From: Thiobacillus sp.
GTDB taxonomy: Bacteria; Pseudomonadota; Gammaproteobacteria; Burkholderiales; Thiobacillaceae
NCBI GenBank assembly: GCA_030679915.1
Contig: JAUXRY010000041.1
Span: 1 to 64,000, forward strand
DNA length: 64,000 bases
Direction of reading: 5' to 3'
Each line of letters begins with the position of its first letter. The first letter of the stretch is position 1. Under the pieces are notes generated by a model. It did not search any database. It was given only the letters and a program-made list of their open reading frames with translations, and was not told the origin of the DNA. Position numbers and translations under genes: made by a program. Shown piece by piece: positions 1-64,000 of the stretch.

Positions 1-22
1 CCTTCTGTTTTCCCCGGAATGC

Positions 23-98
23 TGGAGCGGGAAAGGAGGTTCGAACTCCCGACCTCGACCTTGGCAAGGTCGCGCTCTACCAGCTGAGCTATTCCCGC
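23..98 (-). tRNA. tRNA-Gly (anticodon GCC)
   Basis: The minus strand folds as a 76-nt tRNA. The acceptor arm GCGGGAA pairs with TTCCCGC, a D-arm with AGCTCAGCTGGTAGAGC is present, the anticodon loop TTGCCAA reads GCC, the T-loop is GTTCGAACC, and a CCA end is encoded at 25-23. It lies downstream of uvrC and pgsA on the same strand. The same order, uvrC-pgsA-glyW, is known in E. coli, so cotranscription with pgsA is likely. Confidence 0.97.
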
Positions 99-150
99 GT
101 TGAAGGCTGCGCATTATGGGGATTCCGCCTTTTTCTGTCAACAATTTTCA

Positions 151-717
151 TCAAGTCTTTTGCAGCGCACGCGAAGCCATCACAAGGTAATACGCCATCG
201 ACCACAAGGTCAGCAGTGCCGCTACCCAGATCAGCCAGGTGCCAATCTCCGCTATGGGGAGGTTGAAGACAGGATTGAAGTAGAGCAGCAGAACGATGGA
301 CACCATCTGGGCTGTGGTCTTGAGTTTTCCGATGAAGGACACCGCCACGCTGGCTGATTTACCTGCTTTGGCCATCCACTCGCGCAGTGCGGAAATGGTG
401 ATTTCTCGGCCGATGATGATGAGTCCAATCAACGGAGCGACGCGATCGAGGTCAATCAGCACGATCAGCGCTGCGGCGACCATCAGTTTGTCGGCCACCG
501 GGTCGAGGAACGCCCCGAAGGCGGAGGTCTGCCCCAGTTTGCGTGCCAGCCAGCCGTCGAGCCAATCGGTTATAGCCGCCACCCCAAAAAATGCTGCGGC
601 CAGTAAATTCGCTTCACGCGCCGTCACCCAGCCGTCGGGTAGATAAAACACACCCGCCATCAGGGGAATGAAAAGGATGCGCAGCCAGGTGAGCAGGTTG
701 GGGAGATTGAGGGGCAT
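151..717 (-). CDS. pgsA: CDP-diacylglycerol--glycerol-3-phosphate 3-phosphatidyltransferase
   Basis: Inner membrane enzyme that makes phosphatidylglycerophosphate, the committed step to phosphatidylglycerol. The 188-aa product has the usual family length. The CDP-alcohol phosphotransferase signature (D-x2-DG-x2-AR-x8-G-x3-D-x3-D) is visible at about residues 50-75 in DWLDGWLARKLG...GAFLDPVADK. About four to five hydrophobic helices surround it. The ATG overlaps the uvrC stop by one base (TGA/ATG sharing 717), which implies translational coupling, and a tRNA-Gly gene follows. Nothing is unusual. Confidence 0.96.
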   Translation of the reverse strand: MPLNLPNLLTWLRILFIPLMAGVFYLPDGWVTAREANLLAAAFFGVAAITDWLDGWLARKLGQTSAFGAFLDPVADKLMVAAALIVLIDLDRVAPLIGLIIIGREITISALREWMAKAGKSASVAVSFIGKLKTTAQMVSIVLLLYFNPVFNLPIAEIGTWLIWVAALLTLWSMAYYLVMASRALQKT

Positions 718-2513
718 CAGTGCAGGGCGCTGTAAATGGTTTCCGCCAATTCTCGGCTGATACCGTTGGCTGTGGCAAGCGCATCGACGCCGGCGTTGCG
801 CACACCCTGCAGGCCACCGAAGTGTTCAAGCAGCTGTTTACGCCGCTTGGGGCCGATTCCGGGGATATCTTCGAGGGTTGATTGCAGGCGGGCTTTGCCG
901 CGTTTTGCGCGGTGGCCGGTGATGGCAAAGCGATGGGCTTCGTCGCGCACCTGCTGAATCAGATGAAAGCCGGGATGATCCTTGGCTAGCTTTAATTCGC
1001 GGCCATCGGCAAAAATCAGGGTCTCCAGTCCTGGTTTGCGCGCCTCGCCCTTGGCGACGCCGAGCAGTAGTACTTCGCCTAATCCGAGCTCGGTCATTGC
1101 CTCGATAGCGGTCGAAATTTGGCCTTTGCCGCCATCGATCAGCAGCAGGTCGGGCAGCACACCGTTTTCCTCCACGCTTTTATGAAAGCGCTTGATGAGT
1201 GCGGCGTGCATCGCGGCGTAGTCGTCGCCCGGCGTGATGCCGCTGATGTTGTAACGGCGGTAATCGGATTTTTTCAGGTCATCGCCTTCGTACACCACAC
1301 ACGAGGCCACAGTCGCTTCGCCCATGGTGTGCGAAATATCAAAGCATTCGATGCGATTTAGCTGCGGCAAATCCAGTGTCTCGCGCAGCGCGGCCAGCCG
1401 CAGGGACTGGTTGCTGCGTTCGGCGCTGCGGCGCTCGGCCGACAGCCGCGCATTGGCCCGCGCCATCCCGATCCAGACTTTACGTTCGCCGGTGACGCGG
1501 TGCAGCAGGCTGATTTTTTTCTTCGCGAGTTCGCTCAGCAGCGCCTCCAGCGTATCGGTCTCGATGGCCTCGCTGATCAGGATGCGCGCGGGAATAGGGT
1601 GGTCGAGGTAGTGCTGGGCAATAAAGGCTTCCAGCGCTTCGGCCAGCGTGGCGCCTTCGCCGTGTTGCGGAAAAAAGCTGCGGTCACCCAGATGTCGGCC
1701 GCCTCGAATCATGGTCAGATTGACGGCAATCACACCAGTTACTTCGGCTACCGCCACCACATCGGCGTCGGCTTCACTGCCGGTGGTGTCGACGAACTGC
1801 TTTTCACGTAGAACGGACAGCATGCGCAAGCGGTCGCGTAGCAGGGCGGCGGTCTCGAAATCGAGCGCAACTGCTGCCGAATTCATCTGTTCGGTAATGT
1901 GATCGATCAGTTCGGTGGCCTCGCCTCTGAGCAGTTGGGCGGATGCGCTGACATCGCGTGCATAGGCTTCTGGCGAGATGGCTTTAACGCAAGGTGCCGT
2001 GCAGCGCTTGATCTGGTGCAACAGGCAGGGCCGTGAGCGGTTGGAAAACACGGTGTCTTCGCAGGTACGTAGTTGAAACACTTTTTGCAACAACTGCATG
2101 CTTTCGCGCACGGCATAGGCGTTTGGATAGGGACCAAACGCCTGATCTTTCTTTTTTGGGGTGCCACGAAAATAGGCCAGGCGTGGAAAGCGATGCCCGG
2201 TCAGCAGCAGATAGGGATAGGACTTGTCATCGCGAAACAGGATGTTGAAACGGGGCTTCAGGCCCTTGATGAGGTTGTTTTCCAACAGTAGCGCTTCGGC
2301 CTCGGTGCGCGTCACCGTGGTGTCGATGTGGTCGACGCTTTTCAGCATCAGGCGGATGCGCGGGCTCTGGTCGGTTTTCTGGAAATAGCTGGAAACGCGC
2401 TTTTTCAGGTCTTTCGCCTTGCCGACATACAGCACCGCGCCGGCCGAATCGATCATGCGATAGACGCCGGGCAGGGTGGGCAGCGAGATGAGGAAGTCCT
2501 TGTCGATGCTCAA
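717..2513 (-). CDS. uvrC: UvrABC excinuclease subunit C
   Basis: Nucleotide excision repair nuclease that makes both incisions around a lesion loaded by UvrA/UvrB. The 598-aa protein shows the N-terminal GIY-YIG domain (LPGVYRM...VLYVGKAKDLKKR, about residues 14-40), a UVR helical hairpin near 205-240, the RNase H-like 5' nuclease core beginning at ECFDISHTMGE, and a C-terminal helix-hairpin-helix (IPGIGPKRRKQLLEHFGG). The start appears to be TTG at 2513, giving MSIDKDFLISLP, the usual N-terminus of the family. No strong ribosome-binding site is seen before it. It overlaps pgsA by one base. Confidence 0.97.
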   Translation of the reverse strand: MSIDKDFLISLPTLPGVYRMIDSAGAVLYVGKAKDLKKRVSSYFQKTDQSPRIRLMLKSVDHIDTTVTRTEAEALLLENNLIKGLKPRFNILFRDDKSYPYLLLTGHRFPRLAYFRGTPKKKDQAFGPYPNAYAVRESMQLLQKVFQLRTCEDTVFSNRSRPCLLHQIKRCTAPCVKAISPEAYARDVSASAQLLRGEATELIDHITEQMNSAAVALDFETAALLRDRLRMLSVLREKQFVDTTGSEADADVVAVAEVTGVIAVNLTMIRGGRHLGDRSFFPQHGEGATLAEALEAFIAQHYLDHPIPARILISEAIETDTLEALLSELAKKKISLLHRVTGERKVWIGMARANARLSAERRSAERSNQSLRLAALRETLDLPQLNRIECFDISHTMGEATVASCVVYEGDDLKKSDYRRYNISGITPGDDYAAMHAALIKRFHKSVEENGVLPDLLLIDGGKGQISTAIEAMTELGLGEVLLLGVAKGEARKPGLETLIFADGRELKLAKDHPGFHLIQQVRDEAHRFAITGHRAKRGKARLQSTLEDIPGIGPKRRKQLLEHFGGLQGVRNAGVDALATANGISRELAETIYSALH

Positions 2514-2620
2514 AGTGAATGCCGTTTGATTATCAAAATAACAGCGAAGGTGTGACGCAAATAGGACTCACTGTAAGGCAAGATGAGTCCGATAAAATGA
2601 GTCTTTATTTTCAAGCGGAT

Positions 2621-2806
2621 TCAGTTTTCGTCGAGCAACTGGCCTGCAATCGCCCAATTCTCATGTGGGAGTTCTTCAAACGCGATATAGGTATACGACG
2701 CCGGTTTGCCAGCATGGCGCTCGAGGGTGGCGGTCACTTCTTCGGCGACTTTTTGTTTCTGGTCGCGGGTGAGAGTGCCGGCAATTTTGATGGTGACGAC
2801 GGGCAT
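2621..2806 (-). CDS. 4-oxalocrotonate tautomerase family protein
   Basis: Small 61-aa protein of the tautomerase superfamily. After Met removal it would start with Pro (MPVVTIKIAGTLT), the catalytic general base of the family, followed by the typical beta-alpha-beta layout and the TREQK/DQKQKVAEEV helix. Such proteins form hexamers or dimers that isomerise enol/keto substrates, but the physiological substrate cannot be read from sequence. It sits two bases after the uracil-DNA glycosylase stop, so the two are probably cotranscribed. The 107-bp gap to uvrC shows no clear terminator. Confidence 0.85.
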   Translation of the reverse strand: MPVVTIKIAGTLTRDQKQKVAEEVTATLERHAGKPASYTYIAFEELPHENWAIAGQLLDEN

Positions 2807-2808
2807 GG

Positions 2809-3456
2809 TCAGACCTCCGTTTTAATCAGTTCGAACACTGCCGCAAACATCTCCGGGGTGAGGCGGCGCGTCTGGGTATTGTAGCGGGAGCAGTGATAAC
2901 TGCTGACCAGACGTCGGCCATTGGGCAGGGGGTAGTCGCTGGCGTGGGCGAAGGGATAGTCCTTGAGCTTCAGGCCCAGTGCACGCAGCACGGCCTGATG
3001 CGCAATCAATCCCAACGCCAGAATGCTGGCGTCAGCAGGCAACGCGGCCAGTTCAGCGGCCAGGAAATGGTTGCATTCGCGAATCTCGCCGGGCTCCGGC
3101 TTGTTGGCGGGCGGCAGGCATTTCACGGCGTTGGTGATGCGGCAGTCAATGAGCTGCAGGCCGTCGTCGATGGAGATCGATTCCGGCGCGCTGGCGTAGC
3201 CGAATTGATGCAGGGTTTGATACAGCAGGATGCCGGCGGTGTCGCCGGTGAACGGGCGGCCGCTGCGATTGGCGCCATGCATGCCTGGGGCAAGGCCGAC
3301 GATCAGCAGATTTGGCTCGGCCGCGCCAAACGCCGGGACCGGCCGGGCATGGTAGGTGGGGTGTTTAACGTGAACTTCATCCAGAAATGTGGCCAGACGC
3401 GGGCAGGCACGGCAATCAAGGTCAAAGATTTTGATGTCGTTGGGCGGCATTATCAC
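2809..3456 (-). CDS. Uracil-DNA glycosylase, family 5-like (UdgB type, Fe-S)
   Basis: Base-excision repair enzyme that removes uracil (and in family 5 also hypoxanthine) from DNA. Motif A has the family 5 form GLAPGMHGANRSGRPFTGD. Four cysteines typical of the Fe-S glycosylases are visible: the CRAC pair near residues 15-18 and single Cys in NAVKCLPP and RECNHF. A C-terminal motif with YHCSRYNTQT supplies the DNA-leucine-loop region. The GTG start at 3456 overlaps the receptor stop (GTGA) and has GAGGG six bases upstream; an ATG at 3450 is the alternative. Family assignment is by motif only. Confidence 0.85.
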   Translation of the reverse strand: MIMPPNDIKIFDLDCRACPRLATFLDEVHVKHPTYHARPVPAFGAAEPNLLIVGLAPGMHGANRSGRPFTGDTAGILLYQTLHQFGYASAPESISIDDGLQLIDCRITNAVKCLPPANKPEPGEIRECNHFLAAELAALPADASILALGLIAHQAVLRALGLKLKDYPFAHASDYPLPNGRRLVSSYHCSRYNTQTRRLTPEMFAAVFELIKTEV

Positions 3457-5609
3457 AGCTTGCCCTCGATGCTCAGGAACACGCTGCGCACGCCGCGTGA
3501 TCGATCTGCTTCGAGGCTGGCGAGGCTGCCGCCTGACAGGTCGATCGTGTCATTGCCCTGATCCGCGCGGGTGACGTTGTCGACCGTCAGGCGCAGGCTG
3601 AGTTTTCGATCGAGTTTCTTGATGGCGTACAGATCGAGTTGCTGCCGCGCGCGCTGGGTTTGCTGCACGCTATTGTTCATGTCGCGTGAGAAGCTTGAAC
3701 TGAGGCTGAGGTTGCCGCCCAGGGTGAGTTTCCACGCCGCATGATCGTAGTCGAACCCCAGGTTGCCGCTGTGGCGCGGGCTTTCCTGGCGTGACGACAA
3801 GGCGCCGTCTTCCAGGGTGAGTCGGCTGGTCGAGGCATTGCCGCGCAGGGACAGCGCCGGCAGGCTGGCGAGCTTGGTTTTGAAGTCGACCACCACGCTG
3901 GTTTCATGCGCCTGACCGACGTTGGCAGGGCGTTCAACATAACGACCGGATTCCAGCTGGACCAGCCGTTGCACCTTGTCATCGATCTGGCGCACGAAAA
4001 GATTGATCCCGGCGCTGCCGCGTTTTTGCGGCAGAAAATGCTCCACCCCCAGTTGCAGAGTGGCGGTGCGTTCGGGCGCGAGCGCGGGGTTGCCGCCTCG
4101 GTCCGGGTTGGACAGGCTATTGGTGCCGGTGGTGGTCACGACCACGGGGGACAGGTCGCGCACGCCGGGTGGCTTGTCGGTGATGGCCACGCTGGTCCGA
4201 ATATTCCAGTTGGGGTTGAACTGCCACAAATAATGCAGCGAGGGTAGCCAGGCAAGGTGGTTGTTTTTGACGGTGGCGTCGAGCGCATCCGTGACGGCGC
4301 TACGCGTGGTTTGCAAGCGCAATCCCGGGGTGAGCAGGTGGCGTTCAGATAGCTGCCATTCGTCCTGTGCCCACAGGGCGAACAATTGCTCCTGCGACTC
4401 GGCGCTGGCCTGTGCACCCAGCGCGCTGGGGGTGCCGTTGACCGTTTGTCGTTTCTTGTCCTCGACGTCCTTGTGGCGCGCTTCCAGCCCAAACGTGGCC
4501 AGGTGCGTGGCGGCAAGCGGCAGACTGCGCTTGCCCGTCAGGCTCAGTTCCAAACCGTCGCTGGTGTTGCGTGTGCGGGTGGTGTTGAGCGGGGCACCGG
4601 CCGCATCAAATGTGTCGAGGGTGATGTCCTTGCGTTCGTTTTCACTCTGCAGCGTCAGCTTTGCACTGGTTTCGCCCGCGCCGGATTGGCGACGCTTCCA
4701 TTCGGCGGAGAGGCGGCCATTGAGTCGCTGCGTTTGCTCCTGTTCGCGCTCGCGGCCGTCTGCGGTCAGGCCGGTGCCGTTGACCGGATCGGTGTAGGTC
4801 TGGCGTTGGGTGTGGGTGACGCGGTTGCGGTCGTTAAAAGTCAGAAACGGGCTGATCGTCAGCCGGGTGCCTGCACCCAGATCACGGGTAAAACGCGGTG
4901 CCACATACAGCGAGTTTTCGCGGCCGCTTTCGCTGTCGGATTCGATGGCCCAGACATTGCGCGCGCCACCGGAAAAGGTTTGAGTCGAGGTGGTGCGTTC
5001 GCCGGTGAGCGGGCGGCTGGTGGCAAAACCCATCCACAGCACGCCCGTTTCGCCTTCGCGCGCGCCGTATATGCCGCCGACGCGCGCGCCCCAAGCGTCA
5101 TCAATATTGATGACGCCCAGGCGAAAAGTGCCGGTTTTTGTCGGGGGTACGTCGCGCAGGATGAGATTGATAGTGCCGCCCGCGCCCGAAGGAAATTCGG
5201 CGGTGCTGTTTTTGATGATCTCGATGCGCTCGATCAGTTCGACTGGCAGGCGCATCGCCATGCGGTTGCCACCGGGCAGGGCTTCACCGTCGACGATGAT
5301 GCGTGGTTCCAGTCGATCAGTGCCGCGGCTGCGTCCACGCCGACCCTCGCTTTCAGCGGCCAGACTTACGCCGGGCAGCTGGCGCAGGATTTCACCGATG
5401 GTCGCGGCATCGAGTTTTTCCAGGTCTTCGCGGCTGACGATGAGTTTGGTGCTGGAGGATTCCTGGCGCGCTTCCTGCGCGTCGTAAACCGGCGCGGTCA
5501 CCTGAACGGTACCGAGCGTGGCCGGCGCTTCGGCCGGCGTCTGGGCAAAACCCTGAAGCGGAATATGCAGGCAGACCAAGGCGGCAAGGCGGGATAAAGT
5601 GAGGTTCAC
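3453..5609 (-). CDS. TonB-dependent outer membrane receptor
   Basis: A 718-aa outer membrane receptor for active import of a metal complex or other scarce ligand. A signal peptide (MNLTLSRLAALVCLHIPLQG, cut after FAQ) is followed by a TonB-box-like GTVQVTAP near residues 32-40. A plug domain follows (IGEILRQLPGVSL, RIIVDGEALP, IERIEIIKNSTAEFPSGAGG), then a beta-barrel to the C-terminus. The GTG start overlaps the exbD stop. Being last in a tonB-exbB-exbD-receptor run suggests a dedicated energising system. No Fur box was found before tonB, so the ligand stays open. Confidence 0.93.
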   Translation of the reverse strand: MNLTLSRLAALVCLHIPLQGFAQTPAEAPATLGTVQVTAPVYDAQEARQESSSTKLIVSREDLEKLDAATIGEILRQLPGVSLAAESEGRRGRSRGTDRLEPRIIVDGEALPGGNRMAMRLPVELIERIEIIKNSTAEFPSGAGGTINLILRDVPPTKTGTFRLGVINIDDAWGARVGGIYGAREGETGVLWMGFATSRPLTGERTTSTQTFSGGARNVWAIESDSESGRENSLYVAPRFTRDLGAGTRLTISPFLTFNDRNRVTHTQRQTYTDPVNGTGLTADGREREQEQTQRLNGRLSAEWKRRQSGAGETSAKLTLQSENERKDITLDTFDAAGAPLNTTRTRNTSDGLELSLTGKRSLPLAATHLATFGLEARHKDVEDKKRQTVNGTPSALGAQASAESQEQLFALWAQDEWQLSERHLLTPGLRLQTTRSAVTDALDATVKNNHLAWLPSLHYLWQFNPNWNIRTSVAITDKPPGVRDLSPVVVTTTGTNSLSNPDRGGNPALAPERTATLQLGVEHFLPQKRGSAGINLFVRQIDDKVQRLVQLESGRYVERPANVGQAHETSVVVDFKTKLASLPALSLRGNASTSRLTLEDGALSSRQESPRHSGNLGFDYDHAAWKLTLGGNLSLSSSFSRDMNNSVQQTQRARQQLDLYAIKKLDRKLSLRLTVDNVTRADQGNDTIDLSGGSLASLEADRSRGVRSVFLSIEGKL

Positions 5610-6067
5610 AAAGGCTCGAATCGTTCAGTTAGCGGGGTGTTGGGGATTTGTTGACGTGCGGGGTCAGTCACAAACCCGATGCGGGTGAGCCCGACTTTGG
5701 CGGCGTCCGACATGATGCGCACCACATGCTTGTAGGCCAAGTCGCCATCAGCGCGGATGTGGATTTCCGGTTGCGGCGTTAGCTTCGCAGCAGTGTTCAT
5801 GTGCGTTTGCCAGGCGGCCGGATCGACCGGTTCGGCATTCCAGAATACCGAACCGTCGGCCTTGATCGAAAGGTTGATCGTTTCAGGCTTGGGTGGGTTG
5901 GGGGCGCTTGATGCTTGCGGCAGCTCGACCTTCACTGCGTGAGTCAAGAGCGGCGCGGTAATGATGAAAATCACCAGCAACACCAACATCACGTCGATCA
6001 GCGGAATCATGTTGATTTCCGCCATGTCCTGCGCGCGTGCACCGGAATTGAGTCCGCCGAAGGCCAT
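5606..6067 (-). CDS. exbD: ExbD/TolR family biopolymer transport protein
   Basis: Inner membrane subunit that, with ExbB, turns proton-motive force into movement of TonB. The 153-aa protein has one N-terminal transmembrane helix (INMIPLIDVMLVLLVIFIITAP) with the conserved proton-carrying Asp in PLIDVMLVLL, then a periplasmic domain (LPQAS..., INLSIKADGSVFWN, IRADGDLAYKHVVRIMSDAAKVGLTRIGFVTD). It overlaps exbB upstream by one base and the receptor downstream by four, a tightly coupled unit. Confidence 0.94.
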   Translation of the reverse strand: MAFGGLNSGARAQDMAEINMIPLIDVMLVLLVIFIITAPLLTHAVKVELPQASSAPNPPKPETINLSIKADGSVFWNAEPVDPAAWQTHMNTAAKLTPQPEIHIRADGDLAYKHVVRIMSDAAKVGLTRIGFVTDPARQQIPNTPLTERFEPL

Positions 6068-6813
6068 CAGGCGCTCCTTGCCGCGTTGGCCGGTTTCACA
6101 GGGCTGGCACCTTGTTCCTGCCCGCGGATGCCGGTCGACATGAACGCAAACAGATCGTGCGCAAAGCCGTCCAATTCGTTCAGTACCAGCCGGTTCGAAC
6201 GGTTAAAGAAGTTGTACGCCAGCACCGCCGGAATTGCCACCGCCAGACCCAACGCGGTCATGATCAGTGCTTCGCCGACCGGCCCAGCAACCTGGTCGAG
6301 GCTGCCCGAGCCGCTCATGCCGATATTGACCAGCGCGTGGTAAATGCCCCACACCGTGCCGAACAGACCGATGAACGGTGCGCTCGAGGCAATCGAGGCG
6401 AGCATGGTGTGGCCGTGTTCGAGACGTGCGGTGTCGTGGTCGATGGCGCGGCGCAAGGCGCGGGTGAGGAATTCCTCGGCCGTACCGGATTCGATCAGGC
6501 GCTGGCCGGTCTTGTTGCGGTATTGCTCGGCTGCGTTGAGGCCGCGCTGAGTCAAGTGCGAAAACGGATCGTGTACGCCTGCATTTTGAATATGCTCGGC
6601 CACCGATTCCAGGCCGGGGGCATTCCAGAATTTATCCAGAAAGGTTTTTGCACTCTGGCGCATGCGCCGATGGGTGATCGACTTGCTGGCGATCAGATAC
6701 CAGGTGATGACCGACATGGTCAGCATCACGACCAGCAGAAACAGCGCCAGTGCATCGGCCTGGGCCAGAAAATGGGTGAGGCCCAGTTGAACGGGCGCGT
6801 TTGGGGTGTCCAT
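6067..6813 (-). CDS. exbB: ExbB/TolQ/MotA family proton channel protein
   Basis: Proton channel partner of ExbD in the TonB complex. The ATG at 6813 (MDTPNAPVQLG) is chosen because AAGGAG lies six bases upstream; the longer open frame to 6900 would overlap tonB without support. The 248-aa product has the family layout: an N-terminal helix (ALALFLLVVMLTMSVITWYLIAS), a cytoplasmic loop, and two C-terminal helices including APFIGLFGTVWGIYHAL and AVAIPAVLAYNFF. Only two bases separate it from the tonB stop. Confidence 0.94.
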   Translation of the reverse strand: MDTPNAPVQLGLTHFLAQADALALFLLVVMLTMSVITWYLIASKSITHRRMRQSAKTFLDKFWNAPGLESVAEHIQNAGVHDPFSHLTQRGLNAAEQYRNKTGQRLIESGTAEEFLTRALRRAIDHDTARLEHGHTMLASIASSAPFIGLFGTVWGIYHALVNIGMSGSGSLDQVAGPVGEALIMTALGLAVAIPAVLAYNFFNRSNRLVLNELDGFAHDLFAFMSTGIRGQEQGASPVKPANAARSA

Positions 6814-6815
6814 GC

Positions 6816-7547
6816 TTAACTCCTTAAACTGAATTGTATCGGGACGATGACCCACGCCGGAATCGGCTGGTCGCCCTGGCGTGCGGGGACAAAACGCCAT
6901 TGTTTGACGGTATCGAGTGCGGCCTGGTCGAGGCGGGGGAAACCGCTGCTGCGATAGACCTCGATCTGCTGAGCCTGGCCTGCGGTGTCGATCTGGACGC
7001 GCAACCGCACTTCGCCTTCCTCCCCCATCCGGCGCGATGCGCTGGGATAAGGCGGTTTGGGGTTGTCGAGATAGTCGGCGTTGAATCGGGGCTGTGTGAT
7101 CGGTAGCGGCGGCGGAGCAACGCGGGGCGCTTCCACTGCGGCGGGTGCAGGGGCGGGGGTTGGCGCCGCTTGGGGATCCGCCCGGGCAGGGTCGGGACGA
7201 ACCAGATCGGGTCGTGCTGGCTCGGCAGGCGGCGGTTGGCGTACGGGCTGCACTGCTTCTGCTGCTGGCTTTGCCGGGTCAAGGGGTGTAGTCAGGACCG
7301 GCTTCGGCGCGCTAGGCGGCGGCGGTTGCACACTGGGTTGAACGGGAGGTGGGGCCAGCTCGGGTTGCGCGGTTGCCGCTTCGATCAGCCGCACATACAG
7401 CGGCGCGGGAAGGGTGATCGATAGCGTCGGCTTCGTCAGGGTCAGCATGCCCGCCACGATGCCGGCATGGACCAGCAACACGACCGCCAGCACGCCTAAT
7501 GAAAGGCGCGGCGGGGCAATTCGCAGATCAGGGGCAAGCGTGCGCAT
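6816..7547 (-). CDS. tonB: TonB energy-transducing protein
   Basis: Periplasm-spanning protein that carries ExbBD energy to the outer membrane receptor. The 243-aa product has an N-terminal anchor (LSLGVLAVVLLVHAGIVAGML), a long Pro-rich segment with many PP and PAP runs (about residues 55-150), and a C-terminal TonB domain (PYPSASRRMGEEGEVRLRV...SSGFPRLDQAALDTVKQWRFVPA). ATG at 7547 is preferred to the TTG one codon upstream. It heads the tonB-exbB-exbD-receptor run. Confidence 0.93.
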   Translation of the reverse strand: MRTLAPDLRIAPPRLSLGVLAVVLLVHAGIVAGMLTLTKPTLSITLPAPLYVRLIEAATAQPELAPPPVQPSVQPPPPSAPKPVLTTPLDPAKPAAEAVQPVRQPPPAEPARPDLVRPDPARADPQAAPTPAPAPAAVEAPRVAPPPLPITQPRFNADYLDNPKPPYPSASRRMGEEGEVRLRVQIDTAGQAQQIEVYRSSGFPRLDQAALDTVKQWRFVPARQGDQPIPAWVIVPIQFSLRS

Positions 7548-7655
7548 CAACGGCGGTCAGGAATCCATGGCGTAGGCGGTATTTTGGCATGATCCGATGG
7601 CCCGCTACATGATCAAAATGGCTGTTTGACTGATTGCGTCGGAATCGTGGACAAC

Positions 7656-7684
7656 CATAAAAAAACGTCCCACATGGGGACGTT
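7656..7684 (-). terminator. Intrinsic terminator after bfr
   Basis: Read on the minus strand, AACGTCCC pairs with GGGACGTT around a short loop and is followed by a run of seven T. It starts about 24 bases past the bfr stop, so it should end the bfr transcript. Confidence 0.85.
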
Positions 7685-7707
7685 AGATCTGGCGCATTGA
7701 AACCGTT

Positions 7708-8187
7708 TTAGCCTTCGATCGGGCCGGCAGCGGTTTGCATGTAGTTCTGTTCGCCCATGCGTTTGAGCAGATCAATCTGGGTTTCCAGATAGTCGATGTG
7801 CTCTTCGGTATCGGTCTGGATGCCGACCAGCATGTCACGCGAGACATAATCCTTGACCGACTCGCAGTGGGTAATGGCTTCTTCATACAAGGCACGGCCC
7901 GAGTGTTCGAGCTTGAGGTCGCAGGCCAGGCATTCGGCGACATTCTCACCGATCAGCAGCTTGCTGAGGTCTTGCAGGTTGGGCAGGCCTTCGAGGAAAA
8001 GGATGCGCTCGATCAGCTTGTCGGCGTGATGCATTTCTTCGATGGATTCGTCGTATTCGTGCTTGCCGAGGGCAATCAGGCCCCAGTTCTTGTACATGCG
8101 GGCATGCAGAAAATACTGGTTGATCGCGGTGAGTTCGACGGTCAGTGCCTTGTTCAGGTACTGGATGACTTTTTTATCGCCTTTCAT
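7708..8187 (-). CDS. bfr: Bacterioferritin
   Basis: Iron-storage 24-mer subunit of 159 aa, the standard length. Ferroxidase ligands E18, E51, H54, E94 and H130 are present by direct count, and Met52, which ligates haem between subunits, is present too. The position matching E. coli E127 reads Thr127 (context DTEEH), with Glu at 128 and 129, so one di-iron ligand may be displaced. An AGGAG site precedes the ATG. bfd lies upstream with its own terminator between, so the two seem separately transcribed. It is probably iron-responsive, though no Fur box is visible directly before it. Confidence 0.95.
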
Positions 8188-8280
8188 GGCTGGACTCCTG
8201 ATTGTAGGTAAGGGCCCGCGAGAAGCTTTTGGCTAGGCGGTAGGTTGGCTATTGGGCAAACGGGCTGGCTATCATTGTAT

Positions 8281-8318
8281 GAAAAAACCCGCGTCAGGCA
8301 AGTCTAGACGCGGGTTTT
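8281..8318 (-). terminator. Intrinsic terminator after bfd
   Basis: A perfect 12-bp stem AAAACCCGCGTC/GACGCGGGTTTT around an 11-base loop lies about 50 bases past the bfd stop. On the minus strand it ends in a T run. It separates bfd from bfr, so bfr needs its own promoter in the 93 bases between this hairpin and its ATG. Confidence 0.9.
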
Positions 8319-8367
8319 GAGAGAGTGGGTGGGAATGAGAATGGAGCGGATTATCGATTAGAAAAAC

Positions 8368-8580
8368 TTACGCCGCGACCATCATTCCACTGCAAGATGC
8401 CTCGCACCGGGCTTCAGATACGGCTTCCCGCAATACATCCTTCGCGCACTTCGCGCACTTTCCACATTGCGTGCCCACGCCAAGGTGCTCGCGTAGTTCG
8501 CGCATCGTGCTCACGCCTTCTGTCCGAACCAGTTGGTGGATGCGGGCATCGGTGACATTGTGGCAAAGGCATACGTACAT
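8368..8580 (-). CDS. bfd: Bacterioferritin-associated ferredoxin
   Basis: Small [2Fe-2S] protein that passes electrons to bacterioferritin haem to release stored iron as Fe2+. The 70-aa product has the family cysteine pattern: C4-x-C6 (MYVCLCHNVT) and C39-x2-C42 (GTQCGKCAKC, with an extra C45), inside the BFD-like helix-turn-helix fold (RELREHLGVG). The C-terminus has two more Cys (RCEASCSG). A Fur-box palindrome overlaps its promoter, which fits expression under iron starvation when stores must be mobilised. Confidence 0.94.
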   Translation of the reverse strand: MYVCLCHNVTDARIHQLVRTEGVSTMRELREHLGVGTQCGKCAKCAKDVLREAVSEARCEASCSGMMVAA

Positions 8581-8615
8581 GATCGAAACCTTCTCGCTGT
8601 TGCGTTGATGTACGT

Positions 8616-8644
8616 ATCATGAGGCGAATGAGAACGATTGTCAA
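8616..8644 (-). promoter_or_regulatory. Fur-box promoter of bfd
   Basis: On the minus strand a perfect -35 TTGACA (8644-8639) is followed after 17 bases by CATGAT (8621-8616), a weak -10. The palindrome TGAGAACGATTGTCA (8629-8643, plus-strand reading) overlaps the -35 and matches the TGA-AA---TT-TCA core of Fur boxes. Iron-bound Fur should block the promoter. Position relative to bfd supports this; binding is inferred. Confidence 0.75.
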
Positions 8645-8781
8645 TAACTTTATTGACCTGTTCGCAAGAAGATCGTCCGGCGGGCTCTACGCGCGGGGCA
8701 TCAGTCAATGAAAGACCTGCAGCACCAAGCCCAATTCGGGTTTTGCGCATGCATCTCACGGGTCCGCATTTACGCGCACAC

Positions 8782-9405
8782 TTAGCCTGTAGCGCATTGC
8801 CCAAGGCCGGGAAATGTGTGCATGTCGTCAGCCCGGCTGGCTATTTGTTGCGTTATTTGCCGGGCGAGACGTGGACGAACCCAGGCCATCGCAATCCCGA
8901 TTCCCAGCACCAGTGTGACGAAATAGAGCGCCATCAAACCGTTGTATCCGAGTGGCGAAAACGGTTTGGCCACTCCGATAAACGCGGCGTAAAACCATGT
9001 TGCGGCACTTACGCCACCGAGTAACGCCGGTAGAAATGCAGCGCGGGAGGCATTCTTCTGCGGCAGGGCGAGGCGTGGGAATGCGTATCGGTGAAGCAGA
9101 ACACCATTGATCGTCAGAATGACAACGACGGTTAATTTGGCCAGCAGTTTACCGTTGGCAGCGATAGCGCTCAGCTCGAAACGGGTATCCAGCCATATGA
9201 TTATCGCGCCGCTGATCCAGAGCGTAGTGAGGGTGATGCTCACCATGCGGGCGGATTTGTTCAGGAGTGGGTTGTTGACGCGCCGCCACGCAAAGATGGC
9301 AAAGTCGCCAAAAGTGATCGCCACAGTCGCCGCGACAAAGAAGAGTATGTGGAGGTAAATCAAACTTGCGCGCGCCACTGCTGGCATGTCCAGACTATCA
9401 ATCAT
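8782..9405 (-). CDS. Uncharacterised multi-pass membrane protein, possibly iron-regulated
   Basis: I do not recognise this 207-aa protein. It has about five to six hydrophobic helices, beginning ASLIYLHILFFVAATVAI. Histidines lie in or next to helices (IYLHILFF, GVLLHRYAFP), so haem b binding is conceivable but unproven. ATG at 9405 is preferred over the TTG at 9441, which lacks support. The gene sits between bfd and the porin of the Feo run, on the same strand, and a Fur-box-like palindrome lies about 60 bases upstream. That context suggests a role in iron metabolism, perhaps membrane electron transfer. Confidence 0.7.
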   Translation of the reverse strand: MIDSLDMPAVARASLIYLHILFFVAATVAITFGDFAIFAWRRVNNPLLNKSARMVSITLTTLWISGAIIIWLDTRFELSAIAANGKLLAKLTVVVILTINGVLLHRYAFPRLALPQKNASRAAFLPALLGGVSAATWFYAAFIGVAKPFSPLGYNGLMALYFVTLVLGIGIAMAWVRPRLARQITQQIASRADDMHTFPGLGQCATG

Positions 9406-9463
9406 GGTTGTGTCCCAATATGAAAATAGCTGGCGATGCAAAGGCTTGGCTGGCTGAAATTAA

Positions 9464-9490
9464 TGAAAAACGTTATCGAAATCGGTAACG
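9464..9490 (-). promoter_or_regulatory. Fur-box-like site and overlapping palindrome
   Basis: TGAAAAACGTTATCG (9464-9478) fits the 15-base Fur core except at the last base. It overlaps a second, 20-base imperfect palindrome CGTTATCGAAATCGGTAACG (9471-9490) with four mismatched positions. Both lie upstream of the membrane protein gene starting at 9405. No clear -35/-10 pair could be fixed. Confidence 0.5.
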
Positions 9491-9495
9491 ACAGG

Positions 9496-9528
9496 CCTCC
9501 CGTACTTCGTTTAGCTCAAGTCGGGAGG
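9496..9528 (-). terminator. Stem-loop between porin and membrane protein genes
   Basis: CCTCCCG-ACTT pairs with AAGT-CGGGAGG with one bulged T and a 10-base loop. No T tract follows on either strand, so it may be a weak terminator, an RNA end stabiliser or part of the downstream leader. Confidence 0.4.
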
Positions 9529-9578
9529 AGCTTGCAGGTATAAAGATTGGGCAGTCTGGCTAGAAGCGGCCTTTTAGG

Positions 9579-9605
9579 ATGAAGGCCACTTTGCGGAGCC
9601 TTCAT
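9579..9605 (-). terminator. Stem-loop just past the porin gene
   Basis: ATGAAGGC (9579-9586) pairs perfectly with GCCTTCAT (9598-9605) over an 11-base loop, about 20 bases past the porin stop. There is no good T run, so termination strength is uncertain, but it is a natural 3' end for the Feo transcript. Confidence 0.5.
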
Positions 9606-9626
9606 TTCCGGTTCCAGCTTTTGTCT

Positions 9627-10850
9627 TTAGAACTGGTAACCGACCCCCAGGTTGAAGCCGTTCTGGTTCTTGCCGTCGTCGTTGTTCTGCTTCTGGTAGT
9701 CGGCCTTCAGCACGACATCGGGATGGGGTTTGAAGCTCACGCCCGTATCAATCTGCTTCTTTTTGCTGCCGACATTATCTCCTGCTTTGTTGTCCCACAG
9801 GCCGTAGCGTGCGAAGACGCCCCATTGCTCGGACAGCTTGTAGGAAGGTTCGACATACCAGCCATTTTGCTTGTCGGCGCCGATGGCTGCGGGTCCGCTA
9901 CCATCGAGATCCCATTGCGCGAACAACGCTTTAAGGCCGAATGCCCCTTTGTTGTAAATGCCGTGCAACTCGTACAGATTGGCGCTGCCAGCTGTGGGGT
10001 CCAGACCTTGCGTGATATCTGTTTGATGCTGGATGGAGCCGCCGAGCTCGATGCCAGGCACGCCAGTCCACTTCAATCGGGCAGTGGTGGCGAGATTCTT
10101 GGCGCGTGCTTCGCTGGTTTTCTGGCGACCGTCGCGCGGCTTGTAATTGTTGGCGGCCGTGGTTGAAAGGCCTTCATGTACGGCCAGGTCGTAGCTGAAG
10201 CTGTCGCCCAGCTGGCCGGACACCGCTGCGCCACCCGCCCACCAGGTTGCGGGGATGATGTCCTTCTCGACCGAGTTACGTTCCACACCGTAGAACGCAG
10301 GCGGTTCGTGGGTTTCGTTCATGATGCCCACCGGCAGTAAAAACAGGCCGGCCTTGCCGCGATGGTTGGGCGTAAAGTCATATTCGATGTAAGCCTGTTC
10401 GAGCTCGATTTCGCCTTTTTTCCCCTCGCCCGCAATGCTGTGCTCAACTTCAAGTTCGGAGAAAAAACGGGTGCGTTCATTGAAAGTGTGGCCGAGAAAC
10501 AGCACGAAGCGGTGGAAATCGAGCTCGTCCTTGTCCTTTGCGCCCCCTTTCCCTTCAAGGTTGTTGTAGTGCAGCTCTCCATAACCACCGATGCGGGTTT
10601 TTTCAGCCCAGGATGACGTGCCGGTTGAGCCATGGTGAGACGTTTTTTCAACTTGTTCGCTGGTGGCTGCCACCTTTTGTTCGGTGGTCTTGAGCTGGCC
10701 CTTGAGTGACTGGTTTTCCGTTTCCAGCGCATTCATGCGGGCTTCCATGGCTTTGAGGCGTTCTTCCACGCTCATGTCGGCAGCAGCCGGTGCGGCAAAG
10801 GTCGATAGAACAGCGGCTGCAAGTGCGGCGCGGATCAATGGGTGTTTCAT
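9627..10850 (-). CDS. Outer membrane porin with N-terminal coiled coil (OprO/OprP-like)
   Basis: A 407-aa outer membrane protein. A signal peptide (MKHPLIRAALAAAVLSTFAAPAAA) is followed by a heptad-rich coiled coil (VEERLKAMEARMNALETENQSLKG, about residues 28-70), which may trimerise or reach toward peptidoglycan. A beta-barrel starting at RIGGYGELHYNN follows and ends in the outer membrane insertion signal GVGYQF with terminal Phe. The barrel resembles phosphate-selective porins, but no substrate residues can be named. Last gene of the hemP-feoBA run, 72 bases after the DUF4405-like gene, with GGGA before the ATG. Confidence 0.85.
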   Translation of the reverse strand: MKHPLIRAALAAAVLSTFAAPAAADMSVEERLKAMEARMNALETENQSLKGQLKTTEQKVAATSEQVEKTSHHGSTGTSSWAEKTRIGGYGELHYNNLEGKGGAKDKDELDFHRFVLFLGHTFNERTRFFSELEVEHSIAGEGKKGEIELEQAYIEYDFTPNHRGKAGLFLLPVGIMNETHEPPAFYGVERNSVEKDIIPATWWAGGAAVSGQLGDSFSYDLAVHEGLSTTAANNYKPRDGRQKTSEARAKNLATTARLKWTGVPGIELGGSIQHQTDITQGLDPTAGSANLYELHGIYNKGAFGLKALFAQWDLDGSGPAAIGADKQNGWYVEPSYKLSEQWGVFARYGLWDNKAGDNVGSKKKQIDTGVSFKPHPDVVLKADYQKQNNDDGKNQNGFNLGVGYQF

Positions 10851-10922
10851 GGTGAGTCCCTTTAGGTCGGTTGAGAAAAGGGCTGGCTGGGGGCAAATGC
10901 CCGTGGCTGGCAGTTTAAAAAA

Positions 10923-11408
10923 TCAGGCGGCATTGGATGCGCGCTGCGTGGAGGTGGCAGGTGGGGGACGGCGGCGGCCGAGGCGTATGTGCATCAGTCC
11001 GCCCAATGGCAACGCCAGACCGGCTATCCAGTGTGCAAGCGGTAACCAGGCCTCGTTGGATTCGGATAAAAAGTAATACAGCGCGTAGCCGGTGAGCGCG
11101 AGCCACAGCAAATACGCTTTCATCGCCAGACCGGAGCGTCGGTTCTTGTTGAGCTGCCAGGCCCGGTGCGCATGAATGGGCAGCACCGAGCCGATGGCCA
11201 CCAGCGAGGCGAAGGCCATCAGGCCATGCAGGCGCAGCCACCAGGACTCGAGTGGGTGGGCCGCGTCGCCGAAGTCGCCCGGCACACGCAAAAAATAGTG
11301 AAACAGCAGCCAAAGCGCGCCGGATACCCATAGCGCGAACACGATTGCGTACAAGCTGCGTTTTTGGCGTGGCCCCATGCGGATGGGTAAGGGATGGTGA
11401 CGGCTCAT
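10923..11408 (-). CDS. Four-helix membrane protein, DUF4405-like (putative b-type electron carrier)
   Basis: A 161-aa inner membrane protein with about four helices. Histidines sit at helix ends or centres: LLFHYF, LRLHGLMAF, VLPIHAHRAW, LAHWIAG and GGLMHI. This is typical of small haem-b-binding membrane proteins such as the DUF4405 group. The ATG at 11408 overlaps the apbE stop (ATGA); the longer open frame upstream is apbE out of frame. Adjacent FMN-binding and ApbE genes suggest it carries electrons across the inner membrane to the periplasmic flavoprotein. That role is inferred, and haem binding is not shown. Confidence 0.7.
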   Translation of the reverse strand: MSRHHPLPIRMGPRQKRSLYAIVFALWVSGALWLLFHYFLRVPGDFGDAAHPLESWWLRLHGLMAFASLVAIGSVLPIHAHRAWQLNKNRRSGLAMKAYLLWLALTGYALYYFLSESNEAWLPLAHWIAGLALPLGGLMHIRLGRRRPPPATSTQRASNAA

Positions 11409-12358
11409 TCGGCAGCGACCTCCGGCAGGGCATCGCGCCAACCTGTCGAATCGGACAGGCGGACGCGGCAATAGGCAGGCAGGGTTGGATCGGCGTCGAT
11501 CATGACGGCGTGCGCGCCAAAATGATCGAGCACGGCAATAGCCCGGTCGGGTTCGGCGAATACTACCTTGGTGAGCGCGTCGGCCAGCATGCACTGATCG
11601 GTTAGCACGCTTACGCTGCGTATATCGATGCAGGGTTGGCGCGTGGCCGCGTTGATCAACGGCGTGACCACGCGGCCTTGATGTTGGCGTTGGCTGAAAT
11701 ACGACGCCGAGGTGGCCACGGCCCCCTCGCGCAATTGGCACAGTGGGAGCAGCTGGGTGGCCGCCCCGGGGTGGCGCACGCGGATGGTTTCCGCCGCTTC
11801 GCCAAACAGCCGCAGGTCGCCGCCTGCATTGACCCGGCCCGCCAGTAGGCCGGCGTCCTGCAGCGCGCCTAGGGCGCAGTCGACCGCATAGCCTTTTGCG
11901 ATGCCGCCCAGATCGATGTGCAAGGGGCGACTGAATCGCACGCGATGATCGGGCAGCAGTTCGATGTGCTGCCAGTTCGCTGCGGCATCAGCTGGAGCGA
12001 AATCGGCGTGGTGCGGCAGATACCCTTCGCGCACCAGTTCCGGCGCGATGCTGATGTCGAACAGTCCGTTGCTGGCCTCGGCGATGGAACGTGCGGTGTC
12101 CAGCACGAACCAGGTATGGGGGTCGACCGTGATGCCCGTTGTGCCGCTGCGGTTAAGCTGCGACACGTCGGATTTCGGATCGTGATAACTCATCAGGGAT
12201 TGAATTCGTTCCACTGCCACAAAGGCCTGTTCGATCGCTGTATTCAATGCCTGTGTCGACGCACCGCGCGCGCTGATTTCCACCAGCGTGCCCAGCAACG
12301 GCCGCGCACGCGTTAGCGCGCCGCCATGCTGTGGAGAGGCGGCGGCGATCGGATTCAC
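11405..12358 (-). CDS. apbE: FAD:protein FMN transferase (ApbE)
   Basis: Transfers FMN from FAD to a Thr/Ser of extracytoplasmic flavoproteins. About 317 aa from GTG at 12358, which overlaps the stop of the FMN-binding gene (GTGA). Family motifs seen: RPLLGTLVEI at the N-terminus, MSYHDPKSDVSQLNRSG, IAKGYAVDCAL, GRVNAGGDLRLFG, and SVSVLTDQCMLADALTK with the Mg-binding Asp. No clear signal peptide is present with this start; an ATG at 12418 would add 20 residues without one either. Its likely target is the protein encoded just upstream. Confidence 0.9.
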   Translation of the reverse strand: MNPIAAASPQHGGALTRARPLLGTLVEISARGASTQALNTAIEQAFVAVERIQSLMSYHDPKSDVSQLNRSGTTGITVDPHTWFVLDTARSIAEASNGLFDISIAPELVREGYLPHHADFAPADAAANWQHIELLPDHRVRFSRPLHIDLGGIAKGYAVDCALGALQDAGLLAGRVNAGGDLRLFGEAAETIRVRHPGAATQLLPLCQLREGAVATSASYFSQRQHQGRVVTPLINAATRQPCIDIRSVSVLTDQCMLADALTKVVFAEPDRAIAVLDHFGAHAVMIDADPTLPAYCRVRLSDSTGWRDALPEVAAE

Positions 12359-12894
12359 TTCAATGCGGTCTCGTGCAGTGCGAGGATGCGGCGCACCCCT
12401 TCGCTGATGTGCTTGCACGAGAGCGTGGCACCGCTGATGTTCTGGATGTCGTTATCCAGTCGCAGCGAAGCGCCGTGCTTCTTGCCATTAAACTGCGCGC
12501 GCCAGTTGGCATTGCGAATTTCGCGGCCGTGGGTTTCACGGTAGTCGAGTATCTCTACACCCAGTACGGTGCCGGCCATGTCGAGGGCGACGGCATAGGT
12601 GATGAATTCGTGCTTGCCGAACACTTCGTCCTGTACCACCCAGCCTACCTGCTTGCCGTTGTCGATCGCTTTCCAGACCGGCTGCTTGTTGTAGCGCATG
12701 CGCACGCCGGCCGCCTTCTCTATGAAGCTTTTTTGATCGGCAGTGAATTCAACTGGCATCGACGCGAAACTGTCAGCCTGAGGAAAGAATTGCTTCTGCG
12801 CCTGCTCGATATTCATGTATTGCACGGCGTAGGCTGGTGCAGCGACAAAGGCGGCAAGTGCAGGGGCGATCAGCCATACGGGTGGATGGTGCAT
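12355..12894 (-). CDS. Periplasmic FMN-binding domain protein (flavinylation target)
   Basis: A 179-aa exported protein. Signal peptide MHHPPVWLIAPALAAFVAAPAYA. The C-terminal FMN-binding domain, as in NqrC/RnfG, contains LGVEILDYRETHG and the acceptor motif SGATLSCKH. In this family ApbE links FMN to the Thr of S-G-A-T. The apbE gene follows with a GTGA overlap, and an outer membrane protein gene precedes by 10 bases. In this iron-uptake run the flavoprotein is a good candidate for an extracytoplasmic electron donor to Fe3+ or a ferric complex. That reaction is inference. Confidence 0.87.
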   Translation of the reverse strand: MHHPPVWLIAPALAAFVAAPAYAVQYMNIEQAQKQFFPQADSFASMPVEFTADQKSFIEKAAGVRMRYNKQPVWKAIDNGKQVGWVVQDEVFGKHEFITYAVALDMAGTVLGVEILDYRETHGREIRNANWRAQFNGKKHGASLRLDNDIQNISGATLSCKHISEGVRRILALHETALK

Positions 12895-12904
12895 GGTCGT
12901 ATCC

Positions 12905-13849
12905 TCAAAAGTTGTAGCCGAGCTTGAAACGCAACTCGTGCTTGGTTTTTTCGATCAGGTGCAGGTTGTCTGCCGCCTGGTTGATGTATTGCTCCTTGCC
13001 ACCTGCCAGTTGTTCGAACCAGGTCAGCGTGGCCCACCATTGCTTGCTGCCGTAGTGGATCGAGGGGCCGGCGAACACGCTCCAGCGTTCCTGTCCGACT
13101 TCGGTTTCGAATTCGGTCTCGTACAAGGCTTCCATGCCGACCGACCAGTTGGGCGCAAAGCGATAGGAGGCGCCCGCGCCGAGCTTGAATTCGATTTCCA
13201 TTTCCGGCTCGGTCGGCCACTCGAAACTGGCCGATGGATCGTTGTTCAGTGTCTGAATGGCCGCGTCGGCGCTAGCTTGCCTGGAGGCACTGAGTGATGC
13301 GCGCTTGGCGTAGGTGGCCTCGATACCGGTGTTGGCAATCAGTGTGAGCTGGTCGTCCAGCAGCAGCTTTTGCAATTGCAGGCCGAACTCCGCCTTGGTC
13401 GTGTCCTTGTCCAGACCCGAATGCGGATCGCGCCATAACTGAACCAGCGCCACGGTGCCCGACAGCCCGATTGGGTCCTTGGCTGCGCTGAGGAAGTTGT
13501 ACTTGAGTTTGCCTTCGACACCGGATGGTTTGAGCCCGTAGCTTTTCGCACCCGGCAGATAACCGTCGATCACCAGTCCCTGGGTGTCGATCGACTGTCC
13601 CTTGAGTTCGAGCGACGCGGTCAGCCGGTGTGTCAGGCCGTATTCATACTCGGCGCTGATATCGTTGGCCTGGTAGCGGCCTTGGCCCTTGTCCCAGCGA
13701 TGGGTCATGAACAGATAGGCCTCGCTTGCGCCTTTAGGCAGGGTTTCCGCGCCGGATACATACCCCAGCAGGTTTTCGTCGGCCAGCGCGGGCAGCGCCA
13801 GTAGTGCGGCGGCGAGCGCAGTCATGCTTGGGGTGAATTTGACAGCCAT
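12905..13849 (-). CDS. Outer membrane beta-barrel protein, function unknown (DUF6662-like)
   Basis: A 314-aa exported protein. After a signal peptide (MAVKFTPSMTALAAALLALPALA) it is rich in alternating aromatic/polar strands (ISAEYEYGLTHRLTASLELKG, GVEGKLKYNF, WSVFAGPSIHYGSKQWWATLTWF) and ends in FKLGYNF with terminal Phe, as outer membrane barrels do. I cannot assign a transport substrate. It lies 142 bases after feoA and 10 before the FMN-binding gene, so it belongs to the same run. The gap contains the repeated motif GGCTGGCTGG but no convincing terminator. Confidence 0.75.
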   Translation of the reverse strand: MAVKFTPSMTALAAALLALPALADENLLGYVSGAETLPKGASEAYLFMTHRWDKGQGRYQANDISAEYEYGLTHRLTASLELKGQSIDTQGLVIDGYLPGAKSYGLKPSGVEGKLKYNFLSAAKDPIGLSGTVALVQLWRDPHSGLDKDTTKAEFGLQLQKLLLDDQLTLIANTGIEATYAKRASLSASRQASADAAIQTLNNDPSASFEWPTEPEMEIEFKLGAGASYRFAPNWSVGMEALYETEFETEVGQERWSVFAGPSIHYGSKQWWATLTWFEQLAGGKEQYINQAADNLHLIEKTKHELRFKLGYNF

Positions 13850-13991
13850 GGTGCTTCCTTTCAGTTTGATGAATTGCTTGGATCAAGCTGGCTGGCAACG
13901 GGCTGGCTGGCGTGGTTTTTCAGGTGCGGCACCCGACTCAAGGCACCGCGGAACATCGGTAAAAATATCGGTTAGTAAACCAGGTGGGCTT

Positions 13992-14240
13992 TCATTTTCG
14001 GGTCACCCATACAAGGCGCGCCACACTGTCTTCCAGCGCGAGCTCGACTTCGTCGATCATCACCAGTGTCATGGGATGCTGCTGCAACACGATGAGCGGA
14101 CGACCCGGTGCCAAGCCATAAGCGATGATCTGTTCACGCTGGGTCGGGTCGATGGCGTCGTCGAGCGCGTCGACCTCGGCGCGGGCCCCGGGCAGCAAAA
14201 ACGCAAGGGGTACCCGGGCTTTGTGGTCGTGCGTACTCAT
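13992..14240 (-). CDS. feoA: Ferrous iron transport protein A
   Basis: Small cytoplasmic SH3-fold partner of FeoB. The 82-aa product has the FeoA layout (VPLAFLLPGARAEVDAL...REQIIAYGLAPGRPLIVLQQHPMTLVMIDEVELALEDSVARLVWV). ATG at 14240 overlaps the feoB stop (ATGA). The order feoB-feoA is reversed from the more common feoA-feoB. Confidence 0.88.
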   Translation of the reverse strand: MSTHDHKARVPLAFLLPGARAEVDALDDAIDPTQREQIIAYGLAPGRPLIVLQQHPMTLVMIDEVELALEDSVARLVWVTRK

Positions 14241-16165
14241 AACCACACCGCCCGCAGCAAATGGTTAAGCAAGCCGCCGATCAAAAAGGCGAACGGGACG
14301 ATGAAGGCGATCATGGCCGCGGCGATTTTCCAGCCTTGCTCTTTCACGATCATCATCACGCTGGCGATGCACGGCACGAACAGCGTGATGGTGACCATGC
14401 CGACCACCGCCTGGATGGGCGACAGCTGATGGCTGAGGGCAAACAGGCCAGTGGCGCCAAAGTCGCGCCGCAGAAAGCCCATCACGAAAGCGGCGCTGGC
14501 CTCCGGGGGCAGCCCCAGCCAGCCCGACACCAGCGGTTCGCCGGCGCGGATGATCGCGGGCAGCGCACCAAACTGATTCAGCAGGAACATGATCAGGGTG
14601 CCCAGGAGGAACAGCGGAATCACCTCGATCAGGTACCACTTGATCCGCCCCACGGTTTTTTTGGCGACGTTGCCAAACAGCGGCAGCCGGATCGGCGGCA
14701 TTTCGGTCACCAGCGGAATACGCCGGCCCGGGATTATCTTGGCGGCGAGAAAGCCGGCCAGCAGCAAGACCCCCACCATGGAAGCCGCCCAGATCAGTGT
14801 GGCGGTAAACGAAATGCCGCCCAGCAAGCCGAGCACCACCCCCAGTTGGGCCGAGCAGGGGATCGCCAGCGCCATCAGGAAAATGGTGATAAGGCGTTCG
14901 CGGGGGCTATGCAGAATGCGGGTGGTGAGCGTGGACATGGTGACGCAGCCGAGCCCCAGCACCATCGGCAGTACGGCGCGTCCATTCAGGCCGATCAGCT
15001 TGAACAGGCGGTTGGCCAATACTGACAACCGCGCGAAATAACCGGAGTCCTCCAGCAGGCCAAAGATGATGAAGAAGGTGGTGACGATGGGCAGGATCAG
15101 CGCCAGCGCGTAGGTCATGCCCATGGTCCACAAGCCATACTCGCCGACCAGCAGGTCGGCCATCCAAACCACACCAATATGCTCACGCACGAACGCCGTA
15201 ACCACCGGGTTTAATATATTGCCGAACAGGTCGTTTTCCATCAGACCGACCAGGGTGCCGGCGCCAAACACGCCGACAAATTCGTACAGTGCAAACAACA
15301 CGCCCAGCAGAATCGGCCAGGCCCAGAAGCGGTGGATGATCAATTGACCAATACGATGCGCAAGCAGTGGGCTGGCCTGCTCAGTGCGGGCCGTCACGCG
15401 GCTGGTCAGAGTACTTGCGGCCTCGCCCCGTTCGTGCGCCAACGCAGCGGGCAGCACACCCTTTGCCTGGGCGGCGGCACGCGCCGACACCAAGTCGGCG
15501 CCATTTTCGCCCGCGGCCTCGGACAGCCAGGCCTCGACCTCGCTGTCTTGTCCCAGATACAGTATGGCCAGTCCGCGCGCATTCAACCGGGGATGGGGCG
15601 CGTGCAGGCTGATGCGATTGGCGAGGTCGCTAATCGCGGCTTCGGTGTCAGTGTCGTAATGCAGTAACGGCAGCATCGCACGCGCGTCGGCAAGGCTGCG
15701 CGTCAGTTGCGCCATGCCCTCGCCGCCGGTTGCGACGGTTGGAATTACCGGAATACCGAGCGCGCTCGACAGTGCCTGCGCATCCACCGTCACGCCGCGC
15801 GCGCCGGCTTCGTCGTGCATGTTGAGCGCCAGTACAGCGGGTACGCCCAACTCGGCCAGCAGCGCGGTGAGCGTCAGGGTACGGCGCAGGTTCTTGGCAT
15901 CGCCCACCTGAATCACTGCGCGCAAGGGTTCGTGCAACAGCGCACGCATGGTGGCGCGTTCGTCGTCGCTGCGTGCCGGCAGGGTCAGCACGCCGGGTGT
16001 GTCGATGAGGTCAACCGCTGCATCAAAGCGCGCTGTCGCTCGGGCCACTTCGACGGTCGTGCCAGGATAGTTTGAGACGTTCACATACGCACCGGTCAGG
16101 CGATGGAACAGTACGGATTTCCCGACGTTGGGGTTGCCGACGAGGGCGATGGCGGAAGCGGTCAT
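14237..16165 (-). CDS. feoB: Ferrous iron transporter FeoB
   Basis: Inner membrane Fe2+ importer with an N-terminal GTPase. The 642-aa protein shows G1 GNPNVGKS (residues 11-18), G2 in NYPGTTVE, G3 DTPG, and G4 LNMHD (the usual NxxD). A spacer follows, then about eight to ten membrane helices with the Gate motifs (GLGCVTMSTLTTR, a Cys-containing gate, and FVPCIASVMMIVKEQGW). The length is at the short end for the family. hemP lies 52 bases upstream and feoA overlaps downstream. Control is expected from the Fur-box promoter before hemP. Confidence 0.96.
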   Translation of the reverse strand: MTASAIALVGNPNVGKSVLFHRLTGAYVNVSNYPGTTVEVARATARFDAAVDLIDTPGVLTLPARSDDERATMRALLHEPLRAVIQVGDAKNLRRTLTLTALLAELGVPAVLALNMHDEAGARGVTVDAQALSSALGIPVIPTVATGGEGMAQLTRSLADARAMLPLLHYDTDTEAAISDLANRISLHAPHPRLNARGLAILYLGQDSEVEAWLSEAAGENGADLVSARAAAQAKGVLPAALAHERGEAASTLTSRVTARTEQASPLLAHRIGQLIIHRFWAWPILLGVLFALYEFVGVFGAGTLVGLMENDLFGNILNPVVTAFVREHIGVVWMADLLVGEYGLWTMGMTYALALILPIVTTFFIIFGLLEDSGYFARLSVLANRLFKLIGLNGRAVLPMVLGLGCVTMSTLTTRILHSPRERLITIFLMALAIPCSAQLGVVLGLLGGISFTATLIWAASMVGVLLLAGFLAAKIIPGRRIPLVTEMPPIRLPLFGNVAKKTVGRIKWYLIEVIPLFLLGTLIMFLLNQFGALPAIIRAGEPLVSGWLGLPPEASAAFVMGFLRRDFGATGLFALSHQLSPIQAVVGMVTITLFVPCIASVMMIVKEQGWKIAAAMIAFIVPFAFLIGGLLNHLLRAVWL

Positions 16166-16216
16166 AGGGTCTGCTGGCGGCGGCGGGTGGAGGGGAGCAA
16201 GATGTTGGCGGACAAC

Positions 16217-16399
16217 TTATTTGGTCAAAATCAGCTTGCCATTCTTGGTGATGCGCAAACGATAGGTGTCGCCGTTATGCCCGATCAGAATTTCCTGGCT
16301 GCCCCGGAACAGACGGTCTGCCGGAACGATGTCCGTTGGCAGGCCGCGTTGTGCGACTTCATTTGGCAGGCGAGCAGGAGCGGGAGCAGTGTTGGGCAT
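16217..16399 (-). CDS. hemP: HemP-family small protein
   Basis: A 60-aa protein ending in the HemP domain signature: LFRGSQEILIGHNGDTYRLRI then TKNGKLILTK. HemP/HmuP proteins are small Fur-regulated products found before haem or iron uptake genes; in some betaproteobacteria they activate TonB-receptor gene expression. ATG at 16399 is chosen because the longer frame to 16492 would begin inside the Fur-box promoter. It lies immediately upstream of feoB, suggesting a regulatory or coupling role in the Feo run. Confidence 0.8.
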   Translation of the reverse strand: MPNTAPAPARLPNEVAQRGLPTDIVPADRLFRGSQEILIGHNGDTYRLRITKNGKLILTK

Positions 16400-16463
16400 G
16401 TTGAGCTGGATCAGAGGGTAGCCGGGCTGGTTAGTGAGATTACTTATACAAATTGAGACAAGA

Positions 16464-16492
16464 ATGATAACGATTCTCAATAAATAAAACAA
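16464..16492 (-). promoter_or_regulatory. Fur-box promoter of hemP-feoB
   Basis: Minus strand: TTGTTT (16492-16487), 17 bases, then TATCAT (16469-16464). The palindrome TGATAACGATTCTCA (16465-16479, plus-strand reading) overlaps the -10 and matches the Fur core TGA-AA---TT-TCA at every conserved position. Iron-loaded Fur should occlude RNA polymerase. The predicted leader to the hemP ATG is roughly 60 bases. Confidence 0.85.
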
Positions 16493-16576
16493 TGGGGCTG
16501 TGCCAGATTCTTTTTTAATTCGGGTATGCGTTCAGCTGAGCTTGATCGGGCGACTCTGTAAAAGCCGCCGCTTCGA

Positions 16577-17512
16577 TCAGGCGTGCGAGGTGGGCACCGG
16601 GTAAGTGCCGCGGACCAGTGGATGAGCCACCAATACTTCGGGTTGCAGGGTGATGTGACGAATACCGTGCTGGTCATCCATGGTCTGACGTGCAATTTCC
16701 AGGATGTCGGGCCAATCAGATAGTTCGCGGATTTCCAGATGAGCTGAAAGCGCGATGGTGCCGGAAGAGAGGGTCCATACATGCAAATCGTGCACGCGCA
16801 GCACGCCGTCAAGCTTGGCTAGATCTTGCCCGACAACGTTAAGTCGGACGTGGCCGGGTACGCCTTCCATCAGGACATGCACCACTTCACGCAGCAGGCG
16901 GAGCGCAGAGACAAGAATCAGGGCGGCCACCAGCAGTGAGAGTAGCGGGTCGATCGGCGTCCACCCAGTGGTGACGATCACGATGCCTGCGGTGATTGCG
17001 GCCACCGAGCCCAATGCGTCGCCCAGCACATGCAGCAATGCCGCACGGCTGTTCAGCGTATGTTCGCCGCGCGAGAGCACCCAGGCGACGACAAGGTTGA
17101 TGATGAGGCCGATGACCGCTACGCCAATAACGGCGCTGCCCTTGATGTCGCGTGGGGTGCCGAAGCGGTCGATGGCTTCGTGCACGATGTAACCAATCAA
17201 TACCAGCATCAGCAGACTGTTGAACAATGCCGCCAGCACCTCGGCGCGTACCAGTCCATAGGAATGCTTTGCACTGGGTGGTCGCCGTGCCAGCCAGGCG
17301 GCACCGGCCGCCAGTCCCAATGCGGAGCTGTCGGTGAGCATGTGGGCAGCATCAGACAGCAGCGCAAGCGATCCGGACCACCAGCCTGCCAGTGCTTCAA
17401 TGCCGGAAAACGACAGCGTCAGCACCAGCGCAATGATCAGCGTCGCGCCTTGCCCGGTGTGATGATGGTGGCCGTGATCGTGGCCGTCGTGATTGTGTTC
17501 AGGAGCGGGCAC
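16577..17512 (-). CDS. Cation diffusion facilitator, ZitB/CzcD-like
   Basis: Proton-coupled exporter of Zn2+ or similar ions. About 311 aa. A His-rich N-terminus (EHNHDGHDHGHHHH) precedes six membrane helices. Metal-site motifs are LSDAAHMLTDS in helix 2 and HVLGDALGSV in helix 5, the HD/HD set typical of zinc CDFs. A C-terminal ferredoxin-like domain (VHDLHVWTLSSGTIALSAHLEI) follows. The start is uncertain: GTG at 17512 fits family length and overlaps the nagZ end by 14 bases, while ATG at 17587 would overlap by 89. Confidence 0.88.
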   Translation of the reverse strand: MPAPEHNHDGHDHGHHHHTGQGATLIIALVLTLSFSGIEALAGWWSGSLALLSDAAHMLTDSSALGLAAGAAWLARRPPSAKHSYGLVRAEVLAALFNSLLMLVLIGYIVHEAIDRFGTPRDIKGSAVIGVAVIGLIINLVVAWVLSRGEHTLNSRAALLHVLGDALGSVAAITAGIVIVTTGWTPIDPLLSLLVAALILVSALRLLREVVHVLMEGVPGHVRLNVVGQDLAKLDGVLRVHDLHVWTLSSGTIALSAHLEIRELSDWPDILEIARQTMDDQHGIRHITLQPEVLVAHPLVRGTYPVPTSHA

Positions 17513-18584
17513 AGTAATCGGTCGGGTCGACTTGCAGATTGAGGTCGGCGGATGCCTGGCCGAGGCCGGCGATGTGGTGGAGCGCATTGACGTAGCGGAC
17601 GGATTCGCGCAATTCAGTCATCGTTGCCGGATGTGGATGGCCGTGCATACGGGCCAGCCGTGCGCGGGCGGGTGCGGGCCAATCCACTTTCAGATTGGCC
17701 AGAACTTCGTCGGCCAGATCCGGGCGGTTGCAAACCAGGGCCATGTCGCAGCCTGCTTCGATTGCCGCGGTAACCCGCTCCACCATGCCGCCCGCCACCC
17801 CTGCGGCTTCCATGCAGAGGTCGTCGCTGAACACGGTGCCGTCGAACTGCAATTGATGACGCAGAATTTTTTGCAGCCATAGCTTCGAAAATCCGGCGGG
17901 GAGGCTGTCGACCTCGGGGTAGATCACGTGAGCCGGCATGACCGCTGCAAGCCCGGCTTCGATCATCAGACGGAAGGGCACCAGATCAGCGATGGCGATG
18001 TCGGCGAGCGTGCGCTCGTCCATCGGGATGGCGACATGCGAATCGGCCACCACAAAACCATGACCGGGAAAATGCTTGCCGCACGCGGCCATCCCCGCGT
18101 CCTTCATGCCCAGCATCACGGCCTGGCCAAGTTGAAACACCGCATGTGGATCGGCGTGGAATGAACGGTCTCCAATGACCGAAGAGGCGCCATAATCCAG
18201 ATCGAGCACCGGCCCAAAACTGAAATCGACCCCGTGTGCGCGCAATTCACTTGCCAGCACAAACCCGGTTTCACGCGCCAACTCGCGCGCGCGTTGCGGA
18301 TGGTCGTTCCAGATTTCACCGAACGTCCGCATCGGCGGAATCCGGGTAAAGCCTTCACGAAACCGCTGCACGCGTCCGCCCTCGTAATCGACAGCGATCA
18401 GCAGCGGCGCAGGTTTAAGAGCGTGGATTTCTGCGGTCAGCGCAGCCAGTTGTGCAGCATTGCAGTAATTGCGGGTGAACAGAATCACGCCGCCCACCAG
18501 AGGATGACTCAGTCTCTTGCGGTCCTCATCGGTGAGTTCGGTACCTGCAACATCGAGCATCAAGGGGCCTAGCGTCATGGTCAT
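17499..18584 (-). CDS. nagZ: Beta-N-acetylhexosaminidase (NagZ)
   Basis: Cytoplasmic peptidoglycan-recycling enzyme that removes GlcNAc from anhydro-muropeptides; family GH3. The 361-aa product has MLDVAGTELTDEDRKRLSHP, IAVDYEGGRVQRFREGFTR and the catalytic-loop motif GKHFPGHGFVVADSHV, then the nucleophile region FSDDLCM. AAGGA is only directly before the first ATG (18584), so the second ATG at 18578, two codons in, may be the true start. acpS lies 19 bases upstream. ampD at 52 kb acts later in the same recycling pathway. Confidence 0.94.
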   Translation of the reverse strand: MTMTLGPLMLDVAGTELTDEDRKRLSHPLVGGVILFTRNYCNAAQLAALTAEIHALKPAPLLIAVDYEGGRVQRFREGFTRIPPMRTFGEIWNDHPQRARELARETGFVLASELRAHGVDFSFGPVLDLDYGASSVIGDRSFHADPHAVFQLGQAVMLGMKDAGMAACGKHFPGHGFVVADSHVAIPMDERTLADIAIADLVPFRLMIEAGLAAVMPAHVIYPEVDSLPAGFSKLWLQKILRHQLQFDGTVFSDDLCMEAAGVAGGMVERVTAAIEAGCDMALVCNRPDLADEVLANLKVDWPAPARARLARMHGHPHPATMTELRESVRYVNALHHIAGLGQASADLNLQVDPTDYCARS

Positions 18585-18603
18585 TCCTTTATAGGGTTAG
18601 GCG

Positions 18604-19017
18604 TCACGCTGGATGGTCCAGCCTGTTTTGTGGGTCGCCGGACTGCTCCAGCACGACAAACGCCAGCACAAGGTCCCCCTCATCCGACAGGGAAGCATGA
18701 TACGAATTAATGCCGCGTGCCACGAGCCAGGCGGTGAGTTCGGGTGCGCATTCGATGTGAGGTTTGCCGAGTGCGTCGCGCAACACCGCAATGTTGCGTA
18801 GCGATACCGGTGCGCGCAGCCCGGTTCCCGTGGCCTTGGCAAACGCCTCTTTGACCGCAAAGCATTTGGCCAAAAACCGCGCCGGATCGCGGCTGGAAAA
18901 ATAACCCGCATGTTCGGCCGGGGCAAGGATGCGGTCAGCATAATGCTCGCCAAAGCGGGCGAGACCGCTGCGTATCCGGTCAGCATCCAGCAGGTCGGTG
19001 CCCACGCCGTGTATCAA
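18604..19017 (-). CDS. acpS: Holo-[acyl-carrier-protein] synthase
   Basis: Attaches the 4'-phosphopantetheine arm to acyl carrier protein. About 137 aa from TTG at 19017, whose TTGA overlaps the stop of the radical SAM gene and which has AAAGGTGA close upstream. The product then begins with the family motif GVGTDLLDADRI (Mg-binding Asp) and continues with FLAKCFAVKEAFAKATGTGL (second Mg-binding Glu). NSYHASLSDEGDLVLAFVVLE is the C-terminal strand. The frame open to 19077 adds residues unlike the family. Confidence 0.9.
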   Translation of the reverse strand: MIHGVGTDLLDADRIRSGLARFGEHYADRILAPAEHAGYFSSRDPARFLAKCFAVKEAFAKATGTGLRAPVSLRNIAVLRDALGKPHIECAPELTAWLVARGINSYHASLSDEGDLVLAFVVLEQSGDPQNRLDHPA

Positions 19018-19871
19018 AGTGTCACCTTTACCGGCAAACCGGCTGCACGAATGGTCTCGGCATAGGCGTTCAGCCATTCAATGGGCAGGGCAGAGAGATG
19101 GCTGGCTTGCGGCTGCATGGAGGGGCGTGCCAAGCCATAGAGCAAGACACCCTGAACCGGAATCTGTTGTTGTCGGATGCGCTTCACTGCGGCCAGATAG
19201 GCTTCTTGTTCCATCGCAGAAGGGGGCGCGCCATCCACCGCCAGCACGCAGGTTTGCAGCCAGGTGGGGCACAAACGCGCAGCCACGGCCAAGCGTTCTA
19301 ATTGTTTTTCCGGTGAAATGCGGGTCTGGTTGATCGCACGCATGCCACTTGGTGTTGCGCTGTCGAACTTGAACCAGACTTCGCCGTTCAATGCGGCCAT
19401 TTTCATGAGGCCGTCCTGCACCCGTGGCCGGTCGGTCTGACTGCCATTGGTGATCAGCACCAGCTTGATCTTCCCGGTCAGATCGAAATCCGCCATCACC
19501 CGGCCGATCAACTCGATTGCATGCGGAAACGCCTTGGCAGTGGTTGGCTCGCCGTTGCCCGACAGGGCAATGTCATTCAAGCGCCGGACTTCCTCGGGTA
19601 CCCGCTTTTGCATGAAGTCGCCGTGGAGAATATCGGTGAGCATCGTGCGCAACTCCGCTTCAAGTTGCACCAGATCGATCTCTGGCGCGGTCCCGCGCAC
19701 CAGGTCCGGTACCTGACAATACACACATGCCCAGTTGCAGGCGTTGTTGGGGTTGAGGTTGACGCCCACCGACACGCCGCCGGCGCGGCGCGAGACGACG
19801 GGATACACATAGGTCATCCCCGCTGTGTCGCGGTTATGGTTTTCTGGAGTGAGGGGTGCGGTCAGTGCCAT
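19014..19871 (-). CDS. Radical SAM protein (COG0731-like)
   Basis: A 285-aa enzyme with the [4Fe-4S]/SAM signature C-x3-C-x2-C in NACNWACVYCQV, a glycine-rich SAM-binding stretch (LSGNGEPTTAKAFP) and VLITNGSQTDRPRV. The layout resembles the COG0731/TYW1-like family. The substrate is unknown and I would not assign wybutosine synthesis in a bacterium. The first ATG (19871) lacks a clear ribosome site; ATG at 19817 (MTYVYPVVSRRAGG) is a good alternative. acpS overlaps its stop by four bases. Confidence 0.8.
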   Translation of the reverse strand: MALTAPLTPENHNRDTAGMTYVYPVVSRRAGGVSVGVNLNPNNACNWACVYCQVPDLVRGTAPEIDLVQLEAELRTMLTDILHGDFMQKRVPEEVRRLNDIALSGNGEPTTAKAFPHAIELIGRVMADFDLTGKIKLVLITNGSQTDRPRVQDGLMKMAALNGEVWFKFDSATPSGMRAINQTRISPEKQLERLAVAARLCPTWLQTCVLAVDGAPPSAMEQEAYLAAVKRIRQQQIPVQGVLLYGLARPSMQPQASHLSALPIEWLNAYAETIRAAGLPVKVTL

Positions 19872-20021
19872 GGCTGGATTTTCGCATTAACTGCGCGGCG
19901 AAAACAGAAAAACACCCAGCTGATCGTTTTGATCAAGCGCGTAGCGCCGGATCGTACCGTTTCGAAAACACATCTTGGTCTTGGCGAACGGGCTGGGCCG
20001 ACAACGCCAAAACACGAAATC

Positions 20022-20111
20022 TGGCGGAAGCGGTGAGATTCGAACTCACGGAGGACTCACATCCTCGCCGGTTTTCAAGACCGGTGCCTTAAACCGCTCG
20101 GCCACGCTTCC
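20022..20111 (-). tRNA. tRNA-Ser (anticodon TGA)
   Basis: A 90-nt class II tRNA on the minus strand. GGAAGCG pairs with CGCTTCC, the anticodon stem CCGGT/ACCGG holds TCTTGAAAA, a long variable arm is present (CGAGGATGTGAGTCCTCCG region), the T-loop is GTTCGAATC, and CCA is encoded at 20024-20022. Confidence 0.96.
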
Positions 20112-20366
20112 AAGGCGCGCATTGTAACGGTTTCAGTTTGGTTTGTGCGGGTGAACAGGTAGTTTCAGAAGCATCGGGCCGCTTGTCGCGGTTTCGTCAA
20201 AAAGTGTCAGGTTTTCATGGTTTGGCCCAAGGGTGGTGCGCGGGCCAAACTTGGCCGCCCTACAAATCCGAGTAAAACCAACACCTTGAAAAATGGCTTA
20301 AGCCGACAACAAATTGGCATAAATGCTGCAAGTCAGTGGGGACTTGAATACAAACGAAACCTTCTT

Positions 20367-21875
20367 ATGTCCGAATTGTTTGAAATGTTGAGTACGATCA
20401 CCCGCCGCAGAAAGAATGCAGGGGGATCACCATTCGCATCGGTGAAGGCGACCGAAAAATGGTTGAAAACACTGCCTTCCGACTCGGACTACGATGCGCA
20501 TCATGCCTTGGTCGAAGGGCTGGAGCGATTTAACGCGGGCAACGAAGCCGTTACGCTCAGCAGGATGAAGTCGCTGCTGAAGATCGAATCAGCAGGCCTC
20601 CCCTTGCAAGCAGGCATTGTTGAGCAGTATGTCCGCAACCAGGCAGCGTTTCGGCTGGCACGTCAGGCCTTGTGGCGTGAGTCGTGGGTATTCTGGTCGC
20701 TGCTGGCCGAGGCTTGGCTGGTGATGCTCAAGCAGGCCTATCGTGTCGAGGCAAGTGCCGAACTCAAACCCTTTGCCGCCGAGATGGCCGCTCGCGCCAT
20801 TCACTATGCGGGGCTGGTAATACGCTGGGACTACCATCAGGCGCGTATTCCGGCTGGTTCAGCCTGGCGACGTGTGCACAAGATTTATCGTCTGGTCGAA
20901 CGTGATGGTTTTGCGAGCCAGGAAGTGCTGATCAATGGCAAATCAACGCATTGTGCCCGCGAGTATTCGTTGGTGGTGCTGATGGGACTGGTGCATCCGA
21001 TAGGCTATCGTGCCCAGGAAATAGAATCCATCGCGCAAATCCTTCACGATTTCAAGCCTTTGTCGTTACCAACGCAGATTCCAGAGCGTGACATTCATAC
21101 CCATGTGGTTGATCTGTCGCTGAGCGAAGGGGCCTGCATATTGGATGATGAGTGGGTGCAGGGCCGACGCCTGCGCTATTTTGATCACAGGGCTTTGGTT
21201 GCCTACCTGAAAGATTTTGATCAGGGGAATGCGGATGAATCGGAAAACATTTTGACCTGCCAGGCAGCGAGTCTGATTGAACGGGGTGGAATACGCCGCA
21301 ATCGCCAGCGCACCCACCGCTTTGGCCGGGTGTGGGTAGCAGCCGGCATGAATAACATTTTGACTGCACTTGCGAGCTCCGATCCGGAGAAAACCCGTCC
21401 GGCATTGGAGCCCTGGATGCTGCGTGATGAAAGCACCGAAGGGATGGGCTTTGCGCTTCCTGATGAACCCGAAGTGCCGCACGGTCGCTTGGTGGCGGTG
21501 AGTTGGGATCCCGCAGAAGGTGTTTGGCAGTTGATGGCAATCCGTTGGAATCGTCAGGAAGATGGCCAGCATCTGATTGGCACACAACGTTTGTCACGCC
21601 ATCCCAAGCGGGTAGAAGTTTCTTTTGAAACCGAGGTGCCAACCGGCGCATCCGACAAAACCTGGGCGGTGTTCTTGCCGTTGACGAATACTGAACAAGG
21701 GGTCAGCAATTTACTGTTACCGCCAACCCATTACCGCTTGGGTGCCGCAATGATGTTGCGCGACGGCGACATGATTTATCGTTTACGGCTGGGCGAGGTG
21801 CAGGAAAGCCATGAGGGCTGGCTGCGCGTGGGGATGGATGTGATTGGGCGGGAGCAGTTCGCCGTTGCCGCTTAA
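20367..21875 (+). CDS. Uncharacterised protein with PilZ-like C-terminal motifs
   Basis: About 502 aa from ATG at 20367; an ATG at 20217 would add 50 residues of poor complexity. I do not recognise the family. The first half is helical (ARQALWRESWVFWSLLAEAWLVML). In the second half the spacing of R..RQRTHRFGR and RDESTEGMGF recalls the RxxxR and (D/N)xSxxG motifs of PilZ c-di-GMP-binding domains, followed by strand-rich sequence. c-di-GMP binding is therefore possible but unproven. It stands alone on the plus strand between tRNA-Ser and a Nudix gene on the other strand. Confidence 0.75.
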   Translation: MSELFEMLSTITRRRKNAGGSPFASVKATEKWLKTLPSDSDYDAHHALVEGLERFNAGNEAVTLSRMKSLLKIESAGLPLQAGIVEQYVRNQAAFRLARQALWRESWVFWSLLAEAWLVMLKQAYRVEASAELKPFAAEMAARAIHYAGLVIRWDYHQARIPAGSAWRRVHKIYRLVERDGFASQEVLINGKSTHCAREYSLVVLMGLVHPIGYRAQEIESIAQILHDFKPLSLPTQIPERDIHTHVVDLSLSEGACILDDEWVQGRRLRYFDHRALVAYLKDFDQGNADESENILTCQAASLIERGGIRRNRQRTHRFGRVWVAAGMNNILTALASSDPEKTRPALEPWMLRDESTEGMGFALPDEPEVPHGRLVAVSWDPAEGVWQLMAIRWNRQEDGQHLIGTQRLSRHPKRVEVSFETEVPTGASDKTWAVFLPLTNTEQGVSNLLLPPTHYRLGAAMMLRDGDMIYRLRLGEVQESHEGWLRVGMDVIGREQFAVAA

Positions 21876-21895
21876 AGGGCCACCAGTCCTCAGGC

Positions 21896-22429
21896 CTAGC
21901 GGGTGCGAATGTCGCCGAAGTGAAAGTCGAAAGAACCGGTGCGACGGTCGCGGAAATATTGCTCCAGCGTCGCCTGAACCGTGCGAAATGCGATGTCGTT
22001 CCAGGGGATTTCGGCTTCGGTAAAGAGCCGGGTTTCCAGTGACTCAATCCCGGGCTGAAAGTCCAGATCAAGCAGTCGGGCACGGAACAGCAAATACACC
22101 TGATTAATGTGCGGCAAGTTGTAGAGCGTATAAAGTCCACCCATTTCAATGCGCGCGCCAGCTTCTTCCCAGGTCTCTCGTGCGGCACCTTCAAGCGTGG
22201 TTTCGCCATTTTCCATAAAGCCAGCAGGCAAGGTCCAGAGCCCGTACTTGGGTTCGATGGCGCGTCGGCACAGCAAGACCTTGTCTTCCCACTCGGGAAT
22301 GCAGCCCACGACCATTTTGGGATTTTGATAATGGATGACGCCACAGTCCGGGCACACATGGCGTGGCAGTTGGTCACCTTCCGGCACGCGTAAAACAACG
22401 GTGCTGCCACATTCGCTGCAAAATTTCAT
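21896..22429 (-). CDS. Nudix hydrolase with zinc ribbon
   Basis: A 177-aa hydrolase of nucleoside-diphosphate derivatives. The N-terminal zinc ribbon has CSECG and CPDCG. The Nudix box reads GFMENGETTLEGAARETWEEAGARI, matching G-x5-E-x7-RE-x2-EE-x-G. The substrate is not predictable; NAD(H)-, ADP-ribose- or FAD-type substrates occur in this zinc-ribbon subgroup. It converges with the unknown gene ending at 21875, with 20 bases between. Confidence 0.88.
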   Translation of the reverse strand: MKFCSECGSTVVLRVPEGDQLPRHVCPDCGVIHYQNPKMVVGCIPEWEDKVLLCRRAIEPKYGLWTLPAGFMENGETTLEGAARETWEEAGARIEMGGLYTLYNLPHINQVYLLFRARLLDLDFQPGIESLETRLFTEAEIPWNDIAFRTVQATLEQYFRDRRTGSFDFHFGDIRTR

Positions 22430-22554
22430 GCTGCATCCAATCGGTTAATTCAGGGAAGGTAGCAAAATCTCCCCACCTTGATCAAGGACGAAACTTGGAC
22501 CCGGCTTCGCGAGCGTTTATCATTTGGCCTCATTTATCGTTGTTTTGACTGTCC

Positions 22555-23598
22555 ATGCGCCCCTCCCATATTGAAACCATCCTCGATCGCGAGTTTGAAA
22601 GCGCTGCCGAAGGCCACCATACGCCCGTCATGCTGTGGGGCCCACCTGGGGTGGGAAAGTCACAGATAGTGGCGAAGATAGCCCTGCAGCACGGCGTGCC
22701 GCTGATCGACATTCGCCTGTCGCAGATGGAACCCACCGATCTGCGTGGCATTCCGTTCCGTAACGGTCAACTGGTTGAGTGGTCAATCCCCTCGGTGTTG
22801 CCGGATGCCGAACGCCATGGTCCCGCCGGCATTCTGTTTCTGGATGAAATCACTTCAGCCCCGCCGACGGTTTCGGCCGCGGCCTATCAACTGATTCTCG
22901 ATCGTCGGTTGGGTGAGTATCAGGTGCCTGAAGGTTGGGTGATCTTTGCCGCCGGCAACCGTCAGGGCGACCGTGGCGTCACCTACGCCATGCCCGCACC
23001 GCTGGCCAACCGCTTCACCCATTATGAAGTCGAGGTCAATCTCGACGACTGGATAGTCTGGGCGAACAGCGTAGGTATCGATACCCGCGTGATCGCTTTT
23101 CTGCGCTTCCGTCCAGACCTGTTGTTCAGCTTTGATCCGGCGCACACGCCGATCGCTTTTCCCAGCCCGCGGTCGTGGGAATATGCCCATCGCGCGCTGC
23201 AAAAATTCGACAAGACCGAACTGCTGGCCGATTCGTTAATGGCGTGCGTCGGCCAGTCGGCCGGGCTGGAACTGAAAACCTTTGTCGACAACATGGCGCA
23301 GATGCCGGATCTCGATGCCATCATCAACGGCGAAGCGGCCGAGGTGCCCGAAGGCATTGATCTGCAATACGGCGTAGCCGCTGCGCTGGTGCGCAAGGCC
23401 ATGCAGGCCGCCGACAGCGGCAATGCCGTTGCGGTGTACGGCAACATCCTCAAATACGCGCAGCGGTTTCAGCAGCGCGAAATGGGCGTGATGCTGGTGT
23501 CCGACCTGCATCGTGCCGTGGGGCGGCCGCTGTTTGCGGTGCCAGCGTTTGCCGAGTGGGCCAACAGCATCACCGATCTGGTTTTGTACGAGCACTAG
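22555..23598 (+). CDS. MoxR-family AAA+ ATPase
   Basis: A 347-aa chaperone-like ATPase. Walker A is GPPGVGKSQIV (about residues 24-34), Walker B is ILFLDEITSAP, and a sensor region lies in IFAAGNRQGDRG. MoxR ATPases work with VWA-domain partners to insert cofactors or remodel complexes. The partner gene follows after three bases. The target complex is unknown; a metalloenzyme encoded elsewhere is one possibility. Confidence 0.87.
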   Translation: MRPSHIETILDREFESAAEGHHTPVMLWGPPGVGKSQIVAKIALQHGVPLIDIRLSQMEPTDLRGIPFRNGQLVEWSIPSVLPDAERHGPAGILFLDEITSAPPTVSAAAYQLILDRRLGEYQVPEGWVIFAAGNRQGDRGVTYAMPAPLANRFTHYEVEVNLDDWIVWANSVGIDTRVIAFLRFRPDLLFSFDPAHTPIAFPSPRSWEYAHRALQKFDKTELLADSLMACVGQSAGLELKTFVDNMAQMPDLDAIINGEAAEVPEGIDLQYGVAAALVRKAMQAADSGNAVAVYGNILKYAQRFQQREMGVMLVSDLHRAVGRPLFAVPAFAEWANSITDLVLYEH

Positions 23599-23601
23599 GC
23601 C

Positions 23602-24867
23602 ATGTTTGAAAAGGCTGACCAGCCCGACGCCGCGCTTCAACCGATTTTGACCAAGCTTGCAGCCGCACGAACCCGGCTCATCATGGAGCGGCCGTTTCTT
23701 GGTGCGCTGGTGATGCACCTGCCACTGAAAGTCGGCGGAGAGTGGTGCACCACCACTGGCACCGATGCGAAGGCGTTTTATTTCAACCCGAAATTTGTCG
23801 ACAATCTCTCGCTGGCGCAGACGCAGTTCATTCTTGCGCACGAGGCGATGCACTGCGCGATGGGCCATCCGCACCGCCGCAATCATCGGGTCAAACGACG
23901 CTGGGATGTGGCCTGCGATCATGCGGTTAATCTGATGCTGATCGAGGAAGGCCTGAAACCGCCGCTGCACGGCATCCTCGCCGACCAGAATTATGAAACC
24001 TTGTCGGCGGAAGAGATCTATCCGCTGATTCCGGAAGACACGCCTGAAGAATCGTTCGACCAGCACCTGTTCGATAGCGATAACGAGCAAGGCGGCAGCC
24101 CCGACGAAAACGAACGTCAGGATGACTCCGAGGGCAGCGAAGCGGGCGGCCAGGGCAAGGAAGGTCAGAGCGAAGCGGAACAGCAGCAAGGCAGTGGCAG
24201 CCAGGCGTCGCAAAAGCCCAACGAGATGTCGCCCAGCGAACGCGAAGAACTGTCCGAACAATGGAAAAACCGCCTCGCCGCTGCCGCTCAGGCCGCGCGC
24301 CAGGCCGGCAAATTATCGCAGTCGATGATGCGCTGGGTCGATGGCTTGCTGGCGCCGAGTTTGCCGTGGCGCGCGCTGCTGGCGCGCTTCTTTGCAGTCA
24401 ACCAGCGCGACGACTATTCGTGGCGTCGTCCTTCGCGGCGTGAAGGCGATGCCTTGCTGCCGCGACTGTCGAGCGAAGGGCTGGAAGTCATTGCCGTCAT
24501 CGACACCAGCGGATCGATTGGCGACGACGAACTGCGCCAATTCGTCACTGAACTCGATGCCCTGAAAGGCCAGGTGCGCGCCAAGGTCACGCTGCTGGCC
24601 TGCGACAATCACGTGGCTGACAACGCGCCGTGGGAATACGAGCCGTGGGACACCATGGAATTGCCCACCGATATTGAAGGCGGCGGCGGCACCGATTTTC
24701 GGCCGGTGTTCGACTGGGTCGAGCACGAAAACCGCAGCCCCAACATGCTGGTGTATTTCACCGATGCCGCTGGCGAATTCCCCAAGCTTCCACCCAACTA
24801 TCCGGTGATCTGGCTGGTCAAGGGCAAAGGCGTGGTGCCCTGGGGCGAGCGGGTGCAACTCAATTGA
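23602..24867 (+). CDS. VWA-like protein with metallopeptidase-type N-terminus (DUF2201 family)
   Basis: A 421-aa partner of the upstream MoxR ATPase. The N-terminal region carries HEAMHCAMGHP (HExxH at residues 80-84), the zinc-peptidase-like motif of the DUF2201 group. A Glu/Ser/Gln-rich low-complexity linker spans about residues 160-215. The C-terminal VWA-like domain has the MIDAS start DTSGSIGD (about residue 300) and GGGGTDFRPVF. Proteolysis is not established for this family. Its stop overlaps the possible TTG start of hslO. Confidence 0.85.
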   Translation: MFEKADQPDAALQPILTKLAAARTRLIMERPFLGALVMHLPLKVGGEWCTTTGTDAKAFYFNPKFVDNLSLAQTQFILAHEAMHCAMGHPHRRNHRVKRRWDVACDHAVNLMLIEEGLKPPLHGILADQNYETLSAEEIYPLIPEDTPEESFDQHLFDSDNEQGGSPDENERQDDSEGSEAGGQGKEGQSEAEQQQGSGSQASQKPNEMSPSEREELSEQWKNRLAAAAQAARQAGKLSQSMMRWVDGLLAPSLPWRALLARFFAVNQRDDYSWRRPSRREGDALLPRLSSEGLEVIAVIDTSGSIGDDELRQFVTELDALKGQVRAKVTLLACDNHVADNAPWEYEPWDTMELPTDIEGGGGTDFRPVFDWVEHENRSPNMLVYFTDAAGEFPKLPPNYPVIWLVKGKGVVPWGERVQLN

Positions 24868-24896
24868 ACCAGTCTGACGCATTGAAACCGGAACCC

Positions 24897-25772
24897 ATGA
24901 ACCCAGCCGATCCGCACCCCAACCGGGTACGCAGTTTTTTGTTCGAGCAGCTCGATATTCGCGGCGCCTGGGTCCAGTTGGGGTCTGCCTGGCGGGAAAT
25001 GACAGCGGGACGCGATTATGCCGAGCCAGTTCTCGGTCTGTTGGGGCAACTGGCTGCAGTCACCACACTGGTCTCGGGCAATCTCAAGCAGACCGGGCGG
25101 CTCACCTTTCAGTTGCGCGGCAATGGTGAGGTGTCGCTGCTGATCATGGATTGTGATGAGCAATTGCGGTTGCGCGGGATGGCGCGCGCAGCGGCTGAGG
25201 TGGCGGCGGGCAATTTGCCGACCTTGCTGGGGGAAGGCTCGTTAACCCTGACGCTGGACCAGGCCGGCATGAGCCAGCCTTACCAAAGCCACGTGCCGCT
25301 GCAGGGGGAAACCGTTGCGGACGTATTCGAGCATTACCTCGCTCAGTCCGAACAAGCGCCCACCCGGCTGTGGCTGGCGGCCAATCACGAAACAGCGGCG
25401 GGCCTGTTCCTGCAAGCGCTGCCGGGTGCCACCCTGCGCGATGCCGATGGCTGGAACCGGGTGCAGGTGCTGGCCGACACCGTGCGGGCAGACGAATTGC
25501 TCGAGCTGGGTTCGATCAAACTGATCGAGCGTCTGTTCGCCGAAGAAGACGTGCGGGTATACGATCCGCGCCCTGTCAATTACCACTGCCCCTATGATCC
25601 GGACAAGATCTATGCCATGTTGCAAAGTGTCGGGCAGGCCGAATGTGAAACCATCATTGCCGAACAGGGCGAGATCCGGGTCCACGACGATATCTGTAAT
25701 CATGAATATGTACTGGACGCGGCAGCTGTCGTCGCGCTTTTTACCCTGAAGGGCACAAGCAAATCAACTTGA
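24897..25772 (+). CDS. hslO: Hsp33-family chaperonin with degenerate zinc site
   Basis: Cytoplasmic holdase chaperone, 291 aa from ATG at 24897 (TTG at 24864 is an alternative that overlaps the VWA stop). The N-terminal substrate-binding domain is normal (VRSFLFEQLDIRGAWVQL, GNLKQTGRLTFQLRG). The C-terminal redox switch is not. The usual CxC reads CPY (Cys231, Tyr233) and the usual CxxC reads DDIC (Asp264, Cys267), so two of four zinc ligands are gone; Cys250 is extra. Oxidation-triggered unfolding as in E. coli may be lost or altered. Confidence 0.85.
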   Translation: MNPADPHPNRVRSFLFEQLDIRGAWVQLGSAWREMTAGRDYAEPVLGLLGQLAAVTTLVSGNLKQTGRLTFQLRGNGEVSLLIMDCDEQLRLRGMARAAAEVAAGNLPTLLGEGSLTLTLDQAGMSQPYQSHVPLQGETVADVFEHYLAQSEQAPTRLWLAANHETAAGLFLQALPGATLRDADGWNRVQVLADTVRADELLELGSIKLIERLFAEEDVRVYDPRPVNYHCPYDPDKIYAMLQSVGQAECETIIAEQGEIRVHDDICNHEYVLDAAAVVALFTLKGTSKST

Positions 25773-25783
25773 AAGGAAGCCGG

Positions 25784-26068
25784 ATGCGCACAGGATGGAT
25801 GGTGTTGGGGCTGCTGGTGCTGTCGGGCAGCGTGCTGGCGGATGGCGACCGGTATCAGGCATTGCCGCTGGCCGGTGCCGAAGGGAGCAAGGGGGGCGGA
25901 CGCGCCTTCATTCTTGATACCCGCGACGGTCATGTCTGGATCTGGAGCGAAAACGAACTCATCACCGCGCCGGATGGCCGTCGCCGTTATGGCGCCGGTT
26001 TTATCTACCAGGGCAAGCTGCGACCGGGTAGCCAGCCCGGCGAGATGATCGAGCAGCAAGTCAAATAG
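25784..26068 (+). CDS. Small secreted protein of unknown function
   Basis: A 94-aa product with a signal peptide (MRTGWMVLGLLVLSGSVLA). The mature part has WIWSENELI and YGAGFIYQGKLRPG. ATG at 25784 is chosen because AAAGGAAG lies seven bases upstream; the frame opens at 25769 inside hslO. No family recognised. Probably cotranscribed with hslO, 11 bases upstream. Confidence 0.7.
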   Translation: MRTGWMVLGLLVLSGSVLADGDRYQALPLAGAEGSKGGGRAFILDTRDGHVWIWSENELITAPDGRRRYGAGFIYQGKLRPGSQPGEMIEQQVK

Positions 26069-26357
26069 GAACCCCGCCAAGCAAGACTGAACCTGCTTTC
26101 GGAAAACCCTGGGCGAATGGCAAGTGCTTGATTTCGCTTGTAGTTGGAACCTTGGAACCGTTCAGGCCGAGCTGATCAATACACACCATCATTCTGCTTG
26201 ATTGGCGCTTAAATCAATAAAACGCCCAGCCCCGAATGCGTCTGGCTAGCGATTTAAAGTCAGCCAAAATTAAACTCAGCCCGGAAGTCACCCGATAAGT
26301 CTCTAATGAACCAAACTCAATATCGTGCGCTTCCCCCCGAGTTGACCTGAGAACCCC
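26069..26357 (+). other. Non-coding stretch before the MSHA locus
   Basis: 289 bases without a supported gene. It holds a tandem TTGGAACC-TTGGAACC near 26144-26159 and AT-rich patches, and must contain the promoter for mshE, but I cannot fix a -35/-10 pair or a terminator for the upstream genes. Confidence 0.5.
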
Positions 26358-28103
26358 ATGCAGCCAGACAATACTTTGCCACCCGCTTCGCCCCGTCCGG
26401 TCCCTCAGAAAATCCGTCTGGGCGATTTGCTGGTCGAACAAAAAGTCATTTCCAGTGCAGACCTGGAAATTGCGCTGGCGATGCAGAAAAAAAGTGGTCG
26501 TCGGCTGGGCCGTGTGGTGGTCGAAAGTGGCATGGCCGGTGAAAACGACATCGCCCAGGCGCTGGCCCGTCAGTTGACATTGCCTTTCGTCGATCTGCGC
26601 AAGTTCAGTACCGAATCCGCCGTGCTGCAACTGCTGCCGGAAACCCAGGCTCGACGATTCCGTGCGATACCGCTTGCGCGTCGGGACGGCAGCATTTTTG
26701 TGGGCATGGCTGATCCGACGGATCTGTCTGCCTACGACGAAATCGCCCGGCTGCTGAATGAGGAAATTCAGCTGGCCGTGGTGTCGGAAGGCGATCTGCT
26801 CGAAGCTATTGACCGACTTTATCGCCGCACCGAGGACATTTCCGGGCTGACCGAAGAACTCGCACGCGACATGGGCGACAGTGAGGCCAGCATCATCGGC
26901 CTGGAGGCGCTGGGCGAAGGGCAGGCCGATGCCCCGGTGGTACGTTTGTTGCAAACCCTGTTTGAGGATGCCTTGCAGGTAAATGCGTCCGACATGCACA
27001 TCGAGCCGCAGGAAAAGAAACTGGCCATCCGTTTTCGGATTGATGGTGTGCTGCATCCCCAAACCCAGGCTGATCTCAAGATTGCGCCCGCGCTGGCCCT
27101 GCGCCTGAAAATCGTGTCCGGGCTGGATATTTCCGAAAAGCGCCTGCCGCAGGATGGCCGCTTTGCGATCAAGGTGCGTGGCCGCACGCTCGACGTGCGC
27201 CTGTCCACCATGCCCACGCAATACGGTGAATCGGTGGTGATGCGCCTGCTGAGCCAGGGCGAAAGTCCCCATACCCTGGATAGCCTGGGCATGGCGTCCG
27301 AAACGCTCGAACAGTTTCGAAATATTCTGCATCGGCCCAACGGCCTAGTGCTGGTGACCGGACCGACCGGCAGCGGTAAAACCACCACGCTGTATGCGGC
27401 GCTCCACGAACTCAATGACCCCGGCACCAAGATCATTACAGTCGAAGACCCGGTGGAATACCGGTTGCCCGGTGTGAATCAGGTGCAGGCCAACGAAAAA
27501 ATCGATCTGACGTTCTCGCGGGTATTGCGCGCCATGTTGCGACAGGACCCGGATGTGATCCTGGTTGGCGAAATGCGCGATCCGGATACCGCGCAGATCG
27601 CGCTTCGTGCCGCCATGACCGGCCACCTGGTGTTGTCCACCCTGCACACCAACGACGCGGCATCGACGCCGGTTCGATTGCTCGACATGGGGGTACCGGC
27701 CTTCATGGTGGCGACTTCGGTTCAGGGTGTGCTGGCGCAGCGGCTCATGCGCAAGGTGTGTACGCAGTGCAAGGTGCCGCACACGCTCACCCCGCAGGAA
27801 AACGTATGGCTCAGTCGTGCCAATGCCGTTGCACGACAGGATGCCAGCTACGTCGAGGGCAAGGGCTGCGATCGTTGTCTGGGAACCGGTTACTCGGGGC
27901 GACGGGCCATCCATGAACTGCTCGAAATCGATTCCACGCTGGCAGAAAGCCTCGCGAGCAACGAGCCCGCCAAATTTGTTCAGGCTGCCCGTGAGTCATT
28001 GCTGGGCCGCACTCTGCGCGATCAGGCGATCGCCCTGGCGCGGTCGGGCGTGACCTCGCTGGCTGAAACCATGCGGGTCAGCGCACAGGATGAGGCCAGC
28101 TGA
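26358..28103 (+). CDS. mshE: MSHA pilus extension ATPase
   Basis: Cytoplasmic GspE/PilB-type ATPase driving pilus assembly, 581 aa. The N-terminal MshEN domain has the two c-di-GMP-binding half-sites (RLGDLLVEQKVISSADLEIAL and RLGRVVVESGMAGENDIAQAL, each with RLG and a downstream L-x4-L pattern). The ATPase core shows Walker A GPTGSGKTTTLY (about residue 335), the Asp box (DPVEYRLPGVNQVQ), Walker B (DPDVILVGEMRD) and a His box (STLHTNDA). Two CxxC pairs, CTQC and CDRC, form the zinc subdomain. First gene of the pilus locus. c-di-GMP control is known for MshE of Vibrio; here it is inferred from motif. Confidence 0.94.
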   Translation: MQPDNTLPPASPRPVPQKIRLGDLLVEQKVISSADLEIALAMQKKSGRRLGRVVVESGMAGENDIAQALARQLTLPFVDLRKFSTESAVLQLLPETQARRFRAIPLARRDGSIFVGMADPTDLSAYDEIARLLNEEIQLAVVSEGDLLEAIDRLYRRTEDISGLTEELARDMGDSEASIIGLEALGEGQADAPVVRLLQTLFEDALQVNASDMHIEPQEKKLAIRFRIDGVLHPQTQADLKIAPALALRLKIVSGLDISEKRLPQDGRFAIKVRGRTLDVRLSTMPTQYGESVVMRLLSQGESPHTLDSLGMASETLEQFRNILHRPNGLVLVTGPTGSGKTTTLYAALHELNDPGTKIITVEDPVEYRLPGVNQVQANEKIDLTFSRVLRAMLRQDPDVILVGEMRDPDTAQIALRAAMTGHLVLSTLHTNDAASTPVRLLDMGVPAFMVATSVQGVLAQRLMRKVCTQCKVPHTLTPQENVWLSRANAVARQDASYVEGKGCDRCLGTGYSGRRAIHELLEIDSTLAESLASNEPAKFVQAARESLLGRTLRDQAIALARSGVTSLAETMRVSAQDEAS

Positions 28104-29338
28104 TGCCACGTTATGCCTATAGCGGCCGCACCGCAGCGGGTGAAAAAACTCAAGGCATTCTGGAGGCCGACAGCGCCAGCGACTGCGCCAGCAGTTTGCT
28201 GAAGAACAGCATTTCGCCCCTCGATATTCGAGAAACCGGCCTGGCTGAGCGGCGAGATTCAAAAGACCCCAGAAACATTGAACTCAGCCTGTTCGCGCCC
28301 AGCGTCAAGGCCATAGACGTGCAGTTGTTCTCGCGTCAGCTCTATACCCTGATGCGCTCCGGTGTACCGATATTGCGCTCGTTTAACGGCCTGATCGAGT
28401 CGACGAGCAATGTCGCGTTTGCACATGTCATCCGGTCCCTGAAGGAGTCGCTCGAAGCCGGACGCGACCTGTCGACAGCCATGCGCCAGCATCCAACGGC
28501 CTTCTCGCCGTTCTATATCGCCATGGTGCGGGTGGGGGAGGCGACCGGACGTCTGGACGAAATCTTCCTGCAGATGTTCAACCACCTGGAGTTCGAGCGC
28601 GAAACCCGCTCCCGCATCAAGGAAGCCCTGCGCTACCCGAGCTTTGTGCTGATCGCCATGGTGGTCGCAGTGGCCATCATCAATGTGTTCGTCATCCCGG
28701 CCTTTGCCAAAGTGTATGCAGGCATGGGCGCCGAGTTGCCGCTGATGACGAGAATCCTCATGGAAACATCGCGCCTCACCCTTGCCTATGGCTGGTATAT
28801 CGTCGCCATCGTTTCTTTGTCGATCATGACCTTTCGTTTGTGGAAGACGTCCGAAAGCGGCCGGCTCATCTGGGATCGCTTCAAGATGCGCATTCCCATC
28901 ACCGGCTCCATCGTGCTGAAAAGCACGCTGGCGCGTTTTGCACGCACCTTGTCGCTCTCGCTCAAGAGCGGCATTCCCGCCGCACAGGCGCTTTCGGTGG
29001 TGGCCGAAGTCACCGACAACGCTTGGGTAGCCTCGCGTGTGGAACAGATGCGCAACGGCATCGAACGCGGTGAATCGGTGTTGCGCACCGCGCAAACCGC
29101 GGCCGTGTTCAATCCGGTCGTGCTGCAAATGATCGCCGTGGGCGAAGAAACCGGCAGCATCGACGAACTCATGCAGGAGGTTGCCGACATGTACGAGCGC
29201 GAAGTCGATTACGAAATCAAGACGCTCGCCGCGCGCATCGAGCCGCTCATCATTGTCGCCATGGGCGCCATCGTGCTGGTGCTAGCGCTGGGTGTGTTTT
29301 TGCCAATGTGGGACATGGGTAAAAACGCGATTCATTAA
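28103..29338 (+). CDS. mshG: MSHA pilus inner membrane platform protein
   Basis: GspF/PilC-type platform protein, 411 aa, that couples the ATPase to pilin insertion. Duplicated T2SSF domains each begin with the family pattern (VQLFSRQLYTLMRSGVPILRSF; LARFARTLSLSLKSGIPAAQAL). About three membrane helices are seen, including YPSFVLIAMVVAVAIINVFVIP and the C-terminal IIVAMGAIVLVLALGVFLPMW. The ATG shares a base with the mshE stop (TGATG), a coupled pair. Confidence 0.93.
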   Translation: MPRYAYSGRTAAGEKTQGILEADSASDCASSLLKNSISPLDIRETGLAERRDSKDPRNIELSLFAPSVKAIDVQLFSRQLYTLMRSGVPILRSFNGLIESTSNVAFAHVIRSLKESLEAGRDLSTAMRQHPTAFSPFYIAMVRVGEATGRLDEIFLQMFNHLEFERETRSRIKEALRYPSFVLIAMVVAVAIINVFVIPAFAKVYAGMGAELPLMTRILMETSRLTLAYGWYIVAIVSLSIMTFRLWKTSESGRLIWDRFKMRIPITGSIVLKSTLARFARTLSLSLKSGIPAAQALSVVAEVTDNAWVASRVEQMRNGIERGESVLRTAQTAAVFNPVVLQMIAVGEETGSIDELMQEVADMYEREVDYEIKTLAARIEPLIIVAMGAIVLVLALGVFLPMWDMGKNAIH

Positions 29339-29391
29339 ATCCATTCGGTATCTTGATGACTTTTGGTCAAAAAATCGGTTGGACGCTCAAG

Positions 29392-29408
29392 TTGGAATGG
29401 TTTTTGCC
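29392..29408 (+). promoter_or_regulatory. Sigma-54-like promoter before mshA
   Basis: TTGGAATGGTTTTTGCC has GG and GC at exactly the -24/-12 spacing of sigma-54 promoters (consensus TTGGCACG-N4-TTGCW), with mismatches only in the CAC part and the last base. It lies 75 bases before the mshA ATG in the 144-base gap after mshG. Many type IV pilins use RpoN, so the site is plausible. Confidence 0.45.
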
Positions 29409-29482
29409 GAAATACAGATCATGGGTCGCCGAGCAGGGCGGCAAGTGCAGGCAAACATCATTCCAATTAGTGAGAGAACGCA

Positions 29483-30037
29483 ATGAAAATCAAACAACAC
29501 GGCTTTACCATGATCGAGCTGATCGTCGTCATCGTCATCCTCGGCATTCTGTCGGCAGTGGCCTTGCCGCGCTTTACCAACATCCAGCGTGATGCACGCA
29601 TTGCCAAACTGAACGCGGCTCGCGGAGCAGTTCAAGCGGCAGCTGGCTTGATTCATGGAACGGCTTTGGCGCGCGGTGGTATTACGGATACGCTGACTTG
29701 TCCTGGTGGTGGAGGATTTGCCGACAATTTAACAGGAGCAACAGGGACGGTCTGTACTGAAAATGGCATTATCACCATGGTTAACAGTTACCCGGCCGCT
29801 ACAATCGCTGGCATTGTGAGCGCCAGTGGTCTGACTTCTGTTATGAACCCTACCGTTCCACAGCTGGCAGCAGACGGGTATCAAACTGCAGGCGCAGGCC
29901 CGATAGATATTCGCGTGATGGGTGGTCTTAACCCTGCAACGTGTTTCTTCCGATATACGGCAGCAGCTGCCAATGCCGCTCCTCTAGTGAGTGCAACTTC
30001 GCCAGCCACTGCCACGGGCAGCACTGCGGGATGTTAA
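29483..30037 (+). CDS. mshA: MSHA major pilin
   Basis: Type IV pilin precursor, 184 aa. Short basic leader MKIKQHG, cleavage before Phe, then the hydrophobic assembly helix FTMIELIVVIVILGILSAVALP with Glu5. Two distal cysteines (VCTEN and ATCFF), plus TCPGG and a C-terminal Cys, allow disulphide loops. The first position after mshG, its own candidate promoter and a terminator-like hairpin just past its stop all suggest it is the major subunit. It could instead correspond to mshB of Vibrio, since only one such gene is present. Confidence 0.88.
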   Translation: MKIKQHGFTMIELIVVIVILGILSAVALPRFTNIQRDARIAKLNAARGAVQAAAGLIHGTALARGGITDTLTCPGGGGFADNLTGATGTVCTENGIITMVNSYPAATIAGIVSASGLTSVMNPTVPQLAADGYQTAGAGPIDIRVMGGLNPATCFFRYTAAAANAAPLVSATSPATATGSTAGC

Positions 30038-30046
30038 TTCTGCTTG

Positions 30047-30535
30047 ATGCCTAGATTAAACATCATTAAAAACCGCCGCTTTTGCGGCGGTTTTACCATG
30101 GTGGAGCTGATCCTGGTGATGGTCATCGCCGGCGTTCTGGCTGCGGTGGCTATTCCTCGTATGGTGGGTCGTAACAGCTTTGATACGCGTGGTTTTACCG
30201 ACCAGTTGGCCTCCACCGTGCGTTTCGCGCAGAAGCTGGCGATTGCCCAGCGCACCCCTGTTTTCGTCCAGTTCACCGCTAACGACGCCACGCTTTGTTA
30301 TGTGGCGGCTTCACCCTGCGCGGCAGCAAGCCAGGCACCGGGCCCGAGCAGTGAAAAACCCTATACCGTCACGGCACCGAATGGCTTGACGATTGACAGT
30401 GGCGCAGTGCCGGTGCTTCGGTTTGATGCCAGTGGTGGCACTTCTACGTTGGCGGCGCAGCTTGATATTCAGGTAAACGGCGCGGGTGTTTACCATGTGC
30501 GGGTTGAGCAGGAAACCGGCTATGTCCATGACTGA
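30047..30535 (+). CDS. mshC: MSHA minor pilin
   Basis: GspH-like minor prepilin of 162 aa. The leader (MPRLNIIKNRRFCGG) is followed by FTMVELILVMVIAGVLAAVAIPRM with Glu5. Two cysteines in TLCYVAASPCAA lie in the distal part. ATG at 30047 is used; TTG at 30044 precedes it. No ribosome-binding site is visible. A perfect terminator-like hairpin covers codons 8-16, inside the leader, so expression is likely low relative to mshA. Confidence 0.85.
   Translation: MPRLNIIKNRRFCGGFTMVELILVMVIAGVLAAVAIPRMVGRNSFDTRGFTDQLASTVRFAQKLAIAQRTPVFVQFTANDATLCYVAASPCAAASQAPGPSSEKPYTVTAPNGLTIDSGAVPVLRFDASGGTSTLAAQLDIQVNGAGVYHVRVEQETGYVHD
30069..30094 (+). terminator. Intrinsic terminator embedded in the mshC leader
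   Basis: AAAACCGCCGC (30069-30079) pairs perfectly with GCGGCGGTTTT (30084-30094) around a TTTT loop: 11 bp, GC core, A/T ends. It begins 32 bases past the mshA stop and would partly terminate mshA transcripts, leaving a minority to reach mshC-Q. Confidence 0.75.
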
Positions 30536-31097
30536 ACAGCGCGGCCTCAGCATGATCGAACTGCTGGTGTTCATCGTGATCGTTGGCATCGCTGTTACCG
30601 GCATGCTGTCGGTGTATAGCTCGGTGACCAAAACGAGCGCCAACCCCATGTTGCAAAAGCAGGCGCTGGCGGTGGCGGAATCGCTGCTGGACGAGGTGTT
30701 GTCCAAGCCCTATACCTATTGCGACCCGGATGATGCGCAGGCTGATACGGCGATCAGTGCAACCATCGGTCCGACTGGCTGCGCTACAACGACGGAAGCC
30801 GGGATTGGGCCTGAAGCCGGAGAGAACCGCTATTCCACCACCACACCGTTCGACAACGTGAACGATTACGACGGTTATTTCATGGATTCAAGTACAGCAG
30901 GCATCCGTGATTTGTCTGACACTGCCATTCAGGGCCTTGGCGCTTACCGCGCTTTGATTGGGGTTGGGAATAGTCCTGCCATTTTCAACGGTGTTCCCGC
31001 AAACGAAACCCTGATCGTGACTGTGACCGTCACCGGCCCGGACAATCGCCCCGTCACCCTTACGGGCTATCGCACCCGCTATGCACCCACGCTATAA
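30522..31097 (+). CDS. mshD: MSHA minor pilin
   Basis: A 191-aa prepilin-like protein. Leader MSMTEQRG, then LSMIELLVFIVIVGIAVTGML with Glu5. It overlaps the mshC end by 14 bases and has AGGAAA before the ATG at 30522 (ATG at 30528 is also possible). Cys pairs (YTYCDPDD, TGCATT) lie in the globular part. MshD and MshO-type proteins are thought to build the initiating tip of the pilus. Confidence 0.85.
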   Translation: MSMTEQRGLSMIELLVFIVIVGIAVTGMLSVYSSVTKTSANPMLQKQALAVAESLLDEVLSKPYTYCDPDDAQADTAISATIGPTGCATTTEAGIGPEAGENRYSTTTPFDNVNDYDGYFMDSSTAGIRDLSDTAIQGLGAYRALIGVGNSPAIFNGVPANETLIVTVTVTGPDNRPVTLTGYRTRYAPTL

Positions 31098-31878
31098 ACA
31101 CGCCGGTTTCTCGCTGATCGAGATGATTATCGTCATCTCGGTGACCGCTATCGTGGGCGCGATGGTGGCGACCTTCTTGAAGATACCGATTGATGGCTAC
31201 CTTGCTCAGGATCGTCGCTCCCGCCTCACCGACACGGCCGATACAGCATTACGGCGTGTGGCGCAGGATGTGCGACTGGCGCTGCCGAACAGCGTGCGGG
31301 TGACTACGGCAGGCGGGGTGACGTATCTTGAATTTCTGATTACCCGAACGGGAGGTCGATATCGTGCCGAGGGCGGTGGCGATGTGCTGGATTTCTCGAC
31401 GGCGGACAGCAGCTTTGATGTGTTGGGGCCGGCCATTGTCATGCGGGCGGGCGACCAGATTGCGGTCTACAACCTGGGCATCCCCGGCGCTGATGCCTGG
31501 TTGGGTGAAACGCTCGCAGCCTACTCGGGCGCCGGCGGCACGTTGACCACCATTCCCCTCGCACCGGCCAAGTTGTTTCCAGTGGCTTCGCCGGGCAACC
31601 GGTTCCAGGTGGTGGAGGGGCCGGTGACGTATGCCTGCGATCCGGTAGCCGGCACGCTCACCCGGTATTGGGGCTACGGCATTGCAGACCCGCAGCCGAC
31701 GCCGCCTGCCGCGCCGGCATCGAGCGCGCTGCTGGCGAATCGGGTGTCAGCCTGTACGTTCACCTACCTGCCCGGTATTACCGAGCGCGGCGGCCTGGTC
31801 AGCATGACGCTGGCATTGACGCTAAATAACGAAACTGTGCGTTTGCACAGCAACACGCAAGTGAGCAATCAGCCATGA
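31081..31878 (+). CDS. mshO: MSHA minor pilin
   Basis: A 265-aa GspJ-like prepilin. Leader MHPRYKHAG, then FSLIEMIIVISVTAIVGAMVATFL with Glu5. Conserved ADTALRRVAQDVRLALPNSVR follows, and RYWGYGI and CTFTYLPG occur near the end. It overlaps mshD by 17 bases and mshP by four, so translation is coupled. Confidence 0.86.
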   Translation: MHPRYKHAGFSLIEMIIVISVTAIVGAMVATFLKIPIDGYLAQDRRSRLTDTADTALRRVAQDVRLALPNSVRVTTAGGVTYLEFLITRTGGRYRAEGGGDVLDFSTADSSFDVLGPAIVMRAGDQIAVYNLGIPGADAWLGETLAAYSGAGGTLTTIPLAPAKLFPVASPGNRFQVVEGPVTYACDPVAGTLTRYWGYGIADPQPTPPAAPASSALLANRVSACTFTYLPGITERGGLVSMTLALTLNNETVRLHSNTQVSNQP

Positions 31879-32330
31879 GCGCCGTGGACGGCTATCGCCG
31901 GAGCAGGGGCCACACGGGGCGTCAATCCGGGTGCGAGCGCGGTTTTGTGTTGCCTGCAGCAATATTTTTACTGGTGATTCTGGCGGCGCTGGCCGGTTTC
32001 ATGGTCACGCTGTCGCGCACCACGAACATGAGCGGCGCGCTGGATATTCAGGGCGCCCGGGCTTATCAGGCGGCGCGGGCAGGGATTGAGTGGGCGGCCT
32101 GGCGAGTGGTGCAAACCCCTTCACAGCCATGTAATACCGTATTTATGCCGAATGATTTAGCGGGCACCCTTGCGGGGTTTACCGTTAGGGTTAGTTGTGT
32201 CCCGTCGGGTCCGTATGCCGATGGTGCGACGTCGGTGATGGTGTATGAGGTGACGTCTACAGCGACCTGGGGCGCGCCGAATAGCGTGGATTTTGTGAGT
32301 CGGCAAATTCAGGGGAGTTTCTCAAAATGA
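31875..32330 (+). CDS. mshP: MSHA pilus protein P
   Basis: A 151-aa GspK/PilX-like minor component. The N-terminal region is longer than a usual leader (MSAVDGYRRSRGHTGRQSGC) before ERGFVLPAAIFLLVILAALAGFMVTLS. The helix lacks Glu at position 5 (Pro there), as in PilX/MshP types. ARAYQAARAGIEWAAWRV is typical of the family. It overlaps both neighbours by four bases. Confidence 0.83.
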   Translation: MSAVDGYRRSRGHTGRQSGCERGFVLPAAIFLLVILAALAGFMVTLSRTTNMSGALDIQGARAYQAARAGIEWAAWRVVQTPSQPCNTVFMPNDLAGTLAGFTVRVSCVPSGPYADGATSVMVYEVTSTATWGAPNSVDFVSRQIQGSFSK

Positions 32331-35300
32331 TCATGAATCGTCTGTATTTGTGTCTTGTGAAATCTAGCAAGACAGTGCTCGGGGTTGTGATGCTGCTCCT
32401 GGTGTTCGGCCAGCCTGCGTGGTCGGCCATCACTCATGTGAATTCGACTTCAGTCGTGACGGGGTCAAGTGGTTCCACTTCCTTGGCGTTGGCCTATCCG
32501 GTTGGTTTGGCTTCTGACGATATTCTGATTGCCCAGGTTGCAGTGGGCAACAACCCCACTTTTACCGCGCCAGTGGGCTGGACCCTAATCAATAAAAGCA
32601 ACAATAGCAGCAGTCTGTCCCAGGCGATTTACTGGAAGCGGGCGGGTACCAGTAATCCCGCCAGTGATACCTGGAGTTTCAGTGCGTCAGATCGTGCCGC
32701 TGGAACGATGTCCGCTTACCGCGGGGTTGACCCGATCGTGCCCGTCAATGTCTTTTCCAGTTTGTCGAATGCCAGTAGTACCAGCGTGGCGGCTGGCTCG
32801 ATAACGCCTACGGTGGCCGGGAGCCAGTTGATTGGTTTGTATGCAGTGGCAAATGGAAATGCCAGTTTCACGCCGCCAGCAGGCATGGCAGAGCGGGAGG
32901 ATATTCCTACGGGTGCTGGCCCCAATGGGATTGGGATTGAATTCACGGACGAAACTTATGCTGGTGGTACAACAGCAACCGGTGGCCGGGTGGCGACTTC
33001 AAGTGTTTCGGCTGTGAGCATTGCTCATCTGGTTGCCTTGCAGCCTTCTAGCGTTGCCAATTTTCGCATGGACGAACTGACGTGGTCGGGATTGGCAGGG
33101 CAGGTGGGAGATAGTTCGGGTCGTGGTTATCATGCCATGGCAATCAATGGCGCATTAACTTCAAGCGCTACGCCGGCCATTGCGAACAGCCCTGGAACCT
33201 GTGGGTATGGCGTTTTCGATGGGACGAACGACTATGTCGCTGTTCCGGCATCTTTTCCTAATCTCGCCACGGATTTCACTGTGGCTGCCTGGGTTCGCAC
33301 CACTAACAATGCAAAAAGTGGGCAGCGGATTTTCATCGACGACCAGAATAATACTGGAGGGTTTGGCTTCAGTCTGGGAGATGGCGGAACCGGTGTGTTG
33401 CGTTTTTACGCACGTTCAACTTCTCCAGTCATCCTGGATACCCCCAGTGTCATTCAGAACAATACCTGGTATTTCGTTGCGGCGACGATGAGCGCGGTTG
33501 CCAAGACCAAAAGCATTTATGTTTATAGCCAGGCCGGCGCACAGCTTGCCTTCGTCACGCAAACCTATACGGGCACTTGGGGAACAGATAGTGGTGCTGC
33601 TTCGATTGGAGGCGAAAACAATGCGTCTTCAGAAAGCGGGTCTGGCTTCAAGTTCAGCGGTAATCTGGATGAGGTGAGCGTGTTTAGCGGGGCGTTAAGC
33701 GCGTCGAAGTTGAGCATTGTGATGAACGAGACAAGGCCGTGCAGTGGATCTCCAACAGTTGTGCCCAGTGGGTTTAATGCCTTCGAAACCGCTACTGCAG
33801 GCGGCAGTGTAAGTGGCGTGATCAAAACCCAGGTTTCTGCCAGCAATTTCAATCTCGCCATCGTCGCGCTAAAAACAGGCGGCACCGCCATCGAAACGAC
33901 TTTCGTCGGCGATGTGAAACTGGAAATTGTTAATGCATCAGCAGGCGGAAGTTGTGGTGCCTATGCGCTGATCCAGGGTCTGGGCACGCTCACCTTCGCG
34001 ACCGCAGACGCGGGTCGAAAAAACAAGACTGGCATCAATGAGCCGAACGCCTGGCCCAATGCAAGGATTCGCATGACTTATCCGTCAACCGGCGCGCCCA
34101 CGATTGTGGGGTGTTCAACCGATCCGTTTGCGATTCGCCCGGACTACTTCGTCGCCACCGCCACCGACGCCAATAGCGCCACGGCGGGCGCGACGCGTAC
34201 GCTCGCCAATATTTTGGTTAACGGCGGCTTTGTGCACAAAGCGGGTCAGCCGTTTCAGCTATCCGCAACGTCACGTAATACGCTGGGCGCGACCACGAGC
34301 AACTATGCGGGAACGCCAGTCGCCAGCATGAACGGATGCATTCTTCCGGCTTCAGGTTGTGTTGCCGGGATGTTGACGACCGGCGCCTGGTCAACCGCTG
34401 TCGGTACCGGTATCGCAACGACTACAGACGCGCGCTATTCCGAAGTCGGAGCCATCACCATGAAACTGGTGGACAGCAGCTTTGCCGCAGTGGATGCGGC
34501 AGACGGTTCCACGGCTGCCGAGATGAATATCGAGTCGGCGGTGTTCAATGTGGGCCGGTTTGTACCGGACCATTTCGATCTGATACCCGCCAGTGCGCCA
34601 GTGTTCAGGACCTTCAACGACACGGCTTGTCCGACGCGTTCGTTTACCTATCTGGGCCAGCCCTTTGGTTATGTCACGCTGCCTCAGGCTTCGATCACGG
34701 CTAAAAACATGATGGGCGGCACAACGCTCAACTACACGGGAAACCTGTGGAAACTTGTGGGGGCGGCCGGGTTTTTCCCGGTGTACTCTGCTACCGTCGG
34801 CACGCCGGATGGTGTTTTGGGAACGCCTACGGTAACGGATATGGGGAGTGGAACGGGACAGCTGGTTGTTGATTCAGCAGAAACCTTTTTCTTCACGCGT
34901 AACCCACCAAGTGGGCCAGTCATACCCGTCATGCCATTCCTGGCGGATATCACGCTTACGCTCAGTATTGCCGACATGGCAGAGAATGCCGTTACAGGCA
35001 ACGGTACGATCGATACGCTTACGTCTGCGGTATTTCCAAGTATTGCCTTTGATTCGGGTAATCAGATCCGGTTTGGGCGGCTGGCCTTATCCAATGCGCA
35101 TGGTTCGGAAGTGTTGAATTTGCCAGTGCCTGCCGAAACGCAATTCTGGAATGGTGCGGGATTCACGCGCAATACAGCGGATTTCTGTACCCAGCTTGTC
35201 CCCGCCAATGTGGCGCTATCCAATTGGCGGCGAAACCTCAATGCCTGCGAAACATCGGTTTCGCTGTCGGGTAGGTTTAATGCAGGTCGGGGCAATTTGA

Positions 35301-35521
35301 GACTCTCCGCGCCCGGTTTAAATAATACAGGCAGCGTCGATTTGACATTAAATCTGGCAGCGGCGGGTGCCGGCAACACATGTCCGGTGGCTACGGTGAC
35401 TGGCGCTGATCAACCCTGGCTGAGAAGTGGCCCGGCTTTTAACCAGAATCCGGTGGCGCGAGCGAGTTTTGGTTTGTATCGCGGTAACAAACCGCTGATT
35501 TATATGCGTGAGATGTATTGA
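32327..35521 (+). CDS. mshQ: MshQ-like tip protein with LamG domain
   Basis: A large 1064-aa exported protein. Signal segment KTVLGVVMLLLVFGQPAWS. After a Ser/Thr-rich N-terminal part, a LamG/concanavalin-like domain lies at about residues 240-465 (FDGTNDYVAVPASFPNLATDFTVAAWVR through GNLDEVSVFSGAL). The rest matches the C-terminal MshQ region (DUF6701): VKLEIVNAS, FAIRPDYF, FNVGRFVPDHFDL and SFGLYRGNKPLIYMREMY at the end. It is probably displayed at the pilus tip by the minor pilins; binding of a glycan or surface ligand by LamG is inference. Last gene of the pilin block; 58 bases separate it from mshI. Confidence 0.85.
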   Translation: MIMNRLYLCLVKSSKTVLGVVMLLLVFGQPAWSAITHVNSTSVVTGSSGSTSLALAYPVGLASDDILIAQVAVGNNPTFTAPVGWTLINKSNNSSSLSQAIYWKRAGTSNPASDTWSFSASDRAAGTMSAYRGVDPIVPVNVFSSLSNASSTSVAAGSITPTVAGSQLIGLYAVANGNASFTPPAGMAEREDIPTGAGPNGIGIEFTDETYAGGTTATGGRVATSSVSAVSIAHLVALQPSSVANFRMDELTWSGLAGQVGDSSGRGYHAMAINGALTSSATPAIANSPGTCGYGVFDGTNDYVAVPASFPNLATDFTVAAWVRTTNNAKSGQRIFIDDQNNTGGFGFSLGDGGTGVLRFYARSTSPVILDTPSVIQNNTWYFVAATMSAVAKTKSIYVYSQAGAQLAFVTQTYTGTWGTDSGAASIGGENNASSESGSGFKFSGNLDEVSVFSGALSASKLSIVMNETRPCSGSPTVVPSGFNAFETATAGGSVSGVIKTQVSASNFNLAIVALKTGGTAIETTFVGDVKLEIVNASAGGSCGAYALIQGLGTLTFATADAGRKNKTGINEPNAWPNARIRMTYPSTGAPTIVGCSTDPFAIRPDYFVATATDANSATAGATRTLANILVNGGFVHKAGQPFQLSATSRNTLGATTSNYAGTPVASMNGCILPASGCVAGMLTTGAWSTAVGTGIATTTDARYSEVGAITMKLVDSSFAAVDAADGSTAAEMNIESAVFNVGRFVPDHFDLIPASAPVFRTFNDTACPTRSFTYLGQPFGYVTLPQASITAKNMMGGTTLNYTGNLWKLVGAAGFFPVYSATVGTPDGVLGTPTVTDMGSGTGQLVVDSAETFFFTRNPPSGPVIPVMPFLADITLTLSIADMAENAVTGNGTIDTLTSAVFPSIAFDSGNQIRFGRLALSNAHGSEVLNLPVPAETQFWNGAGFTRNTADFCTQLVPANVALSNWRRNLNACETSVSLSGRFNAGRGNLRLSAPGLNNTGSVDLTLNLAAAGAGNTCPVATVTGADQPWLRSGPAFNQNPVARASFGLYRGNKPLIYMREMY

Positions 35522-35579
35522 AACGCTTTGACAACAATGACTTGTTTGTTTAGTTTGATGAAAAATTTAAGGTTAATCG

Positions 35580-36485
35580 ATGCGGTTTTTTCGTCGCACC
35601 ACTGAACACGGTCTCACCGCGTATCTGCGTCTTCCGGGCCGTATCGCCTATGCACGTGTGGACCGCCGGGTGCCGGTGCCCAAATTGCTGGCCGTGGGGG
35701 TGTTGACGGTCAAGAACGATAAATGGAGCGATGCGCTGAGTGAACTGCAGGACAGCGGCCCAGCCAGCTTGGTATTGAGCCCGGCGGCATACAAAATGCG
35801 CATGCTTGAAGCGCCTAACGTGCCAACCGATGAACTGCGGGCTGCGGTGCGCTGGCAGATTCAGGACATGCTGGATTACCACCCGGATGATGGCACGGTG
35901 GATGTGCTGGAAGTCCCGCAACCGGAGCATCTGAATCATGCGCGACAATTGTTTGCCGTCGCTGCCAAGAATAGTCTGCTGGCGGAAGAAACGGAATTCG
36001 CTGTTGAAGCGGGTCTGAAATTGGTCATTATCGATATTGTCGAAACCGCTCAGCGCAATCTGGCCGCCAGGTTGGAAAAGCCGGGCCGCGCACTGGCTGT
36101 GTTCTCATTTGTTGAAACAGGCGGCTTGCTGACCCTGTCGCTGGATGGCGAACTGTGTATGGCGCGCTCATTGAGTGTGAATCAGGCGCAACTGGATGGC
36201 GACCTGGAGATCATGATTGAGCGTCTGACATTGGAATTCCAGCGCACGCTGGACCATTTTGACCGTCAGTTTGGTGGTGTTCCGGTTGACCGACTGTTGC
36301 TGATTCCGATGGAGAACGTTGAGCGGTTTCGTGAAAGCCTTGCGAGGAACCTCGCGTTGCCCGTTGAGGTGATGGACCTCAACAATGCACTGGACATGTC
36401 CTCGTTTCCCGATGTCAGTGCATTGCCTACCGCGTGTTTCCATGCGATAGGCGCTGCGCTGCGCAAGGAAGACACCAAACCATGA
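35580..36485 (+). CDS. mshI: MSHA biogenesis protein, PilM-like
   Basis: A 301-aa protein of the PilM/GspL cytoplasmic type, an actin-like fold that links the ATPase side to the membrane proteins. Evidence is family pattern and position: VPTDELRAAVRWQIQDMLDYHPDD, DIVETAQRNLAARLEKPGRALAVF and GDLEIMIERLTLEFQRTLDHFDRQFG. No membrane helix is present. AAGG precedes the ATG. It starts the second half of the locus. Confidence 0.83.
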   Translation: MRFFRRTTEHGLTAYLRLPGRIAYARVDRRVPVPKLLAVGVLTVKNDKWSDALSELQDSGPASLVLSPAAYKMRMLEAPNVPTDELRAAVRWQIQDMLDYHPDDGTVDVLEVPQPEHLNHARQLFAVAAKNSLLAEETEFAVEAGLKLVIIDIVETAQRNLAARLEKPGRALAVFSFVETGGLLTLSLDGELCMARSLSVNQAQLDGDLEIMIERLTLEFQRTLDHFDRQFGGVPVDRLLLIPMENVERFRESLARNLALPVEVMDLNNALDMSSFPDVSALPTACFHAIGAALRKEDTKP

Positions 36486-37150
36486 GTCAGCAGATCAACC
36501 TGGCTAACCCCCTGCTTCTCAAAAAGCGCTATGTATTTGGCCTGCGCGAAATGCTGGTGGTATTGGGGGTCGTGTTGTTTGGGGCGCTGGCCTGGGCGGG
36601 AATTTTGCACTATCAAGCGGTTGGCCTGGAAGTTCAGGCCATTCAGGAAGAAGCGGCGCAGGCCAGTACGCAGGCAGTGCTGGATGAGTTGAATGCCAAA
36701 GCGCAACGTGTAGTCAACCCGCAATTGAGCGCAAGGATCAAAAACACGCAGCTTCAGGTCACGCAACGGGAAACTTTGCTGGAAGCGATTGGCGGCACGA
36801 TAGAAAAAACATCGGTGGGCTTTTCTCCCCGCATGCGGGCCCTGGCTTTCAGTTCCACCGAAGGGGTCTGGCTGAACAGTTTTAATCTTTCGGCAGACTA
36901 CGTTCAGCTCAAAGGGGCGACATTCAATGCAGGCATGTTGGCGAATTACATGACTCAACTCGGCAAGCAGCCGCCTTTTGCCGGCATGAAGTTTTCTGGC
37001 ATGACCGCTGTGGTGGCAAATGTCGCCCCGGCCAGCCCCTCAGCAGATGGCCAGCCAGCTGCGCCTGCATTGCCACAGTATCTCGATTTTGAGTTGACTG
37101 CCGGTCGTTCAGCTGACTCGCCAGATCAGGAGAATTTGGATGCTCGGTGA
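36482..37150 (+). CDS. MSHA biogenesis protein, PilN-like
   Basis: A 222-aa bitopic inner membrane protein (MshI2 in some loci). N-terminal MSQQINLANPLLLKKRYVFG resembles the PilN cytoplasmic tail that binds PilM, then one helix (MLVVLGVVLFGALAWAGIL) and a periplasmic coiled coil/ferredoxin-like part. ATG at 36482 overlaps the mshI stop (ATGA). Confidence 0.8.
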   Translation: MSQQINLANPLLLKKRYVFGLREMLVVLGVVLFGALAWAGILHYQAVGLEVQAIQEEAAQASTQAVLDELNAKAQRVVNPQLSARIKNTQLQVTQRETLLEAIGGTIEKTSVGFSPRMRALAFSSTEGVWLNSFNLSADYVQLKGATFNAGMLANYMTQLGKQPPFAGMKFSGMTAVVANVAPASPSADGQPAAPALPQYLDFELTAGRSADSPDQENLDAR

Positions 37151-37796
37151 AAAATTCCGGAAACTGAGCCAGCGCGTGAGCGCGTTAAGCCTGCGGGAAC
37201 GTGTGTTCGTTTTCGTGGCAGCGCTCATCGTGGTTTTTTCGTTGGTCCAGACGCTGGCAATCGATTCGGGGCAAATGCGTAAACGCAATGCGACCGACCG
37301 TGTGCAAGTCGCACAGGCAGCGATTCAGGAAATCGAACAGCAGCGAGTGGCATTGGCCGGTTCTGCATTGAACGACCCCGATAAGGCCGCTCTCAATACG
37401 CTCACTGTGCAGCAGGCCCGATTGGCGGAGTTGAATGCCGAACTGGACACGCGGGGGCGTTCGCTGATTCCACCCGAACGCATGCGTCAGGTGTTGAAGG
37501 ATGTGGTGCAAGGCTCGGGAGGCGTGACGATCGTTGGGTTTAAAACGCTCAGCCCGCAACCGGTGTTGCTGCCTGGTGCTGCAGAAGGCACGCCGCCGGG
37601 GTTCTATCGGCATGGCTTTGATGTCACGCTGAGCGGGCAATACGCCGACCTGGTTGCGTATCTTGAGCGCCTGGAAGCGTTGCCTTGGCGATTGAGCTGG
37701 GTAGAAGCCTCGCTTGATACGGCAGCACGCCCGGTTTTGACGCTGACCTTGACCATCCACACGTTGAGCCTGGAGGAAGCATGGCTGCGCGTATGA
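37140..37796 (+). CDS. mshJ: MSHA biogenesis protein, PilO-like
   Basis: A 218-aa bitopic protein. Cytoplasmic start MLGEKFRKLSQRVSALSLRER, one helix (VFVFVAALIVVFSLVQTLAI), a coiled coil rich in Gln/Ala/Arg, and a PilO-type ferredoxin-like domain (GFYRHGFDVTLSGQYADLVAYLERLEALPW). Overlaps the previous gene by 11 bases; CAGGAG lies before the ATG. Confidence 0.82.
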   Translation: MLGEKFRKLSQRVSALSLRERVFVFVAALIVVFSLVQTLAIDSGQMRKRNATDRVQVAQAAIQEIEQQRVALAGSALNDPDKAALNTLTVQQARLAELNAELDTRGRSLIPPERMRQVLKDVVQGSGGVTIVGFKTLSPQPVLLPGAAEGTPPGFYRHGFDVTLSGQYADLVAYLERLEALPWRLSWVEASLDTAARPVLTLTLTIHTLSLEEAWLRV

Positions 37797-38140
37797 TGCT
37801 GTTTGTCCTGATGACTTTGCTGCTGCCGGCAGCAGTAGCAGCGTCCCTGCCTGATCCGACGGCACTCCCGCGAGCGCTGACCAGTCCTGATCCGGAAACG
37901 CTTCAAGACGCGCCAGCGCTGGCCTGGGTGAAGCTTAATGGAAAGCATTCGATTGCCTGGTATGGCGGCAGCACCGTCAAGCTCGGTGATTCGGTAGAAG
38001 GTGGCCGGGTCACGGCCATACGCGAAGATCACATTGTCATTTCGGGAAAAGGCGGACGTCGTAGCGTTTACCTGACCGATGAGTCGGCCCGAACCCAGCT
38101 ACTGGCGCTTCCGCGCCCGACGCGAAAAACCAGGAATTGA
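37781..38140 (+). CDS. mshK: MSHA biogenesis protein, PilP-like
   Basis: A 119-aa exported protein. Signal peptide (MMLFVLMTLLLPAAVAA) then a short beta domain: VKLNGKHSIAWYGGSTVKLGDSV, TAIREDHIVISGKGGRRSVYL. This matches the HR/PilP-like domain that connects the inner membrane complex to the secretin. GGAGG before the ATG at 37781. Overlaps mshJ by 16 bases. Confidence 0.78.
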   Translation: MAARMMLFVLMTLLLPAAVAASLPDPTALPRALTSPDPETLQDAPALAWVKLNGKHSIAWYGGSTVKLGDSVEGGRVTAIREDHIVISGKGGRRSVYLTDESARTQLLALPRPTRKTRN

Positions 38141-38142
38141 AC

Positions 38143-39780
38143 ATGCATAAACACATTGTTTTGGCAGTATTGGTTTTGGCTGGCTGTGCCAGCCCCTTTG
38201 GCAAGCAGGGCAAGGATGCGATGAATGCCGAACTGGCCACATCGACCGCGTCACAGCCAACACAAGCCGTCACGCCACCCGCGGCGGTGCAGCAGGCGGT
38301 TATGGATGCGGTGCGCGATACGCAACCCGTTGTAACCAAGTCGGCCGCTGAACCTCGCTTTAATCTGACGGTGAACAATGCCAAGGCATCAGAAGTATTC
38401 ATTGGGATGGTGACAGGCACGCCCTACAGCATGCTCGTGCACCCCGATGTGACCGGGAGCCTGACGCTTAATCTCAAGAACGTGACTGTGCCAGAGGCGA
38501 TGGAAGCCGTGCGTGCACTGTATGGCTACGATTACGAAGTGCAGGGCAAGCGCATCATCGTGCCGTCATCGGCGGTGCAAACCCGTATCTATCAGTTGAA
38601 TGCCCTGGCCATGCAGCGCAAGGGATCGTCGGATATGCGGGTGATTTCCGGCTCGATTCAAAGCGGAGGGTCTGGTCGCACGGGGTCTGCATCGGGTGGT
38701 GGTTCAACGTCGCAGGAAACCAGCAGTGTGCAAACCTCGACCGACTCCAAATATTGGGAGGAGGTGAGCACTTCGCTCAAAACCTTGGTCGGCACCTTGG
38801 GCGAGGTGGTGGTGAGCCCTCAATCCGGTATCGTCATTGTGAAGGCGCCGCCTGCCATATTGGTCATGGTGGAAAAGTATTTGCGTGCCTCAGAAGTCAT
38901 CAGCGTGCGTCAGGTAATGCTGGAGGCAAAAATTCTTGAAGTGCAGTTGAACGATGGTTTTCAGGCGGGCATCAACTGGTCCACACTGCAGAACAGTGGC
39001 AAGTTTGCCGCCGGTGTGAACAGCCTCAACCCTGGTCGGGACAATCCCGTCAGCCTGGGCGGCACGGTAGCCCAAATGCTGGGTGGGGCCATTCCAGGCC
39101 CTGTGGGAAGCGTATTTGGCCTGGCATTCAACGACGGGGATTTTGGCGCAGTCATCAACCTGATCAAGAGCCAGGGTGTGGTGCATGTCTTGTCCAGTCC
39201 GCGGATTGCGACAATCAACAATCAGAAAGCTGTGCTTAAAGTCGGAACAGACGACTATTTCGTTACCGAAGTCACGGGAGGAACGGCTGCTGCAGTAGGC
39301 GTCCCTGCCACCCCCCCCACCGTTGTGGTGAAGCCTTTCTTTTCAGGTATCGCGCTGGATGTCACGCCACAAATCGATGAGCGCGACAACATTACTCTGC
39401 ACGTCCGGCCATCGGTCAGCAATGTCACGGAAAAAACCAAGGAAATTCGCTTGGGTGATTTGGGAACCTACTCCCTGCCGCTGGCTTCCAGCAGCATTTC
39501 GGAAACTGACAGTGTGGTGCGTTTGAAAGATGGCCAGATCGTGGCGATAGGCGGCCTGATGGGGCAGAGTTATACCGATGGTAAAAACAACGTTCCATTC
39601 TTGGGCGATATTCCTTTATTGGGCCATCTGTTCGGCAGTACGAGCCAGGTGAGTCAAAAGCGCGAATTGGTCGTGCTGATCAAGACCACACTGATTCGAG
39701 ACAGCAAGGACTGGAGGCCTGACCTGGAGTCGACCCAGCAACGTTTTCAGACCTATGGTTTCCCTGAATCCCGGCCGTGA
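38143..39780 (+). CDS. mshL: MSHA secretin (outer membrane channel)
   Basis: A 545-aa secretin lipoprotein. Signal with lipobox LVLAGCASP at the N-terminus. STN/N-domains include VPEAMEAVRALYGYDYEVQGK, then a Ser/Gly-rich loop (SGRTGSASGGGSTSQETSS), and the secretin core with VMLEAKILEVQLNDGFQAGINW, VLSSPRIATINNQKAVLKVG and the C-terminal VPFLGDIPLLGHLFGS signature. ATG at 38143 is preferred over TTG at 38137. It overlaps mshM by four bases. Confidence 0.93.
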   Translation: MHKHIVLAVLVLAGCASPFGKQGKDAMNAELATSTASQPTQAVTPPAAVQQAVMDAVRDTQPVVTKSAAEPRFNLTVNNAKASEVFIGMVTGTPYSMLVHPDVTGSLTLNLKNVTVPEAMEAVRALYGYDYEVQGKRIIVPSSAVQTRIYQLNALAMQRKGSSDMRVISGSIQSGGSGRTGSASGGGSTSQETSSVQTSTDSKYWEEVSTSLKTLVGTLGEVVVSPQSGIVIVKAPPAILVMVEKYLRASEVISVRQVMLEAKILEVQLNDGFQAGINWSTLQNSGKFAAGVNSLNPGRDNPVSLGGTVAQMLGGAIPGPVGSVFGLAFNDGDFGAVINLIKSQGVVHVLSSPRIATINNQKAVLKVGTDDYFVTEVTGGTAAAVGVPATPPTVVVKPFFSGIALDVTPQIDERDNITLHVRPSVSNVTEKTKEIRLGDLGTYSLPLASSSISETDSVVRLKDGQIVAIGGLMGQSYTDGKNNVPFLGDIPLLGHLFGSTSQVSQKRELVVLIKTTLIRDSKDWRPDLESTQQRFQTYGFPESRP

Positions 39781-40673
39781 TCACGTGGTGGGCTTATTTC
39801 GGCCTGCGTGAGCCGCCGTTTGGACTGACGCCGGACACCGAATTCTTTTTCCCCGCCCAGCCCCATCAGGACGCGTATGAGACGCTCCGCTACGCTTTGG
39901 AAGCGGGTGAGGGGTTTCTGGTGGTCGAAGGCGAGGTGGGTACCGGAAAAACCCTCCTGCTGAGACGATTGCTGAATTTCCTGCCAGAACGTTGGCAAGT
40001 CGCATTTGTGCCCAACCCTGGTCTGGATCCGCGGGGTTTATATGCTGCAATCGCGCATGAATTTAGCGTCTCAGCCGAGGGCAGCAGCGAAGATTTGCTC
40101 CATCGGCTGGAACGTCATTTTATTGCGCTGGCACAACAGGGTCGTCAGCCGGTTGTTTTGATCGACGAAGCACAGGCTTTGCCTGCTGACACGCTTGAGG
40201 CCGTTCGCCTATTGACCAATCTCGAAACCGAGAAACGCAAGTTGCTTCAGGTCGTGTTGTTTGGGCAGCCTGAGCTAATGATCCGTTTGCACGATAAGAG
40301 CACACGACAAATTCTGACACGTATCAGTTTCCACGCAGTTTTACGGCCGCTTGGCCGGGCGGAGGTTGCGACCTATGTGCAACATCGACTTAAAGTGGCA
40401 GGCTGCGATTCGCCCTTGTTCACGCGGTGGGCGCAACGCAGGTTATGGCGTGTGTCCCGTGGGCTACCACGTCTGATCAATATCATTGCGGCCAAGGCCA
40501 TGATGCTTGCTTATGGGCTGGGAGCCGAGCAAGTGACGTATCGCCATGTGAACGTGGCCGCGCGTGACACCTTGGCCGTGCGTCAAATGGTTTGCACCCG
40601 GATGCTGGTTTGGGGATTCGCATTACTGGGGTTGTTCGCAATAGCATTTTCCGGTTTGCGTTTGTTGGGATAA
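39777..40673 (+). CDS. mshM: MSHA biogenesis ATPase, ExeA-like
   Basis: A 298-aa AAA ATPase with a C-terminal membrane helix (MLVWGFALLGLFAIAFSGLRL). N-terminal FGLREPPFGLTPDTEFFF is the ExeA/MshM hallmark. Walker A is GEVGTGKTLLLRR, Walker B is PVVLIDEAQALP. These proteins help assemble the secretin through peptidoglycan. GTG start overlapping the mshL stop (GTGA). Confidence 0.9.
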   Translation: MITWWAYFGLREPPFGLTPDTEFFFPAQPHQDAYETLRYALEAGEGFLVVEGEVGTGKTLLLRRLLNFLPERWQVAFVPNPGLDPRGLYAAIAHEFSVSAEGSSEDLLHRLERHFIALAQQGRQPVVLIDEAQALPADTLEAVRLLTNLETEKRKLLQVVLFGQPELMIRLHDKSTRQILTRISFHAVLRPLGRAEVATYVQHRLKVAGCDSPLFTRWAQRRLWRVSRGLPRLINIIAAKAMMLAYGLGAEQVTYRHVNVAARDTLAVRQMVCTRMLVWGFALLGLFAIAFSGLRLLG

Positions 40674-40688
40674 GCCCAGAGGAATCAG

Positions 40689-41804
40689 ATGAGCATCATT
40701 AATCAAATGCTGCGTGACCTTGATGCCAGAGGCGACGCTCCGAGTGATTTGCCGGTACGAGAGCGTTCAATGTCAGGAACGCCGCGTCGATTCGGGATGA
40801 AGCAAGCAGCGTTTTCTGTTGCCCTGTTATTGGCGGGCGGGGTTGCGGGCTATTTTGCCCTGTCTGCTGGCTCTAGAGAGCCCACGCCGCCTGCAGCAAC
40901 CCACATTGCGCAGCATTCGCCCGAATCCGATCCGGTCGAGGTTGCGCCGGCCCTGCCTGACGAACCGTCGACAGCGCCTGAAGCGCCATCTTTAGCGCCA
41001 TCTGTAGCGCCATCTGTAGCACCTCCCCCAGCACCTTCCGCAGCGCCATCTGTGGCACCGGTTGTAAATTCAGCTGTTGTCCCTGAGCCTGGTCACCAGA
41101 CGACGGATTCACCGGGCATTTCGGCAGGAAAAATGGCACGGTCGATGACCATGCCAGCAACCGTCGTGCAGATCGCATCAAATGTTTCTGCCCCGCCATT
41201 GAAGGAGCCTGCTGTAGTTAAAAAGATGGCGGAGTTGTCGCCGGAGATGGAAGCGCAACTGCTCCATGACGAGGCTTTGGTCTTACGCCGTTTGGGGAAA
41301 ATCGACGCGGCAATGGGCAAATACCGGCTCGCACTGGAACGTCAGCCGGGCATGCGGATTGCACGGCTCCAACTCGCCAGACTGCTACAAGAAAGCGGAC
41401 AGGCTGACGCAGCACTATCGTTGTTGAAAGCGGGTTATGAACATCAGTCGGATGGCGGGTTGGCCATTGCAGCTGGGCGCCTGTTAGGCGATCTGGGGCG
41501 ACGAGACGAAGCGTTGATCTGGCTGGAGCGTGGACGAGATAGCTTGCGACCTGCAGATCATGCGCTGATGGGCGCACTGTTGTCCCAGACCTTGCGTTAC
41601 GAAGAATCCGTCAAAGCGTATCAGCGTGCACTGGCCGCAGAACCGAATCAGGGCGGGTGGTTGCTTGGGCTGGGACTGGCGCTGGAATCGTTGGGGCGGG
41701 GGAATGAGGCGCAGGTTGCCTATCGAAATGCATTGGAACGAGGTGATTTCAACCCTGACGTTGTCAAGTTTTTAAGGCAAAAGACTGGATCAATTGGCCA
41801 ATAA
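40689..41804 (+). CDS. mshN: MSHA biogenesis TPR protein
   Basis: A 371-aa protein. N-terminal MSIINQMLRDLDARG is characteristic of MshN. One membrane helix (AAFSVALLLAGGVAGYFAL) is followed by a Pro/Ala/Ser-rich linker with repeated APSVAP units, then TPR repeats (LLHDEALVLRRLGKIDAAMGKYRLAL, ESVKAYQRALAAEPNQGGWLLG). GAGGAA precedes the ATG. Last gene of the pilus locus; no terminator seen in the 187 bases after it. Confidence 0.87.
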   Translation: MSIINQMLRDLDARGDAPSDLPVRERSMSGTPRRFGMKQAAFSVALLLAGGVAGYFALSAGSREPTPPAATHIAQHSPESDPVEVAPALPDEPSTAPEAPSLAPSVAPSVAPPPAPSAAPSVAPVVNSAVVPEPGHQTTDSPGISAGKMARSMTMPATVVQIASNVSAPPLKEPAVVKKMAELSPEMEAQLLHDEALVLRRLGKIDAAMGKYRLALERQPGMRIARLQLARLLQESGQADAALSLLKAGYEHQSDGGLAIAAGRLLGDLGRRDEALIWLERGRDSLRPADHALMGALLSQTLRYEESVKAYQRALAAEPNQGGWLLGLGLALESLGRGNEAQVAYRNALERGDFNPDVVKFLRQKTGSIGQ

Positions 41805-41991
41805 CGTGATTTTATGTATTAGACTTATGGTTGTTGTAACTGCACAACGCTATTCTTCCACGACAGAAGAAGTTTCATAGATAGTGGTTTTCTTTTGCCG
41901 ATTTGTTAGAATTCCGCGCGTCGGCTGGATTACAAAGTCCTGGACCGATTTCTGGTGTGGGTTTTTTTATACGTACGTAAAGGGAAATCAA

Positions 41992-42246
41992 ATGAAATAT
42001 TCTATTCTGCTGGCCGCGCTGTTGGCTGTATCCATGTCTGCTTGTGGTAAAAAAGACGAAGCTGCTGCTCCTGTAGACGCGCCTGTTGCTGAAGCTCCGG
42101 CTCCAATGGAAGCTGCTCCGATGGACTCAGCTGCTGACGCTGCTGCTTCCTCGGCTGATGCTGCTGCCTCTGCTGCTGACGCTGCTGCTTCTTCAGCTGA
42201 TGCTGCTGCTGAAGCTGCACCTGCTCCTGCTCCTGCTGCCCAGTAA
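41992..42246 (+). CDS. Small Ala-rich lipoprotein
   Basis: An 84-aa lipoprotein: MKYSILLAALLAVSMSACGK with lipobox MSAC. The mature part is made of Ala with repeated SADAAAS/DAAASSA units and Pro-Ala ends. Alanine codons are mostly GCT, unlike the GCC/GCG habit of neighbouring genes, which often marks high expression. AAAGGG lies before ATG at 41992 and a strong terminator follows. A TAGAAT at 41908-41913 could be a -10. Function unknown; an envelope spacer is possible. Confidence 0.75.
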   Translation: MKYSILLAALLAVSMSACGKKDEAAAPVDAPVAEAPAPMEAAPMDSAADAAASSADAAASAADAAASSADAAAEAAPAPAPAAQ

Positions 42247-42263
42247 TTCCGGGTCGCGGTACT

Positions 42264-42292
42264 AAAAACCGGTCTCAGGGCCGGTTTTTTTT
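42264..42292 (+). terminator. Intrinsic terminator after the Ala-rich lipoprotein
   Basis: AAAACCGG (42265-42272) pairs with CCGGTTTT (42281-42288) around an eight-base loop and runs into eight T. It lies 18 bases past the stop codon. Confidence 0.92.
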
Positions 42293-42384
42293 CGTCCGTT
42301 CGCCGCGCAAACCGACAAAACCGTCGGAAACTCAACGCACTCTTGTAAGAAATAGCCATTCGGCGCGTTCGATTCAGACCGTAA

Positions 42385-42407
42385 GCCTGTATGCCTGTAT
42401 GCCTGTA
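42385..42407. repeat. Three tandem copies of GCCTGTAT
   Basis: GCCTGTAT is repeated nearly three times end to end (third copy GCCTGTA) in the gap before the PEP-CTERM gene. It is a short array that could vary in copy number by slippage; no role is evident. Confidence 0.8.
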
Positions 42408-42460
42408 GCGGCGCTGGCTACACCCCTCCTGTGCGTTGGACATTCATGGGCATGAACTTT

Positions 42461-42484
42461 GCTGAAGATAACGCATTCTTCAGC
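42461..42484 (+). promoter_or_regulatory. Perfect inverted repeat before the PEP-CTERM gene
   Basis: GCTGAAGA (42461-42468) and TCTTCAGC (42477-42484) are perfect inverted arms with an eight-base spacer, ending 20 bases before the ATG at 42505. It may be an operator or a leader hairpin. Nothing identifies the binding factor. Confidence 0.45.
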
Positions 42485-42504
42485 ATTGATCATAAGGGAA
42501 TGTC

Positions 42505-43281
42505 ATGCGATTACTTCCAATTGTGGCCGGACTGCTTGCGTGCGGTTTGTCCTTGCAGGTCTCGGCATACACCATTGATGCGAATCTGTCCGACTGGGGC
42601 TTGGCGCGTTCCGGGAAAGTTACGGATTGGACGCCAAATGCATCGGTCAAGGCCTGGGCCGTTGAAGACCAGACTGGAGGCCTCGGCACCAGGCTTTCTC
42701 CGGGTTACGGCGGGCAGGCTTACGATGTCGAAGCCCTGTATGTGGATTACGACGCGCAGTTTCTCTATCTGGCCCTGGTGACCGGGCACAACCCGCTGAC
42801 GCCAAATGTTGGTAACAACTTTGCACCGGGCGATTTCGCGATCGACTTCGGTCGTAACGGAACTTTTGAATTCGGTCTCGAAACCACCGGTAGTAATGGA
42901 AAAACGAAGGGTGGGCTGTACGCCGTCACGCAGTGGGGCGCAGGAATATGGGGCGCAGCTAACGAAGGCCCGACCTCGATTTTGGCGGGCAATCTGCTGG
43001 GCTTGGGTGAGGTGGCCTACACTACGACCGGCGTCGCCAACATGGGCATCTATGCCGCTGACAAGCATTTTTTCTATGAAGCGCGCATCCCGGTCGCCCT
43101 GTTTGGTTCCCATTGGGGGGCAGGTGACTTCGACGTGTTCTGGACCATGAACTGCGCGAATGATTCCTTGAAAGTCGACCCCGTCCCGGGCGCCAGCATC
43201 CCTGAGCCAGGGACGCTGGCATTGCTGCCACTGGGTTTGTTGGGCATGACCTGGTTCTCGCGCCGCCGTCGTCGTGCATGA
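42505..43281 (+). CDS. PEP-CTERM sorted exported protein
   Basis: A 258-aa exported protein. Signal peptide MRLLPIVAGLLACGLSLQVSA. The body starts TIDANLSDWGLARSG and has YDVEALYVDYDAQFLYLALVTGHNP and FEARIP-type sequence (FYEARIPVALFGSHW), resembling the carbohydrate-binding CBM9/DOMON-type folds seen in surface proteins. The C-terminus is a textbook PEP-CTERM signal: IPEPGTLALLPLGLLGMTWF then RRRRRA. Such proteins are processed by an exosortase (EpsH/XrtA type) and tied to exopolysaccharide; no exosortase is in this window. AAGGG lies before the ATG. Confidence 0.9.
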   Translation: MRLLPIVAGLLACGLSLQVSAYTIDANLSDWGLARSGKVTDWTPNASVKAWAVEDQTGGLGTRLSPGYGGQAYDVEALYVDYDAQFLYLALVTGHNPLTPNVGNNFAPGDFAIDFGRNGTFEFGLETTGSNGKTKGGLYAVTQWGAGIWGAANEGPTSILAGNLLGLGEVAYTTTGVANMGIYAADKHFFYEARIPVALFGSHWGAGDFDVFWTMNCANDSLKVDPVPGASIPEPGTLALLPLGLLGMTWFSRRRRRA

Positions 43282-43503
43282 TCAGCGGCCCAGGAAGCCG
43301 TCGATGCGTGCGATGGCCTCAGCCAGGCGCGGCAGCGGCTGGGTATAGGCGATCCGCAGAAAGTGTTGCGGTTGATGCTGGCCAAAATCGAGGCGGGCGC
43401 GCAGCTCGTTTTTGGTTTCGAACTCAGCCAGCGTGGCGGGCGAGTAGGCTGCCCATGCCGCATGTTGTGCCGGGGTGGACGCAGCTGCCCAGCTGCCAGC
43501 CGT
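43282..43503 (-). pseudogene. C-terminal remnant of a PLP aminotransferase-like gene
   Basis: On the minus strand an open stretch with no start codon, bounded upstream by an in-frame stop (43506-43504), encodes about 73 residues. It includes AAYSPATLAEFETKNELRAR, LDFGQHQPQHFLRIAYTQPL and PRLAEAIARIDGFLGR before a stop. The ending (L.RIAYTQPL..L.EAI.RI..FL) resembles class I/II aminotransferase C-termini. The family is a tentative call. Its stop abuts the PEP-CTERM stop on the other strand, as if a rearrangement removed the rest. The next 200 bases to mtfA show nothing further. Confidence 0.55.
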
Positions 43504-43703
43504 TCATTAAAAATACATCGAAAGTTGTTGATAGCAAATACGTTGTTCCAGCGTGCTGTGCTGAGTACCGTCTTAGGTGAGCGTTAAAAAAATCTCGTCA
43601 ATAATGGATGCAATGCTTGTTCGTGGCACCCGTTGTATATGCATGGGAGTTCGCGGGCTGGAATAGCGGTTCATATGAGGTTGAACGGACTGGCTCATGG
43701 TCC

Positions 43704-44465
43704 TTAACCTTTACCCAGTGGGTTCTGGCGATAGAACAGCTGTAACTGTTGGTAAATCGCCGGGTATTCCTGATTGATTACCTGCGGTGTTTCGAAAAAT
43801 ACTTCGGTGAGCACCGCAAAAAATTCGGCGGGATCGGTTACGGCGTAGGGGTCGATCGCAGTATCTCTTCCTGCATCGACACGCGCAGACAGGTCGGCAT
43901 AGGCCGTACTGAAGTCGTGCGCCCAGGCGGCGGTATCCATGCCGCGATGCAAGGGGGGATACCCATTGGCGTCGCCGTTCAGCATATCGAGTTTATGGGC
44001 GAATTCATGCAGCACGACGTTGACGCCGTCAGCCTCTCCGCTCGCTTCCACACTGGCAATTGACAACACAAGCGGCCCGCCGTGCCATGCTTCGCCCGCA
44101 AGAATGTCGCGCGAACGGTGCACCACGCCGGCTTCATCCATTTCTTCGCGCTGATGCAGAAATGCGTCGGGGTAAAGAATGATCTCGCTCCAGCCGCGAT
44201 AGCTATTTTCGTCAAGATTCAACGTTAACAAGCAGGCCTGCAATGCGACCAAAAGTGGGGTGGCATCGTCGACGTCTGCGCCACCCGCAGCAGAGAAAGT
44301 CTTGTCATGGATGAACAGGCTGGCCGATTCACGCAGACGCGTTCGTTCGTATCTATCCAGGTGATGCAGGATCGGCAGCCTGGCGATTGCAGCGTCGAAC
44401 GCGCTGGCAGGGATAAGGTGCCGCTTGAGAATGCGAGCGCGCCACCAGCGGCCGAACCAGTTCAC
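43704..44465 (-). CDS. mtfA: M90-family zinc peptidase, MtfA-like
   Basis: A 253-aa cytosolic zinc peptidase-like protein. The metal motif HEFAHKLDML (HExxH) is followed by a downstream Glu in AEFFAVLTEVFFE. The N-terminus has a short basic/aromatic stretch (MNWFGRWWRARILKRHL). In E. coli MtfA binds the repressor Mlc and shows peptidase activity; whether Mlc is present here is unknown. GTG start; 16 bases after the rmuC stop. Confidence 0.88.
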   Translation of the reverse strand: MNWFGRWWRARILKRHLIPASAFDAAIARLPILHHLDRYERTRLRESASLFIHDKTFSAAGGADVDDATPLLVALQACLLTLNLDENSYRGWSEIILYPDAFLHQREEMDEAGVVHRSRDILAGEAWHGGPLVLSIASVEASGEADGVNVVLHEFAHKLDMLNGDANGYPPLHRGMDTAAWAHDFSTAYADLSARVDAGRDTAIDPYAVTDPAEFFAVLTEVFFETPQVINQEYPAIYQQLQLFYRQNPLGKG

Positions 44466-44481
44466 CTCGGCCAGCCCATGC

Positions 44482-45774
44482 TTACTCGTCAGCGTCGAGC
44501 AGACGCGCCGGGTCGGCGTCCGGGTGGTCGAGTTCGACCCGCTCGATCTGCTGGAAGCGCCGGTTGATCTTGTCGCTGGAAATGCGCACTTCGCTCACAT
44601 CCTTGTTGGCCTGCTCGATGTGGGTGGCGAGTTTCTTCATACGCTCGTCGAAGCGGGAAAAATCCTTTGCCAGCTTGCTGAGTTCGTCCTTGATGACATG
44701 CGCCATGCGCCGCGTTTCTGAATCGCGGATCACCGCCCGCGCAGTATTCAGTACCGCCATCAGCGTGGTGGGCGAGGTTAGCCAGACCCGCTTTTTCTGC
44801 GCGTGTTCGACCAGATCGGGATGGTAGGCATGGATTTCCGCAAACACCGCTTCGGCTGGCAGGAACATCACCGCGCCGTCCGAGGTTTCGCCGGAGACGA
44901 TGTATTTCGCGGCGATATCGTCGACGTGCTTTTTAACATCGGCTTTGAACTGCCGCCGTGCTGCGTCACGTTCAGCCTGCTGGAGACTGTCGTCAAACAT
45001 GCGGCGGTAGTTTTCCAGCGGAAACTTGGAGTCGACGCACACTGAACCGGTGGGCTCGGGCAGGATCAGCACACAGTCGACGCGTGCGCCACTTTTCAGC
45101 GTGTGCTGAAAGGCATAGGCGTCGGGCGGCAGGCTGTTCCGCACCAGCGCTTCCAGCTGAACCTCGCCAAATGCGCCGCGCGAACGCTTGTCGCCCAATA
45201 TCTCCTGCAGCGATACGACATTGGTGGCCAGGCTTTCGATTTTTTTCTGCGCTTCGTCGATCACTGCCAAGCGAGTCATCACCGAAGTGAAAGTCTCGTT
45301 GGTTTTCTTGAAGCCTTCGTCGAGCCGCTCGGCGACTTTCCCTGAAATTTCGTTGAGCCGGCCGTCGACCGTTTGTGACAGCTGCTGCACACGCTCGCCA
45401 AATTGCGTGGTCATGCCCTTGAGCGTCTCCTGCAGCGCGCTTTGCTCGGCGCGTCCCTGTTGGATCAGCTTTTCCAGCATCACGGTCTGGAACTGGCCAA
45501 ACTGACCGGTGACCGTTTCACGTGTTTCCGCCAGCCGCTCGGTCTGGGCAACCTGGAGAGCCGATAGCTGGGTTTGCATGCGATCCGATTGCTGTGACAG
45601 CCCGGTGTGAAGGTCGGTCAACACGGCACGATGGCGGGCTTCCATGTCCTGCGTCAGCAACGCGGGCAGCCCGCTTTGGTCGCGCCGCAACGCATGGATG
45701 CGCAACGCCAGGATAACTGTCACGAGGATAAGGAGGGCCAGACCAACGAGAAGGCCGATTTCGAGAGGATGCAT
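44482..45774 (-). CDS. rmuC: DNA recombination protein RmuC homologue
   Basis: A 430-aa protein. N-terminal membrane helix (EIGLLVGLALLILVTVILAL), long coiled coil (about residues 45-190, Gln/Glu/Arg rich), and a C-terminal PD-(D/E)XK-like nuclease region with RVDCVLILPEPTGSVCVDSKFPLENY and SPTTLMAVLNTARAV. RmuC limits recombination at inverted repeats in E. coli. ATG at 45774 (MHPLEIG) fits the family better than the upstream alternative at 45816, which would overlap the terminator hairpin. Confidence 0.9.
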   Translation of the reverse strand: MHPLEIGLLVGLALLILVTVILALRIHALRRDQSGLPALLTQDMEARHRAVLTDLHTGLSQQSDRMQTQLSALQVAQTERLAETRETVTGQFGQFQTVMLEKLIQQGRAEQSALQETLKGMTTQFGERVQQLSQTVDGRLNEISGKVAERLDEGFKKTNETFTSVMTRLAVIDEAQKKIESLATNVVSLQEILGDKRSRGAFGEVQLEALVRNSLPPDAYAFQHTLKSGARVDCVLILPEPTGSVCVDSKFPLENYRRMFDDSLQQAERDAARRQFKADVKKHVDDIAAKYIVSGETSDGAVMFLPAEAVFAEIHAYHPDLVEHAQKKRVWLTSPTTLMAVLNTARAVIRDSETRRMAHVIKDELSKLAKDFSRFDERMKKLATHIEQANKDVSEVRISSDKINRRFQQIERVELDHPDADPARLLDADE

Positions 45775-45802
45775 GGGGGTGATTTTACCTCTGTCACGCA
45801 TC

Positions 45803-45829
45803 AAAAAACCCGGCACAAGGCCGGGTTTT
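45803..45829 (-). terminator. Intrinsic terminator after typA
   Basis: AAAACCCGGC (45805-45814) pairs perfectly with GCCGGGTTTT (45820-45829) over a five-base loop. On the minus strand the stem runs into TTTTTT. It lies 38 bases past the typA stop. Confidence 0.92.
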
Positions 45830-45866
45830 CTCGTCAGACTGAACCGGCTTGAGGCCGGGGTTCAGC

Positions 45867-47699
45867 TTAAGCTGACGCACGACCTGCACGCTTGCGCTCG
45901 TGTTCCAGCAAGAAGCGCTTGCGGATGCGGATCGATTTCGGCGTGAGTTCAACCAGTTCGTCGTCGTCGATGAACTCCACTGCAGATTCCAGCGTCAATT
46001 TGATCGGCGTGGTCAGGCGCACGGCTTCGTCGGTGCCGGAGGAGCGCACGTTGGTGAGCTGTTTGCCCTTGATCGGATTGACCACAAGATCGTTGTCACG
46101 GCTGTGAATGCCAATGATCATGCCTTCGTACAGTTTGTCTCCTGGGGAGACAAACATGCGGCCGCGATCTTCCAGTTTCCACAGTGCATAGGCAACGGCT
46201 TCGCCGTTGTCCTGGCTGACCAGCACGCCGTTGTGACGGCCGGGCAAGTCGTCTTTCACCGGGCCGTAGTCATCGAACACGTGGCTCATCAGGCCCGTGC
46301 CGCGCGTCATGGTCATGAAGTCGGACTGGAAGCCGATCAGGCCACGTGCAGGAATGTGGTACTCCAGGCGGGTACGGCCCTGGCCGTCGGATTCCATGTT
46401 GGTGAGTTCGCCACGGCGGCGGCCGATCTCTTCCATGATCGTACCCTGGGTGTCGTCTTCGAGGTCGATGGTGAGGTTTTCATACGGCTCGCATTTTTCG
46501 CCGTTGATTTCCTTGTACACGACGCGCGGTTTGCCGACGGCCAGTTCGAAGCCTTCGCGACGCATGTTTTCCAGCAGGATGGTGAGGTGCAGTTCGCCAC
46601 GACCCGAGACGCGGAACACATCGGCGTCACCGGTCTCGTCGACGCGCAGGGCGACGTTGACCAGCAGTTCTTTCTTCAGTCGCTCGCGGATCTGGCGACT
46701 GGTGACGAACTTGCCTTCGGTGCCGGCCAGAGGGGAGGCATTGACCATGAAGTCCATGTTCAGCGTGGGTTCGTCCACCGGCATCACCGGCAGGCCCACC
46801 GGATTTTCGCGGTCGCAGACCGTGACGCCGATGCCGATGTCGTCCAGACCCGAAATGATGATGATGTCGCCGGCTTCGGCTTCTTCCACCGGTACGCGCT
46901 CCAGGCCCTTGAAGCCAAGCACCTGGTTGACACGCCCACTCGCGACTTGTTCTTCGTGATTCATCACCACCACCGACATGCCGGGCTTGATGCGACCGTT
47001 CAGTACGCGACCGACGCCGAGACGACCGGTGTAGGTTGAGTAGTCGAGTGCGGCGATTTGCAATTGCAGCGGCGCATCGGGCGAACCGGGCGGGGTGGGG
47101 ACGTGTGCGATCACGGTGTCGAACAGGGTCGTCATGTTGTCGGCCGAACCGCCTTCGGAGGGCGCGTCCTTCAGATCAAGACAGGCCCAGCCATTGAGGC
47201 CCGACGCGTAGATGATGGGAAAGTCGAGCTGTTCATCGGTGGCGTGGAGTTTTTCGAACAGGTCGAAGGTTTGATCGACGACCCAGTTCGGGCGCGCACC
47301 CGGACGGTCCACCTTGTTGATCACGACAATCGGCTTCAAGCCCAGTGCCAGCGCTTTTTTGGTCACGAAGCGGGTCTGCGGCATCGGGCCTTCGACCGCA
47401 TCAACCAGCAGTACCACACCATCGACCATGCCGAGCACGCGCTCGACTTCACCGCCGAAGTCGGCGTGGCCGGGGGTGTCGACGATGTTGATGTGGTATT
47501 CGCCATACATGATGGCGGTGTTTTTCGCCAAAATGGTGATCCCGCGTTCTCGCTCCAGATCGTTGGAGTCCATGACCCGCTCGTCAACTGCCTGGTTGTC
47601 GCGGAACGTGCCGGATTGTTTGAGCAGCTGGTCGACCAGCGTGGTTTTGCCGTGGTCGACGTGCGCGATGATGGCGATATTACGGAGCTTGCGGGACAT
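45867..47699 (-). CDS. typA: Ribosome-associated GTPase TypA/BipA
   Basis: Translational GTPase of the EF-G family, 610 aa, involved in 50S assembly and stress or cold growth. Motifs: G1 AHVDHGKTT, switch I RERGITI, G3 [15 protein letters not shown]4 [10 protein letters not shown], then EF-G-like domains II, III, V and the TypA-specific C-terminus ([17 protein letters not shown]). ATG at 47699. Nothing odd. Confidence 0.97.
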
Positions 47700-47751
47700 G
47701 ATGGGATGCCGATTGCGGGAAACCCAGCATTATATCATGGTTGTATATCCC

Positions 47752-49008
47752 TTATTGGGTCAGCGGATGGATGGCAAGGCGCGAGTCGATGCGGGCGAGG
47801 ATTTTTTGATAGCGAGAGCTGCCAACCTGACCAAAGCGGCGCTCAAATTCGGCTTGTGGCATGAATTCCGGCAGATTTCGAAAGTCCGGCAACAAGTCTG
47901 CATCGCTGCGTGCTGTGGCTAGTTTCTGCTGGATACGTACGGCGGAATCTCCGGTAGCCAGCTCTCCAAGCCTGACGCCGGCATGATTGGCAGCCAGGTC
48001 AGTAAAGCTGAAGCCGGAGCCTTTGGTGGCATCTTCTTCTTCCTTGATCAGGCCAATCGCGTTGGCCATCCGGCTGCTGCCATTGACAGTGAGCGCGGCT
48101 GAAATCATGAAGTGTTCAGCAAAGTCACGCCGCGCATACAGTGACAGCAGCACGCGTGGTGCACGGCGGATTGATTTGCTGTCGCTTTCCAGCAGGCGGG
48201 TCAAGCTGATGCCTGACAGATAAGCGGCGACAGCAGTGAGCGCGGCACGGTTTTCTTCGGCGGCATTTTTGCCAAGTGCACTGGCATGGGCAAACAGCGG
48301 CGCAATCACCTGCACCAGCGGCACTGTGCTGCCTTGCGGGTAGCGTTTCACCAGCGCATCAAGTTGTCCCGCATACGCAATCATGCGTGCCTGGTCCTCT
48401 GGCGCGATCAGGAGGTCGGCGCTTTTGCGTTCGATCCGGGTCAGAAGTTCGGGTTGCCAGCGATAATCCAGCGTGGCCTGGTTTTCTCTGAAACTCACCT
48501 TGGAAAAGGCGTCAACCAGGGCCGCATAGGTTGGATCACGCCGTAGCCAGGTATGGATCAAGCGGGCTGTCCAGTCAGCGAGGAAGCCTGGCAGGGGCAA
48601 GTTGCCTAGTTGCAGGCTCTGAATTCGTATGCCACCTGGCACATCTGCGACTTCGGCAGTGATGTTAAGGAAGCGTCCAAAGGGATTCGTCGGCATCGTG
48701 AGCGTGGCGGTGAGCGTGGCCAGGCCGGGCGTAATCTCAGCGGCAATGCCGCTGACACGGCGTAGTTCGACCGCGTAATTCAGCAATCGATTGAGTTCGG
48801 TTTCGTCCAGCTGGATGCTGTACACCACATCCGGTGTCTTGCTGCGCGGGTCGTGTTTCTGAAATAGCGACTTGATCCACGCGAGGTCGGTGCGATGAAA
48901 TTCGGCGGGGGGTTCGATCGCCGGTTTGTTTTCCAGCATTAACCAGGGCAGCACGGTAAACGCACCCAGCACAGCAAGCAGCACACTCCAGCCTATGAGT
49001 CGTTTCAT
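47752..49008 (-). CDS. Conserved envelope protein of unknown function
   Basis: A 418-aa protein with an N-terminal membrane anchor ([22 protein letters not shown]) and a mostly periplasmic body. I do not recognise the family. Features include [42 protein letters not shown] (beta-rich, like lipid- or membrane-associated domains), and an all-helical second half ([19 protein letters not shown]). The [10 protein letters not shown] stretch recalls a His-centred motif but no catalytic set is clear. Four bases from the haemoglobin gene, so cotranscribed. Confidence 0.75.
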
Positions 49009-49012
49009 CTTG

Positions 49013-49393
49013 TTATTGTTGCTGATTACGCATGAAATCGGCGGTTTTGAAAACAGCGGCAGTCAGTTCTTGCTGCATAGTTGCGTCCACGCCGACGTCC
49101 TGCATCGCACGCACCATGCAGCCCATCCATTGATCGCGTTCGGATTCACCGATGGTAAAGGGCATGTGGCGACGACGCAGGAAAGGGTGGCCGAAACGGT
49201 CGGTGTATTCCGGTGGACCACCAGTCCAGCCGCTCAGAAACCAGGCGAGCTTGTTACGCGACTCGGTGAGGTCTTCAGGATGCAATTTTCGGATGCCGTA
49301 GTAGTCAGGGTCTTCGTCCATCAGGTCATAGAAACGGTCGACTATTTTGCGGAGGACTTCACCGCCACCCAGGCGTTCGTAATGGGTTTGCAT
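49013..49393 (-). CDS. Group II truncated haemoglobin
   Basis: A 126-aa 2-over-2 globin. Family marks: MQTHYERLGG start, KLAWFLSGWTGGPPEYTDRFG, the proximal His in HPFLRRRHMPFTIG, and RDQWMGCMVRAM (TrpG8). It probably handles O2 or NO; the reaction here is not determined. It sits between purT and a conserved envelope gene on the same strand, 18 bases after purT. Confidence 0.92.
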   Translation of the reverse strand: MQTHYERLGGGEVLRKIVDRFYDLMDEDPDYYGIRKLHPEDLTESRNKLAWFLSGWTGGPPEYTDRFGHPFLRRRHMPFTIGESERDQWMGCMVRAMQDVGVDATMQQELTAAVFKTADFMRNQQQ

Positions 49394-49411
49394 GATTTGA
49401 TTTTGTAATGC

Positions 49412-50608
49412 CTAAGTTTTTACGGGTTTGACGGTTGCAGCTGCAGCTTTGGCTCGCAGGCGTGCTTCGGCTATGGTATCAGCGGTGGCCAGTGCCACGC
49501 CCATGCGTCGTCGAACAAAAGCTTCCGGCTTGCCGAATAGCCGTAGATCGATCCCAGCCATGCGCATCGCATCATCAACCCCTTCGTAAGCAATGCCGCT
49601 TGCGTCCATGCCACCGTAGATCACTGCCGATGCGCCGGGTTCGCGCAGCGACACGTCGACCGGCAAGCCGAGAATCGCGCGCGCGTGCAGTTCGAATTCA
49701 TTCTGGCGCTGCGTGGCCATGGTGACCATGCCGGTGTCATGCGGTCGTGGGCTGACTTCGGAAAGCCATACGGTATCGCCCTTGACAAACAATTCCACGC
49801 CGAACAGACCACGTCCGCCAAGGTTGCCGGTGACTGCAGCAGCGATGTCCTGCGCGCGCTGCAGCGCAGCGGCAGACATCGGTTGGGGTTGCCACGACTC
49901 GACGTAATCGCCTTTTACCTGAACATGCCCGATGGGCGCGCAAAAGTGCGTTTCCACCCGGCCCGAGCTGTCGAGTGCTCGCACAGTCAGCAGCGTGATT
50001 TCGTAATCGAAATCGATCATGCCTTCGACAATGACACGCCCTTTGTCCACCCGGCCGCCACTGGCTGCACAGTCCCATGCAGCTTGCAACTGGTTCGCTT
50101 CGTCTACTCTTGACTGGCCCTTGCCGGACGACGACATCACCGGTTTGATGATGACCGGGAACCCCAGCTTGTCGGCTGCGGCCGTCATTTCGACCAGACT
50201 ATTGGCGAACACATACGGCGAGGTCGGCAGCCCAAGTGTCTCGGCGACCAGCCGGCGGATACCCTCGCGGTTCATGGTGAGGTGGGTGGCACGTGCGGTG
50301 GGGATGACGTGGGCCAGTCCGTCAGCTTCTATTTCCAGAAGGGTTTCAGTGGCGATGGCCTCAATTTCCGGCACCACCCAATGCGGTTTCTCCGCTTCGA
50401 TCAGTGCGCGCAGGGCTGCGCCGTCGCTCATGTCGATCACGTGTGCGCGATGCGCAACCTGATGACCTGGCGCGTTAGCGTAGCGGTCCACCGCGATGAC
50501 TTCCACGCCCAGGCGTTGCAGCGCAATGATGACTTCCTTGCCGAGTTCACCTGCGCCCAGCAGCATGACGCGGGTGGCGGAGGGCGAGAGCGGGGTACCG
50601 AGGCGCAT
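49412..50608 (-). CDS. purT: Formate-dependent phosphoribosylglycinamide formyltransferase
   Basis: ATP-grasp enzyme of purine synthesis that uses formate and ATP to make formyl-GAR. 398 aa from ATG at 50608 ([25 protein letters not shown]), the family N-terminus; the frame open to 50764 runs into the repeat copy upstream. ATP-grasp features: [44 protein letters not shown], and [32 protein letters not shown]. The promoter must lie within or next to the left inverted repeat. Confidence 0.96.
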
Positions 50609-50678
50609 GAGGTGGGTGTCCTGAAAGGGGGGTAGGGGGATTTTAGCTTGGGTGGGGGTGTTTCGTTGGGCTGAGGGG

Positions 50679-50987
50679 CGTTGGCCGGGGGTAGCCCGGC
50701 GGCTAGTTACTTTCTTTTGGTTTCGCCAAAAGAAAGTAACCAAAGAAAAGGCGACCCCGCTCATCCCCGAAACCCCGAAAACTGAGCCTGCCGGGTGGGC
50801 GTCAAAGAACTCGCCCCGCTTTTGTAATGCTTAATTGATTTTTGTGAGCGGGGCTCAAACACCTTTGCCGCTGATCCACCCGACAGACTCAATTTTCGGC
50901 GGGGTTGAGAGGGGATGAAAGTCAAAACCAGAGCGCTGGTGACGGGACGGTTTGTACGCTGGTGTTACGACGGACTTCCGGCGCAAT
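50679..50987 (+). repeat. Dispersed repeat, left copy of an inverted pair
   Basis: About 309 bases matched closely, in opposite orientation, by 51929-52234. It begins CGTTGGCCGGGGGTAGCCCG, then a perfect 15-bp hairpin (50706-50720 with 50726-50740, loop TTTCG), an AT-rich centre, and ends at GCGCAAT. The hairpin region is of a kind found many times in betaproteobacterial genomes. Small open frames inside it are not supported as genes. It fills most of the 455-base gap between purT and the lipoprotein gene. Confidence 0.9.
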
Positions 50988-51063
50988 GCGCTTCGCTACT
51001 TTATGCCAGACATCGCACGATTTACGTGCCGAGATGGATTTGGCTATCTATCTGTCTCCTTTG

Positions 51064-51852
51064 TTATTTGGCAACAACGGAATCGACAAATTGGGTTACG
51101 GCGTGATGCACCTGTTGCCAATTAGATAACCATATGCCACCGTCAAATCCATATGTCACGGAGAACCCTCTTAACGCTTGGTAGGTTGTAGCGCAATGAG
51201 TCGGTTCGTCCACGTACCCTTTGCGGTCATATCTAGGTTCACAATGAAAAACCAAAGAACCGCCCTTTGGAGTTTTCATGCCTGTGGCGAGATAGAACAA
51301 ATGTGCATCGCCAGGATTTTTCCTGTCCGCAAAAATGAATTCCTTTAGACCGAGTCCTTGCATGTCCCGCTGACTACGTAAGATGGATTTTTGTTTGGCA
51401 ATCACATCCTCAGATGGTTTCTCCATGTAACCATATGAAATTTGAACACGAATGCCTGGCCCACTCCCTCTAGTACCAAATGGGTCGGGACCGGGCCGGA
51501 AAAAATGGTCGCCATCAAGATAGAAAGCCACCCTATCCGCCTGCCCCTTAACAATCGGCGTGGCCGCCTTTTCGTATTTCCCTTGTTCCATCCCTTCCTT
51601 GGTTGAGAGCGTCATCGCCGAGCCGTCAACTGATCTGTAAGTTTCTTGGGAGGTATACGGATTCAACCCCACCCCCGCCGGAAACCGGAACAACGTGCCC
51701 CCAATGCGCAGTTCGTTGACCTGCTCCGGAACGATGCCGTGCGCTGCAAAATAAGCTTCGGTGTTCTCCTGCAATTCTGGCTTCTTGCTGGTCTGTTTTC
51801 CGCAGCCTGCGGCCAGTGCGGCAATCAATGCTATCAGTAGTAATCGCCTCAT
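51064..51852 (-). CDS. Lipoprotein of unknown function between inverted repeats
   Basis: A 262-aa lipoprotein: MRRLLLIALIAALAAGCGK with lipobox LAAGC. The mature protein has FRFPAGVGLNPYTSQETY, FYLDGDHFFRPGPDPFGTRG and YGFDGGIWLSNWQQVHHAVTQ. No family recognised; size and fold pattern recall orphan accessory lipoproteins such as effector-immunity proteins, which is speculation. It is somewhat richer in A+T than the core genes around it and is bracketed by two ~300-bp inverted repeats, so it may have arrived as a passenger. Confidence 0.75.
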   Translation of the reverse strand: MRRLLLIALIAALAAGCGKQTSKKPELQENTEAYFAAHGIVPEQVNELRIGGTLFRFPAGVGLNPYTSQETYRSVDGSAMTLSTKEGMEQGKYEKAATPIVKGQADRVAFYLDGDHFFRPGPDPFGTRGSGPGIRVQISYGYMEKPSEDVIAKQKSILRSQRDMQGLGLKEFIFADRKNPGDAHLFYLATGMKTPKGGSLVFHCEPRYDRKGYVDEPTHCATTYQALRGFSVTYGFDGGIWLSNWQQVHHAVTQFVDSVVAK

Positions 51853-51928
51853 GCTGTTTCCTCATATTCCAAATCATTCATTGCTCGGCCCTTTACTAAT
51901 CTGCGTAAGACGCATTATCCGCAGGTGT

Positions 51929-52234
51929 ATTGCGCTGGGTGTGCGTCGCAGCAACAGCGTGCAAACCGTGCCGTCACCTCTGACCTGGTTTTGATTTTCA
52001 GCCCCTCTCGGCCCCGCCGGAAATTGAGTCTGTCGGGTGGATCAGCGGCAAAGGTGTTTGAGCTCTGCTCACAAAAAATCAAATTAAAAACAGCAAAAGC
52101 AGGGCGAGTTCTTTGCCGCCCACCCGGCAGGCTCGATTTTCGGGAATTCGGGGATGTCGGGGTCGCCTTCTTTTGGTTACTTTTCTTGGCGAGACAAGAA
52201 AAGTAACTAGCCGCCGGGCTACCCCCGGCCAACG
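51929..52234 (-). repeat. Dispersed repeat, right copy of an inverted pair
   Basis: Reverse complement of the left copy with scattered substitutions. Its hairpin (52176-52188 with 52195-52207) has arms GTTACTTTTCTTG/CAAGAAAAGTAAC, differing from the left copy on both sides so that pairing is kept. The outer end is at CCAACG (52234). It fills most of the 434-base gap between the lipoprotein gene and ampD, and no gene is supported in it. Confidence 0.9.
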
Positions 52235-52286
52235 GACAGTAGCCAAGTAAAAACCTCCCGGAAAACCCACAATCACTCCAAACGCT

Positions 52287-52841
52287 TCAAGCCTCCATCC
52301 CCCGCACCCGCTCCCATTCAAAACACACCCCGGGATCCGTCTTCCGCCCCGGCGCAATCTCGCTATGCCCTACCACCGCCCGTATCGGATAAGCCTGTTT
52401 AAGCGATTGCAGTAGCGGAATCAGGCTGGTGTACTGCGCCTCGGTGAAGGGCAGATCATCCGTGCCTTCCAGCTCGATCCCGATGGAAAAATCGTTACAT
52501 CGCTCACAACCGTGCCAACTTGAAACACCCGCGTGCCAGGCGCGCAGGCTACACGGCACGAACTGGATCAGGGAGCCGTCGCGGCGGATGAAAAAATGCG
52601 CGGATACCTTGATGTCACGTATCGACTGGTAATACGGGTTTGCGTCCCAGTCGAGCTGGTTGGTGAAAAGCTCAATCACCGCATCGCCATCGAATACGCC
52701 CGGCGGCAGCGAAATGTTGTGGACAACGATGAGTTCGATGGCCCTGCCTTCTGGTCGCATGTCGCAATTGGGCGAGGGCAGTTGGCGTGCAGTGGATAGC
52801 CAGCCAGCCATATCGAGTGTGAAGGGAGCGGGATGCGACAT
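52287..52841 (-). CDS. ampD: 1,6-anhydro-N-acetylmuramyl-L-alanine amidase
   Basis: Cytoplasmic zinc amidase of peptidoglycan recycling, 184 aa. Zinc ligands are visible in IELIVVHNISLPPG (His), LRAWHAGVSSW (region of the second site), and VVGHSEIAPGRKTDPG (His and the final Asp). NDFSIGIELEGTDDLPFTEAQY is the catalytic Glu region. It works in the same pathway as NagZ at 17.5 kb. It diverges from hpt. Confidence 0.95.
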   Translation of the reverse strand: MSHPAPFTLDMAGWLSTARQLPSPNCDMRPEGRAIELIVVHNISLPPGVFDGDAVIELFTNQLDWDANPYYQSIRDIKVSAHFFIRRDGSLIQFVPCSLRAWHAGVSSWHGCERCNDFSIGIELEGTDDLPFTEAQYTSLIPLLQSLKQAYPIRAVVGHSEIAPGRKTDPGVCFEWERVRGMEA

Positions 52842-52948
52842 GGCTCAAGCTTACTCGAGCCGGAGCACGTCTGGAAAGCCTCTTTGCTGTCACGGCCTGC
52901 CCGTGATTGCAGGTAAACTGCGGACTTTCCCAGATTCACAGGTGGGCC

Positions 52949-53494
52949 ATGACCCGGCTTGAAGCGCAACAACTGCTGGACCATGCCGAGCTCATTGCGT
53001 CAGAGGACGAGGTACAGGCGGTGCTTGATCGTCTTGCAGATGAAATTTCGCATGTCCTTACTGAGGCGTTTCCGCTGGTGCTCCCGGTCATGGGCGGCGC
53101 GGTGGTATTCGCCGGCCAACTGCTGCCGAAGTTGCGTTTTCCACTGGAGTTTGATTATTTGCACGTCACCCGTTATCGCGGCAACACCACCGGCGCCGAG
53201 GTGGAATGGCGCGTGTTGCCCGGGCAAAACGTGGTGGGCCGCAATGTGCTGGTGCTGGACGACATTCTGGACGAGGGGGAAACCCTGGCTGCGATCCGTG
53301 ACAAGCTCCTGAGCATGGGAGCGGCGCGCGTATGGTCGGCCGTACTGGCCGACAAGGACAATGGACTGGATAAACCGATCCAGGCCGATTTTGTGGGGCT
53401 GCGTGTGCCCAATCGCTATGTGTTCGGCTGCGGCATGGACGCCTATGGACTGTGGCGCAACCTGCCTGCTATTTACGCTTTAAAGGACCAATAA
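52949..53494 (+). CDS. hpt: Hypoxanthine-guanine phosphoribosyltransferase family protein
   Basis: Purine salvage enzyme, 181 aa from ATG at 52949 with GGTGGG before it. The PRPP-binding loop is VLVLDDILDEGETLAAI, and VMGGAVVFAGQLLPKL is the first-loop region. FVGLRVPNRYVFGCGMDAYGLWRNLPAIYAL is the usual C-terminus. It is followed after one base by the thioinosine phosphorylase gene, whose product, hypoxanthine, it can reuse. Confidence 0.9.
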   Translation: MTRLEAQQLLDHAELIASEDEVQAVLDRLADEISHVLTEAFPLVLPVMGGAVVFAGQLLPKLRFPLEFDYLHVTRYRGNTTGAEVEWRVLPGQNVVGRNVLVLDDILDEGETLAAIRDKLLSMGAARVWSAVLADKDNGLDKPIQADFVGLRVPNRYVFGCGMDAYGLWRNLPAIYALKDQ

Positions 53495-53495
53495 C

Positions 53496-54257
53496 ATGCT
53501 AGGCATCATCGGCGGCACCGGGCTGACCCAGCTCGCCAATCTTGAAATCACCCATCGCAAAGTGGCACGCACGCCTTACGGAGAAGCCTCCGGCGCACTG
53601 ACCTTTGGTCATATCTGTGACCAGGAAGTGATTTTTCTGGCACGCCATGGCTACGGCCACACGATTCCCCCACATGAAGTGAACTACCGGGCCAACCTGT
53701 GGGCGCTCAAGGACCATGGCGTCGACCGCGTGGTGTCGGTAGCTACCGTCGGCGGAATCCATCCTGAGCTGATCCCCGGTTCGCTGGTCATCCCCGATCA
53801 GATCATCGACTACACCTATGGCCGGGCCACCTCGTTTTTTGTAGCAAGCGACAAACCCGTGACCCATCTGGATTTCACCTTTCCCTATTGTGATGCCATG
53901 CGCGAAGCCCTGCTGCAGGCTGCAACCAGCGCAGGCATCAGCTTGCGTAATGGTGGTGTGTATGGCGCGGTGCAGGGGCCGCGGTTGGAAACGGCGGCAG
54001 AAATCAATCGCATGGAGCGCGATGGTGCAGACATGGTGGGCATGACCGGCATGCCGGAGGCTTATCTGGCGCGCGAGCTTGAGCTTTGCTATGCAACCGT
54101 GGGCGCGGTCGTGAACCATGCTGCCGGGCGTGGCCTGTCGGCGGAAGGCATTCAGATGGAGGAAATCCAGCCTTTGCTGGGTGAAGTGATGTCGCAGGTA
54201 CGGCACCTGCTCGAACAGCTGGTGACCACTGGTTCCGCCGGATTGTGCGAGGTTTAA
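53496..54257 (+). CDS. S-methyl-5'-thioinosine phosphorylase
   Basis: A 253-aa phosphorylase of the MTAP/PNP family. IGGTGLTQL at the N-terminus, ARHGYGHTIPPHEVNYRANLWALK, SVATVGGIH and GVYGAVQGPRLETAAEINRMERDGADMVGMTGMPEA are characteristic. The sequence agrees better with the thioinosine enzyme described in Pseudomonas aeruginosa (MTIP) than with classical MTA phosphorylases. It splits methylthioinosine to hypoxanthine and methylthioribose-1-phosphate. A separate MTA deaminase is then needed and is not in this window. Adjacent to hpt. Confidence 0.85.
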   Translation: MLGIIGGTGLTQLANLEITHRKVARTPYGEASGALTFGHICDQEVIFLARHGYGHTIPPHEVNYRANLWALKDHGVDRVVSVATVGGIHPELIPGSLVIPDQIIDYTYGRATSFFVASDKPVTHLDFTFPYCDAMREALLQAATSAGISLRNGGVYGAVQGPRLETAAEINRMERDGADMVGMTGMPEAYLARELELCYATVGAVVNHAAGRGLSAEGIQMEEIQPLLGEVMSQVRHLLEQLVTTGSAGLCEV

Positions 54258-54261
54258 GCGC

Positions 54262-55002
54262 ATGGTGAAATCGGTTTCCATGAAGCTCAGTCGGGTATTG
54301 CGGTCGCAAGGATTTGGCTCACGCAAGGTGTGCGAGGCACGTGTGCTGGCAGGTGAGGTCGAGATCAACGGTGTGGTCTGTGACGATCCTGAGGTCGAAG
54401 TGGATCAGGTCGGGCTCGAACTCACGGTCGACGGTGTCACCTGGGCCTACCGTGAGAAGGCCTATGTGCTGGTGAACAAACCGGTTGGATACGAGTGTTC
54501 GCATCACCCCAGTCATCATCGCAGTGTGTTTTCCCTGCTGCCAGCGCCGTTGTTACAACGGGGCGTGCAATGCATCGGCCGACTCGACCAGGACACCACC
54601 GGGTTGCTGCTGTTTTCCGACGATGGCCAGTTTATCCATCGCATGATTTCGCCGAAAAAAGGGGTGGCCAAGGTGTACCGCGCCACCTGTGCCGATCCAC
54701 TTTCCGATGCCATGCTGGAGGCCTTGCGCAGTGGAGTGCTCCTTAACGACGAACCGGCGCCGATTGCTGCGCTGGCCTGCGAAGCGATCGATACCCATAT
54801 CTTGAAACTCACCCTCGCCGAGGGTAAGTATCACCAGGTCAAGCGCATGATTGCGGCAACCGGAAACCGGGTGGTCAGCCTGCATCGCGAGGCCATAGGG
54901 CACTATGATTTGCCCGCAAACCTGGCGCCAGGCAAGTGGCGCTGGCTGGAAGACGACGATTTGAGCAAGCTGGAACAATCATGGCAATCCACGACGTCCT
55001 GA
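54262..55002 (+). CDS. rsuA: 16S rRNA pseudouridine synthase, RsuA family
   Basis: A 246-aa enzyme expected to convert U516 of 16S rRNA to pseudouridine. N-terminal S4 domain ([22 protein letters not shown]), [22 protein letters not shown], and the catalytic loop [19 protein letters not shown] with Asp. [22 protein letters not shown] is the C-terminal family motif. The start could be 54262 or 54280 (MKLSRV). It overlaps def by 22 bases. Confidence 0.88.
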
Positions 55003-55529
55003 AAATGGGTGATCCGCGGTTGCTGGCGCCTGCGCGTCCGGTGGAGGATTTTGCTTCGCCGGAGTTGGCCCAGTTGATTGTCGATATGCATGTCACCATG
55101 CGTGCACTCGATGGTGCGGGCCTGGCAGCACCGCAAATTGGTGTGGGCCTTCAGGTGGTGATCTTCGAGGTCAATGTGAATCCACTTTTACCCAACCCGC
55201 GTTATCCCGATGTTGAGCCCGTACCTTTTACCGTCCTGATCAACCCGGTGCTTACCCCGTTGTCCGACGTGATGGAGGACGGCTGGGAGGGATGCCTGTC
55301 AGTTCCAGGTATGCGCGGACTGGTGCCACGCCACACTGAGCTGCGCTACCAAGGCTTTGATGCAACAGGCCGGCCAATCGACCGTAGCGTCAGCGGTTTT
55401 CATGCGCGCGTGGTCCAGCACGAAGTCGATCACTTGAACGGCGTGCTTTATCCCATGCGGATTCGTAACCTGCGTGATTTTGGTTACACCGAAACCTTAT
55501 TCCCCGGACAACACCTGCAGGACGATTAG
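54981..55529 (+). CDS. def: Peptide deformylase
   Basis: Removes formyl from nascent proteins. 182 aa from ATG at 54981 ([15 protein letters not shown]). All three motifs are present: [22 protein letters not shown] with the metal Cys, and [11 protein letters not shown] with HExxH. It lies inside the end of rsuA by 22 bases. It is not paired with fmt here, so it may be one of several deformylases. Confidence 0.95.
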
Positions 55530-55645
55530 CCGCTAACGCTGATTTCTGGCACGCATTTAGCATGCCTAAAGTTGTTCCGGCCTTTGCCGCTAACTTGCTA
55601 CGTAGTCGTGGGCGAGGTGCCCCGGCACAGGCAGCAAGGATACTA

Positions 55646-56029
55646 ATGAATTCAGAACAACAAATCCAGCAAGCCCAACGCCGCATCCGTCCATCCAGCA
55701 TGATGATGGATGAAGCGATTCAGCTCGAGGATCTTGCTGCGCAGTTGATGACCGTGCAGCGGTATTGGAATGCTCCCAGCCGTGAAATTTATCTGGCCGA
55801 CGCCTTGGCAGAAAGCCGTGTTGTCTGGCATGGCATTCAGGCTTCACTTGCCGGTAGCACGCTGGCACTGCCGTCGGAAGTGCAGCACAACCTGCTGATC
55901 CTTTCGGTTTACGCGGATAGCAAGATCAGTGCGTGCGAAGAAAACCCCAACGCTGAAATGCTGAGCAGCCTGATCGCCCTGACGCATACGCTGGCGGGCA
56001 GCCTCAAGGAATGGCAGGTGGCTGCATGA
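55646..56029 (+). CDS. FlaF-like flagellar regulator (tentative)
   Basis: A 127-aa helical protein. ATG at 55646 has AAGGATA before it; the frame opens at 55562. The pattern DEAIQLEDLAAQLMTVQRYW, LADALAESRVVWHGIQASLAG, LPSEVQHNLLILSVYADSKI and LIALTHTLAGSLKEW follows that of FlaF proteins, which regulate flagellin expression. No other flagellar gene is in the window, so the assignment rests on sequence pattern alone. The next gene overlaps its stop (ATGA). Confidence 0.55.
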   Translation: MNSEQQIQQAQRRIRPSSMMMDEAIQLEDLAAQLMTVQRYWNAPSREIYLADALAESRVVWHGIQASLAGSTLALPSEVQHNLLILSVYADSKISACEENPNAEMLSSLIALTHTLAGSLKEWQVAA

Positions 56030-56277
56030 GCCGGCTGACAGACGTGCGGCGTGTCATTGTTATGGCGCATGATAAATCGGATTCGGGTCTGTGCCTGGCC
56101 GGTGGCGTGGGGGTAGGGACCTCAGTTCGCCCCGGTCGGGTTCGTAATCGTACGAAAACCGAGGCAGATGAGAAAGTCAAAAAGCCCGCCAGCGAATCCG
56201 TCAAGAAGTCACCGCCGTCACGCAAGGCTCCGGCGCGCGGGCGCTATGTAGACGAATACGCGCAGCCCGCGCGCTGA
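56026..56277 (+). CDS. Small basic protein of unknown function
   Basis: An 83-aa protein starting at ATG 56026, overlapping the FlaF-like stop by four bases. The first part (MSRLTDVRRVIVMAHDKS) looks folded; the rest is Lys/Arg/Ser/Pro rich (KPASESVKKSPPSRKAPARG), likely disordered. No family recognised. Coupled translation suggests a shared function with the FlaF-like protein. Confidence 0.5.
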   Translation: MSRLTDVRRVIVMAHDKSDSGLCLAGGVGVGTSVRPGRVRNRTKTEADEKVKKPASESVKKSPPSRKAPARGRYVDEYAQPAR

Positions 56278-56288
56278 CTCGCTTTACC

Positions 56289-58844
56289 TTATTGTTTTAA
56301 TGCTTCCCGCATGTCGGCGACCAGCGCTTCAACTCCGGCAGGTATATTCAGCGCCTCACCCAAAATCTGGAAGGTGTCCTCGGCGCGCTCCCCCAGGGTA
56401 TCGATTTTGGCCGCATAGACACTCACGTTATGCCGCATCAGCACATCCGCTACTGCAAATAACAATCCGCCACGATCCGCGCAGGTGATCGACAGCATAT
56501 GGCCATGGCCGGGAGCATCGGCTTCCACCCGCACCGTCGTGGGATAGGGATGATGGCGCTGGTGGCGAGACAATCGTCCACGCGGCACACTTTGTATCGG
56601 GCGTGTTGGATCAAGGTCGCATGTCAGTTCGTGTTCCACGAAATTCAGGAAGTCGCGATAGTGGATCCCGCGATTCACCAGATCCATCACCTGGAAACTG
56701 TCCAGCGCGTAACCATGCCGGGTGGTGTGAATCTTGGCTTCAAGAATGGTGTACTGAATCCGGGCAAAGAATCCACAGATGCGGGCAAACAGGTCGGGGC
56801 GGCTGGGGGTGTACACCAGCACCTGGATCCCTTCTCCCGCAGGGGACAGGCGCGCGCGCACGACAGCATCCGGGCTGTCGGTGCGCTGCCACAGCATCCG
56901 GGCCTGCCAGGCCATGTCCAGTGCCTCGAAGCGGGCAAAGTAACGGGCGTCGAGGTGTTGCCATAACGCGTCGGCCGCCGTATTGGGGAGGCCGTACAGG
57001 GCGAGGTTGACGCGCGCCTCCGCTTGCCGGGTGGATGTGTCGGGCAGGGCCACTTCGCCGCTCGTCAGATGCATCCGTGTCGTGTTGTACAGGTCTTCCA
57101 GCAACTTGCCTTTCCAGGCATTCCAGACATGCGGACTGGTGCCGCGGATGTCGGCAACGGTAAGCAAATACAAGGCTGTCAGACGGCGCAGGCTACCGAC
57201 CTTGGTGGCAAATGCGGCGATGACATCGGGGTCGCTGATATCTTCTTTCTGCGAGGTTCGTGACATGACCAGATGCGTTCCAACCAGCCAGACAACCAGT
57301 TCGCTGTCGGGCTTGTCGAGCCCATGCTGAGTGCAAAAGCGTTGGGCATCTGCCATGCCCAGCTCGGAGTGGTCACCCCCACGGCCTTTGGCAATGTCGT
57401 GAAACAGCGCAGCCAGGTACAGCAGCTCGGGCTTTTCGAACGTGGTCATCAATTCGCTGGCAAGCGGCAATTCGTGCGCCAACTCCGGCACAGTCAGGCG
57501 CCGCACGTTGCGCAATACGGTCAGGATGTGTTCGTCCACGGTAAAGACGTGGAACAGGTCGTGCTGCATTTGGCCGACGATGCGGCCGAATGCCGGGATA
57601 TAGCACCCTAGCAGGCCATAGCGGTGCATGGCACGCAGCGCTCGCGTGATACCACGGGGTTGCCGCAGCAGCGACATGAACAGGGCCCGGTGCGCGGGAT
57701 TGGCGCGGAAGGCCGCATTGATGCGTGTGCGCCCACGCCACAGCGCACGAAGAGTTGTCGGTTCGAAGCCCGCTAACGTGGGGCGCTGGGCATACAGGAT
57801 GAAGGCACGCAGCATTGCGTCGGGCTTGCGCTTGAAAAGGTCGGCGGTGCGCGCTTCCAGCAGGTTGGCGCGGACCTGGAAGTCGTCATCAATAGGCTGG
57901 GGTGGCGCGGTTACCGGAAACAGGCGTACCCGTAGCGACTGCAGCAGAATATCGTTTGCGCGCTGAATCAGCTTGGCGGCGCGGTAGTACCCCTGCATCA
58001 GGTGCTCGCCAGCCCGCTTGTGTGCGGTGGCGGTCAACCCCAGTTGTGCAGCGAGTTCGGTTTGATAGTCGAAAGCCAATCGATCCTCACGTCGCTTGGC
58101 CAGCAGGTGGAGGTGGATCCGCAGTCCCGACAGCCCCGTCTCCACATGCGCAATTCGTCGCGCCTCAAGTCGGGTTAGCAGGTTGGCCTGTGCCAGTCCG
58201 TTCCATCCCCCGTCAATGCCGCATGCCTGCGCTATCCAATGGATCGTATGCAGGTCACGAAGACCGCCCGGACTGTCTTTCAGATTGGGTTCGAGTTTGT
58301 AGGCGCTGTCATCGAAGCGCGCGTGGCGTGCCAACTGCTCGGCCCATTTGCCGTCAAAGAAGTGCTGGGCGTCGAAACGCGCCTGAAAGCGAGTCTTGAA
58401 TTCGTCGAACAACCCGGCGGCACCCCACACGAAGCGTGCCTCCATCTGATTGGTTTCCACCGTGATGTCGGCATCGGCCTCGGTAATGCAGGTGTCGATG
58501 GTTCGAACGCTATGACCGATTTCCAGGCCCACGTCCCAGCAGGCCTGTACCCAACTTTCCAGCACAGCTTGTTGATCGGGTGCGGGCTCGCTTGGCAGCA
58601 GCAGTAGCACGTCCACATCCGAACCCGGAAAAAGTTCACCCCGCCCATAACCCCCCACGGCGGCGAGGCAGAAGCTTGCGGGCAGCGCGACCCGGGTACT
58701 CAGTTCCGCCAGCACGCCATCGACCAGCGCGGCATGGCGGGACAGATAGTGGGAAACCTCGGGCTTCTCGAGATAGGCCGCAGCCAGCGCGGCGCGACCG
58801 GATTTGAGCTGTTCGCGAAGGTCGGCGAACGGGGTATCGTTCAC
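56289..58844 (-). CDS. glnD: [Protein-PII] uridylyltransferase/uridylyl-removing enzyme
   Basis: Nitrogen sensor that uridylylates PII proteins when glutamine is low. 851 aa. Nucleotidyltransferase site GGYGRGELFPGSDVDVLLLL (about residues 65-85); HD hydrolase domain with ALFHDIAKGRGGDHSELG; two C-terminal ACT domains (RPDLFARICGFFARIQYTIL and ADRGGLLFAVADVLMRHNVSV). GTG start overlapping the map stop (GTGA). The map-glnD order next to rpsB is common in proteobacteria. Confidence 0.97.
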   Translation of the reverse strand: MNDTPFADLREQLKSGRAALAAAYLEKPEVSHYLSRHAALVDGVLAELSTRVALPASFCLAAVGGYGRGELFPGSDVDVLLLLPSEPAPDQQAVLESWVQACWDVGLEIGHSVRTIDTCITEADADITVETNQMEARFVWGAAGLFDEFKTRFQARFDAQHFFDGKWAEQLARHARFDDSAYKLEPNLKDSPGGLRDLHTIHWIAQACGIDGGWNGLAQANLLTRLEARRIAHVETGLSGLRIHLHLLAKRREDRLAFDYQTELAAQLGLTATAHKRAGEHLMQGYYRAAKLIQRANDILLQSLRVRLFPVTAPPQPIDDDFQVRANLLEARTADLFKRKPDAMLRAFILYAQRPTLAGFEPTTLRALWRGRTRINAAFRANPAHRALFMSLLRQPRGITRALRAMHRYGLLGCYIPAFGRIVGQMQHDLFHVFTVDEHILTVLRNVRRLTVPELAHELPLASELMTTFEKPELLYLAALFHDIAKGRGGDHSELGMADAQRFCTQHGLDKPDSELVVWLVGTHLVMSRTSQKEDISDPDVIAAFATKVGSLRRLTALYLLTVADIRGTSPHVWNAWKGKLLEDLYNTTRMHLTSGEVALPDTSTRQAEARVNLALYGLPNTAADALWQHLDARYFARFEALDMAWQARMLWQRTDSPDAVVRARLSPAGEGIQVLVYTPSRPDLFARICGFFARIQYTILEAKIHTTRHGYALDSFQVMDLVNRGIHYRDFLNFVEHELTCDLDPTRPIQSVPRGRLSRHQRHHPYPTTVRVEADAPGHGHMLSITCADRGGLLFAVADVLMRHNVSVYAAKIDTLGERAEDTFQILGEALNIPAGVEALVADMREALKQ

Positions 58845-59650
58845 GCCGCCGACAGGATGCGGTCGGGGGTGGCTGGGCTGCCTACAGATACGGTCAATAC
58901 TTCATAGCCTGTATCTGTGACCAGTATGGTGTGTTCCCATTGTGCCGACAGGCTACGATCCTTGGTGGTGATGGTCCAGCCGTCTGGCATCTGGCGAATG
59001 TCGCGTCGGCCGGCATTGATCATGGGTTCGATGGTGAAGGTCATGCCGGTTTCGAGTCGCAAGCCGGTACCCGCTTTGCCGTAATGCAGCACCTGGGGGT
59101 CTTCGTGGAAATTAAGACCGATGCCATGGCCGCAAAATTCGCGCACTACGCTGTAGCCACTGTTTTCGGCAAACTGCTGGATCGCATGGCCGACATCGCC
59201 CAGCCGTGCGCCTGGCTTGACGTGTGAAATGCCAATCCACATGGATTCATAGGTGATCTGGATCAGGCGTTTGGCCTGAACCGTAACATCGCCTACAGCA
59301 AACATGCGACTGGTGTCGCCGTGCCAGCCATCCTTGATCACCGTGATGTCGAGGTTCACGATATCGCCGTTTTTGAGCAGCTTGTCGCCTGGAACGCCAT
59401 GACACACCTGATTGTTGACCGATGTGCAGATCGATTTGGGATAGGGCGCATGGCCGGGCGGCGCATAGTTCAGCGGCGCCGGAATTGTGCCCTGCACGTT
59501 GATCATGTAGTCGTGGCAGAGTTTGTCGAGTTCACCGGTGGTGACACCGGGTTTGACGAAGGGCGTGATGTAATCGAGGACTTCCGAGCCGAGCCGGCCG
59601 GCGATGCGCATGCCTTCGATTTCAGAGCCTGTTTTGATGGTGACAGTCAT
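58841..59650 (-). CDS. map: Methionine aminopeptidase, type I
   Basis: Removes N-terminal Met. 269 aa. Metal ligands are visible in VNLDITVIKDGWHGDTSRMF (two Asp), EFCGHGIGLNFHEDPQV (His), TFTIEPMI (Glu) and QWEHTILVT (Glu). Starts ATG 59650 and is divergent from rpsB across a 339-base gap. Confidence 0.96.
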   Translation of the reverse strand: MTVTIKTGSEIEGMRIAGRLGSEVLDYITPFVKPGVTTGELDKLCHDYMINVQGTIPAPLNYAPPGHAPYPKSICTSVNNQVCHGVPGDKLLKNGDIVNLDITVIKDGWHGDTSRMFAVGDVTVQAKRLIQITYESMWIGISHVKPGARLGDVGHAIQQFAENSGYSVVREFCGHGIGLNFHEDPQVLHYGKAGTGLRLETGMTFTIEPMINAGRRDIRQMPDGWTITTKDRSLSAQWEHTILVTDTGYEVLTVSVGSPATPDRILSAA

Positions 59651-59839
59651 GGGGCATAGGACGTGGGGTAAATATGCATTCTATCGCGCCCGTAGCAGGA
59701 CAAAACAACCCTGAAAGGGTTATGGGCACTTACACCGGCAATTGGGCCAGCCCTGATGGCATGTGTCGGGTATTAGCCAAGCGTTTCTTGGGGATTTTGA
59801 TTTGGGTAAGCGGGCTTGACTACCGAAGACGGTTTTCCC

Positions 59840-59868
59840 TTGAAAAATCAGCCTGATGGCATTAGAAT
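59840..59868 (+). promoter_or_regulatory. Promoter of rpsB-tsf
   Basis: TTGAAA (59840-59845), 17 bases, TAGAAT (59863-59868): a near-consensus sigma-70 pair. Transcription would begin near 59875 and give a leader of about 115 bases before rpsB. The rest of the map-rpsB gap (59651-59839) shows no other supported feature. Confidence 0.8.
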
Positions 59869-59913
59869 CGCCGGCTGTCCGGAATCGTTCGGATAAATAC
59901 GCACATCTGTCAT

Positions 59914-59983
59914 TAAAGGGTGGTTGCACGTTCAACTAACAAACGTGCGGCTGCTGACGGGTGGAGGCTCAACCCTTTAGGAG
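59914..59983 (+). promoter_or_regulatory. rpsB leader RNA structure (candidate S2 autoregulatory site)
   Basis: TAAAGGGT (59914-59921) pairs perfectly with ACCCTTTA (59972-59979), closing an inner hairpin GCACGTT (59926-59932)/AACGTGC (59942-59948). The 3' arm of the closing stem runs into the AGGAG ribosome-binding site (59979-59983), six bases before the rpsB ATG. S2 is known to repress its own operon in E. coli through the leader, so this fold could be the target. Confidence 0.6.
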
Positions 59984-59989
59984 TTTTAC

Positions 59990-60736
59990 ATGTCAGTCAC
60001 AATGCGCCAAATGCTGGAAGCCGGTGTCCACTTCGGTCACCAAACCCGTTTCTGGAACCCCAAGATGGCTCCGTACATCTTCGGCCATCGCAGCAAAATT
60101 CACATCGTCAACCTGGAAAAATCGCTGCCGATGTTTCAGGATGCACAAAAATTCGTCCGTAAGGTTTCGTCGAACAAAGGTACCGTCCTCTTCGTCGGCA
60201 CCAAGCGTGCTGCACGTGACATCGTGCGTGAAGAAGCCCAGCGTGCCGGTATGCCTTACGTCGACAACCGCTGGCTGGGCGGCATGCTGACCAACTTCAA
60301 GACGGTCAAGCAATCGATCAAGCGTCTGAACGATCTGGAAGCCTCGCTGGCCGAGCCGGGTCGTCTGTCGAAAAAGGAAACACTGACCGTTCAGCGCGAA
60401 GTCGACAAGCTGGAACGCAGCCTGGGTGGCATCCGCGAAATGGGCGGCCTGCCTGACGCGCTGTTCATTATCGACGTCGGCTACCAGAAGGGCGCCGTCG
60501 TCGAAGCCAAGAAGCTGGGGATTCCGGTCATTGGCGTGGTGGACACCAACAACAGCCCCGAAGGCCTGGATTACGTGATACCGGGTAATGATGACTCGGC
60601 GCGTGCGATTCGCCTGTATGCACGTGGTATGGCCGATGCGGCGCTGGAAGGCCGCGCTCAGGTCATCAGCGAGATCGTTGGCGGCGAAGAGTTCATCGAA
60701 GTTGAAGAAGAAGAGGGTGGCGTAGCCGCTGAATAA
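59990..60736 (+). CDS. rpsB: 30S ribosomal protein S2
   Basis: Primary small-subunit protein, 248 aa. [42 protein letters not shown]-type sequence, [35 protein letters not shown] and [30 protein letters not shown] are all standard S2. The acidic tail ([12 protein letters not shown]) is usual in betaproteobacteria. Head of the rpsB-tsf-pyrH-frr-uppS-cdsA run. AGGAG precedes the ATG. Confidence 0.99.
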
Positions 60737-60754
60737 GCGCGACTCGCTGCTGCG

Positions 60755-60807
60755 TCGCCGGAGCAATCCGGCGAGCGTATTCAAGGGGGGGGCGTTTGCC
60801 CCTCTTT
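60755..60807 (+). terminator. Two stem-loops between rpsB and tsf (partial terminator)
   Basis: TCGCCGGA (60755-60762) pairs perfectly with TCCGGCGA (60767-60774) over a GCAA tetraloop. A second G-rich/C-rich stem (GGGGC...GCCCC, about 60786-60802) is followed by TCTTTCT. This resembles the attenuating terminator in E. coli rpsB-tsf, which lets only part of the transcripts reach tsf. Confidence 0.6.
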
Positions 60808-60853
60808 CTGTATTGAAACTGGCTGTATCGAAACCGAATTGAAGGAGTGCAAC

Positions 60854-61726
60854 ATGGCAGAAATTACTGCAAGCATGGTTAAAGAGCTGCGCGAAAAAAC
60901 CGACGCGCCGATGATGGACTGTAAGAAAGCGCTGACCGAAGCGGGTGGCGATATGCAAAAAGCCGATGAAATCCTGCGCGTGCGTTTTGGTAACAAGGCC
61001 GCCAAGAGCGCGAGCCGGGTTGCTGCTGAAGGTGTTGTCACGATTGCCATCAGTGCCGATGGCAAATCGGCTGCCATGGTGGAAGTGAACTGCGAAACCG
61101 ATTTCGTGGCCAAGAATGACGACTTCCTGGCGTTGTCCAACGCGCTGGCCGATATGGTGTTGAAGCAGAATCCGGCCGACGTGGCTGCCTTGTCCGCATT
61201 GCCGCACAATGGCACCACTGTGGAAGCGTTCCGCACCGAGTTGGTGGGCAAGATGGGCGAAAACATGTCTATACGCCGCTTTGTCCGCCTCGACGGTCAG
61301 GGCAAATTCGCCAGCTACATCCACAGTGGCAAGATTGGTGTGCTGGTCGATGTGACGGGCGACGAAGCCCTGGCGCGCGACATTGCCATGCACATCGCTG
61401 CATCCAAGCCGAAGTCGCTGGACGCATCGGGCGTGTCGCCGGATCTGCTGGATACGGAACGTCGCATTGCCATCGAGAAAGCCAAGGAAGCCGGCAAGCC
61501 GGAAGCCATGCTGGAAAAAATTGCCGAAGGTACGGTTCAAAAGTACCTCAAGGAAGTCACGTTGTTGTCGCAGCCTTTCGTCAAGGATGACAAGCAAACC
61601 GTCGAGCAGGTACTCAAGTCGAAAAGCTCGCAGTGTCACGGTTTCGTGATGCTGGTAGTGGGTGAAGGCATCGAAAAGAAAGTAACCGACTTCGCAGCTG
61701 AAGTGGCCGCTGCCGGCAAGGTTTAA
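60854..61726 (+). CDS. tsf: Elongation factor Ts
   Basis: Nucleotide exchange factor for EF-Tu, 290 aa from ATG at 60854 ([20 protein letters not shown]) with AAGGAG upstream. [22 protein letters not shown] and [17 protein letters not shown] are the two family signatures. Length is normal. pyrH follows after six bases. Confidence 0.99.
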
Positions 61727-61732
61727 TCCAGC

Positions 61733-62446
61733 ATGGCCGCCATCCGACGCATCCTGCTGAAGTTGTCCGGCGAGGCCCTGATGGGGCCCGAAGGCTTTGG
61801 CTACCATGGCGAAACCATGGCCGGTTTTGTCGCCCAGATCCGCGAAGTGGCGGCGTTGGGCGTGCAGGTGGGGATAGTCGTCGGGGGCGGAAATCTGTTT
61901 CGCGGCGCCACCGGCGCATTGTCTGGAATGAACCGCGCCAATGCCGATTCGATGGGCATGCTGGCCACGGTGATGAATGCGCTGGCGTTGAAAGATGCGT
62001 TGCAACAATCGGGTGTCGATGCGCGCGTGCAGACGGCGGTCCATATCAGCCACGTCGGCGAGGCGTTTGATCGTGATGTCGCGGTGCGTCATCTGGAAGC
62101 CGGGCGGGTCGTGATATTTGGTGGCGGCACGGGCAACCCGTTCTTCACCACGGATACCGCGGCTGCGCTGCGTGCCGCCGAGATCGATGCCGATTTGTTG
62201 ATCAAGGCGACCAAGGTTGATGGGGTGTATTCCGCCGACCCGAACAAGGACGCAACGGCAACGCGTTACGAAACCCTCGGTTTCGATGAGGCAATCGCCA
62301 AAAATCTGGGTGTGCTGGATACCGCCGCTTTTGCCTTGTGTCGCGAACAGAAACTGACGCTGGTTGTGTTCAATGTTTTCAAGGCCGGCGCGTTGAAGCG
62401 CGTGGTGATGGGTGAAAACGAAGGCACGCGAGTGTCCTTGAGTTGA
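61733..62446 (+). CDS. pyrH: UMP kinase
   Basis: Phosphorylates UMP to UDP; hexameric amino-acid-kinase fold. 237 aa. [63 protein letters not shown] and [10 protein letters not shown] are the standard motifs. Confidence 0.98.
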
Positions 62447-62455
62447 GGAGTTGAA

Positions 62456-63025
62456 ATGGCTGAAATGAGTATTGCCGAAATCAAACAATCTGCCGAAGAT
62501 AAAATGGGCAAAACGCTGGAATCGTTGAAAGTCGATTTGGCGAAAGTTCGCACCGGGCGCGCGCATGTCGGCATTCTCGATCATGTGATGGTCGACTATT
62601 ACGGCAGCCCCACTGCAGTGCCGCTGGTGTCGAACGTGTCGCTGATCGACAGCCGGACGATAGGCGTACAGCCATGGGAAAAAAACATGGTCGCCAAGAT
62701 CGAGAAGGCGATACGCGACTCTGATCTGGGCCTCAACCCATCCACTTACGGGGATGTGATCCGGGTGCCTACGCCGTCACTGACCGAAGAGCGTCGCCGC
62801 GACCTGATCAAGGTGGTGCGCAACGAAGCAGAAGGTGCGCGCGTGGCAATCCGCAATATACGCCGCGATGCCAACGGTACCGTCAAAGACATGGTCAAGG
62901 ACAAGACCGCGACGGAAGACGAAGAGCGTCGCACCCAGGACGAGGTGCAAAAGCTCACCGACAAATTTATCGGCGAAATCGACAAGATGCTGGCCGATAA
63001 AGAGAAAGACCTGCTCGCAGTCTGA
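62456..63025 (+). CDS. frr: Ribosome recycling factor
   Basis: Splits post-termination ribosomes with EF-G. 189 aa (185-189 is usual). Motifs: [39 protein letters not shown], and [26 protein letters not shown] precedes ATG 62456; an in-frame ATG three codons later is also possible. Confidence 0.98.
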
Positions 63026-63034
63026 GCATCCCTG

Positions 63035-63796
63035 GTGAGCATATTCGGCGTGTCTGACCGCGCGAAGCAAACTACTCCAATCAGTCCTGATGTGCCTCGG
63101 CACATTGCTATCATCATGGATGGCAATGGCCGCTGGGCGAAGCGCCGGTTGATGCCGCGAGTAGCCGGCCATCGCAAGGGCGTTGAGGCCTTGCGCGGCG
63201 TCATCCGAGCGTGTGCCGAACGCGGCGTGTCGCATCTGACCGTTTTCGCCTTCAGCTCTGAAAACTGGCGACGTCCACAGGAAGAAGTCACCTTGTTGAT
63301 GGAGTTGTTCATGCGCGCACTGGAAAACGAGGTCGCACGCCTGCACGAAAACGAGATCCGGTTTCGCGTGATCGGCGACTTGTCGGGATTTTCGGAACGC
63401 ATCCAGTCTCTGATCCGAGACGCTGAAGCGCTCACCCTCAACAACACGCGCCTTACGTTTACCGTTGCCGCCAACTATGGCGGGCGGTGGGATATCGTGC
63501 AGGCCGTCAAGCGTTTGATGGAATCGGGTGTAGCGCCAGACGCTGTCAATGAAGCCTTGCTGGCACAACAGCTCAGCGTGGCCGATGTGCCCGAACCGGA
63601 TCTCTTTATCCGTACTGGCGGCGAGCAGCGCATCAGTAATTTTCTGTTGTGGCAACTGGCTTATACCGAGTTGCATTTCACCGATGCCTTGTGGCCCGAC
63701 TTTGATGCGAAGGCGCTAGACGCAGCGATCACGTCTTACCGTGCCCGTGAGCGTCGGTTTGGCCGAACCAGCGATCAGGTTCGCGCTTCGTCGTGA
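63035..63796 (+). CDS. uppS: Undecaprenyl pyrophosphate synthase
   Basis: cis-Prenyltransferase making the C55 carrier for peptidoglycan and O-antigen. 253 aa from GTG at 63035. Catalytic motif [16 protein letters not shown], then [35 protein letters not shown], and the C-terminal [38 protein letters not shown]. Nine bases after frr. Confidence 0.97.
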
Positions 63797-63817
63797 TGAT
63801 TTACCTGGAATTGAATC

Positions 63818-64000
63818 AATGACACCACTATTCAGACGGGTGCTAACAGCCTTGGTCATGCTGGGCGTATTTGTATCTGCTGTGTTGTGGGCCCCGGGTT
63901 GGTTGTGGGCGGCTTTGACGGCGGGGGTCGCTGGCCTGGCTGCTTATGAATGGGCGCGCCTGAGTGATTTCCCACCGCTGACAGCACGCGTTTATGCAGC
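63818..64000 (+). CDS. cdsA: Phosphatidate cytidylyltransferase, N-terminal part (runs off window)
   Basis: The first 61 codons from ATG 63818: MTPLFRRVLTALVMLGVFVS, AVLWAPGWLWAALTAGVAGL, AAYEWARLSDFPPLTARVY. The N-terminal helices and the AAYEWARLS stretch are typical of CdsA, and cdsA follows uppS in most proteobacteria. It makes CDP-diacylglycerol, the substrate of PgsA. The catalytic C-terminus lies beyond 64000. Confidence 0.9.

Follow-up and report, generated by a model that had tools for sequence, protein, structure and literature searches.

A portable gene set for probable ferric iron reduction by electron transfer through the envelope, carried in a Thiobacillus iron-uptake operon

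An iron-uptake operon of the sulfur bacterium Thiobacillus sp. contains a portable gene set whose products, judged from sequence, probably carry electrons through the cell envelope for the reduction of ferric iron. Four components make up the conserved unit: a barrel in the outer membrane (DUF6662, in some cases a porin instead), an exported protein of the FMN_bind type, a homologue of ApbE and a cytochrome-b-like membrane protein with four helices. We interpret it, with fair though limited confidence, as an iron-starvation-induced, envelope-spanning ferric reductase cassette set into a Feo operon. The window, by which we mean the whole 64-kb stretch of DNA that was analysed, carries the following features between positions 9627 and 16492.

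9627..10850, minus strand: coiled-coil porin (PF13609, E 5e-9)
10923..11408, minus strand: four-helix membrane protein, predicted from sequence and model to be a diheme b-type cytochrome (H61, H79, H126, H140)
11405..12358, minus strand: apbE homologue (PF02424, E 1e-48) in which no signal peptide can be recognised and the His of the canonical SH[IL]IDP motif is missing
12355..12894, minus strand: exported FMN_bind protein with an SGAT flavin acceptor motif, SGATLS (PF04205, E 2e-11)
12905..13849, minus strand: DUF6662 outer-membrane barrel, predicted 12 strands (PF20367, E 5e-163; AlphaFold2 pLDDT 92)
13992..14246, minus strand: feoA (PF04023, E 6e-9; 36.3 bits against a cut-off of 23)
14237..16165, minus strand: feoB, Fe2+ transporter (TIGR00437, 380.7 bits against a cut-off of 315.65)
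16217..16399, minus strand: hemP (PF10636, E 3e-18), start at ATG 16399
16460..16484, entered on the minus strand, one site per strand: two overlapping Fur-box-like sites, each matching 14/19 of a 19-mer consensus

All eight genes are encoded on the minus strand, and the one-directional run with overlaps or short gaps described in an earlier note on this DNA was confirmed in order, strand and junctions, with small corrections. The start of hemP is most likely ATG 16399 rather than TTG 16492, since the Fur-box-like site falls within the longer TTG frame. The feoB product matches the FeoB_N, Gate and FeoB_C domains, giving the G and Gate domains of a Feo transporter, and its FeoA partner is encoded directly downstream with an overlap of 10 nt. 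The largest intergenic gap, 142 nt, separates feoA from the barrel gene; a tRNA-Ala called by ARAGORN at 13858–13944 had no Rfam match and was taken as a false call. Translation of apbE most likely begins at GTG 12358, overlapping the FMN_bind gene by 4 nt, and the ATG of the four-helix gene overlaps the apbE stop, again by 4 nt. Sites were scored against a 19-mer that we take to be the Fur consensus. On the plus strand the match lies at 16460–16478 and on the minus strand at 16484–16466, each with 14 of 19 positions, a score reached only twice on the plus strand of the window. A Fur-box-like site does head the operon, but its reported position over the −10 was not borne out by a sigma-70 scan, which returned no promoter there, as against TTGTTT-17-TATCAT, which fits as a promoter at this site by eye.

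The eight-gene set was rejected as a conserved whole; what recurs is a core of FMN_bind, apbE and membrane protein together with the barrel. The earlier proposal of a single unit thus holds for the FMN protein, ApbE, the four-histidine membrane protein and the barrel, but this unit mostly stands without FeoB. All four genes occur together in 68 of 84 sampled loci, from Proteobacteria to Verrucomicrobia and Omnitrophota, and the order barrel–FMN_bind–apbE–membrane protein recurs among them. The sample includes the best 80 of 325 matches to an alignment seeded by way of DUF6662, a choice that over-represents linkage to the barrel, and the membrane-protein profile was itself built from these loci. 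Nor are the loci independent, some L062–L080 contigs duplicating others (for example L060/L071 and L061/L076, both of which also enter the 84 ApbE rows as duplicates). Within Thiobacillus, the barrel and the membrane protein co-occur in an identical 17 of 56 genomes. Many neighbours of the cassette outside Thiobacillus are housekeeping or otherwise unrelated genes; in soil Verrucomicrobia the cassette adjoins housekeeping genes that give no functional hint.

The barrel scores 542 bits against a Pfam cut-off of 27, which places it in DUF6662, and its nearest matches are FapF and a COG4313 channel. DUF6662 is encoded in 75 of the 84 loci; five of the other nine have a porin, and in some relatives a porin of the type found here occupies the barrel's place. 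The FMN_bind protein combines the two marks expected for flavinylation-based electron transfer, an exported N-terminus and a [S/T]GA[T/S] acceptor. Its hydrophobic window value is 2.3 (threshold 1.6), a threshold passed by 79 of 86 relatives, and [ST]GA[TS]xS is present in 84 of the 86.

The four-helix protein carries four histidines that are invariant in all 59 family members and placed so as to accommodate two predicted hemes. Its loop charges fit an N-in/C-in topology, and topology and model are together compatible with a diheme b protein. The earlier note had called it DUF4405-like. Searched against Pfam, the window protein gave no DUF4405 match up to E 1 and no PF01292 match; when the 59 members were scanned singly at E ≤0.1, 20 matched DUF4405, which supports the earlier label in part, but 36 matched cytochrome b561 (best E 2e-7). 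By these family matches, the membrane protein is closer to cytochrome b561/Ni_hydr_CYTB than to DUF4405. Its fold matches fall in the range that the tool flags as unsafe for helical bundles, Foldseek gave none at E ≤0.001, and the absence of entries named DUF4405 or FezC among the Foldseek and VIA matches listed is uninformative.

These components suggest a quinol-driven periplasmic ferric reductase, probably with a flavoprotein flavinylated in the cytosol. Under low iron, Fur would leave 16460–16484 and hemP, feoB, feoA, barrel, FMN protein, apbE, cytochrome and porin would be made together. The four-helix protein, with its two predicted b hemes, ligated by H61/H126 towards the periplasm and by H79/H140 towards the cytosol, would accept electrons from quinol, the donor we infer because a gene for an NAD(P)H-binding partner is missing from the unit. 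Electrons would then pass to the exported FMN protein and on to Fe3+, for which either the DUF6662 barrel or the porin would be the way in. FeoB transports only Fe2+, and would here import the Fe2+ produced, with other uptake routes served elsewhere.

Linkage to FeoB is strongest in Thiobacillus, where it adjoins the cassette in 15 of the 17 cassette-bearing genomes and was not found in the other two; it exceeds its family cut-off in 16 of the 39 genomes without the cassette. ZIP transporters as a stand-in for FeoB were uninformative, being present in 51 of 56 Thiobacillus genomes, and Nramp was found in none of the three searched. The co-occurrence of feoB with FMN_bind and apbE anticipated by the earlier note does recur, but only 18 of the 84 loci have FeoB within the sequence retrieved, and in L079 and L086, two of these 18, it lies on the opposite strand. 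Two FeoB subtypes and three arrangements are seen beside the cassette. On the core tree the FeoB label requires at least five changes, four of them forced by starred branches; FeoB-bearing cores nevertheless cluster (none of 500 shuffles gave so low a value), which leaves few independent linkage events. Other iron genes near cassettes include hemP (27 of 84 loci), ferritin and, in L036, an imelysin–DHOR–imelysin–DUF1513 series followed by the core, a layout that is also that of a Fur-regulated iron-uptake operon (PMC3143127).

A rival reading is an iron-regulated electron outlet or envelope relay that reduces siderophore or heme complexes, or an outer-membrane or extracellular acceptor reached via the barrel, with the FeoB link secondary. 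The near-constant barrel or porin would suit such an outlet, as would hemP being commoner than FeoB (27 against 18 of 84 loci), the PepSY_TM gene that adjoins the core in L096, ExbB in L126 and the two Thiobacillus genomes in which the core is present and FeoB was not found. We nonetheless consider it unlikely, given that two FeoB types recur beside the core, that in one case it is linked to the imelysin/DHOR operon and that, L096 and L126 aside, no heme- or siderophore-uptake gene appeared among the 30 proteins scanned (two of them FeoB) from 91 candidate operon neighbours listed.

The ApbE homologue is recognisable in fold and domain (best E 9e-37 against solved ApbEs by profile). The premise that it acts outside the cytoplasm does not fit its N-terminus, which by a simple hydrophobic-window measure lacks the export or lipoprotein signal of canonical ApbE (0.4 here; 0 of 79 module ApbEs have a hydrophobic N-terminus). 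The column of the general-base histidine (His257 of Vibrio cholerae ApbE) holds proline in the window's protein and in 49 of 84 rows, and His in seven, in a region where the alignment is loose: some sphingomonad rows read SPH[IV]G and L037 reads HIVDP. Lacking a signal peptide and, in most rows, the catalytic His as well, the protein may perform no flavinylation at all. It could have become a cytosolic FAD-binding or FAD-cleaving protein, such as a cytochrome electron donor or an FAD pyrophosphatase, with FMN bound non-covalently or attached by another ApbE; this would be compatible with ferric reduction. The second ApbE of the same genome, which passes the window measure and retains a lipobox-like N-terminus and SHLIDP, would favour such a loss of function, which we find doubtful in view of the Ser and Asp that correspond in alignment to the V. 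cholerae triad (present in 82 and 83 of 84 rows), the acceptor motif kept in nearly all FMN proteins and the four of 17 genomes searched (G415, G419, G429 and G430), and likewise G399, in which no ApbE other than that of the module was found. Transfer of FMN to the SGAT threonine ahead of export is what we would most likely expect of the homologue, because the signal peptide is missing and it is the sole ApbE found in some genomes. The fuller proposal, of a widespread Fur-controlled reductase cassette whose divergent cytosolic ApbE, without export signal or general-base His, loads FMN that then works outside the membrane, is one we put at somewhat below even chance.

Fur-like sites of at least 13/19 lie upstream of 19 of 77 cassette loci, compared with 45 of 850 control regions (p 1.5e-7), and of 13 of the 52 loci without hemP (p 8e-6); the other 58 of the 77 lack such a site in this strict test, and among Verrucomicrobia-titled loci L107 alone has one. 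A first version (36 of 77 loci against 58 of 824 controls) was inflated because two regions had been tried in hemP loci, and was replaced. That an ordinary Feo operon adjoins unrelated redox genes by chance in this lineage is very improbable: most core loci of other groups have no nearby FeoB and FeoB often occurs without the core, but the adjacency in Thiobacillus, the two subtypes in three arrangements and the Fur-site enrichment where hemP is absent all speak against it.

To our knowledge, envelope Fe3+ reduction feeding FeoB is understood in few bacteria. Since the cassette is repeatedly a neighbour of FeoB as well as of other iron genes, and cultured strains carry it (Sulfuriferula multivorans, Novosphingobium malaysiense, Duganella and Microbulbifer variabilis), the question of Fe3+ reduction is testable. 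Culturable carriers include Sulfuriferula multivorans TTN and Pseudoduganella violaceinigra DSM 15887. An ApbE without an export signal also raises the question of whether covalent flavin is attached in the cytosol and then carried out with the protein.

Flavinylation has already been proposed to serve iron reduction and uptake (PMC8238504). The clusters described there, in the portions of that source available to us, likewise place a flavinylated or FMN-binding protein, apbE and a membrane carrier beside an iron transporter, some under Fur regulation. Their carriers are MsrQ, PepSY, DsbD or NQR/RNF-like with VIT1, or P19 with FTR1, whereas the present operon combines a b561-like protein of four helices with a DUF6662 barrel and FeoB; in the same portions 'Feo' is confined to the reference list, and DUF4405 and b561 are unmentioned. 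DUF4405/FezC, as characterized in the available part of PMC11334425, shares four central histidines, an apbE neighbourhood and an iron link (there via ferrosomes), but is described as six-helix, unlike the four-helix cassette protein with its family leaning towards Ni_hydr_CYTB. The latter has no significant PDB sequence match. Superoxide oxidase (5oc0, Z 9.9) and the hydrogenase-1 cytochrome b (6g94, Z 10.0) resemble it in four-helix core and His heme sites, with 11–12% identity in the structure alignments and Z values subject to the helical-bundle caveat. RnfG/NqrC, to which the FMN_bind protein is related, share its domain and SGAT motif, but here the protein is stand-alone and exported, with no Rnf/Nqr partners in the unit. 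With the FeoAB transporter the operon shares feoB and feoA, but here the series of genes continues into a periplasmic redox unit.

The operon at 9627-16492, in a genome of 2.5 Mb that is 80% complete, contains eight genes, all on the minus strand, in the following order.

Genes of the operon, minus strand, with the junction to the next gene
hemP; 51 nt
feoB; 10-nt overlap
feoA; 142 nt
DUF6662 (PF20367) barrel; 10 nt
FMN_bind protein; 4-nt overlap
apbE; 4-nt overlap
four-helix membrane protein; 72 nt
porin

Strand, order and junction lengths bear out the earlier note's one-directional run of genes with overlaps or short gaps. The Fur box that it placed at the head is also recovered, as two overlapping predicted sites upstream of hemP, one per strand, each matching 14 of the 19 positions of the Fur consensus. 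No terminator-like site was found on the minus strand between the operon genes, those listed falling within feoB or past the operon, and we infer that all eight genes are co-transcribed. Near the operon are a bacterioferritin-like gene (7708-8187; PF00210) and a bacterioferritin-associated ferredoxin-like gene (8368-8580; PF04324) with a 13/19 Fur-box-like site (8624-8642), perhaps forming an iron island. A CopD-like membrane protein (8782-9441; weak match, E = 0.03) lies behind a 14/19 site (9459-9477); among loci L036-L061, such a gene was seen in L040 only.

The barrel, FMN protein, ApbE homologue and four-helix protein form a conserved core. Alignment of the FMN protein against named genomes gave 325 relatives, and in a set of 84 loci (the best 80 of these plus L036-L039) we counted FMN_bind in 84, apbE in 80, the four-helix protein in 78, DUF6662 in 75, hemP in 27, porin in 21 and feoB in 18; the core is complete in 68, contig ends accounting for some missing genes (e.g. 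L063 and L086). By record title, hosts include Thiobacillus, Sulfuriferula, Sideroxydans, Novosphingobium, Duganella, Microbulbifer, Verrucomicrobia, Omnitrophota and Bdellovibrionales. A PF20367 search matched 6/299 genomes of the phylum and 23/117 of the family, and in Thiobacillus the 17 genomes (of 56) with DUF6662 are also those with the four-helix protein. Of the 299 phylum genomes sampled, eight match the four-helix profile: besides the window, five genomes (G042, G293, G189, G291, G262) have the order FMN_bind-apbE-membrane protein, and in G147 and G267 nearness to DUF6662 alone was observed. G042 also carries a second copy (L192), in which the membrane protein is encoded on the opposite strand and no apbE is labelled. 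Nine loci of the 84-locus set (best 80 of 325 plus four) lack DUF6662, and five of these contain a porin resembling the one that ends the window's operon; the barrel seems exchangeable, since a porin takes its first place in L131, L140, L190 and L191.

Several loci showed further peculiarities. Two tandem FMN_bind genes occur within one core operon in L052 (same contig as L078) and L053 (same contig as L080). In soil Verrucomicrobia, DUF6662 or apbE is broken into at least two frames in L105, L106, L109 and L116, through decay or assembly error, and the core adjoins genes identified as rpoBC by size only (L105, L106, L113, L118 and similar), with ribosomal S2 (scanned in L105) and EF-Ts (scanned in L106) beside it. 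In the Verrucomicrobia MAG L096, a PepSY_TM protein (7858-8946), a second flavinylation-type carrier, adjoins the core.

The DUF6662 model is a 12-strand barrel (pLDDT 92) closest to FapF (5o65, Z = 22.9) and the COG4313 channel (4rl8, Z = 22.3); our literature search found no paper naming the family. In the four-helix protein, His61, His79, His126 and His140 are kept in 59/59 rows. Loop 1-2 carries negative charge in 47 of these rows and loop 3-4 in 44, while positive charge is found at the N-terminus in 56, in loop 2-3 in 59 and at the C-terminus in 58; the topology is therefore predicted as N-in/C-in, with one His pair by each face. Its model (pLDDT 92.9) gave VIA matches that included superoxide oxidase, cytochrome b6 and the cytochrome b of hydrogenase-1, with Z of about 10, a range in which helical bundles match by chance, and no Foldseek match at E ≤ 0.001. 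The motif [ST]GA[TS]xS is present in 84/86 FMN proteins, N-terminal hydrophobicity exceeds the threshold in 79 and an AxA site occurs in 83; the L037 N-terminus is twin-arginine-like.

By the same hydrophobicity window measure, which is distinct from a signal-peptide predictor, 0/79 core ApbEs have a hydrophobic N-terminus. A second ApbE of the window's genome passes and has a lipobox-like N-terminus. When core ApbEs are aligned to it, the His column of SHLIDP holds His in 7 and Pro in 49 of 84 rows (two duplicates counted); a profile alignment to Vibrio cholerae ApbE puts this His at the same place, in a loosely aligned region. One review gives His257 as the general base of ApbE, with decreased activity on substitution by Gly, and a minimal flavinylation motif of seven residues; the cytosolic ApbEs that it names act on fumarate reductases, the Klebsiella one being soluble (PMC12052999). 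With so short a motif, modification of the unfolded FMN-protein precursor is conceivable. The core ApbE is the sole one found in G415, G419, G429 and G430 (4/17 genomes searched, assemblies of unstated completeness), and likewise in G399.

FeoB adjoins the core in 15/17 core-bearing Thiobacillus genomes; in the wider set feoB accompanies it in 18/84 loci (best 80 of 325 plus four). The other two Thiobacillus genomes with the core, G350 (99% complete, single contig) and G399 (87% complete), give nothing stronger for FeoB than E = 1e-15 over the GTPase part. FeoB exceeds the cut-off in 16/39 core-less Thiobacillus genomes. A scan of ten neighbour proteins, drawn from seven of eight such loci, revealed TonB-dependent receptors at L143, L146, L147 and L149 and none among the neighbours covered in L142, L144 and L145. 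Since L146, L147 and L149 also share nagZ, czcD and hemP near FeoB with the window, the cassette may stand in the receptor's stead at that site. When 82 cores are placed on a tree (built by a quick method with SH-aLRT support; 19 rows unlabelled), FeoB labels require at least five changes, four forced by starred branches, or seven counting subtype and side, and are clustered (0/500 shuffles as low). FeoB falls in three places: upstream of the core as type A in the window's clade, downstream as type B or type A in another clade, and in L138. FeoB is absent from L068 and L039, which lie inside these clades. L069, on a short contig, has feoB-feoA-FMN_bind without the rest of the set.

Other iron genes also accompany the core: L081 and L083 have a ferritin-domain gene immediately 5' of it, L090 and L120 one nearby, and in L036 the core follows imelysin-DHOR-imelysin-DUF1513, an operon kind described as Fur-regulated in Pseudomonas (PMC3143127).

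Fur-like sites were sought in one 320-base region 5' of the first core gene in each of 77 named loci with sufficient sequence, and in 850 control regions 5' of other genes in the same loci. At ≥13/19, sites occur in 19/77 core regions versus 45/850 controls (p = 1.5e-7), comprising 13/52 loci without hemP (p = 8e-6) and 6/25 with it (p = 2e-3); L107 is the only Verrucomicrobia-titled locus at this threshold. A looser first test, with two regions tried in hemP loci, gave 36/77 versus 58/824.

Gene linkage and anatomy, its sole basis, make ferric reduction for iron uptake the best reading of the cassette, and a rather probable one. Titles and abstract openings, from a search that mostly excluded subscription journals, yielded no publication on this gene set. 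Among known systems, the FMN protein is like RnfG/NqrC; a role of flavinylation in iron reduction was proposed earlier (PMC8238504), and DUF4405 and FezC cytochromes are described in PMC11334425.
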